Source of the DNA: Candidatus Polarisedimenticola svalbardensis
Lineage (GTDB): Bacteria > Acidobacteriota > Polarisedimenticolia > Polarisedimenticolales > Polarisedimenticolaceae
Direction of reading: 5' to 3'
DNA: 44,575 bases
NCBI GenBank assembly: GCA_014764515.1
Contig: JACXWD010000023.1
Location: 1 to 44,575 of the forward strand
Of this stretch, positions 1 through 44,575 are shown in pieces; position 1 is the first letter of the stretch, and each line of letters begins with the position of its first letter. The notes under the pieces were generated by a model. That model did not search any database. It was not told the DNA's origin and saw only the letters and a list, made by a program, of their open reading frames with translations. The translations under genes were made by a program, and so were the position numbers.

Positions 1-183
1 GAGGGTGTACGCCATGGTGGAAAAATCCATTCCGCCCAGCATCATCCCGATCGGCGGCATCAGGACGTCGCCTACAAAGGAAGCGATGATCTTGCCGAAG
101 GCGGCGCCGATAATGATGCCGACAGCCATGTCGACAACGTTGCCCTTCATCGCGAAGTCCTTGAACTCTTTCATCATGCCCAT
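1..183 (-). CDS. mscL: Large-conductance mechanosensitive channel MscL, N-terminal part (runs off the window)
   Basis: The 61 visible residues begin [20 protein letters not shown] and continue with the glycine-rich TM1 ([13 protein letters not shown], then [12 protein letters not shown]). This is the highly conserved N-terminus of MscL, the homopentameric inner-membrane channel that releases solutes on hypo-osmotic shock. The ATG at 181-183 is preceded by AAGGAGAT at good spacing, which supports this start. TM2 and the C-terminal helix lie outside the window, so the rest of the gene cannot be judged. It is transcribed away from its neighbours, and the 79 bp upstream to the CPBP gene may hold its promoter. 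Confidence 0.93.
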
Positions 184-262
184 ACTGATCTCCTTGAATT
201 AGGGAGGATCCGCGCCTCGTTGTTCTCACACGGAGGAGGCTACCGGCAGAGGGAAGGTGAAG

Positions 263-1612
263 TCAACTGAATGCCAGCCACATGAAGGCGACCAGAACAC
301 CGTTGTGCATGGCGTGGGCCGCCATCGGTGCGATCAGAGAGCCCCGCCACTCACGGATCAGGGCGAATCCGACCGCCAGGCCGGCCAGGGCCGGGACCAT
401 GGCAAGACCCTGGGGGTGGATGGCGGCGAACAGAACTCCCATGATTACGGCGGACAGCACCGGGCCCCGGAACCGTCTCAGATCCCGGAACAGAGCGCCG
501 CGAAACAGAGCTTCCTCGAAAAATGGCGCGAAACCGGAGGCCAGCAACAGGACCGCAATGCGGGCGCCGGTGCCGCCATGGGCGATCCAGACCACAACCG
601 GATGGCTGATGAGGTCGGGGGATTCCCCCGGCGGCGGCGGGAAGAGCTTCTGGGACAGAACGACGATGGCGAGAGTCAGGGCAAAGCCGATGGCGACTAC
701 CGGAAGAACCGCCACATAGCCGGCAAGACCTGCGCCGATCTCCTTCATGAAACCACCGCCCCGGTAGAGTCCCATATCCCTGAACGCGGTTTCACGGGGG
801 AGCCCCCGAATCACGGGCCACAGCAGTCCGGTGAGGGATAGAACAACCAGGCCGCCGTAGCTCAGCCAGGGCCGGGTCAGCCCCAGGAGGGCAGGAAGGA
901 TCTCCAGCAGGAAGAACAGGCCGATGTAAACGGTGAACGCTTCGAGATAGATGGAGCCCTCGTGTTGCGGCTTCCCCAGACGGGGCTGCAATCTGCCGTC
1001 GCCCTTCTGGATGACCGCCAGCAGCAGCAGCCCGCAGCCGACCAGGGTGCCGAGTCCGGCAAGTGTCATTAGCAGGACCATGCCGGCCAGGACCAGCAGG
1101 GCGGAATTCCTGGGACCCTGCCTTTCAGCCGCATCCTGGGGCAGATCCCGGCTCAGGATCATCTCCCCGAACCAGCCCAGTTCCGCCTGCAGCAGTTCAC
1201 GGTCACCGGCTTCCAGCATGGATGGATCGTCGATGGCTGCGGCGACCAGGCGGTGCAGTCGCTGCTGGTCCGGATCGGTCAGTTCCGAGCCGTGCCTTTC
1301 CAGAAGTTCGTCCGCCTTCTCCCGGCCGAACGGGAGATCGTCCCCATCCATAAGTCCGTAAAGGACCGCGACGGCCCGAGCCAGCCCCGGCGTGGCGGCA
1401 GTGTTCTCGATTGCCGGGAGTTCCTTCCTGAGCGTTCCCGCCGCCAGTGTCTCTGCGGCAGCCAGGATCTTGCCCTGCAGGGTCAGGATCACCAGGGCGG
1501 CGGTGTCATCCTGGTCGGATGCGGCCTCGTTCAACCGGGCGTGGCCGAATACGATGGCGGCGACGGCGGCCAGAATCAGGATCCAGCACACGGTTCGGCG
1601 GTTGAGGGACAT
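263..1612 (-). CDS. CPBP family intramembrane glutamic endopeptidase (449 aa)
   Basis: A polytopic membrane protein of the CPBP (CAAX protease and bacteriocin-processing, formerly Abi) family. The C-terminal third carries the hallmark motifs: FFEEALFRGALFRDLRR (EExxxR, catalytic Glu pair and Arg), then FAAIHP with the second-motif His, and a late HAMHNG histidine motif. The N-terminal ~170 residues are a signal-anchor followed by a soluble, helix-rich periplasmic-type segment of unknown role, and about eight TM segments follow. The start lies 6 bp after the stop of the preceding oxidoreductase gene, so the two are probably co-transcribed. Family members process prenylated proteins or bacteriocin-like peptides, or act in self-immunity. 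The substrate here is not predictable. Confidence 0.85.
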   Translation of the reverse strand: MSLNRRTVCWILILAAVAAIVFGHARLNEAASDQDDTAALVILTLQGKILAAAETLAAGTLRKELPAIENTAATPGLARAVAVLYGLMDGDDLPFGREKADELLERHGSELTDPDQQRLHRLVAAAIDDPSMLEAGDRELLQAELGWFGEMILSRDLPQDAAERQGPRNSALLVLAGMVLLMTLAGLGTLVGCGLLLLAVIQKGDGRLQPRLGKPQHEGSIYLEAFTVYIGLFFLLEILPALLGLTRPWLSYGGLVVLSLTGLLWPVIRGLPRETAFRDMGLYRGGGFMKEIGAGLAGYVAVLPVVAIGFALTLAIVVLSQKLFPPPPGESPDLISHPVVVWIAHGGTGARIAVLLLASGFAPFFEEALFRGALFRDLRRFRGPVLSAVIMGVLFAAIHPQGLAMVPALAGLAVGFALIREWRGSLIAPMAAHAMHNGVLVAFMWLAFS

Positions 1613-1618
1613 GGATGG

Positions 1619-4039
1619 TCAGGGCTCCTCTATCTGCACCAGGCTGGCGGCCAGGCGGTCGGTGGCGGCGATATTGCCGTCCCGGTCTACCCGGCCGAAG
1701 GTCAGCACGCCGGTAGGGCACGATTGTACGCAAGCGGAGCAGCGAACGCACTGGGGATCGGCCATAGGCAGACCTTTGTTGGCGAAGTTCATGACGTCGA
1801 TGCCCTGGTGGCAGACCGAGGTGCAGACATTGCACGAGATACATTTCTTCTTGTCGGCGAATATCCGGAACCGGCCGAACCGGGCATAGATGTGCATCAA
1901 TGCGGCCAGGGGGCATGCGAAGCGGCACCACACACGTCCCGACGCCTTGACGTACAGTCCGACGCCCAGGACGCCGGCGATGAAGATATCCACAGCCCAT
2001 TTCCAGGACAGCGGGTTCACCGTGACGCCGGCCTGGTTCTTGCCGTCCAGCAGCAGGCCGAAGCCGCTGTTCATCCAACTGCCCGGGAACGCCCAGCCCA
2101 GGACCCGGATCGCCAGCAACGCGAACGCCAGGGCCAGTATCGCCTGCCCGACCATGTTCAGCCGGTTCCACCGCGGGCCGTGGGGCATCTTCTCCCTGAG
2201 TGTATCGCCCATTGTTTCCGCCAGTCCGCCGCAGGAGCAGATCCACCCGCAGTAGGCGCCCTTGCCCCACCGCATGACGATCAGCGGGATGATCACGAAG
2301 GTCTGGACGAACGAAATGATCAGCCAGCCCAGGATCGGCTTGCTGGTAAACACGTTGTACACCGAAAGCGGCCAGGCCAGGATGAAGCCGTAAGACCGCC
2401 AGTAGGCTCTGGGGTGACCCCAGTCCGGCCATACGCCGGCTATGTAGTCAGCGTGGGGGATGTATTTTTCGAACAGGGAATCGGCCAGGGCGCCGCCAAG
2501 CCCGACATCGAAGAGACCGTTATATCCGAGCCAGGGCAGGAACAGCTCCGGAAGAAGGAACAGGGGGAACAGCTGCACCAGGAACAGGGTGACGGTCTGA
2601 ACGGTGACGTACGGCGTCCGACGGCGACGGATCCGTGCGATGCCGAAACCGCCGACGCAAACGGTATACAGCAACGTGTAATAGAAGCTGCGCCCTTTCA
2701 TCGATACCGCGAGGGTGCCCAGCAGTGTGGCCCGGTCCGCCACCTGCTCCTTCCACCAGCCGCCGAGACCGCCGATCAGGTCCGGCACGTTATTGGGGAA
2801 AACCCCGGAGTCTTTCAGGCCGGTGAGCCACTGGCAGATGAACCCGTCGCTTTTCCAGTCATAGAGCAGGAAGACCGCCAGGAAGAACCCGATCACCGGA
2901 ATCCAGCCCAGGCCCCGGGTCTCCCCCCGCAGGTTGACTCCGATCCGGCGGAAGAAGTCCAGGGGGGCTTCCCGCCCCAACATGGCGAAGACGGTATCGT
3001 TGGGTATCTCGGTATCCCGCTCTCCCTGGCGGGACAATACAGCCGTGTCCGGCCGGACCTCCTTCACCGAACTCCCCATCTCGAGTCGCAGCGAGCCGAC
3101 ACCGGATGCTTTACCGAGGTAGGGCCCGGTGGCGACGGAGACCCGTTCGGAGGACGGCTCCTCCACATCCACCTCATCGGAAGGATCGGCGGCCAGGCGG
3201 TTCAGCTTATCGATGTTCTCCGGCTTGGGCCGTGAAAAGGCAGTCTTGCGGTAGGACAAGGTCACGTGGGCGCCGCAGGAGGTAAGGGCGATGGCGGTTT
3301 CAAGGGCGGAGTCACCTCCGCCAACGACCAGGACGTTGCGCCGGTCAAAATCCTTCGGGTCGTGGAGCCGGTTGTGGACCTTGTCCAGCTCTTCGCCAGG
3401 CGCCCCCAGTTTGCGGAAGTTCCCGCTGCGGCCGATGGCGACGATCACCCGGAGAGCCTGTACCGTGACCCCGCCGTCAAGTTCCAGATGAAGGAGTCCG
3501 CCGGCGCGCCGGATGGAGTTGACCCGCCCCTCGGTGACGTCAATCTCCCGGGTCTGGCGTTCCATGTCCTCGAGAAGCGGCTCCTTGACATGGTGGCGGA
3601 ACTGCAGCTCGCCATCCGGTGTCATCGCCTGCGGATAGGTGTAGATCGGCTTCCCCCGGGGAAAATCGGCAATGGTCTGGAACCGCCGTTTCGCCTCGAA
3701 CACGGTGAAGTCCAGCCCCTGCTTTCGTGCCATGAGGGCTGCGGCCATCCCGGATACGCCGCCGCCGACAACCACCAGGTCCTTGACCCCCTCTGCTTTC
3801 CCGGTGCGCGCCGCGGAAAATGCAGGGTCGTCGGTAATGGCCTGCACGGCCCGCGCCCCGGTATGAGCGGAGAATTTCAGGAGCGGGATACCGGTCAGGT
3901 CCCCGGTGACGTACAGCCCGGGGATGTTGGTCCGGCCGTCGGGCGCCACCTCCGGGAGGGTCTCAAGGGTTCCTGCCGGCCAGCGGGTATGCAGCCAACG
4001 GGTGTATTTCAGAAGTAGGGCAGGGACTGGGAACGCCAT
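1619..4039 (-). CDS. FAD/NAD(P)-dependent oxidoreductase fused to a NapH/NosR-like membrane polyferredoxin (806 aa)
   Basis: The start ATG (4037-4039) follows GGAGG at good spacing; a longer frame upstream has no such site. The N-terminus resembles a thioredoxin-reductase-like flavoprotein: a Rossmann motif VVVGGGVSGMAAA near residue 90, a second nucleotide-binding motif VLVVGGGDSALE near 240, and between them an AIGRSGN segment. From about residue 380 it becomes a membrane protein with several TM helices, CGWICSCGG near 600, CRFACP near 705, and two ferredoxin-type 4Fe-4S motifs (CISCNVCTSVCHQG and CVRCSACVQSCPTG) near 737 and 766. NapH/NosR/CcoG-type proteins carry such motifs. I infer electron transfer between NAD(P)H/FAD and a membrane partner or quinone through the Fe-S centres; direction and partner are unknown. 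The fusion itself is unusual. Confidence 0.85.
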   Translation of the reverse strand: MAFPVPALLLKYTRWLHTRWPAGTLETLPEVAPDGRTNIPGLYVTGDLTGIPLLKFSAHTGARAVQAITDDPAFSAARTGKAEGVKDLVVVGGGVSGMAAALMARKQGLDFTVFEAKRRFQTIADFPRGKPIYTYPQAMTPDGELQFRHHVKEPLLEDMERQTREIDVTEGRVNSIRRAGGLLHLELDGGVTVQALRVIVAIGRSGNFRKLGAPGEELDKVHNRLHDPKDFDRRNVLVVGGGDSALETAIALTSCGAHVTLSYRKTAFSRPKPENIDKLNRLAADPSDEVDVEEPSSERVSVATGPYLGKASGVGSLRLEMGSSVKEVRPDTAVLSRQGERDTEIPNDTVFAMLGREAPLDFFRRIGVNLRGETRGLGWIPVIGFFLAVFLLYDWKSDGFICQWLTGLKDSGVFPNNVPDLIGGLGGWWKEQVADRATLLGTLAVSMKGRSFYYTLLYTVCVGGFGIARIRRRRTPYVTVQTVTLFLVQLFPLFLLPELFLPWLGYNGLFDVGLGGALADSLFEKYIPHADYIAGVWPDWGHPRAYWRSYGFILAWPLSVYNVFTSKPILGWLIISFVQTFVIIPLIVMRWGKGAYCGWICSCGGLAETMGDTLREKMPHGPRWNRLNMVGQAILALAFALLAIRVLGWAFPGSWMNSGFGLLLDGKNQAGVTVNPLSWKWAVDIFIAGVLGVGLYVKASGRVWCRFACPLAALMHIYARFGRFRIFADKKKCISCNVCTSVCHQGIDVMNFANKGLPMADPQCVRCSACVQSCPTGVLTFGRVDRDGNIAATDRLAASLVQIEEP

Positions 4040-4113
4040 GCAGGATCCTCCGACCTTTGCAACAGGCATGCTATCCCGTGAATTCCCCTGCGCAAAGGTG
4101 TAAGCTGCCCTCG

Positions 4114-5073
4114 ATGCGCCGCCACCCCCTTCCACCGCCGGACGACCGCAACAGGCTCCTCCACAGCAATCTCCCGGAACCGGCTCACGCCATCCGGAAA
4201 GCGAGATCGCTGTTCAACCCGGTTACAGGCTGGTTCAGGAGCTTCGAACGGTGGGTCAATCATGGCCTGAGCCGTCGAATCTATCCCGGGATCACTGGGT
4301 TGCACCGGATCTACGATGCCATCCTGCACAACCGCCTGACCGTGTCGGAGGCTGAAATCGGAATCCGTGAACTCGGTTCAGGATTCCATGGCCTGCGGAT
4401 CCTCCTTGTGTCGGATGTGCACTGCGGACCGTTCATCTCGGTGGAGAGGCTGACCGCCACCTTCCGGCGGGTCATGGCTCTCCAGCCGGACCTGATCCTT
4501 CTGGCCGGTGACCTGGCCACAAGCCGGATCGAGGAGGTCACCCGGTGCCTGCCGGCTCTCCGGGAGCTTCAGGCGGACCTGGGTATCTTCGCCGTCCTCG
4601 GTAATCATGACCATTACACCGGAGAGGCGGACCGGCTTTGCGAGCTGTTGGAGGAGGCGGGTATCCGGATGCTCCAGAATCGTCACACCGTCCTTCAAAA
4701 GGGTGGTGACCGGCTGGTGCTGGCCGGTATCGATGACCTGACCTTCGGCCGCCCGGATCTGGACCAGGCTCTGACCGGCGTCCCGGTCGGATTGCCGGTA
4801 CTGCTGGTCTCCCACAACCCGGATGTGTTCTTCGATGCGGCCCGGAAAAAAGTAGACCTTGTGCTGTCGGGACATACCCATGGGGGGCAGATCCGCTGCC
4901 CCGGGCTGCCGGTGCTGGTCCGGATGAGCCGGTTCCGGCTGGATGAGGGCAGGTACGAGGCGGCCGGGTCGGGCCTGGTCGTCAGCCGGGGACTGGGCGC
5001 CGTGGGCTTTCCGGTTCGTCTCGCCTGTCCACCGGAGGTTGTCCTCCTGACTCTCGGGCCCTTGGGCAGCTGA
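4114..5073 (+). CDS. Calcineurin-like metallophosphoesterase (YkuE-type, 319 aa)
   Basis: The dinuclear-metal phosphoesterase motifs appear in order: SDVHCGPF (D-x-H, near residue 100), LAGDLA (G-D), GNHDHY (G-N-H-D/E, near 163), SHNPDVF, and LSGHTHGGQ (G-H-x-H, near 253). The order and the GHTHGGQ ending match YkuE/YaeI-like phosphodiesterases, some of which act on lipid precursors; the substrate is unknown. No signal peptide is obvious, but the basic N-terminus with GWFRSFERWVNHGL could be membrane-associating. The ATG at 4114 was chosen over one at 4057 because the added residues look non-conserved, but the ribosome-binding signal is weak for both. It is divergent from the flavo-polyferredoxin gene, with only ~74 bp between the two starts. 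Confidence 0.85.
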   Translation: MRRHPLPPPDDRNRLLHSNLPEPAHAIRKARSLFNPVTGWFRSFERWVNHGLSRRIYPGITGLHRIYDAILHNRLTVSEAEIGIRELGSGFHGLRILLVSDVHCGPFISVERLTATFRRVMALQPDLILLAGDLATSRIEEVTRCLPALRELQADLGIFAVLGNHDHYTGEADRLCELLEEAGIRMLQNRHTVLQKGGDRLVLAGIDDLTFGRPDLDQALTGVPVGLPVLLVSHNPDVFFDAARKKVDLVLSGHTHGGQIRCPGLPVLVRMSRFRLDEGRYEAAGSGLVVSRGLGAVGFPVRLACPPEVVLLTLGPLGS

Positions 5074-5138
5074 GCAGCCGGTTGCCAGAGCCTGGACCTC
5101 ACCGTATGCTCTCTCACACACAAGGGAGACGGGAACCG

Positions 5139-5531
5139 ATGCAGGTCAAGGACTTGATGAATACCGGGGTTGTGACGGTGCGCGCGGACCAGTCGGTCTC
5201 CGAACTGTTCGACATCCTTCAGGAAGCCCACGTCAAGGGCGCCCCGGTCCTGGACGAAGCCGGCGCCCTGGTCGGGTTCGTGTCCCAGGAGGACGTCATG
5301 TTCGGGAGCCTGGGCGGCGGGCGGGAGGCCGAGGCCGCACGGGTGGCCGACATCATGACCTCACCGGCCATGTCGGTTACCGCTACCACTACCGTGACCG
5401 AACTGGCGAAGATGATGTGGCGGTTCCGTATCCACCACATGCCGGTGGTCCAGGGGGACCGGGTAGTCGGGATAGTCTCGTCCCTGGACTTCTGTCGCCT
5501 GGCGGCGGAGAAGCAGGCGGTCAGCCCTTAG
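5139..5531 (+). CDS. Two-CBS-domain protein (130 aa)
   Basis: A stand-alone Bateman module. CBS1 (MQVKDLMNTGVVTVRADQSV ... PVLDEAGALVGFVSQEDVM) and CBS2 (VADIMTSPAMSVTATTTVTE ... HHMPVVQGDRVVGIVSSLDF) fill the whole protein. Such modules bind adenosine nucleotides or S-adenosylmethionine and usually act as small regulatory subunits; the ligand and partner cannot be told from sequence. The ATG at 5139 follows AAGGGAGACGGG; an earlier in-frame ATG lacks such a site. Its last 11 bp overlap the 3' end of the convergent serA-like gene, so transcripts of the two overlap. Confidence 0.9.
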   Translation: MQVKDLMNTGVVTVRADQSVSELFDILQEAHVKGAPVLDEAGALVGFVSQEDVMFGSLGGGREAEAARVADIMTSPAMSVTATTTVTELAKMMWRFRIHHMPVVQGDRVVGIVSSLDFCRLAAEKQAVSP

Positions 5532-6486
5532 GCACCGGGTTCACAGCGTCCCGGGCCGTTCCATCCAGCAGGTAGTTCTTGACCTTCTCGCAGATTTCGG
5601 CGGCTACGCGGATCTGCGCCTCCCGGGTGGAGGCCCCCAGGTGAGGTGTGGCGATGACGCCGGGCATTCCCACGAGACCGTCGGGATCCGGCGGTTCGGC
5701 TTCGAAGACGTCCAGGGCCGCTCCGGCCAGGTGTCCGGATTCCAGGGCACTGGCCAGGGCAGCTTCATCCACCAGGCCTCCTCTGGCGCAGTTGATCAGG
5801 CGGGCGCCCGGTTTCATTGCGGCTATGGCGGCGGCATCGATCAGGTGCCGGGTGTCACCGCTGATCGGGAGGTGCAGGGTGACGAAGTCGGACTCGGCCA
5901 GCAGGTCCGGTAGCGTGCGAGGCGCGATTCCCAGTTCCGCCGCCACCGCATCGGAGACGTACGGATCGTAGCCCAGCACTTCCATGTGCATCCCCCGGGC
6001 CCGGAGGGCGACTTCCCGGCCGACCCGGCCCAGGCCGACGATCCCCAGGGTTTTGCCGGTAACTTCCGTCCCCATGTAGCGCTTGCGATTCCAGTTTCCG
6101 GCCTTCAGGTCGGTCGCCGCCTGGGGCAGGTGACGGGCCAGGCTCGTAAGAAGGGCCAGAGTGTGTTCCGCCGCCGCCACGGAATTGCCGCCTGGCGTGT
6201 TCATGACCACCACGCCTGCGGCGGTGGCTGCGTCCAGGTCGATGTTGTCCACGCCGGATCCGGCGCGACCGATTACGCGGAGAAGGCCCGGATCAGCCAG
6301 CGCTTCTGCGGTGACCCGGGTGCCGGACCGGACGACCATGCCGTGATACTGCCGCACGACAGCCGGCAGTTCGGCAGGATCTATGCCGGTCTGTACTACC
6401 ACTTCCACATCACCTGACGAGCTGAACCGTTCAACGGTTTCAGGATCCAGCGGGTCGGAAATCAGGATGCGTACGGGATCGCTCAT
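5521..6486 (-). CDS. serA: D-3-phosphoglycerate dehydrogenase-like NAD-dependent 2-hydroxyacid dehydrogenase (321 aa)
   Basis: D-2-hydroxyacid dehydrogenase fold: GRAGSGVDNIDLDAATAAGV (substrate domain), GLGRVGREVALRARG (NAD-binding glycine motif), INCARGGLVDEAAL (catalytic Arg) and ATPHLGASTREAQ (catalytic His). The sequence around GVVVMNTPGGNSVAAAEHTL and GKTLGIVGLGRVG is close to SerA, which oxidises 3-phosphoglycerate in serine synthesis. At 321 residues it lacks the C-terminal ASB/ACT regulatory domains of long SerA forms, so serine feedback through ACT is not expected. Its ATG starts one base after the aconitase TGA (TGACATG), indicating translational coupling. Another 2-hydroxyacid substrate remains possible. 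Confidence 0.82.
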   Translation of the reverse strand: MSDPVRILISDPLDPETVERFSSSGDVEVVVQTGIDPAELPAVVRQYHGMVVRSGTRVTAEALADPGLLRVIGRAGSGVDNIDLDAATAAGVVVMNTPGGNSVAAAEHTLALLTSLARHLPQAATDLKAGNWNRKRYMGTEVTGKTLGIVGLGRVGREVALRARGMHMEVLGYDPYVSDAVAAELGIAPRTLPDLLAESDFVTLHLPISGDTRHLIDAAAIAAMKPGARLINCARGGLVDEAALASALESGHLAGAALDVFEAEPPDPDGLVGMPGVIATPHLGASTREAQIRVAAEICEKVKNYLLDGTARDAVNPVPKG

Positions 6487-6487
6487 G

Positions 6488-8758
6488 TCACACTCTTTTT
6501 AATACGTTCAGTGCCGAACCGGCCTTGAACCATTCGATCTGCTCCTGGTTCAGGGTATGGCTCAGTGTGATGTCTTCCCGGCTGCCGTCCTCATGATGCA
6601 GTGCGGCGGCGACGTCCTTGCCCGGCGTCAGTCCCGCCAGGCCGGTGATGCTGATGCGATCGGTTTCAAGGACCCTGTCGTAGTCCGCCGGCTCCTTGAA
6701 AGTCAACGGCAGCACACCCTGTTTCTTCAGGTTGGATTCATGGATCCTGGCAAAGGACCGCACGATCACTGCAGCGGCGCCCAGAAGGCGCGGGGACATG
6801 GCGGCGTGCTCCCGGCTGGACCCTTCACCGTAGTTTTCGTCGCCGACAACCACCCAGTTGGTGCCTGCCGCCTTGTACTGCCGGGCCGCCTGCTGCGGTT
6901 CAAGGCCTGTCTCGCCGCTGTCCAGGTTGCGGGTGCGGCCGGTTTCTCCGGTGAAGGCGTTCACTGCTCCGATCAGCATGTTGTCGGAGATGTTGTTCAG
7001 GTGCCCGCGGAACCTGAGCCAGGGGCCGGCGGGAGAGATATGGTCGGTGGTGCATTTTCCCCTGGCCTTGATCAGGAGGGGGAGCTGGACGTAGTCCTCC
7101 CCGTTCCAGGGTTCGAACGGCACCAGCTGCTGGAGGCGCTTGCTGGCCGGGTCGATGACCACGTCGATGGAGTCGCTCCCTTCCGGCGGGGTAACGAACC
7201 CGTTTTCGTCCTGGATGAACCCGTCTGCAGGCAGGTCCGGCGCCGGCGCCGGAGGCTGCAACCGGAACGGGGAACCGTCTTCGGCTGTCAGGCTGTCGGT
7301 CATCGGGTTGAAGGAAAGCCTGCCGGACAGGGCGTAGGCCGCAACCATCTCCGGACTGCCGATGAACGACAGGGTTCCGGGGTTGCCGTCGTTGCGCTTG
7401 GGGAAGTTGCGGTTGAATGAGGAAACGATGCTGTTGGCCTTGCCGTTTTCCATGCCGTCCCGGCGCCACTGGCCGATGCAGGGACCGCAGGCGTTGGCCA
7501 GGACGGTGGCGCCGACTGCCGTCATCGCCTCCATCTGGCCGTCGCGCTGGATGGTGGCGTGGATCTGTTCCGATCCTGGAGAGATCAAGAGTGGGATCAC
7601 CGCGCGGCAGCCCCTGGCATGGGCCTGCTTCATGATGTCCGTGACCCGGGAGAGGTCTTCATAGGACGAGTTGGTACAGGAACCGATCAGGGTCGCGGTC
7701 AGATCTTCCGGGTACCCTTCCGACGCCACCGCTGCCGCCATTTCGGAAACAGGGCGGGCCAGGTCCGGCGTGTGCGGGCCGACCAGGTGCGGTTCCAGGG
7801 TTGAGAGGTCGATATCGATTACCCGGGAATAGAACCGGCCCGGGTCGGCCTCGACCTCGGGGTCGGCGGTGACCAGGTGACGGTAGCGACCGGCCAGGTC
7901 TGCCAGGCCGGCCCGCTCGGTGCCCCGCAGGTAGCGGTCCATGGAATCGTCGGCCGGGAAGATCGAGGTCGTGGCGCCCAGCTCCGCTCCCATGTTGGTG
8001 ATGGTCGCCTTGCCGGTACATGAAATATTGGCGACGCCGGGGCCGAAGTATTCGATGACCGCGTTGGTGCCGCCTTTTACCGTCAGGATCCCCAGCAGTT
8101 TCAGGATGACGTCCTTGGGCGCCGTCCAGCCGGACATGGAGCCGGTCAGGCGGACACCGATGATGTCGGGGTATTTAACCTCCCAGGGGAACCCGGCCAT
8201 GACATCGACGGCGTCGGCGCCGCCGACCCCTGACGCGAACATGCCCAGGCCTCCGGCATTCGGCGTGTGGGAATCGGTTCCGATCATCATGCCGCCGGGG
8301 AACGCATAGTTTTCCAGAACGACCTGGTGGATGATCCCTGCTCCCGGCTTCCAGAAACCGAGACCGTATTTCGCGGAGGACGACTGCAGGAAATCGAACA
8401 CTTCCCGGTTCTGGTCCATGGCCGATTCCATGTCCGGCCCGGCGCCCTGGTAGGCAAGGATGAGGTGGTCGCAGTGCACCGTGGACGGCACCCGGACCTT
8501 GGGGATGCCGGCCTGTGCGAACTGGAGCAAGGCCATCTGGGCCGTGGCGTCCTGGAGAGCAACACGGTCCGGGTTCAGCTGCAGGTAGCTTTCACCGGGC
8601 CGGAGATCGGCGGTCGCCGGGTCGTGAAGATGGCCTAGAAGCACCTTTTCAGCCAGGGTCATGGGCCGGCCGAGCCGCTTCCTGACGACCTCAAGGCTCT
8701 TTTCCATCTTCTTGTATGCGTTTTCAACAAAAGCAGGGGTGCTTTCGATCACGGCCAT
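6488..8758 (-). CDS. acn: Aconitate hydratase, mitochondrial-type (756 aa)
   Basis: Isomerises citrate to isocitrate in the TCA cycle with a 4Fe-4S cluster. The cluster cysteines are in IGSCTNSSYEDLSR and ANACGPCIGQWRRD. Other conserved segments include VPSTVHCDHLILA, GTDSHTPNAGGLGM, and the C-terminal swivel domain with ARGKCTTDHISPAGPWLRFRGHL and NYGEGSSREHAAMSPR. Length and motif spacing fit the mitochondrial-type enzyme rather than the ~890-residue AcnA or the AcnB fold. The ATG at 8758 follows AAGGAG; an upstream extension of 37 codons is not conserved-looking. It is the first gene of an acn-serA pair and is divergent from arsS. Confidence 0.95.
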   Translation of the reverse strand: MAVIESTPAFVENAYKKMEKSLEVVRKRLGRPMTLAEKVLLGHLHDPATADLRPGESYLQLNPDRVALQDATAQMALLQFAQAGIPKVRVPSTVHCDHLILAYQGAGPDMESAMDQNREVFDFLQSSSAKYGLGFWKPGAGIIHQVVLENYAFPGGMMIGTDSHTPNAGGLGMFASGVGGADAVDVMAGFPWEVKYPDIIGVRLTGSMSGWTAPKDVILKLLGILTVKGGTNAVIEYFGPGVANISCTGKATITNMGAELGATTSIFPADDSMDRYLRGTERAGLADLAGRYRHLVTADPEVEADPGRFYSRVIDIDLSTLEPHLVGPHTPDLARPVSEMAAAVASEGYPEDLTATLIGSCTNSSYEDLSRVTDIMKQAHARGCRAVIPLLISPGSEQIHATIQRDGQMEAMTAVGATVLANACGPCIGQWRRDGMENGKANSIVSSFNRNFPKRNDGNPGTLSFIGSPEMVAAYALSGRLSFNPMTDSLTAEDGSPFRLQPPAPAPDLPADGFIQDENGFVTPPEGSDSIDVVIDPASKRLQQLVPFEPWNGEDYVQLPLLIKARGKCTTDHISPAGPWLRFRGHLNNISDNMLIGAVNAFTGETGRTRNLDSGETGLEPQQAARQYKAAGTNWVVVGDENYGEGSSREHAAMSPRLLGAAAVIVRSFARIHESNLKKQGVLPLTFKEPADYDRVLETDRISITGLAGLTPGKDVAAALHHEDGSREDITLSHTLNQEQIEWFKAGSALNVLKRV

Positions 8759-8893
8759 GCTGCGCTCCTTGTCGATTCCCGGTATGAACCCGGTGAGGCC
8801 GAAACTGTAGCGCGCCGCCGTTCCCCCCGCAACGGCAGCCTGAAAGGGGGGCCGGGGGAATAGCAGCAACCCGGAGGCGGTTGTTCATGGCAC

Positions 8894-8902
8894 TGGTATT
8901 AT
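8894..8902 (+). promoter_or_regulatory. Possible extended -10 promoter for arsS
   Basis: TGGTATTAT fits an extended -10 (TGnTATAAT, one mismatch) 24 bp before the arsS start, with AGGAAGGG as ribosome-binding site downstream. No convincing -35 hexamer is seen. The 168-bp gap to the divergent aconitase gene is the natural place for promoters of both. Confidence 0.35.
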
Positions 8903-8926
8903 GCAGTCCGACAGGAAGGGTGCGGT

Positions 8927-9952
8927 ATGGAGCGTCTGGCAGGGATAACAGGTGAATACCGGCTCAGCGACCTGGAACGGTTGAACCGGACCGGTGTGCC
9001 GGCTTTTGAGACGGTGATGGCCGGGATCGGTGCGGGCCCGCTGGTCGCCGGGGAGATCCAGGTCCTGCAGGTCAATGTGGGCAAACTGTGCAACCAGACC
9101 TGCGATCATTGCCATGTAGACGCCGGTCCCGACCGCACCGAGATGATGACCGCCGAAACCGCGGGACAAGTGATCGAACTGCTCAGGCGGCACCCGATCC
9201 CGGTGCTGGACCTGACCGGTGGTGCTCCGGAGCTCAATCCCCAGTTTCGCCGCCTGGTTCGGGAGGCCAGCGCCCTGGGCCGCAAGGTACTGGACCGCTG
9301 CAACCTGACCGTGCTGCTGATCCGGAACCAGTCCGACCTGGTCGATTTCCTGGCCGAACACGAGGTGGAGGTGGTCGCTTCGCTGCCATGCTACAGCGAG
9401 GCCAGAACCGATGCCCAACGGGGTGACGGCGTGTTCGGGAAGAGCATCGAGGCGCTCCGGAAGCTGAACGCCGCCGGGTACGGCACCGGTGGCCGGCTCA
9501 AGCTGCACCTGGTGTACAACCCGGTAGGCGCCTTTCTCCCGGGGGACCAGGCCGCCCTGGAACTGGATTACAAGCAGGAACTCCAGAGCCGGTTCGGGAT
9601 CGTGTTCGACGATCTCTACACCATCACCAACATGCCGATACGCCGCTACCTGGAGTATCTGGAGCGCAGCGGGAACCTGGAATCGTATATGCGGCTCCTG
9701 GTGGAGTCGTTCAATCCCGCCGCCGTTCCCGGCGTCATGTGCCGGACCTACCTGAGCGTCGGCTGGGACGGCGCCCTGTACGATTGCGATTTCAACCAGA
9801 TGCTGGATCTGCCGGTCAATTCCGGCGCTCCCGACAATCTGGCGGCGCTGCTGGATTCGGGAAACCTGGGCCGGACGGTGCGCACCGGCCGCCATTGCTT
9901 CGGCTGCACCGCCGGCAGCGGTTCTTCCTGTGGTGGTGCGGTAACCGGATAG
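8927..9952 (+). CDS. arsS: Arsenosugar biosynthesis radical SAM protein ArsS (341 aa)
   Basis: The radical-SAM CxxxCxxC triad lies at Cys55, Cys59 and Cys62 (KLCNQTCDHCHVDAGP), followed by LDLTGGAPELNP. The C-terminal cysteine-rich region (CRTYLSVGWDGALYDCDFNQ and HCFGCTAGSGSSCGGA) is characteristic of ArsS, which adds a 5'-deoxyadenosyl group to dimethylarsenate on the way to arsenosugars. Some family members are selenoproteins; here every cysteine position is an ordinary Cys codon and there is no in-frame UGA. The usual partner ArsM (arsenite methyltransferase) is not next to it, so an arsenic role is inferred from family only. AGGAAGGG precedes the ATG. Confidence 0.88.
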   Translation: MERLAGITGEYRLSDLERLNRTGVPAFETVMAGIGAGPLVAGEIQVLQVNVGKLCNQTCDHCHVDAGPDRTEMMTAETAGQVIELLRRHPIPVLDLTGGAPELNPQFRRLVREASALGRKVLDRCNLTVLLIRNQSDLVDFLAEHEVEVVASLPCYSEARTDAQRGDGVFGKSIEALRKLNAAGYGTGGRLKLHLVYNPVGAFLPGDQAALELDYKQELQSRFGIVFDDLYTITNMPIRRYLEYLERSGNLESYMRLLVESFNPAAVPGVMCRTYLSVGWDGALYDCDFNQMLDLPVNSGAPDNLAALLDSGNLGRTVRTGRHCFGCTAGSGSSCGGAVTG

Positions 9953-10106
9953 GCTGTCGCCCTCCGTTTGTGACTTTCCCTTCTCCCCGTGGTCCATGAA
10001 AGTGTCACCGGAAGTATAATCTGCCTGTAGGCACAGGTCTGGACAGCCTTCAGTGGACAGTCAACAATTATTTAAATTTTTCCACACGGAAGAAGGAGAA
10101 TCACCC

Positions 10107-10514
10107 ATGGCGTACAAGATCGACGAAATTGAAGGGATCGGCCCGGCATACATGGAGAAGCTTGCCGCGGCGAAGATCGACAACACCGACCATCTGCTGG
10201 AGTATTGCGGCGGTTCCAAAGGCCGCAAGGAAGTGGCCGAGAAGACCGGCGTCAGCGAGAAGCATCTGCTGAACTGGGCGAACATGGCCGACATGATGCG
10301 GGTATCCGGTATCGGACCGCAGTTCGCCGAGCTGCTGGAAGCTTCCGGCGTGGATACGGTCAAGGAACTGCAGCACCGCAACGCCGCCAACCTGGCCACC
10401 AAGATGGAAGAGGTCAACAAGGAAAAGAACCTGGCCAACGCCATCCCCGCAGAATCGGTCATCGAGAAATGGATTGTGCAGGCCAAGGAACTCAAGCCGA
10501 CCATCAGTCACTGA
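10107..10514 (+). CDS. DUF4332 protein with two helix-hairpin-helix-like motifs (135 aa)
   Basis: A small, soluble, helical protein. Two GIG-containing segments, IEGIGPAYMEKLAAAKI near residue 6 and VSGIGPQFAELLEASGV near 67, resemble helix-hairpin-helix hairpins, and the layout matches DUF4332. HhH motifs commonly contact the DNA backbone, so nucleic-acid binding is likely but unproven. The ATG at 10107 follows AAGAAGGAGAA; an earlier in-frame ATG lacks a site. It lies 97 bp upstream of the HerA-like ATPase on the same strand, with a strong hairpin between them, so co-transcription is uncertain. Confidence 0.82.
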   Translation: MAYKIDEIEGIGPAYMEKLAAAKIDNTDHLLEYCGGSKGRKEVAEKTGVSEKHLLNWANMADMMRVSGIGPQFAELLEASGVDTVKELQHRNAANLATKMEEVNKEKNLANAIPAESVIEKWIVQAKELKPTISH

Positions 10515-10521
10515 TTCCTGG

Positions 10522-10549
10522 GGGTCCGGCGGTTCCCGCTGCCGGACCC
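10522..10549 (+). terminator. Hairpin after the DUF4332 gene
   Basis: GGGTCCGGC and GCCGGACCC form a perfect 9-bp GC-rich stem around a 10-nt loop, 7 bp after the stop codon. No U-tract follows, so it may be a Rho-independent-like attenuator, an RNA 3' end or only an mRNA-stabilising hairpin. Confidence 0.4.
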
Positions 10550-10611
10550 TACACCATCCGGTATAGTTGTCCTTTCTCCGGTCCAGGCGCGGACCGTTTC
10601 TGGAGAGGATG

Positions 10612-13053
10612 ATGGATTCCTTCGAAAAACTAGGTGCTTTCTACCTCGGCCGGCGGTACGACGCCGCGAAGCAGGAGGTCACCGACGAGACCGTTCTGTA
10701 CGACGCCAAGGACCTGACCACCCATGCCGTCTGTGTCGGGATGACCGGCAGCGGCAAAACCGGGTTATGCCTCTCGCTGCTGGAAGAGGCGGCTATCGAC
10801 GGCATCCCTGCCATCGCCATCGATCCCAAGGGCGATCTGGGCAACCTGGCCCTGACCTTCCCCAAGCTCAGGCCGGCGGATTTCAGGCCCTGGGTGGATG
10901 AGGCCGAAGCGGCTCGCAAAGGGAAAACGCCTGACGAATACGCCGCCGACCGGGCCGCCCTCTGGAAAAAGGGCCTGGGCAAGTGGGGGCAGGACGGTTC
11001 GCGGATAGCCCGGTTCAAGGATGCGGTGGACCTTTCGATCTATACGCCGGGGAGCAATGCCGGGCTTCCCCTCCGGGTTTTGCGTTCGTTCACGGCGCCA
11101 CCCCAGGCGGTTCTGGACGACAGCGATGCGTTCCGGCAGCAGGTCACCACAGCGGTTTCCGGGCTGCTGGCCCTCCTGGGGATCGATGCCGATCCGTTGC
11201 AAAGCCGGGAGCATATTCTGCTGGCCACCATCCTTCAACGCGCCTGGAAGGAAGGCCTGGATCTGGATGTGGCCGATCTGATCCGCAAGGTTCAGGCTCC
11301 CGAGATCGACCGCATCGGAGTTCTGGATCTGGAGTCGTTCTTCCCGTCAAAAGACCGTGGGGCGTTGGCCATGCGGCTGAACAACCTTCTCGCTTCTCCC
11401 GGGTTTTCAAGCTGGATGGAAGGGGACCCGCTGGATGTGCAGCGCCTGCTCTGGACGCCGGATGGGAAGCCGAAGATATCGATCCTGTCCATCTCCCACC
11501 TGAACGACGCCGAGCGGATGTTCTTCGTGACGGTGTTGTTGAACGAGGTGGTGGCCTGGATGAGAACTCAGTCCGGTACGTCCAGCCTGAGGGCGCTGCT
11601 GTACATGGACGAGGTCTTCGGCTATTTCCCGCCGGTGGCCACGCCGCCGTCCAAGGCGCCGATGCTGACCCTTCTGAAGCAGGCCCGGGCGTACGGCCTC
11701 GGCGTGGTTCTATCCACCCAGAACCCGGCGGACCTGGATTACAAGGGGCTGTCCAATACCGGAACCTGGTTTCTGGGTCGCCTCCAGACCGAGCGGGACA
11801 AGGCCCGGGTCCTGGAGGGTCTGGAAGGGGCATCGGCCAGCGCCGGCAACGCCTTCGACCGCCAGGAGACCGAGAAGACGCTGGCAGGGCTCAAAAGCCG
11901 GGTTTTTCTCATGAACAACGTCCATGAAGACGCACCGGCGCTGTTCCACACCCGCTGGGTGTTGTCCTACCTGCGAGGTCCCCTTACCCGCAACCAGATC
12001 CGTCTATTGACCCACGGTGAAAAGAAGACCGCGAAAAGCGGCGTGACGCCTCCGCCCCCCGGAAAGCGGACCAAACCGAAGGCGGCTCCTGCGGCGGTGA
12101 AACGGCCGATGGTCCCGGCGGGAACGCCTGAAAAGTTCATCACCAGGACCGGCGCCCTGGGGAAGGGGGAGAAGCTGCTGTACCGGCCGGCGCTATTCGG
12201 GATCGCCAGCGTGCATTTCACCAACGCCAGGGCCAAGGTCGATCACTGGGAAGAGATTTTTACCACCGCCAACCTGACCTCCCGCACAGGAGCCAACGTC
12301 TGGAATACCGCCGCTTTGCGGGTGGGCAAACCGCCGGTGATGGATGGTGAGGCCGAATCCGATGCAGGCTTCGGCCCACTGCCTGCAGCAGCGTCTTCGG
12401 CCAAGAGCTATACGGTCTGGAAGCGAGGCCTGGGCGGCCACCTGTACAAGGAAAGGGTGCTGGCGTTGTGGAAATGCGCCGAGTTGAAACTGATCTCGGA
12501 AGCCGGGGAAACGGAAGGCGATTTCAGGACCCGGCTCCAGCAGGCCGCACGGGAGAAGCGGGATCTTCAGGTGGAGAAGCTGCGGAAGAAATACACTCCC
12601 AAGCTGGCTCGTCTAGAGGACCGCATCCGCAAGACCGAGCAAAGGATCGGCAAGGAAGCGGCCCAGTACGGACAGCAGAAAATGCAGACCGCCATATCGG
12701 TCGGTGCGACGCTGCTGGGGGCGCTGTTCGGCAGGAAGGTGGCCAGCGTCGGTAACGTAGGCCGTGCCAGCACCGCCATGCGCGGCGTCGGACGGGCCTC
12801 CCGGGAGAAGCAGGATATCGCCCGGGCCAAGGAAGATCTGGCCGCCCAGCAGAAGATGCTGGCGGACCTGGAGCAGGAGTTCGAAGCGGAAACCGGTGCG
12901 GTAGGCGCCGATCTGGACATCTCGGCCCTGACTGTCCAGCAGGTCAACGTCCGCCTGCGGAAGGGTGACACCATTGTGGAGTCGGTCGGCCTGGTATGGA
13001 TGCCCTGGCGTGTAGGCCCGGACGGGATAGCCGAGCCTTTGTATCAGGAGTGA
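10612..13053 (+). CDS. HerA-like P-loop ATPase (DUF87-type, 813 aa)
   Basis: The N-terminal ATPase has Walker A GMTGSGKTG at residues 43-51 and a Walker B-like LLYMDEVFGYFPP near 343, followed by a VLSTQNPADLDYKGL sensor region, as in HerA/FtsK-like DNA translocases. The C-terminal third holds a charged coiled-coil from about residue 640 to 780, interrupted by a short Gly/Ala hydrophobic stretch near 700 (SVGATLLGALFGRKVASVG). The family is widespread but its function is not established; a DNA-pumping or membrane-linked role is inference. Two adjacent ATGs (10609, 10612) follow GGAGAGG; the second has better spacing. The preceding HhH-type DUF4332 gene may be functionally linked. Confidence 0.82.
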   Translation: MDSFEKLGAFYLGRRYDAAKQEVTDETVLYDAKDLTTHAVCVGMTGSGKTGLCLSLLEEAAIDGIPAIAIDPKGDLGNLALTFPKLRPADFRPWVDEAEAARKGKTPDEYAADRAALWKKGLGKWGQDGSRIARFKDAVDLSIYTPGSNAGLPLRVLRSFTAPPQAVLDDSDAFRQQVTTAVSGLLALLGIDADPLQSREHILLATILQRAWKEGLDLDVADLIRKVQAPEIDRIGVLDLESFFPSKDRGALAMRLNNLLASPGFSSWMEGDPLDVQRLLWTPDGKPKISILSISHLNDAERMFFVTVLLNEVVAWMRTQSGTSSLRALLYMDEVFGYFPPVATPPSKAPMLTLLKQARAYGLGVVLSTQNPADLDYKGLSNTGTWFLGRLQTERDKARVLEGLEGASASAGNAFDRQETEKTLAGLKSRVFLMNNVHEDAPALFHTRWVLSYLRGPLTRNQIRLLTHGEKKTAKSGVTPPPPGKRTKPKAAPAAVKRPMVPAGTPEKFITRTGALGKGEKLLYRPALFGIASVHFTNARAKVDHWEEIFTTANLTSRTGANVWNTAALRVGKPPVMDGEAESDAGFGPLPAAASSAKSYTVWKRGLGGHLYKERVLALWKCAELKLISEAGETEGDFRTRLQQAAREKRDLQVEKLRKKYTPKLARLEDRIRKTEQRIGKEAAQYGQQKMQTAISVGATLLGALFGRKVASVGNVGRASTAMRGVGRASREKQDIARAKEDLAAQQKMLADLEQEFEAETGAVGADLDISALTVQQVNVRLRKGDTIVESVGLVWMPWRVGPDGIAEPLYQE

Positions 13054-13059
13054 ACGGGT

Positions 13060-13082
13060 GGGGGGAGTCGTGGACTCCCCCC
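13060..13082. terminator. Perfect hairpin between convergent genes
   Basis: GGGGGGAGTC and GACTCCCCCC form a perfect 10-bp stem with a GTG loop, exactly between the stop of the HerA-like gene and that of the convergent dodecin gene. There is no U-tract on either side, so it would be a non-canonical bidirectional terminator or an RNA 3'-end stabiliser. Confidence 0.5.
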
Positions 13083-13091
13083 GAGCCGGTA

Positions 13092-13295
13092 TCAGTCTTC
13101 CAGAACGAACGTGACCCGCATGTTGACGCGGTACTCGACGATCTTGCCGTCTTTGACTTTCACGGTCTGGTTCTCGACCCAGGCGCCTTTGATGTTTTTC
13201 AAGGTCTTGCCGGCCCGTTCGATCCCCTTGGACACCGCGTCGTCAAAGCTCTTCTTTGAAGACGAAATCACTTCGGTTACTTTGGCTACACTCAT
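13092..13295 (-). CDS. Dodecin (67 aa)
   Basis: The full-length 67-residue sequence starts SVAKVTEVISSSKKSFDDAV, continues GIERAGKTLKNIKGAWVENQ and ends YRVNMRVTFVLED, all typical of dodecin, the dodecameric flavin- or CoA-binding storage protein. The Trp of the conserved WV(E/K) segment, which stacks on the isoalloxazine ring in flavin-binding dodecins, is present. The gene lies 15 bp after the DUF937 gene on the same strand, so both are likely co-transcribed with the upstream channel gene. Confidence 0.95.
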   Translation of the reverse strand: MSVAKVTEVISSSKKSFDDAVSKGIERAGKTLKNIKGAWVENQTVKVKDGKIVEYRVNMRVTFVLED

Positions 13296-13310
13296 CAGTC
13301 GGTCCCTTTC

Positions 13311-13829
13311 CTAGAAAAATTTCTTGGCCATGTTCAACAGATCGTCGGCGACCGAACCGTCACCGTCCGAATCCAGCAGGGATCCGAGAATCCCCATGTC
13401 CTTGTTGGCGCCGCCGCCGGTCTGCTTGCTCATGCTGCCCATGGCCATGGTGGCCAGGAGGGGCAGCATCTTTTTCAGGATGCCGTTGTCCACACCGGTC
13501 TGGGCCGATGCCCGTGCGGCGACGTTACGGCTGACTTCCTTGCTGCCGAACAGGTGGCCCAGAATACCGTTCCCGTCGGCGGTGGTTTCAGGCCGGGTCA
13601 GTTCGGCCGGATTGTCCAGGTAGCGCTGGTGGTTCCCGCCCTTGAGAGCGCCCAGCAACGCATCCATGCCCCCGGTTCTGCCCATGTTGTTCTTGAGGCC
13701 CTGGGCCAGGCTTGGCAGCAGGCTTTCCACGGCAGACTTGGCCTGGGTTTCCTCAAGTCCGAATTGACCGGCCAGTTGCCGGACGTTACCTCCGTCGTTT
13801 GCTCCCAGGATCATTTTCAACAGATCCAT
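13311..13829 (-). CDS. DUF937 protein (172 aa)
   Basis: The N-terminus MDLLKMILGANDGGNVRQLA, followed by FGLEETQAKSAVESLLPSLA, matches DUF937, a family related to YidB-like proteins and without known biochemical function. A glycine/methionine-rich segment (MLPLLATMAMGSMSKQ) precedes a C-terminus with an acidic DSDGDG stretch, LLDSDGDGSVADDLLNMA. This resembles a dockerin or EF-hand loop and suggests possible Ca2+ binding, although only one such loop is seen. AAGGAGGG precedes the ATG at 13829. It sits between the membrane channel gene and dodecin. Confidence 0.82.
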   Translation of the reverse strand: MDLLKMILGANDGGNVRQLAGQFGLEETQAKSAVESLLPSLAQGLKNNMGRTGGMDALLGALKGGNHQRYLDNPAELTRPETTADGNGILGHLFGSKEVSRNVAARASAQTGVDNGILKKMLPLLATMAMGSMSKQTGGGANKDMGILGSLLDSDGDGSVADDLLNMAKKFF

Positions 13830-13870
13830 CTCTCCAACCCTCCTTACAAACAAGTATTACATGGCAACTG

Positions 13871-15334
13871 CTACCGCTCACCGCGCAGTTTGCCGAGCCA
13901 GTGTTCCATTTGTTTTCCTGCCGCTTCCCGACCGCCCAGTCCGAAGGACAGGGCCACCGCCACTGCCACAGAACCCAGGGCCAGGCCGAAGGCCAACTGG
14001 ACGATCTCGTCGGCGATCCCCATGGCCCGCAGGCCCATGGCAAAAACGACGCCAAGTATGGCGATTCTTGCCAGGCCGGCGAACGCCCCGGAGTTCGCTC
14101 CGCCGAGCCGGGTGATCGTCCCGTGGGCCAGGCCTGCAAGCCACAGGCCGACGGCGATGATGACCACGCCCATCAGGACCTGGCCGCCGAATTCGATGAA
14201 CTGGGCTACCAGGGCTGAAACCTGATGGAAGTCCAGCCGGTTGGCCGCTTCCACTACGGCGAACAGCATGGCGAAGAACAGAATCAGGTTCCCGACCATG
14301 GTCGAAAGCTTCGGTCCGCGCTCGAATGCGGTCCCCAGGCCGAGGGCGGCCGGGATCTCGTTGATCCCCAGTCCTTCCAGAAGGCTGGCCACCAGCCCCG
14401 AGGCGAACTTGGCGATGAACCAGGTCAGGGTCAGGATCAGGGCCGCCGCGATCAGGTTCGGCAGGGACGCCATGATCATCGCCAGCATGTCGGTGGCGGG
14501 GCGGGAGATGGCGTCGATGTTCAGCGCGTTCAGGGCGGCGATGACTGCAGGCACCAGGACCATGATGTAGACCACCAGTCCGATAAGGCCGGACAGGGAC
14601 ATCCCTTCACGGAGGCCGATTTTCTGTCCCAGGCGGTCGGCGCCGCCGGCGGACAGCAGGCTGCTGACCAGGTTGCGGAGCAGTTTGGCGACGAACCAGC
14701 CGACCAGGCCGATCACGATGGCGGCCAGGATGTTGGGCAGGATCGCCAGGATCTGGTCCACCATGCCCTGCACCGGGCCCAGGAGCCCTTCCAGGCCCAA
14801 AGTTCCCAGGATCGCCGGGAGGAACAGCAGGATCACCAGCCAGTAAATGACGTTGCCCAGGCTGTCGCTGATCGGCCGGATCCCGGCTTCGGTGCTGAGG
14901 CGCTCGTCCAACTGGGTGGCGCCCAGGGCGGTGGAGACAACTTTTCTAAGGATCATCGCCAGGACCCAGGCCACCAGGGCCAGCAGGCCGGCAGCCAGGA
15001 TCCGGGGGGCGAAGGCGAAGATCTTGCCCAGGAACGCCTGCAGCGGTTCGGAGACCAGTTGCAGGTCCAGGACGTTCAGGAATCCGACCAGGGCCATGAG
15101 CAGCACCAGCCAGTATGCGCCGCTGGCGAAAATCCCTTCGAAATTGACCTTTTTCTCCGCTCCGGTGTCCAAGCGCCGGTTCAGTCCCACATACCCGAGC
15201 GCTTTCCGCACCGCGATCCGAATCACCAGAGCCAGAAGCCACCCGACAACCAGGATCGCCAGGGCTCCGAGGATGGTCGGCAGGGAACCGCCGAGGGCCT
15301 CGGTTAACGGGTCAAGAAATTCACTGAAGTTCAT
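13871..15334 (-). CDS. Mechanosensitive-channel-like membrane protein with TM-helix repeats (487 aa)
   Basis: A polytopic protein built from repeated units of a TM helix pair with Gly/Ala-rich packing: AILVVGWLLALVIRIAVRKA, ILAAGLLALVAWVLAMILRK, NILAAIVIGLVGWFVAKLLR, NLIAAALILTLTWFIAKFAS and VIIAVGLWLAGLAH. This matches the conserved TM-helix repeat found in small-conductance mechanosensitive-channel relatives; the soluble MscS vestibule domain is not evident. A role in ion or osmolyte flux is inferred from the family. AAGGAGGAAAGTC precedes the ATG. It heads a run with DUF937 and dodecin, and the 160-bp gap upstream probably holds its promoter. Confidence 0.82.
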   Translation of the reverse strand: MNFSEFLDPLTEALGGSLPTILGALAILVVGWLLALVIRIAVRKALGYVGLNRRLDTGAEKKVNFEGIFASGAYWLVLLMALVGFLNVLDLQLVSEPLQAFLGKIFAFAPRILAAGLLALVAWVLAMILRKVVSTALGATQLDERLSTEAGIRPISDSLGNVIYWLVILLFLPAILGTLGLEGLLGPVQGMVDQILAILPNILAAIVIGLVGWFVAKLLRNLVSSLLSAGGADRLGQKIGLREGMSLSGLIGLVVYIMVLVPAVIAALNALNIDAISRPATDMLAMIMASLPNLIAAALILTLTWFIAKFASGLVASLLEGLGINEIPAALGLGTAFERGPKLSTMVGNLILFFAMLFAVVEAANRLDFHQVSALVAQFIEFGGQVLMGVVIIAVGLWLAGLAHGTITRLGGANSGAFAGLARIAILGVVFAMGLRAMGIADEIVQLAFGLALGSVAVAVALSFGLGGREAAGKQMEHWLGKLRGER

Positions 15335-15494
15335 GACTTTCCTCCTTGATTGGAGCCCGATCAGGGATGCGGGCTACAGGCTGGCGCCTGGTCGGCACCA
15401 TCGTCAGCACGAGGATAACCTGACACGCCCCCGCTCTGCCTGTGGAAGATTGGACCGCACCGATGGGTAAAAGTCACATCGACCGGCCGGAGTT

Positions 15495-16112
15495 TCAGAA
15501 CCTGGCTGCCACCTGCCGGGCCTCGTGGTCCGCCCGGGTTACCGCTTCAGGATCGGTGGCCACCGGTTCCACGAGGATCGTCTCAACCGGTCGAAACCCC
15601 AGGAAGCCCAGCCAGGCCAGGAGGTACCGGCGTTGGAAATCGAACGGCTCCCGATCGGTTCCGGCGCCGTAACTCCCGCCACGGGAGAGGATCAAGGCAG
15701 CCGGACGCCCTGGTATCAGCCCCTCAAAACCTTCCGCCGGTGAGCCCCGGTAGGTCAGGGTCGGCTGGGTGACGCAGTCGATGTAATGTTTCAAACGGTA
15801 GGGGATTCCGAAGTTCCACATCGGCGCCGAGATCAGCAGCCGATCCGCCGACAACAGCGGCCGGGCAAGTTCCTGGAGACGTGACCAGATCGCAGCCCCA
15901 TCGCCCACCGGTTTCTCTCCGGTCTCCACGGCAGCCCGGGCGGCCAGCACGGCGCTGTCCAGTTCCGGCAGCGGTGTGTCCCACAGGTTCAGTGTTGCCA
16001 CCGGCTGTTTTGTGTGTGATTTCCGCCAGCTGTCAACGAACACACGCCCGACCCGGGTCGAGTCGGAACGGTCGCCGGCAGGGGAGGACTCGACGTGCAG
16101 GAGCCCGGTCAA
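15495..16112 (-). CDS. azoR: FMN-dependent NADH-azoreductase / NAD(P)H-quinone reductase family (205 aa, TTG start)
   Basis: Flavodoxin-like fold: the N-terminus LLHVESSPAGDRSDSTRVGR is the phosphate-binding loop of AzoR-type enzymes. SAPMWNFGIPYRLKHYIDCV is the near-invariant FMN/substrate segment, and SRGGSYG contacts the isoalloxazine. These enzymes reduce quinones or azo compounds with NAD(P)H. No ATG lies at the conserved N-terminus. The TTG at 16110-16112, four bases after the metG stop, gives the family length of about 200 residues and suggests translational coupling to metG. An upstream ATG would require extensive overlap with metG and adds non-conserved sequence. Confidence 0.83.
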   Translation of the reverse strand: MTGLLHVESSPAGDRSDSTRVGRVFVDSWRKSHTKQPVATLNLWDTPLPELDSAVLAARAAVETGEKPVGDGAAIWSRLQELARPLLSADRLLISAPMWNFGIPYRLKHYIDCVTQPTLTYRGSPAEGFEGLIPGRPAALILSRGGSYGAGTDREPFDFQRRYLLAWLGFLGFRPVETILVEPVATDPEAVTRADHEARQVAARF

Positions 16113-16116
16113 CGGC

Positions 16117-17853
16117 TCAGTCCGCGCCGAACAGTTCCGAGGCGTCCAGTTTCCGGAAAAGGATCTCCGCCTCGGCCAGGGGGTGGCCGGCTCCCAGCTC
16201 GGATGTGGCGTCATCCCAGGGCAGGACGCCGTCTTCGGATTCAAGATTCAACATCCCGGCGATTTTTTCCGCCGAGAACGGCATGAACGGCGCCATGAGC
16301 ACCGCCAGGGCGCGGACGGTCTGGATACCGATATTCATGGTGGTTCCGCAGGCCGCCATGTCTTCCTTGCGCTGGGTCCACGGTTTCTTCAGGTCCAGGT
16401 AACCGTTGCCGGCCCGGGCCAAAGCCATGAGCTCGGCCAGTGCGGCCTTGAAGCGGCAGGCGTCCAGGGAGAGCGTGATCTTTTCTTTCTGTGCGGCGAT
16501 AAAGTCGAGGTGATCCTGGTCGGCCTGGCTACGCTCGCCGGGCTCGGGAACCGCTCCTTCGAAATGCTTGCGAGTGAAGGTGATGGTGCGGTTGACGAAA
16601 TTCCCCAGGGCGTTCAGCAGTTCGCCGTTGTTCCGGGCGATAAAATCGTCGATGTCGAAGGCGGTGCGGGAGGTTTCAGGAGAGATCGCCGTCAGGTAGT
16701 AACGCAGCGGGTCCGGTTCCAGGTTCTTGAGATACTCCTCTACCCAGATCGCCATGCCGCGGCTCTTGCTGATCTTCTGCTCTTCCTGGCCCTCGACCTT
16801 GATATTCAGGAACGAGTTGGCCACCACGGTGCGCGGGAGCTGGTACGTGCCCTCGGCCATGAGCATGGCGGGCCAGATCAGGGCGTGGAACACGGTGTTG
16901 TCCTCGCCGATGAAATGGACCAGGCGGGTGTCCGGGTCCTTCCACCAGTTCTTGTACCCGGCCCAGTCGCCCCCGGTCTGCTGACAGTACGCGGCGGTGA
17001 AAGAGACATACCCGATCGGCGCGTCGAACCAGACATACAACATCTTGCCGGCGGCGTCGGGATCGTCCAGGGGCACCGGTACGCCCCAGTCCAGGTCCCG
17101 GGTCATGGCCCGTTCCGGCAGCCCCTGCCTGACCTGGCCCAGTGTGAAATTCAGCACCGTTTCCCGCCAGGCCGGATCGCCGTTTGCCGCTTCCCGTTTC
17201 CCCTCCAGCCATTCCTGCAGTTGTTTCTCGAAAGCATCCAGGCGCAGGTACCAGTGAGTGGTCTCCCGGGGTTCGGGCTTGGTCCCGGTAATGGTGCTTG
17301 TCGGCTCGATCAGCTCGATCGGGTCGATGGCGTGGCCGCAGGATTCGCACTGGTCGCCGTAAGCCTCGGTATAGCCGCAGACCGATCCGTCGGGGAGCTT
17401 GTGGTAGCAGGTCCCCTTGACGTAACGGTCCGGAAGGAACTGGCCGGCCTCCACGTCGTACAGCTGTTTCGTGGTCTTCTTGGTGAAATAGCCCTTGTCG
17501 TGGATGGTAGTGAACATTTCCTGGCTGAGACGGTTGTGCAGGTCGGTGAACCCGGGCTGATGGGTTCCGCCGAAAATATCGAACCGTATGCCCAGACCCT
17601 TGAAGTCCTCCGCCTGCCTGGCGTTGTACTTGGCGGTCAGCTCCTCCACCGGAATCCCTTCCTTGCGGGCGGAGATCAGGGATGCGACGCCGTTATCATC
17701 GCTGCCGCAGACGAACAGCGCGTCATGACCCCGGGCTCGCAGGAAACGGACGTAGGTGTCCGCCGGCAGGTACGCGCCGGCCACGTGGCCGACATGCAAC
17801 CGACCGTTGGAATAGGGCAGCCCGGAGGTGACCAGGTATCGACGCTTGGGCAT
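16117..17853 (-). CDS. metG: Methionyl-tRNA synthetase (578 aa)
   Basis: Charges tRNA-Met. The class I HIGH motif is HVGHVAGAYLPADTY near residue 20, KMSKS appears as KISKS, and the zinc-knuckle cysteines are in CYHKLPDGSVCGYTEAYGDQ followed by CESCG. DAPIGYVSFT and the anticodon-binding helical domain follow. The protein ends near residue 578 and lacks the C-terminal EMAP/tRNA-binding domain of longer MetG forms. The ATG at 17853 gives the conserved MPKRRYLVTSGLPYSNGRLH start. It is followed after four bases by the azoreductase frame. Confidence 0.96.
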   Translation of the reverse strand: MPKRRYLVTSGLPYSNGRLHVGHVAGAYLPADTYVRFLRARGHDALFVCGSDDNGVASLISARKEGIPVEELTAKYNARQAEDFKGLGIRFDIFGGTHQPGFTDLHNRLSQEMFTTIHDKGYFTKKTTKQLYDVEAGQFLPDRYVKGTCYHKLPDGSVCGYTEAYGDQCESCGHAIDPIELIEPTSTITGTKPEPRETTHWYLRLDAFEKQLQEWLEGKREAANGDPAWRETVLNFTLGQVRQGLPERAMTRDLDWGVPVPLDDPDAAGKMLYVWFDAPIGYVSFTAAYCQQTGGDWAGYKNWWKDPDTRLVHFIGEDNTVFHALIWPAMLMAEGTYQLPRTVVANSFLNIKVEGQEEQKISKSRGMAIWVEEYLKNLEPDPLRYYLTAISPETSRTAFDIDDFIARNNGELLNALGNFVNRTITFTRKHFEGAVPEPGERSQADQDHLDFIAAQKEKITLSLDACRFKAALAELMALARAGNGYLDLKKPWTQRKEDMAACGTTMNIGIQTVRALAVLMAPFMPFSAEKIAGMLNLESEDGVLPWDDATSELGAGHPLAEAEILFRKLDASELFGAD

Positions 17854-17896
17854 TGGAGATGATCCTTCCTTGCTGGGAAGGCTCATCTTAGCATCA

Positions 17897-18688
17897 TCAA
17901 TCTCCGGGATTCCGGCCCTGCCTGCCGGTGGAGCGCCGCCGGCGCATCTCCTGCAGCATCCGGTCGGACTGTTCCCGGATCTCGTCCGGAACGTCCAGTA
18001 CTGCAGTTTCCACCACGATCTCAAGGCCGGCTCGCATGACCCGGATCTCCAGTTCGTTGCCGACGCCACCGCTGCCCAGCAATTCCCGCAGATGTCCGGA
18101 TGAGCGCACCGGCTGACCGTCCACCTCGAACACCAGGTCGCCCAGTTCCAGGCCGGACACCTGTCCCGGCGAGCCGTCATCGACCTCCGAGATCATGACG
18201 CCGTTGCCCTCAGGCGCTCCGAAATGGGTTCGCAACGTTTCCGGCAGGTCGATAGCCTGGATGCCTACATACCCTTCCCGGTATTTCAGGCCGGCGGTCT
18301 GTTCCGGCCGCCTGTCCAGGCGTGCGCGGATTTCCCTGCTTTTCCCTCGCCGCTCGATTTTCATGGCGATCCAGGCCCCGGAATCCAGTCCACTGATGGC
18401 CTGGATCAGTTCGCTCGTGGAGTTCACCAGGGTGCCGTCTACTTCCTTGATGATGTCTCCTGCGCGGAAGCCTGCCTTCATGGCCGGCCCGTCCTCAAGC
18501 ACCCGACGCACCCGCACCCCGGGGTTTTCATCGCTGCTCTCCGCCTGCTGCACATCGCCCAGAAGCACGCCCAGCCAGCCGGTGTCGGATGCAGGGTTGC
18601 GGCTGTCCTGGGCCGTTGCAGCGGCGCAAGCGGCCAGCAGGACTGCGAACAGGACAAGGGCGGTTCGCCGGTTCCATCTTTTCTTCAT
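17897..18688 (-). CDS. Exported protein with two PDZ domains, probable lipoprotein (263 aa)
   Basis: The N-terminus has a basic stretch, a hydrophobic core (ALVLFAVLLAAC) and a lipobox-like LAAC with Cys21, so it is probably a lipoprotein; a type I site after ATA is the alternative. PDZ1 (GWLGVLLGDV ... AGFRAGDIIKEVDGTLVNS) and PDZ2 (GYVGIQAIDL ... SGLELGDLVFEVDGQPVRS) follow with no protease domain, unlike DegP/HtrA. It may present substrates to a periplasmic protease or act as an adaptor. The C-terminus is strongly basic. GGAGGATCAGAT precedes the ATG. It is 43 bp upstream of metG on the same strand. Confidence 0.85.
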   Translation of the reverse strand: MKKRWNRRTALVLFAVLLAACAAATAQDSRNPASDTGWLGVLLGDVQQAESSDENPGVRVRRVLEDGPAMKAGFRAGDIIKEVDGTLVNSTSELIQAISGLDSGAWIAMKIERRGKSREIRARLDRRPEQTAGLKYREGYVGIQAIDLPETLRTHFGAPEGNGVMISEVDDGSPGQVSGLELGDLVFEVDGQPVRSSGHLRELLGSGGVGNELEIRVMRAGLEIVVETAVLDVPDEIREQSDRMLQEMRRRRSTGRQGRNPGD

Positions 18689-18744
18689 ATCTGATCCTCC
18701 GGGGCCGGAAGGCTGTTCGAGAAAGAGTACACCGAAAAACGGCG

Positions 18745-20061
18745 TCAGGCCTGTCCGTAGCGGGCCACCGGGTCGGCCAGATGCTTGAAATCCGGCGTCA
18801 GTGCACCGCGGTGCACCACAACCGCCCTGCGGAGTTCCGGGGGCAGGCCCAGGTCACGGAGCGGCAGCTTCCAGTCGCAGGCCGCCAGGAGCGGCACGTA
18901 ACGAACCAGGGAATCGCCGAAATGCTGGGAAGACTCTACCGGGAGCTCACAGGGCAGGTTGTCAACCGCCAGAACCACCGGCCCCCGGCCGGTGAATCCG
19001 GGAGTGGCGGCGCCGCTGTCCGGATCGACGGTATAGACAGGATCTCCCGGCGAGGCCGGCATCACCGTCGCTTCGATACCGCCGCCGATGTCGCAGGTGA
19101 TATCCCCTATCACCCGGAGCCGCGGGTCGTCCGCCCCGGACCAGAGCTGCTTGAGATCCTGAAGGGTCAGGGTTTTGGGCTGGGCAGGATCCCAGTACGC
19201 TCCATGAACCAGAACGGTGAAATGGGGAAGGAGCGGCTCCAGGGCGTTGGCGTAGCGCTCCGGGAACTCCCTGAATTCGTTCGGGTTGAACAACTTCCCG
19301 TGCCGGTGGGTGAACCGGTCGGGGCGGGGGAAGGCAACCTTGTAGAGGATGTTCCGGGGCCGGTACGGGTCATCGGCCAGAGCCGGGAGGTCGGCAGGCT
19401 TGACCCGGGCGAAGGGGAGCCTGCTGAAAATTTCCCGCGCCCCATCGGTGACGTTTCCGGATCCGGTAAACGCGAACACCACCGGGTCCAGTTCGTCCGG
19501 GAGGCCGGTGTGGCGGATCTTCTCGCCCACGTCGCGGATATGCCGGGCCGCCTCATCCAGGGTGTGGTAATGCAGGGAGTGGCGGATTTCACGGAAAGGG
19601 GTGTGGATGCCTTCATGCTCCAGACGCTGTCCCAGCGCCCAGAGCGTATCGATCATCCCGGCGTAACCGGCATGGCGGCCAAAGAAGATCAGGCGCCGCC
19701 CGTTCTCATCGGTGATGCGCTCGTAATCCAGCAAGGTGCAGCCCAGATCCATGAGCCGTTGCAGTAGCGGCATGTTGGCCGCCTGCCCTTTGATAACGTG
19801 GGAAAAGAAGATGTAGGTCACATCCGGCCGCAGGTGTTCGACCGGGATCTCCTTGACGCCGAAAACGATACGGCAGCCGGCCAGGCTCTCTTCAATCCGG
19901 GCCCCGGCGGCCAGAAAATCCTTCTCCGGGAATATCCTTTTTTTCGAAGGTTGGACCACGACATCCAGGTTGTGGCGGTCGATCAGTTCATGGACATGGT
20001 CCGGCGCCAGCGGCGTCCGACGTTCCCACTCATTTTTGTATTCGGCGCGGATTCCGATCAT
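18745..20061 (-). CDS. Lysine-ketoglutarate reductase / alanine dehydrogenase N-domain-like protein (438 aa)
   Basis: The N-terminus MIGIRAEYKNEWERRTPLAP is the signature of the alanine dehydrogenase / transhydrogenase / LKR superfamily. The rest (FSHVIKGQAANMPLLQRLMD, DYERITDENGRRLIFFG, FAFTGSGNVTDGAREIFSRL) follows the lysine-ketoglutarate reductase half of AASS, which condenses lysine with 2-oxoglutarate to saccharopine. The saccharopine dehydrogenase half is absent. Stand-alone LKR-like proteins may have other substrates, so the lysine role is tentative. It is followed on the same strand, after 56 bp, by the PDZ gene. Confidence 0.78.
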   Translation of the reverse strand: MIGIRAEYKNEWERRTPLAPDHVHELIDRHNLDVVVQPSKKRIFPEKDFLAAGARIEESLAGCRIVFGVKEIPVEHLRPDVTYIFFSHVIKGQAANMPLLQRLMDLGCTLLDYERITDENGRRLIFFGRHAGYAGMIDTLWALGQRLEHEGIHTPFREIRHSLHYHTLDEAARHIRDVGEKIRHTGLPDELDPVVFAFTGSGNVTDGAREIFSRLPFARVKPADLPALADDPYRPRNILYKVAFPRPDRFTHRHGKLFNPNEFREFPERYANALEPLLPHFTVLVHGAYWDPAQPKTLTLQDLKQLWSGADDPRLRVIGDITCDIGGGIEATVMPASPGDPVYTVDPDSGAATPGFTGRGPVVLAVDNLPCELPVESSQHFGDSLVRYVPLLAACDWKLPLRDLGLPPELRRAVVVHRGALTPDFKHLADPVARYGQA

Positions 20062-20289
20062 GGCTCACAGGATATACGCCACCCGCCGATTTTGCGGCGC
20101 AGGCCGCCACTATTCTCGCGGATACGCGCCTTTTACAAGCGGCCAGCTATCAATCGGCGGCCGCAGATTATCGCCTAAACATGTGAAAACAAATCAGATG
20201 TCCGTAGCGGTCCTTTTTGTGGGGAAGGCTGGCATCCCCCGTGCAATACATCGGGTTGCAAATAACCGAACTCTGACACCGGAGCGATC
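20062..20289. other. Intergenic stretch upstream of the LKR-like gene
   Basis: About 228 bp without a supported gene, AT-richer than its surroundings. It should hold the promoter of the LKR-like gene (minus) and of the orphan sensor remnant (plus). GGAG lies just before the ATG of the latter at 20290. No convincing promoter hexamers or known RNA motif were recognised. Confidence 0.4.
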
Positions 20290-20925
20290 ATGAGATGAAA
20301 TAATAATATCTGGAGCCCGGCCTGGATCCTGCTTCTGGCAGCATCCGTTCTGGTCTGTTGTGCAGTTGGAATCGACACGACCCTGGGGATGCGCCCGGTG
20401 CGGATACGCTCCCTGAAGATCCAGGTGGCCGCTCTCGACCTGTTCATCCTCTCCGCCCTGATCATGCTGGACCCGCTGGCGGCGCCTCTGGTCGCCCTGG
20501 TCGGCGTAATCGGAGCGGTGTTCGGGCCCGGGAGACGGCCGTTCTCCATCCGGGCCGCGTTCAACCTGGGAGTGGTACCGCTGTCCGCTTCCCTTGCAGC
20601 TCTGACTTATGTCCGGCTGATCGGTGACCCGATCAGTCAGACTGCCGGTTACGCGATACCCCTGGTAGCCGCCACCGCCGTGTACTTTCTGGTCAACACG
20701 GTCCTGGCAGCCCTTGCCGTATCGATGGAAACGAAAAAGAATCTGTTCTCTATCTGGCTCGGGTTCGGTCCCTGGAACGGCGTATCGACCCTGGCGAGCA
20801 TGGTCATGGCCATCGGCATGGTCGTCCTGGTGGACGCCTTCGGTCCGTTCGTCCTGCTCATCGGGCTGATCATCTCCATCCCGATCCTGGCCCAGGGGAG
20901 ATTGCGGGAAGCCCGGGAGCAATAA
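20290..20925 (+). pseudogene. Orphan membrane sensor-domain gene with UGA at codon 3
   Basis: The frame reads ATG AGA TGA, then runs open for about 209 codons to TAA at 20925; GGAG lies just upstream of the ATG. The only later canonical start is ATG at 20389, which gives 178 residues, lacks a good ribosome-binding site and loses the first TM helix (PAWILLLAASVLVCCAV). The product is a multi-TM protein clearly related to the N-terminus of the hybrid kinase at 27502: PVRIRSLKIQVAALDLFIL against [19 protein letters not shown], and AATAVYFLVNTVLAALAV against [17 protein letters not shown]. It stops where the kinase continues into its coiled coil. I read it as a decayed kinase fragment; expression from 20389 is possible. 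Confidence 0.6.
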
Positions 20926-20928
20926 ACT

Positions 20929-21282
20929 CAGGCCGCCCCCTTCCGTGCCGATCCACAACAGTCCGTTCCTGTCCACATGGAGGGCCCAGACGAAATTGTT
21001 GGAAATCGAACCAGGGTCCCGGTCGTCGTGATGGAAGGTCTTGAATTCATAGCCGTCGTACCGGTTCAGGCCGTCCTGGGTCCCGAACCACAAAAATCCC
21101 TGGTTGTCCTGAACGATGCAGTTCACCGAGGACTGGGACAAGCCGTCTTCCAGGGTCAGCCTGTTGAACCGGGCGTTTTCCATAAACGGCGTCTTGGCCG
21201 TCGCCGGCGCCACAACCAGCATCATGAGCAGGCAAAGAAGGGAGGTGCGGTTCGCCGCGCTTTTCAGGAAACGGTTATTCAT
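20929..21282 (-). pseudogene. Truncated two-component propeller (Reg_prop) sensor gene
   Basis: The ATG at 21282 has GGAGGCGACAGAC upstream and overlaps the stop of the sigma-54 activator by 8 bp. A signal peptide (LLCLLMMLVVAPATA) is followed by FNRLTLEDGLSQSSVNCIVQ, WFGTQDGLNRYDGYEFKTF and WALHVDRNGLLWIGTEGGGL, i.e. two beta-propeller blades of the kind that form the periplasmic domain of very large Reg_prop/Y_Y_Y sensor kinases. Homology ends near 20929, where the frame runs into the antisense strand of the neighbouring membrane-domain gene. The frame stays open to 20194 but encodes non-homologous, low-complexity sequence. The remaining propeller, TM segment and kinase are missing. Confidence 0.72.
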
Positions 21283-24178
21283 GTCTGTCGCCTCCGGCCG
21301 GGACCAGGCCGTTCGACCATTTTTTGAAGGTTGTTTCGGTGACGCCCATGAAGGCGGCTCCGGTGCGGTTGTCGCCGGGGATCTTGCCGGACAGTTCATC
21401 CAGGATGCAGAGCCTGGCCAGATCCAGAACGTCCTCCTGGCCCGGGTTGCCCGTCTCCAGCAGCGATATGATCCTGTCCCGGACCTCTTCCCAGGCCGGC
21501 GGCCTGATGGCAAGTCCTGCGGCCATGTTCCCGCTGGCCGCTCTCAGCTTGCGCCTGAACGTGGTTTCGGGGATGCCGAGAAGGACGGCGCCCTGGGCTG
21601 TTACTTCCCGGCTTGCCCGGGCCGCTTCCAGGACCAGGTCTTCATGGACCCATTTCCCAACCGGTGGCGGATGGGGGGAGTTGCCGGCGACAATCCTGTC
21701 GATCTCACTGGACAGGGACCGGCGCAGGGCGGCCCAGGCATCATCGGGTTGCATTGTCTCCTTAGCAGGAGTTGCCGCTCGGACCTCAGTCGGCCTGTGC
21801 GGCTCATCTGCCGGGGATGCGCCGGAGAGTTCCAGTTCCCCGGCGGTGATCTTGTCCGATTCGGCCAGCACCACGGCGCGCATAATGCGATTCTGCAGTT
21901 CCCTGACGTTGCCGGGCCAGGAATGCTTCAACAGCGCCTCCCGCCCGTCCGGCGTCAGGCCGGTAACATGACGGTCGTAGCGCATGGAGAACGTCCTGAT
22001 GAAGTGGATCGCCAGGTAATCGATGTCTTCGACCCGGTCCCGCAGGGCGGGAACGACCAGGCGCATGACGTTCAGGCGATGGAACAGGTCTTCCCGAAAC
22101 CGGCCGTCCCTGGATTCCACAGCAAGGTTCCGGTTGGTGAGGGCGATGACCCTGACATCAACGGTCTTGACTTGGTTGCTGCCTACCGGCGTGAACTGTT
22201 TTTCCTGAACGAACCGCAGCAGTTTGCTCTGGACTTCCAGTGGAAGCTCGCCGATCTCGTCCAGGAGGACTGTGCCGCCGTCGGCTTCCAGGAGCCTGCC
22301 TTCGGACCTGCGGTCGGCGCCTGTGAAAGCCCCCCGTTCGTGTCCGAACAGCTCGCTGTCGATGAGCGATGTGGTGATGGCGCTGCAGTCCACAATTACC
22401 AGCGGTTTCTTGCTGCGTTTGCTCAACTGGTGGATGGTCCTGGCCAGGACCTCCTTGCCGGTGCCGCTTTCGCCGTTGATCAGCACGGTGGTGTCGGTAG
22501 CGGCCAGTCGTTTGGCGGTGCGAAGAAGTTGCTCCATCGCTTCGGAGCGGAAGATCAGGCTGGAGCGCTTGATGCTCTTCTGGAGTTCGTCCAGCTCATG
22601 CTGCAGTTGGTAGCACGCCTTCTCGTGCTGGCGCATCTCGATAGCCGTGAGACGGTTGCGGTCCAGGGCCATGGCGATCTGCTCCGCCAGAGCTTCGAAA
22701 AACAGCAGGTCCCCGGAGTTCAGGCTGAACAGGCGCACATTGCCCTCGAGATACAGGCAACCGAGTGTGCGCTCACCACTGCAAAGCGGGATCACGCACC
22801 GGAACAGGTCGATTTTCTCGTCGGTTTCCGCCACGGTCTTGCCGCGGGCCATGACCCTTTGCCGGATGGCCTTCAGGCCGGTGTCCTCGGTACTGTCCTG
22901 CCGCCATTCACCGTCATCGTCATGCTCTTCCCGGCGCAGTATTTTCCAGACCGCCCCGGCAGGTCCCTCGTCATAAACTCCTGCCGCCGTAAGGCTGAAG
23001 ACCGAGACCACTTCCTGGAGCAGGCTGTCCATCATGGTTTCAACGTCGGCGCTGGCGGCGATGAGGCGGACGGTGTCCCACAACAGCCGCATGTTGCGGT
23101 AATCCTTGGAAGGATCGGCGGTGAAAATGCCGCTGAGGCTGTCCAACCGGTTCGCTTCCTCGGTGCCGACGTCTTCGGTCCAGAGTGTGAAGCGCTGGCC
23201 CCCGGCTCTTTTCGCACAGCTCAGGGCGGCGTCGGCCCTGCGGGCCAGTTCCATGGCGCCGCCGTCGTTGTCTGTGGAGCTTGCCGGCTGGTCTACCGCC
23301 CCGCCCAGGCTGAAGGTCAGGCTGATGGAGCCGTCGCGATACGGATCCGCCGAAAGTTCACCTCGGATCTTGTCTGCGAAACAGCTGATTTTTCTTCCGG
23401 TGGTCTCCGGTATCAGGACGCCGAACATGGCGGCGCCGTAGCGGAACACGAAGTCGGTGCCTCGGACCGCTTCGCTCACCCGCCGGGCGATCTCCCGTAT
23501 GACCTGGTCGCCGATCTCCCGGTTGAAGCGGTCGTTGACCGTGTTGAAATCGTCCGGGTTGATCAGGAGCAGTCCGGGGCGGCGATCCTGTGCGGCATTC
23601 GCTGCAAAGCGGCGGTATGTGATCGGGAAGGAGGATCTGGACGGCAGCTGGCTGATCGGGTCCATCTCCGCCGTGCAGACCATCTGTGTCCGGCAGCCGA
23701 TCAGGCTGCCGATCGCCAGGTACAGCGAATGCATGGCTCCGTCCCCGGCTGATTTCAGGAGATCGGCAGGGTTCACCGCCTGCCCTCCTCGAATCCCCAG
23801 CCATGCCGGAGTTCTGGGATCGACCAGGGTTCCAGGGCAGGCGGTTCCGTTGGCGCTGCGGCGATCCTCCATGGCGGCGTCCCGGGGCTGACCGTTGACC
23901 AGGGTCACCAGTGACGGCACGAAGGTCAACTGTCCATTCTTGTCGCTGCTGGGGATCGGAGCGGTCTGGGCGTCGTCGGGGGAGAGTGAAGCGAGGAAAG
24001 CCTGCGCCTGTTCAACGTCGGCAAGCTCCGGCACCGCCGGTTCGCTGTCACTGTGAACCAGCAGGGGATAGTCCCCTTCCGCCGTCGGAAGAAGGATGAA
24101 CAGCGATACCGCTTCTGCCTCGCAACCGGTCCGGATCAGATGAAGGATCGCCTGCAGCAGTTGATGAATGGTGGCCAT
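21275..24178 (-). CDS. Sigma-54-dependent activator with degenerate GGDEF, GAF-like region and two HTH motifs (967 aa)
   Basis: Domains in order: an N-terminal helical/sensor region; a GGDEF-fold domain near 150-290 whose signature is GAAMF at 248-252, so cyclase activity is not expected; a GAF-like region near 320-500; and an AAA+ sigma-54 interaction domain with Walker A GESGTGKE from 569, GAFTGA at 616-621, and WPGNVRELQNR. The C-terminus carries two related Fis/HTH-8-like motifs (GAVLLGIPETTFRRKLRAA and GAAFMGVTETTFKKWSNGL) instead of one. The intact GAFTGA loop means it can activate sigma-54 RNA polymerase. The ATG at 24178 follows GGGGAGAGAC. It is divergent from the repeat protease, whose upstream region has a -24/-12-like promoter, so it is the likely activator. 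Confidence 0.92.
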   Translation of the reverse strand: MATIHQLLQAILHLIRTGCEAEAVSLFILLPTAEGDYPLLVHSDSEPAVPELADVEQAQAFLASLSPDDAQTAPIPSSDKNGQLTFVPSLVTLVNGQPRDAAMEDRRSANGTACPGTLVDPRTPAWLGIRGGQAVNPADLLKSAGDGAMHSLYLAIGSLIGCRTQMVCTAEMDPISQLPSRSSFPITYRRFAANAAQDRRPGLLLINPDDFNTVNDRFNREIGDQVIREIARRVSEAVRGTDFVFRYGAAMFGVLIPETTGRKISCFADKIRGELSADPYRDGSISLTFSLGGAVDQPASSTDNDGGAMELARRADAALSCAKRAGGQRFTLWTEDVGTEEANRLDSLSGIFTADPSKDYRNMRLLWDTVRLIAASADVETMMDSLLQEVVSVFSLTAAGVYDEGPAGAVWKILRREEHDDDGEWRQDSTEDTGLKAIRQRVMARGKTVAETDEKIDLFRCVIPLCSGERTLGCLYLEGNVRLFSLNSGDLLFFEALAEQIAMALDRNRLTAIEMRQHEKACYQLQHELDELQKSIKRSSLIFRSEAMEQLLRTAKRLAATDTTVLINGESGTGKEVLARTIHQLSKRSKKPLVIVDCSAITTSLIDSELFGHERGAFTGADRRSEGRLLEADGGTVLLDEIGELPLEVQSKLLRFVQEKQFTPVGSNQVKTVDVRVIALTNRNLAVESRDGRFREDLFHRLNVMRLVVPALRDRVEDIDYLAIHFIRTFSMRYDRHVTGLTPDGREALLKHSWPGNVRELQNRIMRAVVLAESDKITAGELELSGASPADEPHRPTEVRAATPAKETMQPDDAWAALRRSLSSEIDRIVAGNSPHPPPVGKWVHEDLVLEAARASREVTAQGAVLLGIPETTFRRKLRAASGNMAAGLAIRPPAWEEVRDRIISLLETGNPGQEDVLDLARLCILDELSGKIPGDNRTGAAFMGVTETTFKKWSNGLVPAGGDRHE

Positions 24179-24282
24179 GTCTCTCCCCGGTGCTGCCCTG
24201 ATTTCAGCGCGCACTTAGCTACGGGGACCGAATATAGGTTTGAGAAACCCGTCGGCAACACCGTCGGCTCTACACCGAAAAA

Positions 24283-24312
24283 GTGGCTTTAATCCGCCAC
24301 ATTTCTAGTGGC
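24283..24312. promoter_or_regulatory. Candidate upstream activator site (GTGGC/GCCAC repeats)
   Basis: GTGGC-N8-GCCAC-N7-GTGGC gives two overlapping inverted repeats about 130-160 bp upstream of the predicted protease transcription start, the usual distance for a sigma-54 activator site. Further GTGGC copies occur at 24395 and 24417. It could also be chance in GC-rich DNA. Confidence 0.3.
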
Positions 24313-24344
24313 CGCCATTATTGGCGAGCAGTCAGACCACCGGA

Positions 24345-24406
24345 TTTTCCTCCGGCCGCGTAGCTAACTCCTTGCCGTTGAACGACTAGGAACGGTGGCC
24401 GGAAAA
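24345..24406 (+). other. Structured intergenic element before the sigma-54-like promoter
   Basis: TTTT-CC-T-CCGGCC (24345-24357) can pair with GGCCGGAAAA (24397-24406), leaving a 3-nt bulge; inside, CCGTT (24375-24379) pairs with AACGG (24391-24395). It lies upstream of the predicted transcription start, so it would act as DNA (binding site or end of another transcript) rather than as a leader RNA. No known riboswitch family was matched. Confidence 0.3.
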
Positions 24407-24417
24407 CGCCGCCGCGG

Positions 24418-24433
24418 TGGCACAGGCCGTGCA
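24418..24433 (+). promoter_or_regulatory. Putative sigma-54 (-24/-12) promoter of the repeat protease
   Basis: TGGCACAGGCCGTGCA matches the consensus TGGCAC-N5-TTGCA with one mismatch and has the diagnostic GG-N10-GC spacing. Transcription would start near 24444, leaving a leader of about 33 nt with AAGGAGG before the ATG at 24477. A sigma-54 activator is encoded divergently next door, which strengthens the call. Confidence 0.65.
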
Positions 24434-24476
24434 CACAAGGGGGTTGTACAGAACGCAAAAAACCAAGGAGGCCGAC

Positions 24477-26216
24477 ATGGCCACGCGCTTGAATTTTAAA
24501 AAGTTGATGCATCGGACGGTCCTCGGGATCGCCATCCTGCTGTTGGTCCTGCCGGCTGCCGCCGCACCGGGTAACCACGGCAAGATCAGCGATGTCGCCC
24601 GTGAGCAGGCTGCTGCTCCAGGCGCCGACAAGATCGACGTCATCGTCACGTTCAAGGAGCGTCCCGGCCGCGCCCAGCGCGACCTGGTCCGCAATAACGG
24701 CGCCAGGATCGGGAAAGAGTTCAAGGCGATCAAAGGTATGAGCCTGAGCATCCCGGCCAAGGCACTGGAAGCATTGGCCAGAAACCCTCAAATCGAATAC
24801 ATCACAATAGATGCCCCGATCATGGGCAACATGAACGTGGCCCGGAGCGTGGTCCGGACCGCCGTGACATCCCCCAACTCAAGTTCCCGTGTCGGCAGCG
24901 GGGTCACCGTAGCGGTACTGGATTCCGGTTTTTCCAACCACTACGATCTTTACAAAGATTACCCGAATGAGGTCATCGCCCATGTGGACATGACCGGTGG
25001 GAACGACTCCAACGACTATTACGGTCACGGCACCCATATCGCCGGCATCATTGCAGGACGTGGGTTTACCACCTCCAGTATCGTCGGCGTGGCTCCAGGA
25101 GCGGCTATCGCTTCCGTCAAGGTTTTGGATTCGAACGGCGCCGGCAGCGCCTCAACGGTCATCGCCGGCATCGACTGGGTTATCGAACACAAGGATACCT
25201 ACGGGATCCGGGTCGCCAACCTCTCTCTCGGTCACAAAATTTACGAGTCCGCCTCGGTAGACCCGCTGGTGCAGGCTGTTGAAGCACTGTGGAACGCAGG
25301 TGTCGTCGTCGTGGTCTCCGCCGGTAACGAAGGAGCCGAAGGTTACGGAACCATCACCAGCCCGGGCAACTCGCCCCGGGTCATCACCGTAGGCGCTCTT
25401 ACGGACTGGAACACAGTGGATACGTCGGACGATACGGTGGCGACCTATTCAAGCAAGGGCCCGACCCCGATCGATCATATCGCCAAGCCGGACATGCTGG
25501 CTCCCGGCAACCGGATCATCTCCCTGGCGGTTGAAGGCTCCACCCTGGAAACTGCGAAGCCCGAGTCCAAGATTGGTGACGGCGTCTGGGACGACTACTA
25601 CTTTGAAATGTCCGGCACCAGCATGGCTGCGGGATTCGTTTCGTCCGCTGCTGCGGCGATGTTGTATGTCAATCCGAGCCTGAACCCGGACACGGTGAAG
25701 GCGCGGTTGATGAAGTCGGCGCGGAAAGTCGACGTCGGCGACCCGTTCTCCACCGGAGCCGGTGTGTTGAGGGTCTACGAGGCGATTTTCGAAACGGGAG
25801 AAACGACCTACGCCCCGTCTCCCGCCGTGTTCCGTGATGAAACCACCGGCATGCTCGGCGTTGAGAACCTGGCGGTTCTGTGGAGCGATGCGGTGTTGTG
25901 GAGCGACGCGGTTCTGTGGAGCGACGCGGTTCTGTGGAGCGACGCGGTTCTGTGGAGCGATGCGGTGTTGTGGAGCGATGCGGTTCTGTGGAGTGACGCG
26001 GTTCTGTGGAGCGACGCTGTGCTGTGGAGCGACGCGGTTCTGTGGAGTGACGTGGTGCTGTGGAGTGACGCGGTGCTGTGGAGCGACGCTGTGTTGTGGG
26101 CCGATTCGGTCGGGAGCACCAACGCGGAAGCCAGTGCCGAAGCGGTCATGAACACCAACGATGGAATTGACGAGCCGGATCCGGACCTTGGCACGACTAC
26201 GGAAGTGTCCCGGTAA
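24477..26216 (+). CDS. Secreted S8 (subtilisin-like) serine protease with a C-terminal AVLWSD repeat tract (579 aa)
   Basis: A signal peptide (TVLGIAILLLVLPAAAA) is followed by an inhibitor-I9-like propeptide (DKIDVIVTFKERPG ... NPQIEYITID). The catalytic domain has Asp149 (VAVLDSGF), His184 (YGHGTHIAGI), the oxyanion-hole Asn in VSAGNEG, and Ser382 (MSGTSMAAG), so it should be active. After residue 465 come 13 tandem hexapeptides, mostly AVLWSD, and then a polar, acidic tail of about 35 residues. The start follows AAGGAGG; a -24/-12-like promoter lies 44 bp upstream. No sortase, PEP-CTERM or autotransporter anchor is seen. Export through the inner membrane is expected; the substrate and the role of the repeats are unknown. 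Two kinase genes follow. Confidence 0.93.
   Translation: MATRLNFKKLMHRTVLGIAILLLVLPAAAAPGNHGKISDVAREQAAAPGADKIDVIVTFKERPGRAQRDLVRNNGARIGKEFKAIKGMSLSIPAKALEALARNPQIEYITIDAPIMGNMNVARSVVRTAVTSPNSSSRVGSGVTVAVLDSGFSNHYDLYKDYPNEVIAHVDMTGGNDSNDYYGHGTHIAGIIAGRGFTTSSIVGVAPGAAIASVKVLDSNGAGSASTVIAGIDWVIEHKDTYGIRVANLSLGHKIYESASVDPLVQAVEALWNAGVVVVVSAGNEGAEGYGTITSPGNSPRVITVGALTDWNTVDTSDDTVATYSSKGPTPIDHIAKPDMLAPGNRIISLAVEGSTLETAKPESKIGDGVWDDYYFEMSGTSMAAGFVSSAAAAMLYVNPSLNPDTVKARLMKSARKVDVGDPFSTGAGVLRVYEAIFETGETTYAPSPAVFRDETTGMLGVENLAVLWSDAVLWSDAVLWSDAVLWSDAVLWSDAVLWSDAVLWSDAVLWSDAVLWSDAVLWSDVVLWSDAVLWSDAVLWADSVGSTNAEASAEAVMNTNDGIDEPDPDLGTTTEVSR
25872..26105 (+). repeat. Thirteen tandem 18-bp coding repeats (AVLWSD)
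   Basis: Thirteen in-frame units with consensus GCGGTTCTGTGGAGCGAC encode AVLWSD; unit 11 reads VVLWSD and unit 13 AVLWAD. Variation is almost only at third positions (GTT/GTG, CTG/TTG, AGC/AGT, GAC/GAT), which points to purifying selection on the peptide together with recent unit duplication. The tract has no spacers and is not a CRISPR array. Confidence 0.97.
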
Positions 26217-26233
26217 CCCGAGGAGCAAGGATA

Positions 26234-27406
26234 ATGAACAGCGTACAGATCCTGATTGTGGACGACGACCATCGCGGCCGTAAGCTGTTGGCCAGCTACC
26301 TCAAGCCCCGAGGCTATGACGTGCTGATGGCCAGTAGCGGCGAAGAAGCCCTGGAAATCGCCGCGGAGTCGATGCCGGCAGTCATGCTTCTGGACGTTAT
26401 GATGCCCGGAATGACCGGACTGGAAGTCTGTCGCATCATCAAGGAGAACCCGGACACACGGTTGACCCAGATCATGATGGTGACCGCCCTCGGTGGCGAG
26501 GACGACCTGGTGGAAGGCCTGGATACAGGCGCCGATGATTACATCGCGAAACCTGTGCCCAAGGCCGAGTTCCTGGCGAAAGTCCGGGCACTTGTCCGGG
26601 CCCGCACCCTGATGGCGGATCTGAGCCAGGCCCGTGAAGAGCTGGAAAATCGCAACCGGGAACTGGAACTGAAAAAGACACTGGCCCAGACCCTGGTCCA
26701 CGATCTCAAAAGTCCCCTGACGACAGTCGTCGGTAACCTGGACCTCATGAGGAGAAAAGAAGGGTTCCAGGAGCATATCGCGCTCAGGCGCGCCTGGAAC
26801 GGCGCCAGTCGGATGAGCCAGATGATCATGGATCTCCTGGACGTGGAATGCCTGGAAGACGGAGGCCTGACCCCGGTCCTCAAGGAGAATGACATCAAAA
26901 CGATGTTGCTGGAGGCGGTGGAAGCGAATCAGGCCATGAGCGATCAGCAGGGTGTGCGCCTTCGCGCCGACCTGTGTGACGACCACTGCAGTGTTGAAGC
27001 GGACAAAGCCCTGATGAGGCGTGTCCTGGATAACCTGATCTCCAATGCCCTGGCCTACTCCACGGACGGCATGGAAGTCTCGGTTGCGGTGGCGCAATGC
27101 CCCGAGGGTATCAAGCTGACGGTGACCGACCAGGGTCCCGGTGTTCCCGCCGAGCAGCGGCAAGCGATATTCGAGAAATATTCCCGCTTGGACCAGTCCG
27201 GAGTGGCGGTTCGCAAGAACCGCGGACTCGGTCTTACGTTCTGTCAGATGGCGGTGGAAGCCCACGGCGGTACGATCTGGGTCGAGGACGCTCCAACGGG
27301 TGGGGCGATTTTCCAGATTCTTCTCCCCGAGCTGGAGGCTCCGGAGTTGATGTCGGCCGAAGAGGACAATTTCGTCCTGTTCCCGCGCAGTGTTGCCGTA
27401 GCTTAG
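26234..27406 (+). CDS. Receiver-histidine kinase (response regulator fused to HisKA/HATPase, 390 aa)
   Basis: An N-terminal receiver (ILIVDDDHRGRKLL, phosphoacceptor Asp54 in LLDVMMPGMTG, Lys in YIAKPV) is joined by a short coiled coil to a kinase core with His156 (LVHDLKSPLT), an N box (LDNLISNALAYS), and G boxes VTDQGPGVP and RGLGLTFCQMAVEAHGGTIW. There are no TM segments, so it is cytoplasmic and probably receives phosphate from another kinase, with its receiver gating its own activity. It starts 17 bp after the protease stop with GAGGAGCAAGGATA upstream, so it is likely co-transcribed with the protease. Confidence 0.93.
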   Translation: MNSVQILIVDDDHRGRKLLASYLKPRGYDVLMASSGEEALEIAAESMPAVMLLDVMMPGMTGLEVCRIIKENPDTRLTQIMMVTALGGEDDLVEGLDTGADDYIAKPVPKAEFLAKVRALVRARTLMADLSQAREELENRNRELELKKTLAQTLVHDLKSPLTTVVGNLDLMRRKEGFQEHIALRRAWNGASRMSQMIMDLLDVECLEDGGLTPVLKENDIKTMLLEAVEANQAMSDQQGVRLRADLCDDHCSVEADKALMRRVLDNLISNALAYSTDGMEVSVAVAQCPEGIKLTVTDQGPGVPAEQRQAIFEKYSRLDQSGVAVRKNRGLGLTFCQMAVEAHGGTIWVEDAPTGGAIFQILLPELEAPELMSAEEDNFVLFPRSVAVA

Positions 27407-27501
27407 GGGCGGGCTCCCGGCCGGCTTGCCAGCCTGGTCGTCTGAACCTAGGTTAAGCCTTGCAGGCAGAACAGGTTGGTACGATCAAGGGTGGTGGGCG
27501 C

Positions 27502-29535
27502 ATGGGCAGTTCCAGTCCAGGGAAAAAAATCCGGCTGAGGGTATTTATCCTCGGGATTTTTTTACTCGCGCTGGCCGTGTCCGTTTTCCTCCCCAGGCCG
27601 GACATCGGCCAGGATCCGTACGCTCTCCTGCTGATCCTGGTTCTGGCCCTGGTGGCCGGCGCCCGGCCGATCAGGATACCTGCCATCCGCACCGAGGTGT
27701 CCGCCTCGGATCCGTTCGTCTTCACGGCCGTGGCCTACGTCGGAGGACTGCCGGCAGTCGCCGCCAGCATGCTGGCGGTACTGGGCGCCGCCGTGGTTCG
27801 TCAACCGAAGCCGAAGGCCGACAAGCTGCTGTTCAACCTGGCCACCCTTATGCTCTCGACCGCATGCGCCTCCGCAGCGTTCCACGCATTGGGCGGCACC
27901 GTCGGAGGGAAGAGCCTGGGCCAGATCGGGCCGCTGATCCTTGCCGCCACAGCCTACTTCTTTGTGAATACGCTTCTGGTCGCCATGGTCATCCGAATCG
28001 ATACGGGGAATCCGTTTCTTTCAACCTGGTTCAGGTCCGGTCTGTGGACCGGTCTGTCGACCTACACCGGTCTGACCCTGGCGGTCTGCCTCCTGATGTT
28101 GCTGAACGTCATGGGGCCGATCGGTCTGGCCCTGGGGATCCCTCCCTGCTGGCTGTTGATCACGTTCTACCGGACACACAAGAACCAGCTGGAATTCCAG
28201 CAGGAAAAGATCGTCCAGGTCGAGCACGACAACCTGGAACTGGAGAAAAAGGTATTGGAGCGGACCCGGGCGCTCCAGGATGCGTTGAACCGCCTGGGTG
28301 ACGTCAATAAGAACCTGAAGGGCACTAACCTGCGTCTGGAGAAAGCCAGCCAGGCCAAGAGCGAGTTCCTGGCAAACATGTCCCACGAGCTCAGGACACC
28401 TCTGAACGCCATCATCGGTTTTTCCGATCTGATGAGGGATGGCGAAACAGGCCCGGTGAACGAGGAGCAGTGCGATTTTCTGAACGACATCAACGGGTCG
28501 GGCGTTCATCTCCTGCGGATGATCAACGACATCCTGGACCTGTCCAAGATCGAGGCCGGCAAGCTCGAGCTGCACCGCACCGAGTTCGAACTGGACGGCG
28601 AACTCCGTGCAGCAGTTTCCATGGTCAGGATCCAGGCGGAGAAGAAGGATCTGGCCCTGCACATCGAGTACTCCTCCGACGGTATGATCGCAAAGCTCGA
28701 TCCCGGCATGATCCGGCAGGTATTGCTGAACCTGTTGACTAATGCGGTCAAGTTCACCCAACCCGGCGGAAAGATCATCCTGTCCGCTTCTCCCAGAGGA
28801 CGGGACCTGGTAGTTCGAGTTTCCGATAACGGCATCGGTATCCCTGCCGAGGATCTTCCGAACATCTTCCAGGAGTTCTACCAGGTCGACGGCACCTACA
28901 CCCGCAAGCATCAGGGAACCGGGTTGGGGCTCGCCCTGGTCCGAAGGATGATTGAGCTCCATGGCGGCACCGTCGACGTGGAATCCCAGCCGGATCAAGG
29001 TTCGACCTTCACCATGGTTTTCCCGGACTGTGTCCGGATCCAGGCGGCCAGCGCCAGGGCGGAACAGGCCGTCCAGGCAGCCGTCGAACCGACGTTCGCC
29101 GGCGCCACAGTTCTGGTGGTGGAAGACAACCCCGTCAACATGAAGCTGGCTCGAAACGTATTGAAAGCCAGGAAGTTCGAAGTCCTTGAGGCTACATCAG
29201 GTGAGGCTGCCGTGGGAATGCTCCGGACGGTTCATCCGGACATTATCCTGATGGATATCGAGCTCTCCGGCGCCAGCGGCCTGGAGATCACGAAAAGGAT
29301 CAAGGCCCACCCGCGCACCGCCGATATCCTGGTCGTGGCGTTGACCGCCTATGCTACGGAAGGTGACCGCCAGAACGCGATGGACGCCGGTTGCGACGGC
29401 TACATCACCAAGCCGATCCGGCTCAACCGGCTGGCCGCCAGTCTGGCCCTGCTTCTGAATCGCTCTGCCGATACGATTCCGGTCATCGACCCTGCCGTCG
29501 TCCAGGAGAGCGAAGAGCATCGACCCGGGAGGTAA
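27502..29535 (+). CDS. Multi-TM hybrid sensor histidine kinase with C-terminal receiver (677 aa)
   Basis: The first ~230 residues form about seven to eight TM helices (such as [17 protein letters not shown] and [16 protein letters not shown]) with no large periplasmic domain. A coiled coil ([20 protein letters not shown]) leads to HisKA with His295 ([19 protein letters not shown]) and a HATPase ([41 protein letters not shown]). The C-terminal receiver has Asp585 (LMDIELSG). The ATG at 27502 is preferred over an upstream TTG because AAGGGTGG lies before it. The membrane domain is paralogous to the orphan fragment at 20290. Together with the preceding receiver-kinase it can form a phosphorelay; the signal is unknown. 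Confidence 0.92.
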
Positions 29536-29553
29536 ACCGGGCTAGCATGCAGC

Positions 29554-30315
29554 ATGCTGGTTGCCGTTACACGGAAAGTTTCCCCCGCCATCGCCCGATG
29601 CGAGCTGACCCACCTGAAACCCTCGGGCATCGACCCGGTCCTGGCGGCGTCTCAACACGAGACCTACTGCCGGGCGCTTGCGGAAGCCGGGTGCCGAATC
29701 GTCTCGCTACCTGCCGATCCGGATCTGCCTGACTCGGTCTTCGTGGAGGACGGCGCGGTGGTGCTGGATGAGATCGCCGTGCTGACCCGTCCGGGAGCGC
29801 CGTCGCGGCGTCCCGAGATCCCGGCACTCCGGGCCGAACTGGAGCGCTACCGGCCGGTGGTCGAGATCAACGCCCCCGGCACCCTGGACGGCGGCGATGT
29901 GCTGCAGGTCGGCCGGAGGCTGTGGGTCGGACGGTCCGGCCGCAGCAATGCGGGAGGTATCCGGCAACTGGGAGAGTTCCTGGAGCCGTTCGGATACACG
30001 GTGGCCCCGGTCAGTATTCGGGGTTGCCTGCACCTCAAGACCGCCGTCACCCGGGTTGGTCCGGATACCGTGCTATTGAACCCGGACATGGTGGACCCGG
30101 TCTGCTTCGACGGCCTGAACATCCTGGAGGTTGACCGCTCCGAGCCGATGGCGGCCAACGCCCTCCTGGTAGGAGAGACGGTGATCTATCCCGAGGCGTT
30201 TCCTGCTACCCGCAGGAAGATGGAACAGGCAGACATCCAGGTCCGAACCGTGCCGGCAGGCGAACTGGCCAAGGCGGAAGGCGGCGTGACCTGCTGCAGT
30301 ATCGTCCTGCGCTAG
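29554..30315 (+). CDS. Dimethylarginine dimethylaminohydrolase (DDAH)-like amidinohydrolase (253 aa)
   Basis: A pentein-fold enzyme: PDSVFVEDGAVVLDE (acidic substrate-binding loop), GTLDGGDVLQVGRRLWVGRS, His160 in GCLHLKTAVT, and a C-terminal GGVTCCSIVLR whose first Cys (247) is the expected nucleophile. Family members hydrolyse N-omega-methylated arginines to citrulline and methylamines; some act on related guanidines. The ATG at 29554 lies 18 bp after the hybrid kinase stop; the nearest GGGAGG is rather far upstream. Its TAG stop is shared head-on with the convergent nhaC stop in the palindrome CTAG. A link to the kinase genes is not evident. Confidence 0.87.
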   Translation: MLVAVTRKVSPAIARCELTHLKPSGIDPVLAASQHETYCRALAEAGCRIVSLPADPDLPDSVFVEDGAVVLDEIAVLTRPGAPSRRPEIPALRAELERYRPVVEINAPGTLDGGDVLQVGRRLWVGRSGRSNAGGIRQLGEFLEPFGYTVAPVSIRGCLHLKTAVTRVGPDTVLLNPDMVDPVCFDGLNILEVDRSEPMAANALLVGETVIYPEAFPATRRKMEQADIQVRTVPAGELAKAEGGVTCCSIVLR

Positions 30316-31934
30316 CCTTCCACCGGCTTCCCGACGAAGCGCACGACAGCTCCCAGTACTGCAACTCCCAACAGTAGTCCGGCCCAGACCGGCAGTCCGG
30401 CGGCCACCGGGAGGTAACCGGTAATCAGCGCGGCCAGGGCCACCGTCAGGGCATACGGCAGCTGGGTCCGGACATGGTCGACATGATCGCATCCCGAGGA
30501 CATGGACGACATCACCGTGGTGTCGGAGATCGGGCTGCAGTGGTCCCCGAAAATCGCGCCGGCCAGAACCGCCGAAGTGGTGGCCAGGAAAATCTGGTGG
30601 GCGGCGGCCTCACCGAAGCCGGCGGCGGCGGTGACACCGAAGGCGATCGGCACCGCCAGGGGGAGCAGGATCCCCATGGTGGCCCAGGAGGTTCCGGTGC
30701 TGAACGCGATCAGGGCGCCGCACAGGAACATGAGGCTGGGCAACAGGTTCGGGTTGAGCTTGTCGGACAGGAGCGAGGTCACGAACCCTGCGGTGTTCAG
30801 ATCCTTGCAGACCGAGGCGATGGCCCAGGCCAGGACCAGGATGATCATCGCCGGCAGCATGCTCTTGATCCCGTTGAGCCAGGCGTCCAGGGACTCCTGC
30901 AGCTTCAGCACTCCCTGGCCTGTGACCATGGCGATGGCCACCACCGACCCCAGGGCGGCGGCCCACAGCAGTGCGTGGAACGAGTTCCCTTCACTGAATA
31001 CGGTCCCGATGCCCTGCATTCCCAGTTTGAAGAACGGGGTGTCGGCCAGGGCATGTCCTGCCTCCGCCATGGCCGCCCTCCCGGTGAACCACTGTGCGAT
31101 GAAAGTGGCGTGGATCACGATGGCAAGGGGGATGACGGCGTTGGTCCAGCGGTGGGGCTTGCCTTCCACCGGCAGCAGGCCGTGAGAATCGAAATCGGAT
31201 AGCGGCTGAGCTCCCTTGCGGAGCAGCTCGCCTTTCCGTGCTCTCCGCTCCGCTTTCAGCATCGGGCCGAAATCCCGGCGGCTGCCGGCGATCATCAGCC
31301 CGAACGCCAGGGCCAGAAGCGGGTAGAAGTTGTAAGGGATCGACTGCAGGAAGACGGCGTAAGGGTCCAGGTCGGAACCGGACTTGGCCAGGGCGTCGCC
31401 GATCAGTGAGATCTCGTACCCGATCCAGGTGGAAAGCAGGGCGATAGCCGCCACCGGGGCCGCTGTGGAATCGACGATGTACGCCAGCTTTTCCCGGGAG
31501 ATCTTCAGCTTGTCGGTGATGGGGCGCATGGTATTGCCGACCACCAGTGTGTTGGCGTAGTCGTCGAAGAACACAGCCACCCCGAGAACCCAGGTTACAA
31601 GCTGCCCCCGGCCGGAAGTGGTCGCCTTGCGGGACAGGGCGTTGACCAGGCCGGTGGTGCCGCCGGAACGGGACATGACACCGACCATGCCTCCCAGCAT
31701 CAGGGAGAACAGGATGATGGACACATGGTCGGAATCGGCCAGGGCGCCGACGATGTACTTGTCGAAAGTCCTGAGGGCGCCGATCAAAAGTCCGTGGATG
31801 CCTCCGCCGGAGACGATCCATGCTCCAAGCCACACGCCGCCCAGGAGGGCCAGGTAGACCTGCCGCAGCGCCAGCGCCAGCAGGATGGCCAGGAGAGGCG
31901 GCGCCAGTGAGAGCCAGCCGAACCCTCCCTCCAT
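30312..31934 (-). CDS. nhaC: NhaC-family Na+/H+ (or amino-acid/H+) antiporter (540 aa)
   Basis: About 12 TM helices in the NhaC/IT-superfamily pattern: LMLGGMVGVMSRSGGTTGLV, VAVFFDDYANTLVVGNTMRP (intramembrane acidic pair), GTSWATMGILLPLAVPIAFG, and a late IFGDHCSPISDTTVMSSMSS motif. This last motif is typical of NhaC/MleN-type carriers, which exchange Na+ for H+ and sometimes a carboxylate. The start ATG lies one base after the TGA of ctaB (TGATATG), so it is translationally coupled to a heme biosynthesis gene. The ion specificity is inferred from the family. Confidence 0.86.
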   Translation of the reverse strand: MEGGFGWLSLAPPLLAILLALALRQVYLALLGGVWLGAWIVSGGGIHGLLIGALRTFDKYIVGALADSDHVSIILFSLMLGGMVGVMSRSGGTTGLVNALSRKATTSGRGQLVTWVLGVAVFFDDYANTLVVGNTMRPITDKLKISREKLAYIVDSTAAPVAAIALLSTWIGYEISLIGDALAKSGSDLDPYAVFLQSIPYNFYPLLALAFGLMIAGSRRDFGPMLKAERRARKGELLRKGAQPLSDFDSHGLLPVEGKPHRWTNAVIPLAIVIHATFIAQWFTGRAAMAEAGHALADTPFFKLGMQGIGTVFSEGNSFHALLWAAALGSVVAIAMVTGQGVLKLQESLDAWLNGIKSMLPAMIILVLAWAIASVCKDLNTAGFVTSLLSDKLNPNLLPSLMFLCGALIAFSTGTSWATMGILLPLAVPIAFGVTAAAGFGEAAAHQIFLATTSAVLAGAIFGDHCSPISDTTVMSSMSSGCDHVDHVRTQLPYALTVALAALITGYLPVAAGLPVWAGLLLGVAVLGAVVRFVGKPVEG

Positions 31935-31935
31935 A

Positions 31936-32820
31936 TCAGATTTTATCCAGGATCAGGGCGGTGACCACGGCGATCAGGTGGAGGATGGAGATGGCGAACA
32001 CCTTGCGGCCTGCCTTGGCGGTAGGAGCTTTCGATCCCGTCCATGCGCCATGGACGAAAACCGCTCCGGCAAGTGTGGCCACCACCAGGTAAACCGGACC
32101 GGCGATCCCCAGGGCGGCCGCCGCCAGGCTCACGACCAGCAGTGCCGCCGAGGTCCAGATCATCTGCCGCCAGGCCGCTTTGCTTCCGTGAGCCACCGGC
32201 AGAACCTGGAGCCCGCCCCTGCGGTAGTCTTCCTCGAGGTAGACCGAGATGGCGATGAAGTGGGGGATCTGCCAGATGAACAGCAGGGCGAACAGGAACC
32301 AGCCTGGAGTGTCGAGGCTGCCGGTTGCGAAGGTCCAGCCCATGAGCGGCGGGATCGCTCCCGGCACGGCGCCGACATACAGGGCGGCAGGGCTGACCCG
32401 TTTCAACGGCGTGTAAACCAGGACGTAGGTCAGGAGCGCAATCGATCCCAGCGCAGCGGTCAAGGTGTTGGAGGTCAGCTGCAGCAGCACCAGGGCGAGC
32501 AGGCCGAGTACCGAACCCCAGACGAGGGCGACCCCGGGTGCGAGGCGGCCTGCCGGGAGCGGACGGTCCATGGTGCGGTGCATCAGGCCGTCGGATTTGC
32601 GCTCGACCCAGCAGTTCAGGGTGTTGGCCGAGGCGACCAGCAGGGATGTGGCGAACAGGAAACTAAGGGTGGTGGTCCATGTCGCCCCGTTGGGAGGGGC
32701 GAGCCAGATCCCGGTAGCAGTGGTGAAGATGACAAGGGTGGTGACCCGGGGTTTCCCCAGGTTGACGATGTCCCTTGCGAATCCGATCGCTCCAGGTGAT
32801 GTGGCGGCAGCCTGTGCCAT
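31936..32820 (-). CDS. ctaB: Protoheme IX farnesyltransferase (heme O synthase, 294 aa)
   Basis: UbiA-superfamily prenyltransferase that farnesylates heme B to heme O for heme-copper oxidases. It has the CtaB/CyoE form of the first motif (ANTLNCWVERKSDGLMHRTM, then DRPLP) and IPHFIAISVYLEEDYRRGG as the second. About eight TM helices span the protein. Its presence implies a heme O or heme A oxidase elsewhere in the genome; no oxidase subunit is in the window, so it is detached from the usual cta cluster. It is followed by nhaC after one base. Confidence 0.94.
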   Translation of the reverse strand: MAQAAATSPGAIGFARDIVNLGKPRVTTLVIFTTATGIWLAPPNGATWTTTLSFLFATSLLVASANTLNCWVERKSDGLMHRTMDRPLPAGRLAPGVALVWGSVLGLLALVLLQLTSNTLTAALGSIALLTYVLVYTPLKRVSPAALYVGAVPGAIPPLMGWTFATGSLDTPGWFLFALLFIWQIPHFIAISVYLEEDYRRGGLQVLPVAHGSKAAWRQMIWTSAALLVVSLAAAALGIAGPVYLVVATLAGAVFVHGAWTGSKAPTAKAGRKVFAISILHLIAVVTALILDKI

Positions 32821-32871
32821 GCCTGTCGGTCTCCGTCATATGGAAGGCGGTCCACTATAACGCAATTGGTC

Positions 32872-34335
32872 TCAGGCGGCCCCGTCATCCGGCTCTTCGC
32901 CGAATACCGTTGCCTGGAAGGCCGACAGTCTGGATTGTTTCCAGGACCCCTTTTTGAGTCCGGCCTTCAGGGAGAGGTTGTCCAGCAGTTCCTCCCGGTC
33001 CCAGCCCTGCTCCTTGGCAACCTGGGGTAGGAACACGGCGACCCGACTGCCTGAGGCCAACTGCACGCCGTCACGCCCGGGAACGATCGTTTCCGGGTCG
33101 TCCACCGGCTGCATCGGTGACAGCACCGAGATTTCTATCCTGACCCGGTCCAGTTCCTTTCGCTCCAGCGCATCGAAGCGGGGATCGGAGAAAGCGGACT
33201 TGCAGGCGTTGTCCATCACCGAGCGGTACAGAGGATGGCGGGGGGTCATGTTGCCGATGCAGCCGCGCAGCCGGTAGCCGCCGGGGCCGGGGGCCTGCAA
33301 TGTAACGAAGGTAGCCCGGTTGGCCAGCAGGATCGGTGGGCAATCTTCCGGCGGGCCTTGCGGTTCTTCGGTTCGGTCCAGTGTGGATCGGATCGCTTCC
33401 CGGGCCAGATTCAGGAGCCAGTTGCGATCACCCGGGCGAAGAGCGTGGTCGTCGTCAGGGACACCGGGATTCGAGTCGATACCCGACGCACGGAAGGCGA
33501 GGGCGGCGTAGGACACCGAGTGCTTCCAGTCCGAGGTCATGTTGCCGGAACTGTCGTAGCGCAGAAGTTCGGCCTGTGCCGATCCCGGTACCATCCGCAT
33601 CAGGATGTCGATGGCGTTCCGCCCGCAGATGGTGGCGCCGGTTCTTGTGACGTACGACCGGAACCCTTCCCGGTCACCGGCCAGGATCCGGTCCAGGGCG
33701 CCCATGTCCAGATCACGTATGCGCTCCGGCAGGTCATCTTTGAACGGGACGTATTGGAAGCTGTGGCCGAAGTGGGTCAGATCGGACGATGCCACCAGCA
33801 GGGTCCCGGAGTCATACCAGTGCTGCAGCCCGGCAGCGACCTGGGTCGCCATATCCTCGGGCAGGTCGTGGCCCAGCAGCACCGGCACCAGTTTCCACCC
33901 CGGCGCCAGCGCCTCCTGGAGAAAGGGGAGTTCGATTTCCAGACAATGTTCCTTTTCAAAGGCGGTATTGCCCGGCAGGAATCCGGTCTTTCCTGCCAGG
34001 TCGCCCAGGACTTCGGTGTCCAGAGGCACCGTTCCCATGGGTGTGTTGTACCCGGCGGCCATCGGAATGGCGGCGCCCTTGAAATATTCGTGGTGGCTCG
34101 GTCCAAGCATGATGACCCGCCGGAACCGTTCTCCCCGAACCTGACGAAATCCTGCGGCGGCCACCTGGCCGGAATAGGCGTAGCCGGCATGGGGCTCGAT
34201 AAGGGCTATCACCGGATCGGCGCCGGCATCCGGATCGCCTTCCGTCGCCAGCATGCGCCGGACCTCCGACTGCAGTTCGTCGCGATCGGCCGGGTACCAG
34301 GTGCCGGCCAGGTTCGGTCCCAGGGAATGGATCAT
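32872..34335 (-). CDS. MEMO-AMMECR1 fusion (AmmeMemoRadiSam system proteins B and A, 487 aa)
   Basis: Residues ~1-270 are a MEMO domain: AGTWYPADRDEL, IEPHAGYAYSGQVAAAGFRQ, GPSHHEYF, KEHCLEIELPFLQEAL and SSDLTHFGHSF, with metal-type His residues related to extradiol dioxygenases. Residues ~300-487 are AMMECR1: LANRATFVTL, the signature YRLRGCIGNM, and KSAFSDPRFDALERKELDRV with EISVLSPM. In bacteria and archaea these two families occur with a radical-SAM protein as the AmmeMemoRadiSam system, whose function is unknown. That third member is not in this window. The start lies 9 bp after the desuccinylase stop, and no strong ribosome-binding site is seen. Confidence 0.92.
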   Translation of the reverse strand: MIHSLGPNLAGTWYPADRDELQSEVRRMLATEGDPDAGADPVIALIEPHAGYAYSGQVAAAGFRQVRGERFRRVIMLGPSHHEYFKGAAIPMAAGYNTPMGTVPLDTEVLGDLAGKTGFLPGNTAFEKEHCLEIELPFLQEALAPGWKLVPVLLGHDLPEDMATQVAAGLQHWYDSGTLLVASSDLTHFGHSFQYVPFKDDLPERIRDLDMGALDRILAGDREGFRSYVTRTGATICGRNAIDILMRMVPGSAQAELLRYDSSGNMTSDWKHSVSYAALAFRASGIDSNPGVPDDDHALRPGDRNWLLNLAREAIRSTLDRTEEPQGPPEDCPPILLANRATFVTLQAPGPGGYRLRGCIGNMTPRHPLYRSVMDNACKSAFSDPRFDALERKELDRVRIEISVLSPMQPVDDPETIVPGRDGVQLASGSRVAVFLPQVAKEQGWDREELLDNLSLKAGLKKGSWKQSRLSAFQATVFGEEPDDGAA

Positions 34336-34344
34336 AACGGTATT

Positions 34345-35331
34345 CTAACCGGACTGTTGCTCGGCCCGGGCGATATGGAGGACCGCGTCCCCCTGATGGA
34401 CCAGGGGGTTGTTGGTGTGGCCGATGACCACGCCGGAAAAAGGGGCCCGAACGGTGCCGCAGCGGCTGCCGAACACATCGTTGATTCCCGCCAGCGGTTG
34501 CTTTTCCACCACCCGGTCTCCCAGGCCGACCTCCATCCTCAGGATCCCGCTGCGCCTGGCGCGGACCCATGCGCTGTGCTCCACGAGGGCGCTGGTGGGT
34601 TGAGCTTCCCGGTCGGCGTGATCCGGCAGCATCCCGAGGAAGGCCATGGCCCGGTTCACCCCATCGACGCCGCACTGAACCGAGTGAGGGTCGAATCGAA
34701 GCGGTTCTCCGGCCTCGTACAGCAGCACGGTCTTGCCGATCTTGGCCGCGGCCTGGCGCAGGGATCCGGACCGGGAACGGGCGTTGAGCATGACCGGGGC
34801 GCCGAACGCTTTCGCCCAGCGCCGCGTCGCGTCATCGCCGAGATCGGCACGGATCTGGGGCAGATTGGTGCGGTGGTTCGAACCGGTGTGCAGGTCGATG
34901 CCGTGGCTGCAGGGTTTGATGATCTCATTCATGAGAAGGTAGGCCATGCGGGAAGCCAGGGACCCGGAGGGGGATCCCGGGAAACAGCGATTCAGGTCAC
35001 GGCGGTCCGGCAGATACCGCTCCTGATTGATAAAGCCGAACACGTTGACGATCGGGACGGCGAGGATCGATCCGTGCAGTTGCGCCGGGTCAACCGTTTC
35101 AAGGACCTTGTGGATGATCTCAATGCCGTTGAGCTCGTCGCCGTGAACCGCCGCATTCAACCAGATCCGCGGTCCGGCGAACTCACCGTTGATCACTTCC
35201 ACCGCAAGGGACATCCAGGTCTCCGTCGGCAGGCGGGCCACCGGGATGGAGACCCGCTGGCGCTTTCCCGGGCCCACAGAGACGCCGTGGACATCAACGG
35301 CGGTGTTGCGTTCAGCCTTTGATTCGGTCAC
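34345..35331 (-). CDS. Succinylglutamate desuccinylase/aspartoacylase-family protein (328 aa)
   Basis: A zinc carboxypeptidase-like fold: [16 protein letters not shown] holds the H-x-x-E zinc ligands, [20 protein letters not shown] the substrate arginine region, and [16 protein letters not shown] the third ligand. The C-terminal half resembles the AstE/aspartoacylase beta domain ([20 protein letters not shown]). These enzymes cleave N-acyl amino acids; the substrate is unknown. It overlaps the end of rimK by 20 bp and precedes MEMO-AMMECR1. Genetic linkage to rimK/rimB suggests it acts on a glutamyl or acyl-amino-acid product of the ligase. Confidence 0.88.
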
Positions 35332-36217
35332 GGGTCTTCCCAGGGCCGGCGTTCTTCTCGATGAACTCGATGATCTTCCCGGCCACGTCGACGCCGGAAG
35401 CGCCTTCGATCCCCTCCAGGCCGGGGGAGGAGTTGACCTCCATTACTACCGGACCATGATTCGAACGGAGGATGTCCACCCCGGCGACCCGCAGCCCCAT
35501 CGCCTTGGCCGAACGTACGGCGGTGCTGCGCTCTTCCGGGGTCAGCTTGATGTTCTCCGCGGTTCCGCCCCGATGGATGTTGGATCGGAACTCGCCGGGA
35601 GGACCCTGGCGCTTCATGGAGGCGACCACCTTGTCGCCGATGACGAAGCAGCGGATATCCGAGCCGCCGGCCTCCTTGATGAACTCCTGCACCAGGATGT
35701 TGGCGTCCAGACCGCGGAACGCCTCGATCACCGCCTGGGCGGCATTGTCGGTATCCGCCAGGATCACCCCGATCCCCTGGGTTCCTTCCAGGAGCTTGAT
35801 CACCAGCGGCGCCCCTCCCACCATATTGATCAGGCCTTCGATATCCTTGGTGGAGTGGGCGAAACCGGAGACCGGCAGTCCGATCCCTTGCCTGGAGAGC
35901 AACTGCAGGCAGCGCAACTTGTCCCGGGAGCGGGAAATCGCCTGGGACTCGTTGGTCGGGTAGACCGACATCATTTCGAACTGGCGGACCACCGCATTGC
36001 CATAGAACGTATTGGAAGCGCCGATCCTGGGGATCACCGCGTCATAGCCGGTCAGGGCGCCGCCCTGGTACATGACCTGCGGCTTGTGGGCGGTGATGTT
36101 CATGTAGCACCGCAAGTAGTCGACGACATTCATATCGTGACCCCGCTCTTCACCGGCTTCCATGAGTCGCCTGGTTGAGTACAGCGTGGCCTTCCGGCTC
36201 AGGATGGCGATCTTCAT
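35312..36217 (-). CDS. rimK: RimK-family ATP-grasp alpha-L-glutamate ligase (301 aa)
   Basis: ATP-grasp ligase closely matching Rim[61 protein letters not shown], the glycine-rich [28 protein letters not shown] and [20 protein letters not shown] with the Mg-binding Glu/Asn. RimK adds glutamates to the C-terminus of ribosomal protein S6 and can make poly-alpha-glutamate. The ATG overlaps the rimB stop as ATGA, so the two proteins are translated together. Confidence 0.93.
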
Positions 36218-36717
36218 CTTGTTCCCCTTCCTTTTCTAATCGGCTTCTTCTTCTTTGATTTCTTTTCGGGAGGCCTGCCACCGTAAAACGATCGGCCGGG
36301 ATCCACCAGGAACCGGTTGCGGACCGCTTCCCGGCCCAGCAGCATGCGGAACCCCATGGTGTCCCGGGTGGCCAGGGTCAGTTCGATCTCCCAGATCTGG
36401 TCCAGGAATCGCACCGGCGTGACGATCACAGGCCGCAGGGTCTGGTGCCCTCCTGAACTACGGACTTCGCGGAACTCCAGGATCTCCGCTTCCGTTTCGA
36501 TACAATCCTCTGCGTTGCGTTGCAACGGGTGGATGCTGAACCGCACCATCTCCCGGCGGCCCCGTGTAAAGGTTTCCAGGTCAAAGGCGTGCAGGGACGA
36601 CGACCTGGCCCCGGTGTCGACCTTGACCTTGACGGCGTCCACGCCAAGGTCGGGAAGGGCAACCCATTCCCGCCAGCCCAGCACCAGACCGCTGCTTCTG
36701 CCTTTTCTTGTCAGCAT
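36214..36717 (-). CDS. rimB: RimB-type retropepsin-like protease (ATP-dependent zinc protease family, 167 aa)
   Basis: The N-terminus [20 protein letters not shown] leads to [13 protein letters not shown] with Asp34, the pepsin-like D-T-G motif. [20 protein letters not shown] and [20 protein letters not shown] complete the PF05618 family. The database name 'ATP-dependent zinc protease' is historical; the fold is an aspartic-protease one. RimB counterparts act with RimK in S6 glutamylation in Pseudomonas. The C-terminus is a lysine/arginine-rich tail ([14 protein letters not shown]). It is 41 bp downstream of lipA on the same strand. Confidence 0.87.
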
Positions 36718-36758
36718 GATCCGGAATGATACCCCGGAACCTGATTATCGCTCGGCGT

Positions 36759-37688
36759 TCAGGTTCGGGAAGCTTTGTTGAACACCTGTTCCGCCCGGTA
36801 GGACGACCGCACCAGGGGACCGGAGAACACTTCCTCGAAGCCGGCGGCGAAGCCCTGGTCGCGGTAGGCATCGAACTGTTCCGGAGTGACGTAGCGCCCA
36901 ACCGGCAGGTGTCGCCGGGTGGGTCGAAGGTACTGGCCCAGGGTCAGGATGGTGACGCCTGTGGAGACCAGATCGTCCATCGCTTCCCGTATCTCGCCGT
37001 CGTCTTCTCCCAGGCCCAGCATGAGGCTGGACTTGACCAGGGGGGAGGACGATGCGGCGGCATGGGCGAGGACCGCCAGGGACTGGTCATAGGTCGCCCT
37101 GGGGTCCCGCACACCGGGGGTCAGGCGGCGCACCGTTTCCAGGTTGTGGGCGAACACGTCCGGACCGGATGCCAGGACCGTGTCCACCGCCGCCGTGTCG
37201 CCGCGGAAATCCGGCGTCAGGGTTTCGACGCGAATAGCCGGATCGGCGGACTTGATGGCACGGACCACCTCTCCGAAGTGGGCGGCTCCGCCATCGGGGA
37301 TGTCATCCCGGTCCACGCTGGTCAGCACCACGTAGCGCAGCCCCAACTCCGCCACCGCCGCTGCCACGTTGGTCGGTTCATCCCGGTCCAGCCATCCTTT
37401 GGGGTTGCCGGTGTCCACAGAACAGAACTGGCAGACCCGGGTGCAGACGCCGCCCAGGATCATGATGGTCATGGTGCGCCGTTCCCAGCACTCGCCGATG
37501 TTGGGGCACTTGGCTTCTTCGCAGACGGTATGCAGCCGTGTGCGCTGCAGCATCCCCTTGAGTTCGGAAGAAACGGCTGCAGGGGTCAGGCCGATCCGCA
37601 ACCAGGACGGCTTGCGCCGGTCCGGCGGCTCCGGCCGGTCACGGGCCAGGCCGTCCCGAACTATCTTGAAATCTTTCAACCCCGCCAT
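36759..37688 (-). CDS. lipA: Lipoyl synthase (309 aa)
   Basis: Radical-SAM enzyme that inserts two sulfurs into octanoyl-bound lipoyl domains. The auxiliary-cluster motif [13 protein letters not shown] and the radical-SAM motif [10 protein letters not shown] are both present, as are [20 protein letters not shown] and [11 protein letters not shown]. The C-terminal [10 protein letters not shown] holds the conserved R-S-S-Y serine that ligates the auxiliary cluster. The start overlaps the end of lipB by 13 bp, so the two steps of lipoate synthesis are coupled. Confidence 0.97.
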
Positions 37689-38341
37689 GACGCCTCCGGT
37701 TCACCGACAGCCGCCGGCCACCGGGAGAACCTTTCCTTTAGCGCCGCAACCGTCCGGTCCTTCACCGTCGCCATATCCTGTTCCTCTCCCAGGAGTCTGG
37801 CCAGGCTGGTAACGCCCCGGCCTGTGATCCCGCACGGGACGATGGCGTCGAAGGACGCCAGATCGCTGTTGACGTTGAGGGCGAATCCGTGGAACGAAAC
37901 CCGGTTCCGAACAGCCAGCCCGACGGCGCAGAGTTTTTCCCGCCCGTGCCAGACTCCGGCCAGTTCCGGATCGGATCCGGCTTCGATTCCGAAACTATGG
38001 GCAACCTCGACAAGGGCCTGCTCAAGGAAACGGAACAGTTGGCGGACCTGGCGACCGACCGGGAGGATCAGGTAGCCGACCAGCTGTCCCGGTCCGTGCC
38101 AGGTGACGTCGCCACCCCGTTCGATCACATGGACATCGATACCCTGTTCGGTGTACCACGATTCAGGTTTCAGAAGGCTGCTCCGGCCGGCGTTCCTTCC
38201 CAGGGTTATTACCGGCGGATGTTCCACCAGGAGCAGATGGGGAGACTCCCGCCCTGCGGCGACGGCGGCGTGGATCTCTTTTTGTAATTCCCAGGCCTCG
38301 GCGTACCGCATCGTGCCCAGGTCCCTGACCTCAAGATTCAT
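37676..38341 (-). CDS. lipB: Octanoyltransferase LipB (221 aa)
   Basis: Transfers octanoyl from ACP to lipoyl domains. Conserved segments: [54 protein letters not shown] (the conserved catalytic Lys), and [18 protein letters not shown] (the acyl-thioester Cys). It is the first gene of the lipB-lipA pair and probably of the longer minus-strand run through rimB and rimK. Length is normal for the family. Confidence 0.96.
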
Positions 38342-38384
38342 GGGGCCAGTTTAGAACGGTCCGGCGGAAGGCTGCCAGAAAGCA

Positions 38385-38546
38385 CTAAAGAAGTTCGCGA
38401 AGCCGGGCATATCCTGAGCGGCTCACCGGCAGCTTGGCGCCGCCGGACAGGATGGCGATCCGGCTGTCCTTGGCATAGAGCCCGATTTTGCTCAGCCGGT
38501 CACCAGGAAACCGGTGAACGGAGGCTCCGGCCCGGTGAACGGCGGC
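38385..38546 (-). pseudogene. C-terminal remnant of a LytTR DNA-binding-domain gene
   Basis: The frame ending in TAG (38385-38387) reads RFPGDRLSKIGLYAKDSRIA followed by ILSGGAKLPVSRSGYARLRE and LL. The KLPVSRSGYARLREL ending and the upstream VHR match the last strands and helix of the LytTR domain. No start codon exists: the frame goes straight back into the TGA stop of the GYD gene at 38547. The receiver and the first half of LytTR are missing. I read it as a truncated regulator gene; it is in the same frame as the GYD gene, so read-through would fuse them. Confidence 0.68.
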
Positions 38547-38548
38547 TC
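38511..38548. repeat. 21-bp near-tandem duplication at the GYD/LytTR boundary
   Basis: CCGGTGAACGGAGGCTC (38511-38527) recurs as CCGGTGAACGGCGGCTC (38532-38548) with a 21-bp period, i.e. seven codons (AAVHRAG then ASVHRFP in the LytTR frame). CGGTGAACGG also occurs at 38881-38890, beyond the other end of the GYD gene. Confidence 0.75.
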
Positions 38549-38849
38549 AGTCCTGCACATCCTCCAGGATGGACAGGTAATTGTCGTACGGGACGGCGGC
38601 CCAGCTTTCGGCAGTCACCGCGCCCCCGGCACGGGAGATCGTCGAGACCCGGTGGGCCGATTCAATGTCGGGCGCCTCGTAGATGTCCATGAAATCGTAC
38701 GGCCCCAGCAGGGCGTAATGGCTCAGGAACTTCACACCGGGACATTTCTCCGACACTTTCTTGAGCCAGTCCTTGCCGATGGCACGGCGGCCTCCAGCGT
38801 CGTGCAGGGCTTCCGGGGCGAGGCGGGTCATCAGGACGAACAGCGGCAT
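38547..38849 (-). CDS. GYD-domain protein (100 aa)
   Basis: MPLFVLMTRLAPEALHDAGG opens a ferredoxin-like alpha/beta fold; KFLSHYALLGPYDFMDIYEA and the ending SWAAVPYDNYLSILEDV match the GYD family, named after its Gly-Tyr-Asp motif (here GPYDF). The biochemical role is unknown; members are small, probably oligomeric proteins related to dimeric alpha-beta barrels. GAAAGGAGG precedes the ATG. Its stop adjoins a LytTR remnant. Confidence 0.85.
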   Translation of the reverse strand: MPLFVLMTRLAPEALHDAGGRRAIGKDWLKKVSEKCPGVKFLSHYALLGPYDFMDIYEAPDIESAHRVSTISRAGGAVTAESWAAVPYDNYLSILEDVQD

Positions 38850-38951
38850 GGCGGCCTCCTTTCGTTGCCTGAATTGTACGCGGTGAACGGATCAGGGGCG
38901 GTCCGGGTTGATCACTTTCCCGATGGCATGGGTGGGGAACCGGTGGGAGGT

Positions 38952-39767
38952 TCAGTCGCCCTGAATGCCGATCCCGCCGTTGATGGTGCGATGAACGGCC
39001 AGTTCAAGGTCGACGGTGTAGCGGCAGAACTGTTCCTCCAGGTCGGTCCGGAACGGCGCCAGGGATGCGTCGATGGTCGGCGGTAGACCGTTGATCCAGG
39101 GCACACTCCAGCCCGAACCTTCCAACCGGTCGACCTCCGCCTTCAAGGTGTCGGCCCATGCCGAGCCGGGTTCGACCTGGTCCAGCTGCCGTTCGAGCAT
39201 GTCCTGCAGGACATCCAGGACCCGCCGTGATACGTGGACCTGCATCCTTGTGACGTCACCATCTTCCTGGATATCCAGGAGGCTGCTGCCGTAAGCCATG
39301 CTGTAGATGTAGGTGTACTCCCCCAGGCCGACGCCGTGGTCCAGCAGGGTCTGGTTCCTGGCCTGGATAAAATCGCCGAAGGCGGGAGCGAGTCCGAACG
39401 CGCCCCGCGCCGCCTTGAAAGCCGCTCTCAGGACTTCACCGTTCGGGGCTGTGTCCTGGCTGTCGAACCGCTCCATCGCCTCCAGCGATTCGTACGCCTC
39501 CTCGAACCGTCCGCAGATCTCCATGAGTTCGCGGCGCATGGTGAGGAACTGCTCCAGGCGGTCCCTGGGAATGGCTCCGTCCGCAGGCGGGGTATAGTCG
39601 GACTGGGAGCCGTATTTGAGGTCCAGCTGTTCCCGGGTTTCTATCGCCTCCCGGAGCGGACGGATCATGGTCATCGAGCCGACGACCAGGGCAATCACGC
39701 CTACCACCAGCAGCACCGCCAGGGTGCATCCGCAGCCTTTGAGCCAGCGGGTAGCTTTTCCGGACAT
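38952..39767 (-). CDS. Unknown membrane-anchored protein (271 aa)
   Basis: Not recognised. A basic N-terminus (MSGKATRWLKGCGC) precedes one TM helix (TLAVLLVVGVIALVVGSMTM), leaving about 235 residues, probably periplasmic, that are helical and strongly acidic. FLTMRRELMEICGRFEEAYE and VLDVLQDMLERQLDQVEPGS suggest helical hairpins. The Gly-Cys-Gly-Cys before the helix could be acylated but is not a canonical lipobox. AGGAAGAAATC precedes the ATG. It lies 45 bp downstream of boxR on the same strand, so it might be co-transcribed with it, but a link to benzoate metabolism is not evident. Confidence 0.75.
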   Translation of the reverse strand: MSGKATRWLKGCGCTLAVLLVVGVIALVVGSMTMIRPLREAIETREQLDLKYGSQSDYTPPADGAIPRDRLEQFLTMRRELMEICGRFEEAYESLEAMERFDSQDTAPNGEVLRAAFKAARGAFGLAPAFGDFIQARNQTLLDHGVGLGEYTYIYSMAYGSSLLDIQEDGDVTRMQVHVSRRVLDVLQDMLERQLDQVEPGSAWADTLKAEVDRLEGSGWSVPWINGLPPTIDASLAPFRTDLEEQFCRYTVDLELAVHRTINGGIGIQGD

Positions 39768-39812
39768 GATTTCTTCCTCTCAACAGATGAATACGCTCCC
39801 CCGGCGGATCGG

Positions 39813-40589
39813 TTACACGCCGGGTGCAACCAGCTCTTCAAGCCTGCGGTACGCCACGGCGGCCACCTCGTCCGGTCCGATCCCCGAACTGTCCAGAGTG
39901 ATGTGGGCCCGGGCATAAACCGGCTCTCGATGACGAAGGATGGATCGCAATTCCTGCATGGCGGCCGGGTGGTCGGCCATCGGCCTGCGATCTCCCTGGG
40001 CGATGACCCGTTCCCAGTGGTCCTCAGGGGTCGCCCGCAGCCAGACAACCGTCGCCCCGGCCAGCAGCATCTCCCAGGTCTCCCTGTCGTTGACCACACC
40101 ACCGGCTGCGGAAATGACCTCCGGCCGGTTCTCGTCCAGGATCGTGCGAACGGTCTGGCGTTCCAGTTGGCGGTAGTACCTCTCTCCATGGAGCTCGAAT
40201 AGCTGGTCCAGGGGCAGGCCGCTCTCTTCGAGTATCCGGTCGTCCATTTCAACGAACGGCACTTCCAGCCGTCCTGCCAGCAGCGGGCCTACCGTGCTCT
40301 TGCCGGCGCCTCGCAACCCCACCAGGGCAACCGGCCTCTCGATCCGGAACGCCGGCCCCGGCATCGACTCCCGGTTCAGCAGCCGGTCCGCCGTAACTCC
40401 CAGAGCCCGGGCCAGTTCCTGTAGCCGCAGTACGGAGATGTTCCCGTCCCCCGATTCCACACGGGCCAGGAACCGGACCGACAGGCCGGCCTCCCGGGCA
40501 AGTCTGGACCGGGTCCACTGCCGCCCTTCCCGGAGGGAGCGCACCCGCCGGGCCAGCGTGTCCAGCAGGGGATGAGGGTGATCGACCAT
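39813..40589 (-). CDS. boxR: BoxR/BzdR-type regulator: XRE HTH fused to a shikimate-kinase-like domain (258 aa)
   Basis: Residues ~8-65 form an XRE/Cro HTH (LARRVRSLREGRQWTRSRLA, REAGLSVRFLARVESG). The rest is shikimate-kinase-like with P-loop GLRGAGKSTVG and FVEMDDRILEESGLPLDQLF. This architecture defines BzdR/BoxR, repressors of benzoate catabolism whose kinase-like domain binds benzoyl-CoA as inducer rather than phosphorylating shikimate. It is divergent from boxC-boxB, as expected. The ATG at 40589 sits almost on the predicted transcription start, implying a leaderless mRNA; a GTG at 40607 is a less likely start because it lies upstream of the -10. Confidence 0.93.
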   Translation of the reverse strand: MVDHPHPLLDTLARRVRSLREGRQWTRSRLAREAGLSVRFLARVESGDGNISVLRLQELARALGVTADRLLNRESMPGPAFRIERPVALVGLRGAGKSTVGPLLAGRLEVPFVEMDDRILEESGLPLDQLFELHGERYYRQLERQTVRTILDENRPEVISAAGGVVNDRETWEMLLAGATVVWLRATPEDHWERVIAQGDRRPMADHPAAMQELRSILRHREPVYARAHITLDSSGIGPDEVAAVAYRRLEELVAPGV

Positions 40590-40592
40590 GTG

Positions 40593-40654
40593 TGCACTAT
40601 AGTGCACTCAATTGTGGATTGCAATGGTCGATTAATGCAGTATAATGCCGTGCA
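40593..40654. promoter_or_regulatory. Bidirectional boxR/boxC promoter with TGCA operators
   Basis: Plus strand: TTGCAA (40619-40624), 16 bp, then TATAAT (40641-40646), for boxC. Minus strand: the same palindromic TTGCAA, 17 bp, then TATAGT (40601-40596), for boxR. TGCA-N6-TGCA covers the boxR -10 (40593-40606); TGCA-N6-TGCC covers the boxC -10 (40636-40649); further TGCA copies lie at 40620 and 40651. BzdR/BoxR proteins are known to bind TGCA repeats, so BoxR probably represses both directions until benzoyl-CoA appears. Confidence 0.78.
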
Positions 40655-40673
40655 CACATCAAGGAGAAAGCAA

Positions 40674-42332
40674 GTGGCCACAACCACAAAACAGGATCTG
40701 CCGGTGGAATCGTTCGAGACCCATCCGGACCGCTACACCCACTGGAAACTCGATATCGAGGGCGATGTTGCCCTCCTCACCATGGACATCCAGGAAGACC
40801 GCCCCTTCCGTCCCGGGTATGAGCTCAAATTGAATTCCTACGACCTGGGAGTGGACATCGAACTGCACGATGCAGTGCGGCGTCTCCGGTTCGAGCATCC
40901 GGAAGTCCGGTGCGTTGTGGTGACCGGCGCCAAGGATCGGGTGTTCTGTTCCGGCGCCAATATCCACATGCTGGGGATGTCGTCCCACGGCTTCAAGGTC
41001 AACTTCTGCAAGTTCACCAACGAAACCAGGGTCGGTATCGAGGCCTCCTCCGGTGAAAGCGGCCAGCGCTACCTTGCCGCCCTCAACGGCGCCTGTGCCG
41101 GGGGTGGCTATGAACTCGCCCTGGCGTGCGACGAGATCATGCTGGTGGAGGACAGCAACTCCACGGTCAGCCTCCCGGAGGTCCCCCTGCTCGGCGTCCT
41201 GCCCGGCACCGGAGGCTTGACCCGGCTGGTGGACAAGCGCATGGTCCGCCGGGATCTGGCCGATCTGTTCTGCACCACCGCCGAAGGGGTTAAAGGCAAG
41301 CGCGCCAAGCGCTGGAACCTGGTGGATCACGTGGTTTCCCGCAGCCGGTTTGAAGAGGCTTACAAGAGGCGGGCCGCCGAACTGGCCGCAGCATCGCCGG
41401 CCCGTGCCGCGAAAGGTGTGGAATGGACCCCTCTGCAGAAAGCGGTGGAGGAGGACAGGATCGAGTACTCCTCGGTGACCCTGACCATCGACCGCAAGAA
41501 CCGGCGCGGCACCCTGGTAGTGCAAGGACCGGTGGGAGATCAGCCGGAAACTCCTGAAGCGATCCGGGCCCAGGGAGCCGACTGGTGGCCGTTCAGAGCG
41601 TTCCGGGAGCTGGACGACGCCCTGCTGCACCTGAGGTTCAACGAACCGGAGATAGGCCTGATCCTGCTGCGCACCGAAGGTGACCCCGCTGCCGTGCTGG
41701 CGGCGGACAAGACCCTTCAGGAGAACGCCGGCGACTGGTTCGTCGACGAGGTCCGCATGTTCATCGCACGCACCCTGAGGCGGGTGGACCTGACTGCCCG
41801 GTCGTTCTACGCCCTGATCGAGCCCGGATCCTGCTTCTCCGGAACGCTGTTCGAACTGGCATTGTCAGCCGACCGCTCCTACATGCTGGACGATCCGGAC
41901 AACCCGGTGGAAATCGCCGTCTCCAAAATGAACGCCGGCGCCTACCTGATGACCCACGGCCTGTCCCGTCTCAACGTCAGATTTCTCGGCGAGCCGGGGA
42001 AGACGGAGGAGCTCCTGCAGGAGGCTCGAGCTTACGATCCCCAGGACGCGGAAGAGGCCGGCCTGGTCACCGTGGTAGCCGACGACATCGATTATGAAGA
42101 TGAAGTTCGGGTCGCCATTGAAGAGCGGGCCAGTCTTTCCCCCGACTCCCTCACCGGCATGGAGGCGAGTCTGCGGTTCCCGGGACCCGAAAACTGCGAT
42201 TCGAAAATATTCGCCAGGCTGACCGCCTGGCAGAACTGGATATTCCAACGGCCCAATGCGGTAGGAGAGCGCGGCGCCCTGACGCTGTACGGACAGCCGG
42301 AGCGACCTTCGTTCGATTACAGGAGAACCTGA
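40674..42332 (+). CDS. boxC: Benzoyl-CoA-dihydrodiol lyase BoxC (552 aa, GTG start)
   Basis: Cleaves the 2,3-epoxybenzoyl-CoA product hydrolytically to 3,4-dehydroadipyl-CoA semialdehyde and formate in the aerobic box pathway. Two crotonase-like halves are visible: CVVVTGAKDRVFCSGANIHM and LNGACAGGGYELALACDEIM in the first, and LIEPGSCFSGTLFELALSAD in the second. Length is that of known BoxC (about 550). The GTG at 40674 lies 7 bp after AAGGAG, directly downstream of the bidirectional promoter. Its TGA overlaps the boxB ATG by one base (TGATG). Confidence 0.95.
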   Translation: MATTTKQDLPVESFETHPDRYTHWKLDIEGDVALLTMDIQEDRPFRPGYELKLNSYDLGVDIELHDAVRRLRFEHPEVRCVVVTGAKDRVFCSGANIHMLGMSSHGFKVNFCKFTNETRVGIEASSGESGQRYLAALNGACAGGGYELALACDEIMLVEDSNSTVSLPEVPLLGVLPGTGGLTRLVDKRMVRRDLADLFCTTAEGVKGKRAKRWNLVDHVVSRSRFEEAYKRRAAELAAASPARAAKGVEWTPLQKAVEEDRIEYSSVTLTIDRKNRRGTLVVQGPVGDQPETPEAIRAQGADWWPFRAFRELDDALLHLRFNEPEIGLILLRTEGDPAAVLAADKTLQENAGDWFVDEVRMFIARTLRRVDLTARSFYALIEPGSCFSGTLFELALSADRSYMLDDPDNPVEIAVSKMNAGAYLMTHGLSRLNVRFLGEPGKTEELLQEARAYDPQDAEEAGLVTVVADDIDYEDEVRVAIEERASLSPDSLTGMEASLRFPGPENCDSKIFARLTAWQNWIFQRPNAVGERGALTLYGQPERPSFDYRRT

Positions 42333-43735
42333 TGAACCTCTACGAGAAAATTCCGAACAACGTCAACCTGTCGGAGAACAAGCGGTTGCAGCGGGCTTTG
42401 GAAAAATGGCAGCCGAACTACATCAAATGGTGGAATGAGGCCGGCCCGGCCAAGTTCGAAACCAACGACATCTACCTGCGCACGGCGATCTCGGTGGACT
42501 CCAAGGGCTGGGCCAACTTCGACCACGTGAAAATGCCCGACTACCGCTGGGGAATATTCCTGTCTCCGCCGGAGCAGGATCGCACGGTCGGTTTCGGCGA
42601 CCACATGGGCGACAAGGCCTGGCAGGAGGTTCCGGGAGAGTACCGCAACATGCTTCGCCGCATCATCGTGACCCAGGGCGATACCGAACCGGCCAGCGTG
42701 GAACAGCAACGCAAGCTGTCGGAAACCGCTCCCAGCCTCTACGACTGCCGCAACCTGTTCCAGGTCAACGTGGAAGAGGGCAGGCACCTGTGGGCGATGG
42801 TCTACCTCCTTCACGGCTATTTCGGTCGTGACGGCAGGGAGGAGGCGGAGGAGATGCTGGAGCGGCGCTCCGGCGATATGGACAAGCCCCGGATCCTGAG
42901 CACATTCAACGAGCCGATCGAAGACTGGCTGTCTTTCTTCATGTTCACCACCTTCACCGACCGGGACGGCAAGTACCAGCTCCTGGCGTTGGCGGAGAGC
43001 GGGTTCGACCCGCTGTCGCGCACCACACGGTTCATGCTTACCGAGGAGGCCCACCACATGTTCGTCGGGGAAACCGGCGTCGGGCGGGTGATCCAGCGGG
43101 CGTGCGAAATGATGAAGGAAGACCCCAACGAAGACGTCAGGGCCCAGGGCGGTGTGGACCTGCCGACGATCCAGAAGTACCTCAACTTCTGGTTCTCATC
43201 CTCGGTGGACCTGTTCGGCGGGGAGATCTCGTCCAACGCCGCCGACTACTTCGCGTCGGGCCTCAAAGGTCGGGACAAGGAAGAGAAGTACGAAGACCAT
43301 CTGGCCCTGGACGGGACCTACAGCATGGATGTCATCAACGGCGGGAAACTGGACACGAAATCGGTGCCGATGCGGAACGCCATGAACGAGATCCTGAGAG
43401 ACGCCTACATCGCCGACAACCAGAAGGCGGTGGACCGCTGGAACAAGACGGTCAAGAAGCAGGGCGTCGATTTCACCTTCACGCTTCCGAACCGGAGGTT
43501 CAACCGCAAGGTCGGGCTGTACAGCGGCCTGCACTTCGACCTCGACGGCAACCCGATCACCGATTTGGAGTTCAACGCGCGCCGGTTCGACTGGTTGCCC
43601 AGCGATGACGACGGGGTCTACCTGCGCCGGATCCAGCAGGCGGTTTTCGAGCGGGGCAAGATCGCCAACTGGATCGCACCGCCGGCCCGGGGCATCAACG
43701 GGCAGGAATTCGACTTCGAGTACGTAAAAGCCTGA
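42332..43735 (+). CDS. boxB: Benzoyl-CoA 2,3-epoxidase subunit BoxB (467 aa)
   Basis: Diiron oxygenase that epoxidises benzoyl-CoA. The full-length sequence matches BoxB, with ligand-type helices NLFQVNVEEGRHLWAMVYLL, NEPIEDWLSFFMFTTFTDRD and RFMLTEEAHHMFVGETGVGR (E-x-x-H motifs). AGGAGAACC precedes the ATG, which overlaps the boxC stop. The electron-supplying reductase BoxA, the aldehyde dehydrogenase and a benzoate-CoA ligase are not in the window; a terminator follows boxB, so they must be encoded elsewhere. Confidence 0.96.
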   Translation: MNLYEKIPNNVNLSENKRLQRALEKWQPNYIKWWNEAGPAKFETNDIYLRTAISVDSKGWANFDHVKMPDYRWGIFLSPPEQDRTVGFGDHMGDKAWQEVPGEYRNMLRRIIVTQGDTEPASVEQQRKLSETAPSLYDCRNLFQVNVEEGRHLWAMVYLLHGYFGRDGREEAEEMLERRSGDMDKPRILSTFNEPIEDWLSFFMFTTFTDRDGKYQLLALAESGFDPLSRTTRFMLTEEAHHMFVGETGVGRVIQRACEMMKEDPNEDVRAQGGVDLPTIQKYLNFWFSSSVDLFGGEISSNAADYFASGLKGRDKEEKYEDHLALDGTYSMDVINGGKLDTKSVPMRNAMNEILRDAYIADNQKAVDRWNKTVKKQGVDFTFTLPNRRFNRKVGLYSGLHFDLDGNPITDLEFNARRFDWLPSDDDGVYLRRIQQAVFERGKIANWIAPPARGINGQEFDFEYVKA

Positions 43736-43760
43736 TATAAAAAGAGATACAGTGTTTTTT

Positions 43761-43797
43761 AAGGCCGGGGCGGATGACCGCTCCGGCCTTTATTTTT
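43761..43797 (+). terminator. Rho-independent terminator after boxB
   Basis: AAGGCCGGGGCGG pairs with CCGCTCCGGCCTT (13 bp, one G-U) around the loop ATGA, followed by TATTTTT. It ends the boxC-boxB transcript 26 bp after the stop codon. Confidence 0.9.
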
Positions 43798-43804
43798 GGT
43801 TTCC

Positions 43805-43845
43805 TTGACGGTCCCGGTAAATGGAAGTAATGTGCATATGCACAT
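43805..43845 (+). promoter_or_regulatory. Probable promoter and 16-bp palindromic operator of the DUF134 gene
   Basis: TTGACG (43805-43810) is a good -35; 17 bp later TAATGT is a weak -10. It overlaps a perfect 16-bp palindrome, ATGTGCATATGCACAT (43830-43845). A palindrome over the -10/start region, 15 bp before the gene for a DNA-binding protein, suggests autoregulation. Confidence 0.55.
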
Positions 43846-43860
43846 AAAGGAACCGCAACC

Positions 43861-44184
43861 ATGCCACGACCAAGAAAGCGATGCCGCTGCCGCACCTACG
43901 ACGGGGACAAGATTTTCAAGCCCCGCAGCATCCCGATGCACCAGTTGGAGGAGGTCCATCTGGAACTGAGCGAACTGGAGGCGATGCGGCTCTGCGACCT
44001 TGAAAACCATGACCAGGAAACGGCAGGCGCCCGCATGTCGATTTCCCGGGGCACGGTACAGAGGTTGCTCAAGAGCGGCAGGGCCAAGGTCCTGCGGTCA
44101 ATGCTTTTTTCACAGGCGCTAATCATCAAGGAAGGAGCACATCATGAAGATCTGTATACCGAGCATGGACGACAAGGGACTTGA
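43861..44184 (+). CDS. DUF134 DNA-binding protein (107 aa)
   Basis: The N-terminus MPRPRKRCRCRTYDGDKIFK, then LELSELEAMRLCDLENHDQE and the recognition-type helix ARMSISRGTVQRLLKSGRAK, define the DUF134 family, a small HTH protein related to sigma-70 region 4. It is regularly encoded beside NifX/NifB-like Fe-Mo-cluster-binding proteins, as here. The Cys-rich N-terminus (RCRCR) could sense metal. Its last 41 bp overlap the next gene. AAAGGAACC precedes the ATG. Confidence 0.9.
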   Translation: MPRPRKRCRCRTYDGDKIFKPRSIPMHQLEEVHLELSELEAMRLCDLENHDQETAGARMSISRGTVQRLLKSGRAKVLRSMLFSQALIIKEGAHHEDLYTEHGRQGT

Positions 44185-44536
44185 ATCGACTGTTTCCGAT
44201 CACTTCGGCCGTGCGCCGTATTTCACCCTGGTGGATACGGAGAGCAATGAACTGGAAATCATGGCGAACCCGGACTGCCACGAAGGCGGTGGCGGACAAC
44301 ACTCCTGTCACCACAGCGGCCACCTCAAGGCCCGCAAGGTGGATGCGGTCATCACCGGCGGCATGGGCCGTGGAGCGCTGGCCGGTCTGAACCAGGCCGG
44401 AATCCGGGTGATGGTCGCCGGGTCGGGGAAGGTGGCGGACATGGTCCGATCGGTACAGGACGGCAGTGCCCGGGATCTGGTTCCGGAGCAGGCCTGCGGC
44501 GGTGGCGCCGGTCACCGACCCGGTAGTCATCTCTAA
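44144..44536 (+). CDS. NifX/NifB C-terminal-like (dinitrogenase Fe-Mo cofactor) family protein (130 aa)
   Basis: MKICIPSMDDKGLESTVSDH followed by FGRAPYFTLVD and DAVITGGMGRGALAGLNQAG is the NifX/NafY/NifB-C fold that carries Fe-S or Fe-Mo cluster precursors. A His/Cys-rich loop (CHEGGGGQHSCHHSGH) is a likely metal-binding site and distinguishes it from canonical NifX. No nitrogenase genes are near, so it is probably one of the non-nitrogenase members of unknown role. AAGGAAGGAG precedes the ATG inside the end of the DUF134 gene. The stop is at 44534-44536 and the remaining 39 bp of the window hold nothing recognised. Confidence 0.9.
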   Translation: MKICIPSMDDKGLESTVSDHFGRAPYFTLVDTESNELEIMANPDCHEGGGGQHSCHHSGHLKARKVDAVITGGMGRGALAGLNQAGIRVMVAGSGKVADMVRSVQDGSARDLVPEQACGGGAGHRPGSHL

Positions 44537-44575
44537 TTTGCCCCCTTCATACTCCAGTTTCGGCGATCGGGACGG

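Follow-up and report, generated by a model that had tools for sequence, protein, structure and literature searches.

The window analysed here, the whole stretch of 44,575 nucleotides at positions 1 to 44,575 of contig JACXWD010000023.1 (assembly GCA_014764515.1) from Candidatus Polarisedimenticola svalbardensis, contains the gene of a secreted protease that ends in a run of near-identical, tryptophan-containing hexapeptides. The question raised by this locus is what such a tail does for the protease that carries it.

The gene (24477-26216, forward strand) encodes a 579-residue S8 subtilase, as judged from its translation, a PF00082 match and the aligned catalytic triad. The Pfam match covers the full length of the catalytic domain (residues 140-429; 24894-25763, forward strand) with an E value of 1.9e-52 and 178.8 bits versus a gathering score of 21.8, and the triad residues Asp149, His184 and Ser382 as well as the oxyanion residue Asn284 were invariant or nearly so in the alignments of relatives. 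Both the domain and the triad mark the enzyme as an ordinary member of S8. Its catalytic domain is shared with the mycosins of the T7SS; a mycosin identity was nevertheless rejected, with TIGR03921 scoring 143.5 bits versus an equivalog cut-off of 278.75, and none of the other named S8 equivalogs reached its cut-off for this protein. Export, already part of the original prediction, is supported by a putative Sec-type signal peptide read by eye at about residues 1-29 (24477-24563, forward strand), with a Lys/Arg N-terminus, a hydrophobic core and an Ala-rich end, and with residues 7-23 modeled by AlphaFold2 as a helix. A propeptide-like N-terminal domain (about residues 36-118; 24582-24830, forward strand) was modeled confidently, with pLDDT above 90 for most of residues 40-110, and its best Foldseek match was ProN-Tk-SP (3afg).

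The tail itself occupies residues 466-543, at the C-terminal end of the protein, and is followed by a short acidic and Ser-rich end (26106-26213, forward strand) of low AlphaFold2 confidence. Tandem Repeats Finder (TRF), translation and unit comparison agreed on 13 units of 18 bp at 25872-26105 (forward strand) encoding 13 hexapeptides of the form [A/V]VLW[S/A]D, with TRF reporting a single gapless array at 25872-26099 (period 18, 12.7 copies, 0% indels). This is the gapless array with mostly synonymous differences that had been predicted, and the claim that Trp is present in each unit was also borne out (13 of 13). The hexapeptide named in the prediction, AVLWSD, is exact for 11 of the 13 units only, since ten AVLWSD units are followed by VVLWSD (unit 11), another AVLWSD and a final AVLWAD (unit 13).

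Among units 1-12, six of the 18 DNA columns vary and five of these six are synonymous, namely the third bases of the Ala, Val, Ser and Asp codons and the TTG/CTG alternation of Leu; the sole non-synonymous change is the Ala to Val exchange in unit 11. Nei-Gojobori estimates over pairs of units within the tract gave a pS of 0.47 and a pN of 0.012 (ratio 0.025) for 12 units, and 0.53 and 0.033 (ratio 0.06) for all 13. Such a high pS between units shows that they are not fresh slippage copies, and the units are diverged copies whose peptide is held constant.

Relatives were collected with a DNA pattern that requires four Trp hexads in a row, the reversed pattern serving as control. The pattern matched 53 of 396 genomes of the phylum versus practically none for the control, and at least 117 stretches in public genome contigs, where a whole-protein search, unlike the DNA pattern search, gave no matches. 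Among the matches listed from public genome-contig and viral loci, 63 of 110 pattern-matched ORFs contained an S8 domain; those without it were mostly truncated at the end of a contig or locus or were wrong-frame low-complexity sequence, an exception being a Desulfosarcina protein without S8. The existence of subtilases with Trp-hexad tails in sequence databases is certain. The tail strings had no relevant mention in openly searchable papers, and the clade-wide constraint and sensor linkage described below appear to be undescribed so far.

The hexad period is strict. Across 140 distinct S8 tails, Trp-Trp spacings of exactly six residues occurred 1277 times, and out of 228 spacings of 7-26 residues 122 were 12, 18 or 24, where about 38 (one sixth) would be expected. 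The consensus of these tails is small-x-[L/V/I]-W-[S/G/A/T]-[D/N], although it is not universal, as tails of the GYTWSN and GTSWNE types have a polar third position. The 100 Trp-less units found in register kept mostly L/V/I at position 3, G/S/A at position 5 and D/N at position 6, with mostly S/A/D/Q/E in place of Trp. Since the replacements of Trp are mostly polar or small and the aliphatic position 3 is retained, Trp is probably exposed and position 3 probably buried.

Purifying selection on the peptide, as originally predicted, extends from the window to its relatives: pN/pS between units was below 1 in 112 of 115 related tracts, with a median of 0.20. Per-position pN over the 115 tracts was 0.15-0.20 apart from Asp/Asn (0.067) and Trp, whose value of 0 holds by construction because units were chosen by their Trp; Asp/Asn is thus the most constrained scored position after Trp. 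Tails range from 4 to 32 units, and 21 of 140 end right at a hexad. Many tailed subtilases, mainly gammaproteobacterial, close with a short conserved motif of the INxWVxQE type (for example L117, L129, L132, L135, L140 and L288), which may be a capping strand or serve as a second signal for recognition.

The window subtilase has a true, syntenic ortholog in a sister genome (G001), with 80% protein identity and with 78.7% nucleotide identity between the sister contig and positions 20930-32163 of the window. In the ortholog an irregular first stretch is followed by 10-11 regular units, as compared to 13 in the window, indicating that tract length varies while the peptide stays, in line with the variability that the original prediction had allowed for. 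Of the 13 S8 genes in the genome of the window itself, two bear a tract. The second one (L059, G000:C73) has about 29 hexads of the TALWAD type, broken in the available sequence by a stretch of N, and adjoins an SNF2 helicase gene. Two adjacent tailed subtilases were seen in Alteromonas salexigens, where one with a 13-fold GTSWNE repeat (L106:2181-3908) lies beside an ANLWSD-tailed one and a Reg_prop-GGDEF gene.

In a tree of 136 S8 domains built with a quick method, 116 of 118 tailed subtilases fell into one group of 120 rows with 96% SH-aLRT support, the two rows labelled tailed outside it being L286 and L291. Those tail-less control subtilases from ten related genomes that were included in the tree fell outside the group, except for L288, whose degenerate Trp-rich tail ends in INVWVEQE. 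The group spans Acidobacteriota, Pseudomonadota, Chloroflexota, Actinomycetota, Armatimonadota, Abditibacteriota and one Bacillota MAG. By this tree, the Trp-hexad tail marks essentially one well-supported subtilase clade, albeit with tail retention inside the clade being overestimated because tailed loci were collected by their tail pattern. The window subtilase belongs to it, with its catalytic domain inside the supported group and a tract of at least four hexads, and it also has adjacent sensor genes. A related group (L018, L020, L023, L028 and L030) has widely spaced IWGG/VWGG repeats in place of the hexads, and MASE9-like genes are still found downstream.

These data bear on one rival explanation of the tract, a slippage repeat without function. 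Unit numbers that differ among orthologs and paralogs would be expected of such a repeat, but a pN/pS below 1 in nearly all tracts, a single clade across several phyla and a register kept through Trp-less units are not, and we consider this explanation very improbable.

What structure the constrained peptide adopts was addressed with two AlphaFold2 runs, neither of which gave a confident fold for the tract. When the whole protein was modeled from 30 sequences (the window and 29 relatives), the core was largely above pLDDT 90 and the tract below 50 from residue 472, and the tract alone, with an alignment in register, gave a pLDDT of about 40 and no secondary structure. For the tract, the structure prediction of the C-terminal part proposed at the outset has yielded pLDDT values below 50 almost throughout. 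A solenoid or Trp ladder is compatible with the strict register of six residues and with what the Trp-less units retain, but draws no support from these values. The alternative proposal of a polymerising or membrane-inserting stalk found no support. As a pattern match only, the consensus of the 140 tails, small-x-[LVI]-W-[SGA]-[DN], has the hexad period, [LIV] occupying i and a small residue i+4, and a solenoid, left-handed beta-helix-like by this pattern, is a hypothesis that is unproven. No Pfam, NCBIfam or PDB entry matched the tract above cut-off; weak matches to the left-handed beta-helix Pfam families Hexapep and bactofilin were discounted, as the best of them (E 0.013-0.031) did not reach the cut-offs and reversed and permuted controls matched other families with E values of similar size.

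Strong peptide constraint in the absence of a known binding domain, together with the position at the protein end and a diderm host (Acidobacteriota are diderm), might suggest that the repeat aids folding, resistance to self-digestion or crossing of the outer membrane and has no binding partner. Such a role does not predict a linkage with sensor genes, however, and subtilases outside the clade manage without a tail in the same genomes, and we therefore regard it as improbable.

The sensor genes next to the window subtilase lie on the same strand. The stop codon of the subtilase is separated by 17 bp from the start of a gene for a response regulator-HisKA-HATPase protein (26234-27406, forward strand; PF00072, PF00512, PF02518), and next comes the gene for a MASE9 membrane sensor histidine kinase-response regulator hybrid (27460-29535, forward strand; PF20972, PF00512, PF02518, PF00072). 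On the other side of the subtilase is a divergent gene for a GGDEF-GAF-sigma54-activator protein (21275-24214, reverse strand), assigned by Pfam and position. Still further upstream are a MASE9-only ORF with a damaged 5' part (20347-20931, forward strand), recognised by synteny and the MASE9 profile, and the N-terminal stub of a Reg_prop sensor gene (about 20930-21283, reverse strand), recognised from the translation of 20194-21513 on that strand, a synteny break and a match of a local PROP profile. The sister genome has at this place a second module consisting of a tailed S8 gene, an overlapping MASE9-only gene and a convergent full Reg_prop-GGDEF gene, from which the window keeps only the damaged ORF and the stub, the tailed subtilase being absent. 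By synteny, 20347-21283 is a decayed second subtilase-MASE9-Reg_prop module. In the sister module (L052:2292-4762) the tailed subtilase and the MASE9-only gene meet at the stop codon, which suggests translational coupling of the two.

The arrangement in the window recurs elsewhere. In ten genomes, a MASE9 gene was found downstream on the same strand and within 4.5 kb for 12 of 38 tailed S8 genes versus none of 114 other S8 genes (p 1.3e-8; this and the following p values are optimistic because paralogs are not independent), and an S8 gene lay no more than 4.5 kb from 14 of the 21 MASE9 genes in the same genomes, the expectation being about 4%. The link was tightest for short MASE9 ORFs: in 30 genomes, 16 of 19 MASE9 ORFs below 400 residues and devoid of output domains lay directly downstream of an S8 gene, with gaps of -9 to 349 nt, as compared to 10 of 39 longer MASE9 ORFs downstream of a subtilase (p 4e-5). 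With local profiles for kinases, receivers, GGDEF, EAL, Reg_prop and MASE9, a signalling gene was detected within 4.5 kb of 23 of 39 tailed and 7 of 40 control subtilases (p 1.9e-4), and within 300 bp of 15 of 39 and 3 of 40, respectively. Among the matches listed from public contigs, 39 of 83 tailed loci had a signalling gene nearby despite cut flanks. The tailed subtilases are thus statistically tied to sensor and c-di-GMP genes, a tie that, like the subtilase clade, was no part of the original prediction.

The partners vary. MASE9-kinase, MASE9-GGDEF, MASE9-only and RR-kinase genes were found at other tailed subtilases, and Reg_prop-Y_Y_Y-GGDEF, Reg_prop-kinase and RR-GGDEF-EAL proteins in Gammaproteobacteria, so that the theme recurs there while the sensor domain is an unrelated one. 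A MASE9 gene is missing from the neighbourhood of over half of the tailed subtilases, among them all nine that were scored in one genome (G004), and MASE9 can therefore not be a universal partner. It may also be that the sensor linkage belongs to the catalytic clade rather than to the tail, the two being inseparable here. In openly searchable papers, MASE9 was absent and nothing relevant was found on S8 together with Reg_prop.

Tailed subtilases that have no sensor nearby at all, taken together with a conserved and apparently exposed Trp and a tail at the extreme C-terminus that in 21 of 140 cases stops right at a hexad, would fit a role in surface or substrate binding, with rows of exposed Trp tethering the protease to an insoluble polymer, the cell wall, the matrix or its substrate. 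We find this possible but rather unlikely, as on its own it leaves the MASE9-only genes directly downstream (16 of 19) unexplained and as no binding family matched the tract. The nearby sensors would then merely regulate a nutrient-acquisition protease, in the way polysaccharide sensors adjoin the enzymes they control, and to this we assign the same limited likelihood.

Near-identical peptides with synonymous drift, paralogs with hexamers of their own and adjacent multi-TM sensor kinases are what a signal-peptide precursor would look like, in which the subtilase or another protease cuts the tail into hexapeptides sensed by MASE9 or Reg_prop, as from a multi-copy pheromone precursor. However, sensor-linked tracts are heterogeneous, with for example L011 and L054 mixing different hexads (pN/pS 0.33-0.37), and the idea of an exact hexapeptide pheromone was downgraded for this reason. 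The register is moreover kept even in degenerate units, tails also occur at sensor-less loci, and, unlike fast-diversifying pheromones, the tails have a Trp-Asp core that does not change between phyla, making such a precursor quite improbable.

We tentatively favour, at somewhat below even chances, the reading that the tract is a conserved, non-catalytic module at the C-terminus of a clade of secreted subtilases which act together with signalling in the envelope. The hexads would make up a regular rod, probably resembling a beta-solenoid, in which the aliphatic position points inward and the Trp rows are exposed, and this rod would dock the exported protease onto a partner in the envelope. That the tail docks the protease to such a partner, or is read by it, is likewise plausible from the sequences without being probable. 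In Acidobacteriota the simplest partner would be the MASE9 membrane protein encoded next to the protease, in Gammaproteobacteria a Reg_prop propeller sensor, and a fused or neighbouring kinase or diguanylate cyclase would in this way be informed of the protease or of its action; in the window, the order would be from the subtilase to the MASE9 kinase (27460-29535) and on to the response regulator/kinase (26234-27406). The specific claim that MASE9, alone or fused to a kinase or GGDEF domain, or the Reg_prop propeller in Gammaproteobacteria, is the receptor for the Trp-hexad tail is doubtful, and we would sooner bet against it.

Were the receptor reading true, a secreted protease would serve its own membrane sensor as ligand, and a protease-receptor signalling module recognisable by an xxLW[SGA][DN] tail would exist across several phyla. 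Should the tail act as a docking rod or a ligand, a large unstudied set of secreted proteases of Acidobacteriota and Gammaproteobacteria would belong to signalling systems instead of being plain nutrient enzymes. The S8-MASE9 linkage gives the Trp-hexad tail and MASE9 each a candidate partner.

Among known proteins, the nearest solved structure is ProN-Tk-SP from Thermococcus kodakarensis, which has the propeptide and the catalytic domain with an intact triad in common with the window subtilase. Tk-SP carries a C-terminal beta-jelly roll, in place of which the Trp-hexad tract is found here, a tract that has no solved or profiled relative. With the hexapeptide repeats of left-handed beta-helices (Hexapep, PF00132; bactofilin, PF04519) the tails share the period of six and the pattern [LIV]-x-[GSA]-[DN]-[small]-x. 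A six-residue period like that of the tail is also found in phage WGDA-repeat proteins (PHROG 7964 and 5070), of which PHROG 7964 matches the tail with an E value of 1e-6; the phage repeats have Y, C and S alternating with Trp, the residue that dominates in the subtilase tails. Viral matches of the hexad DNA pattern were mostly wrong-frame or low-complexity, and the few that look real are phage WGDA-repeat proteins, with L190, L207 and L209-L211, proteins of unknown function, built of xVWGDA/xVWGNA hexads resembling the subtilase tails (L209 matching PHROG 7964 and 5070). For the gene arrangement, the closest likeness is to the HTCS of Bacteroides, Reg_prop hybrid sensors encoded beside the enzymes they control. 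A propeller sensor beside a secreted hydrolase is likewise found at gammaproteobacterial tailed subtilases, but here the hydrolase is a Trp-hexad-tailed protease, GGDEF/EAL predominate among the outputs, and in Acidobacteriota the sensor is often MASE9 instead.
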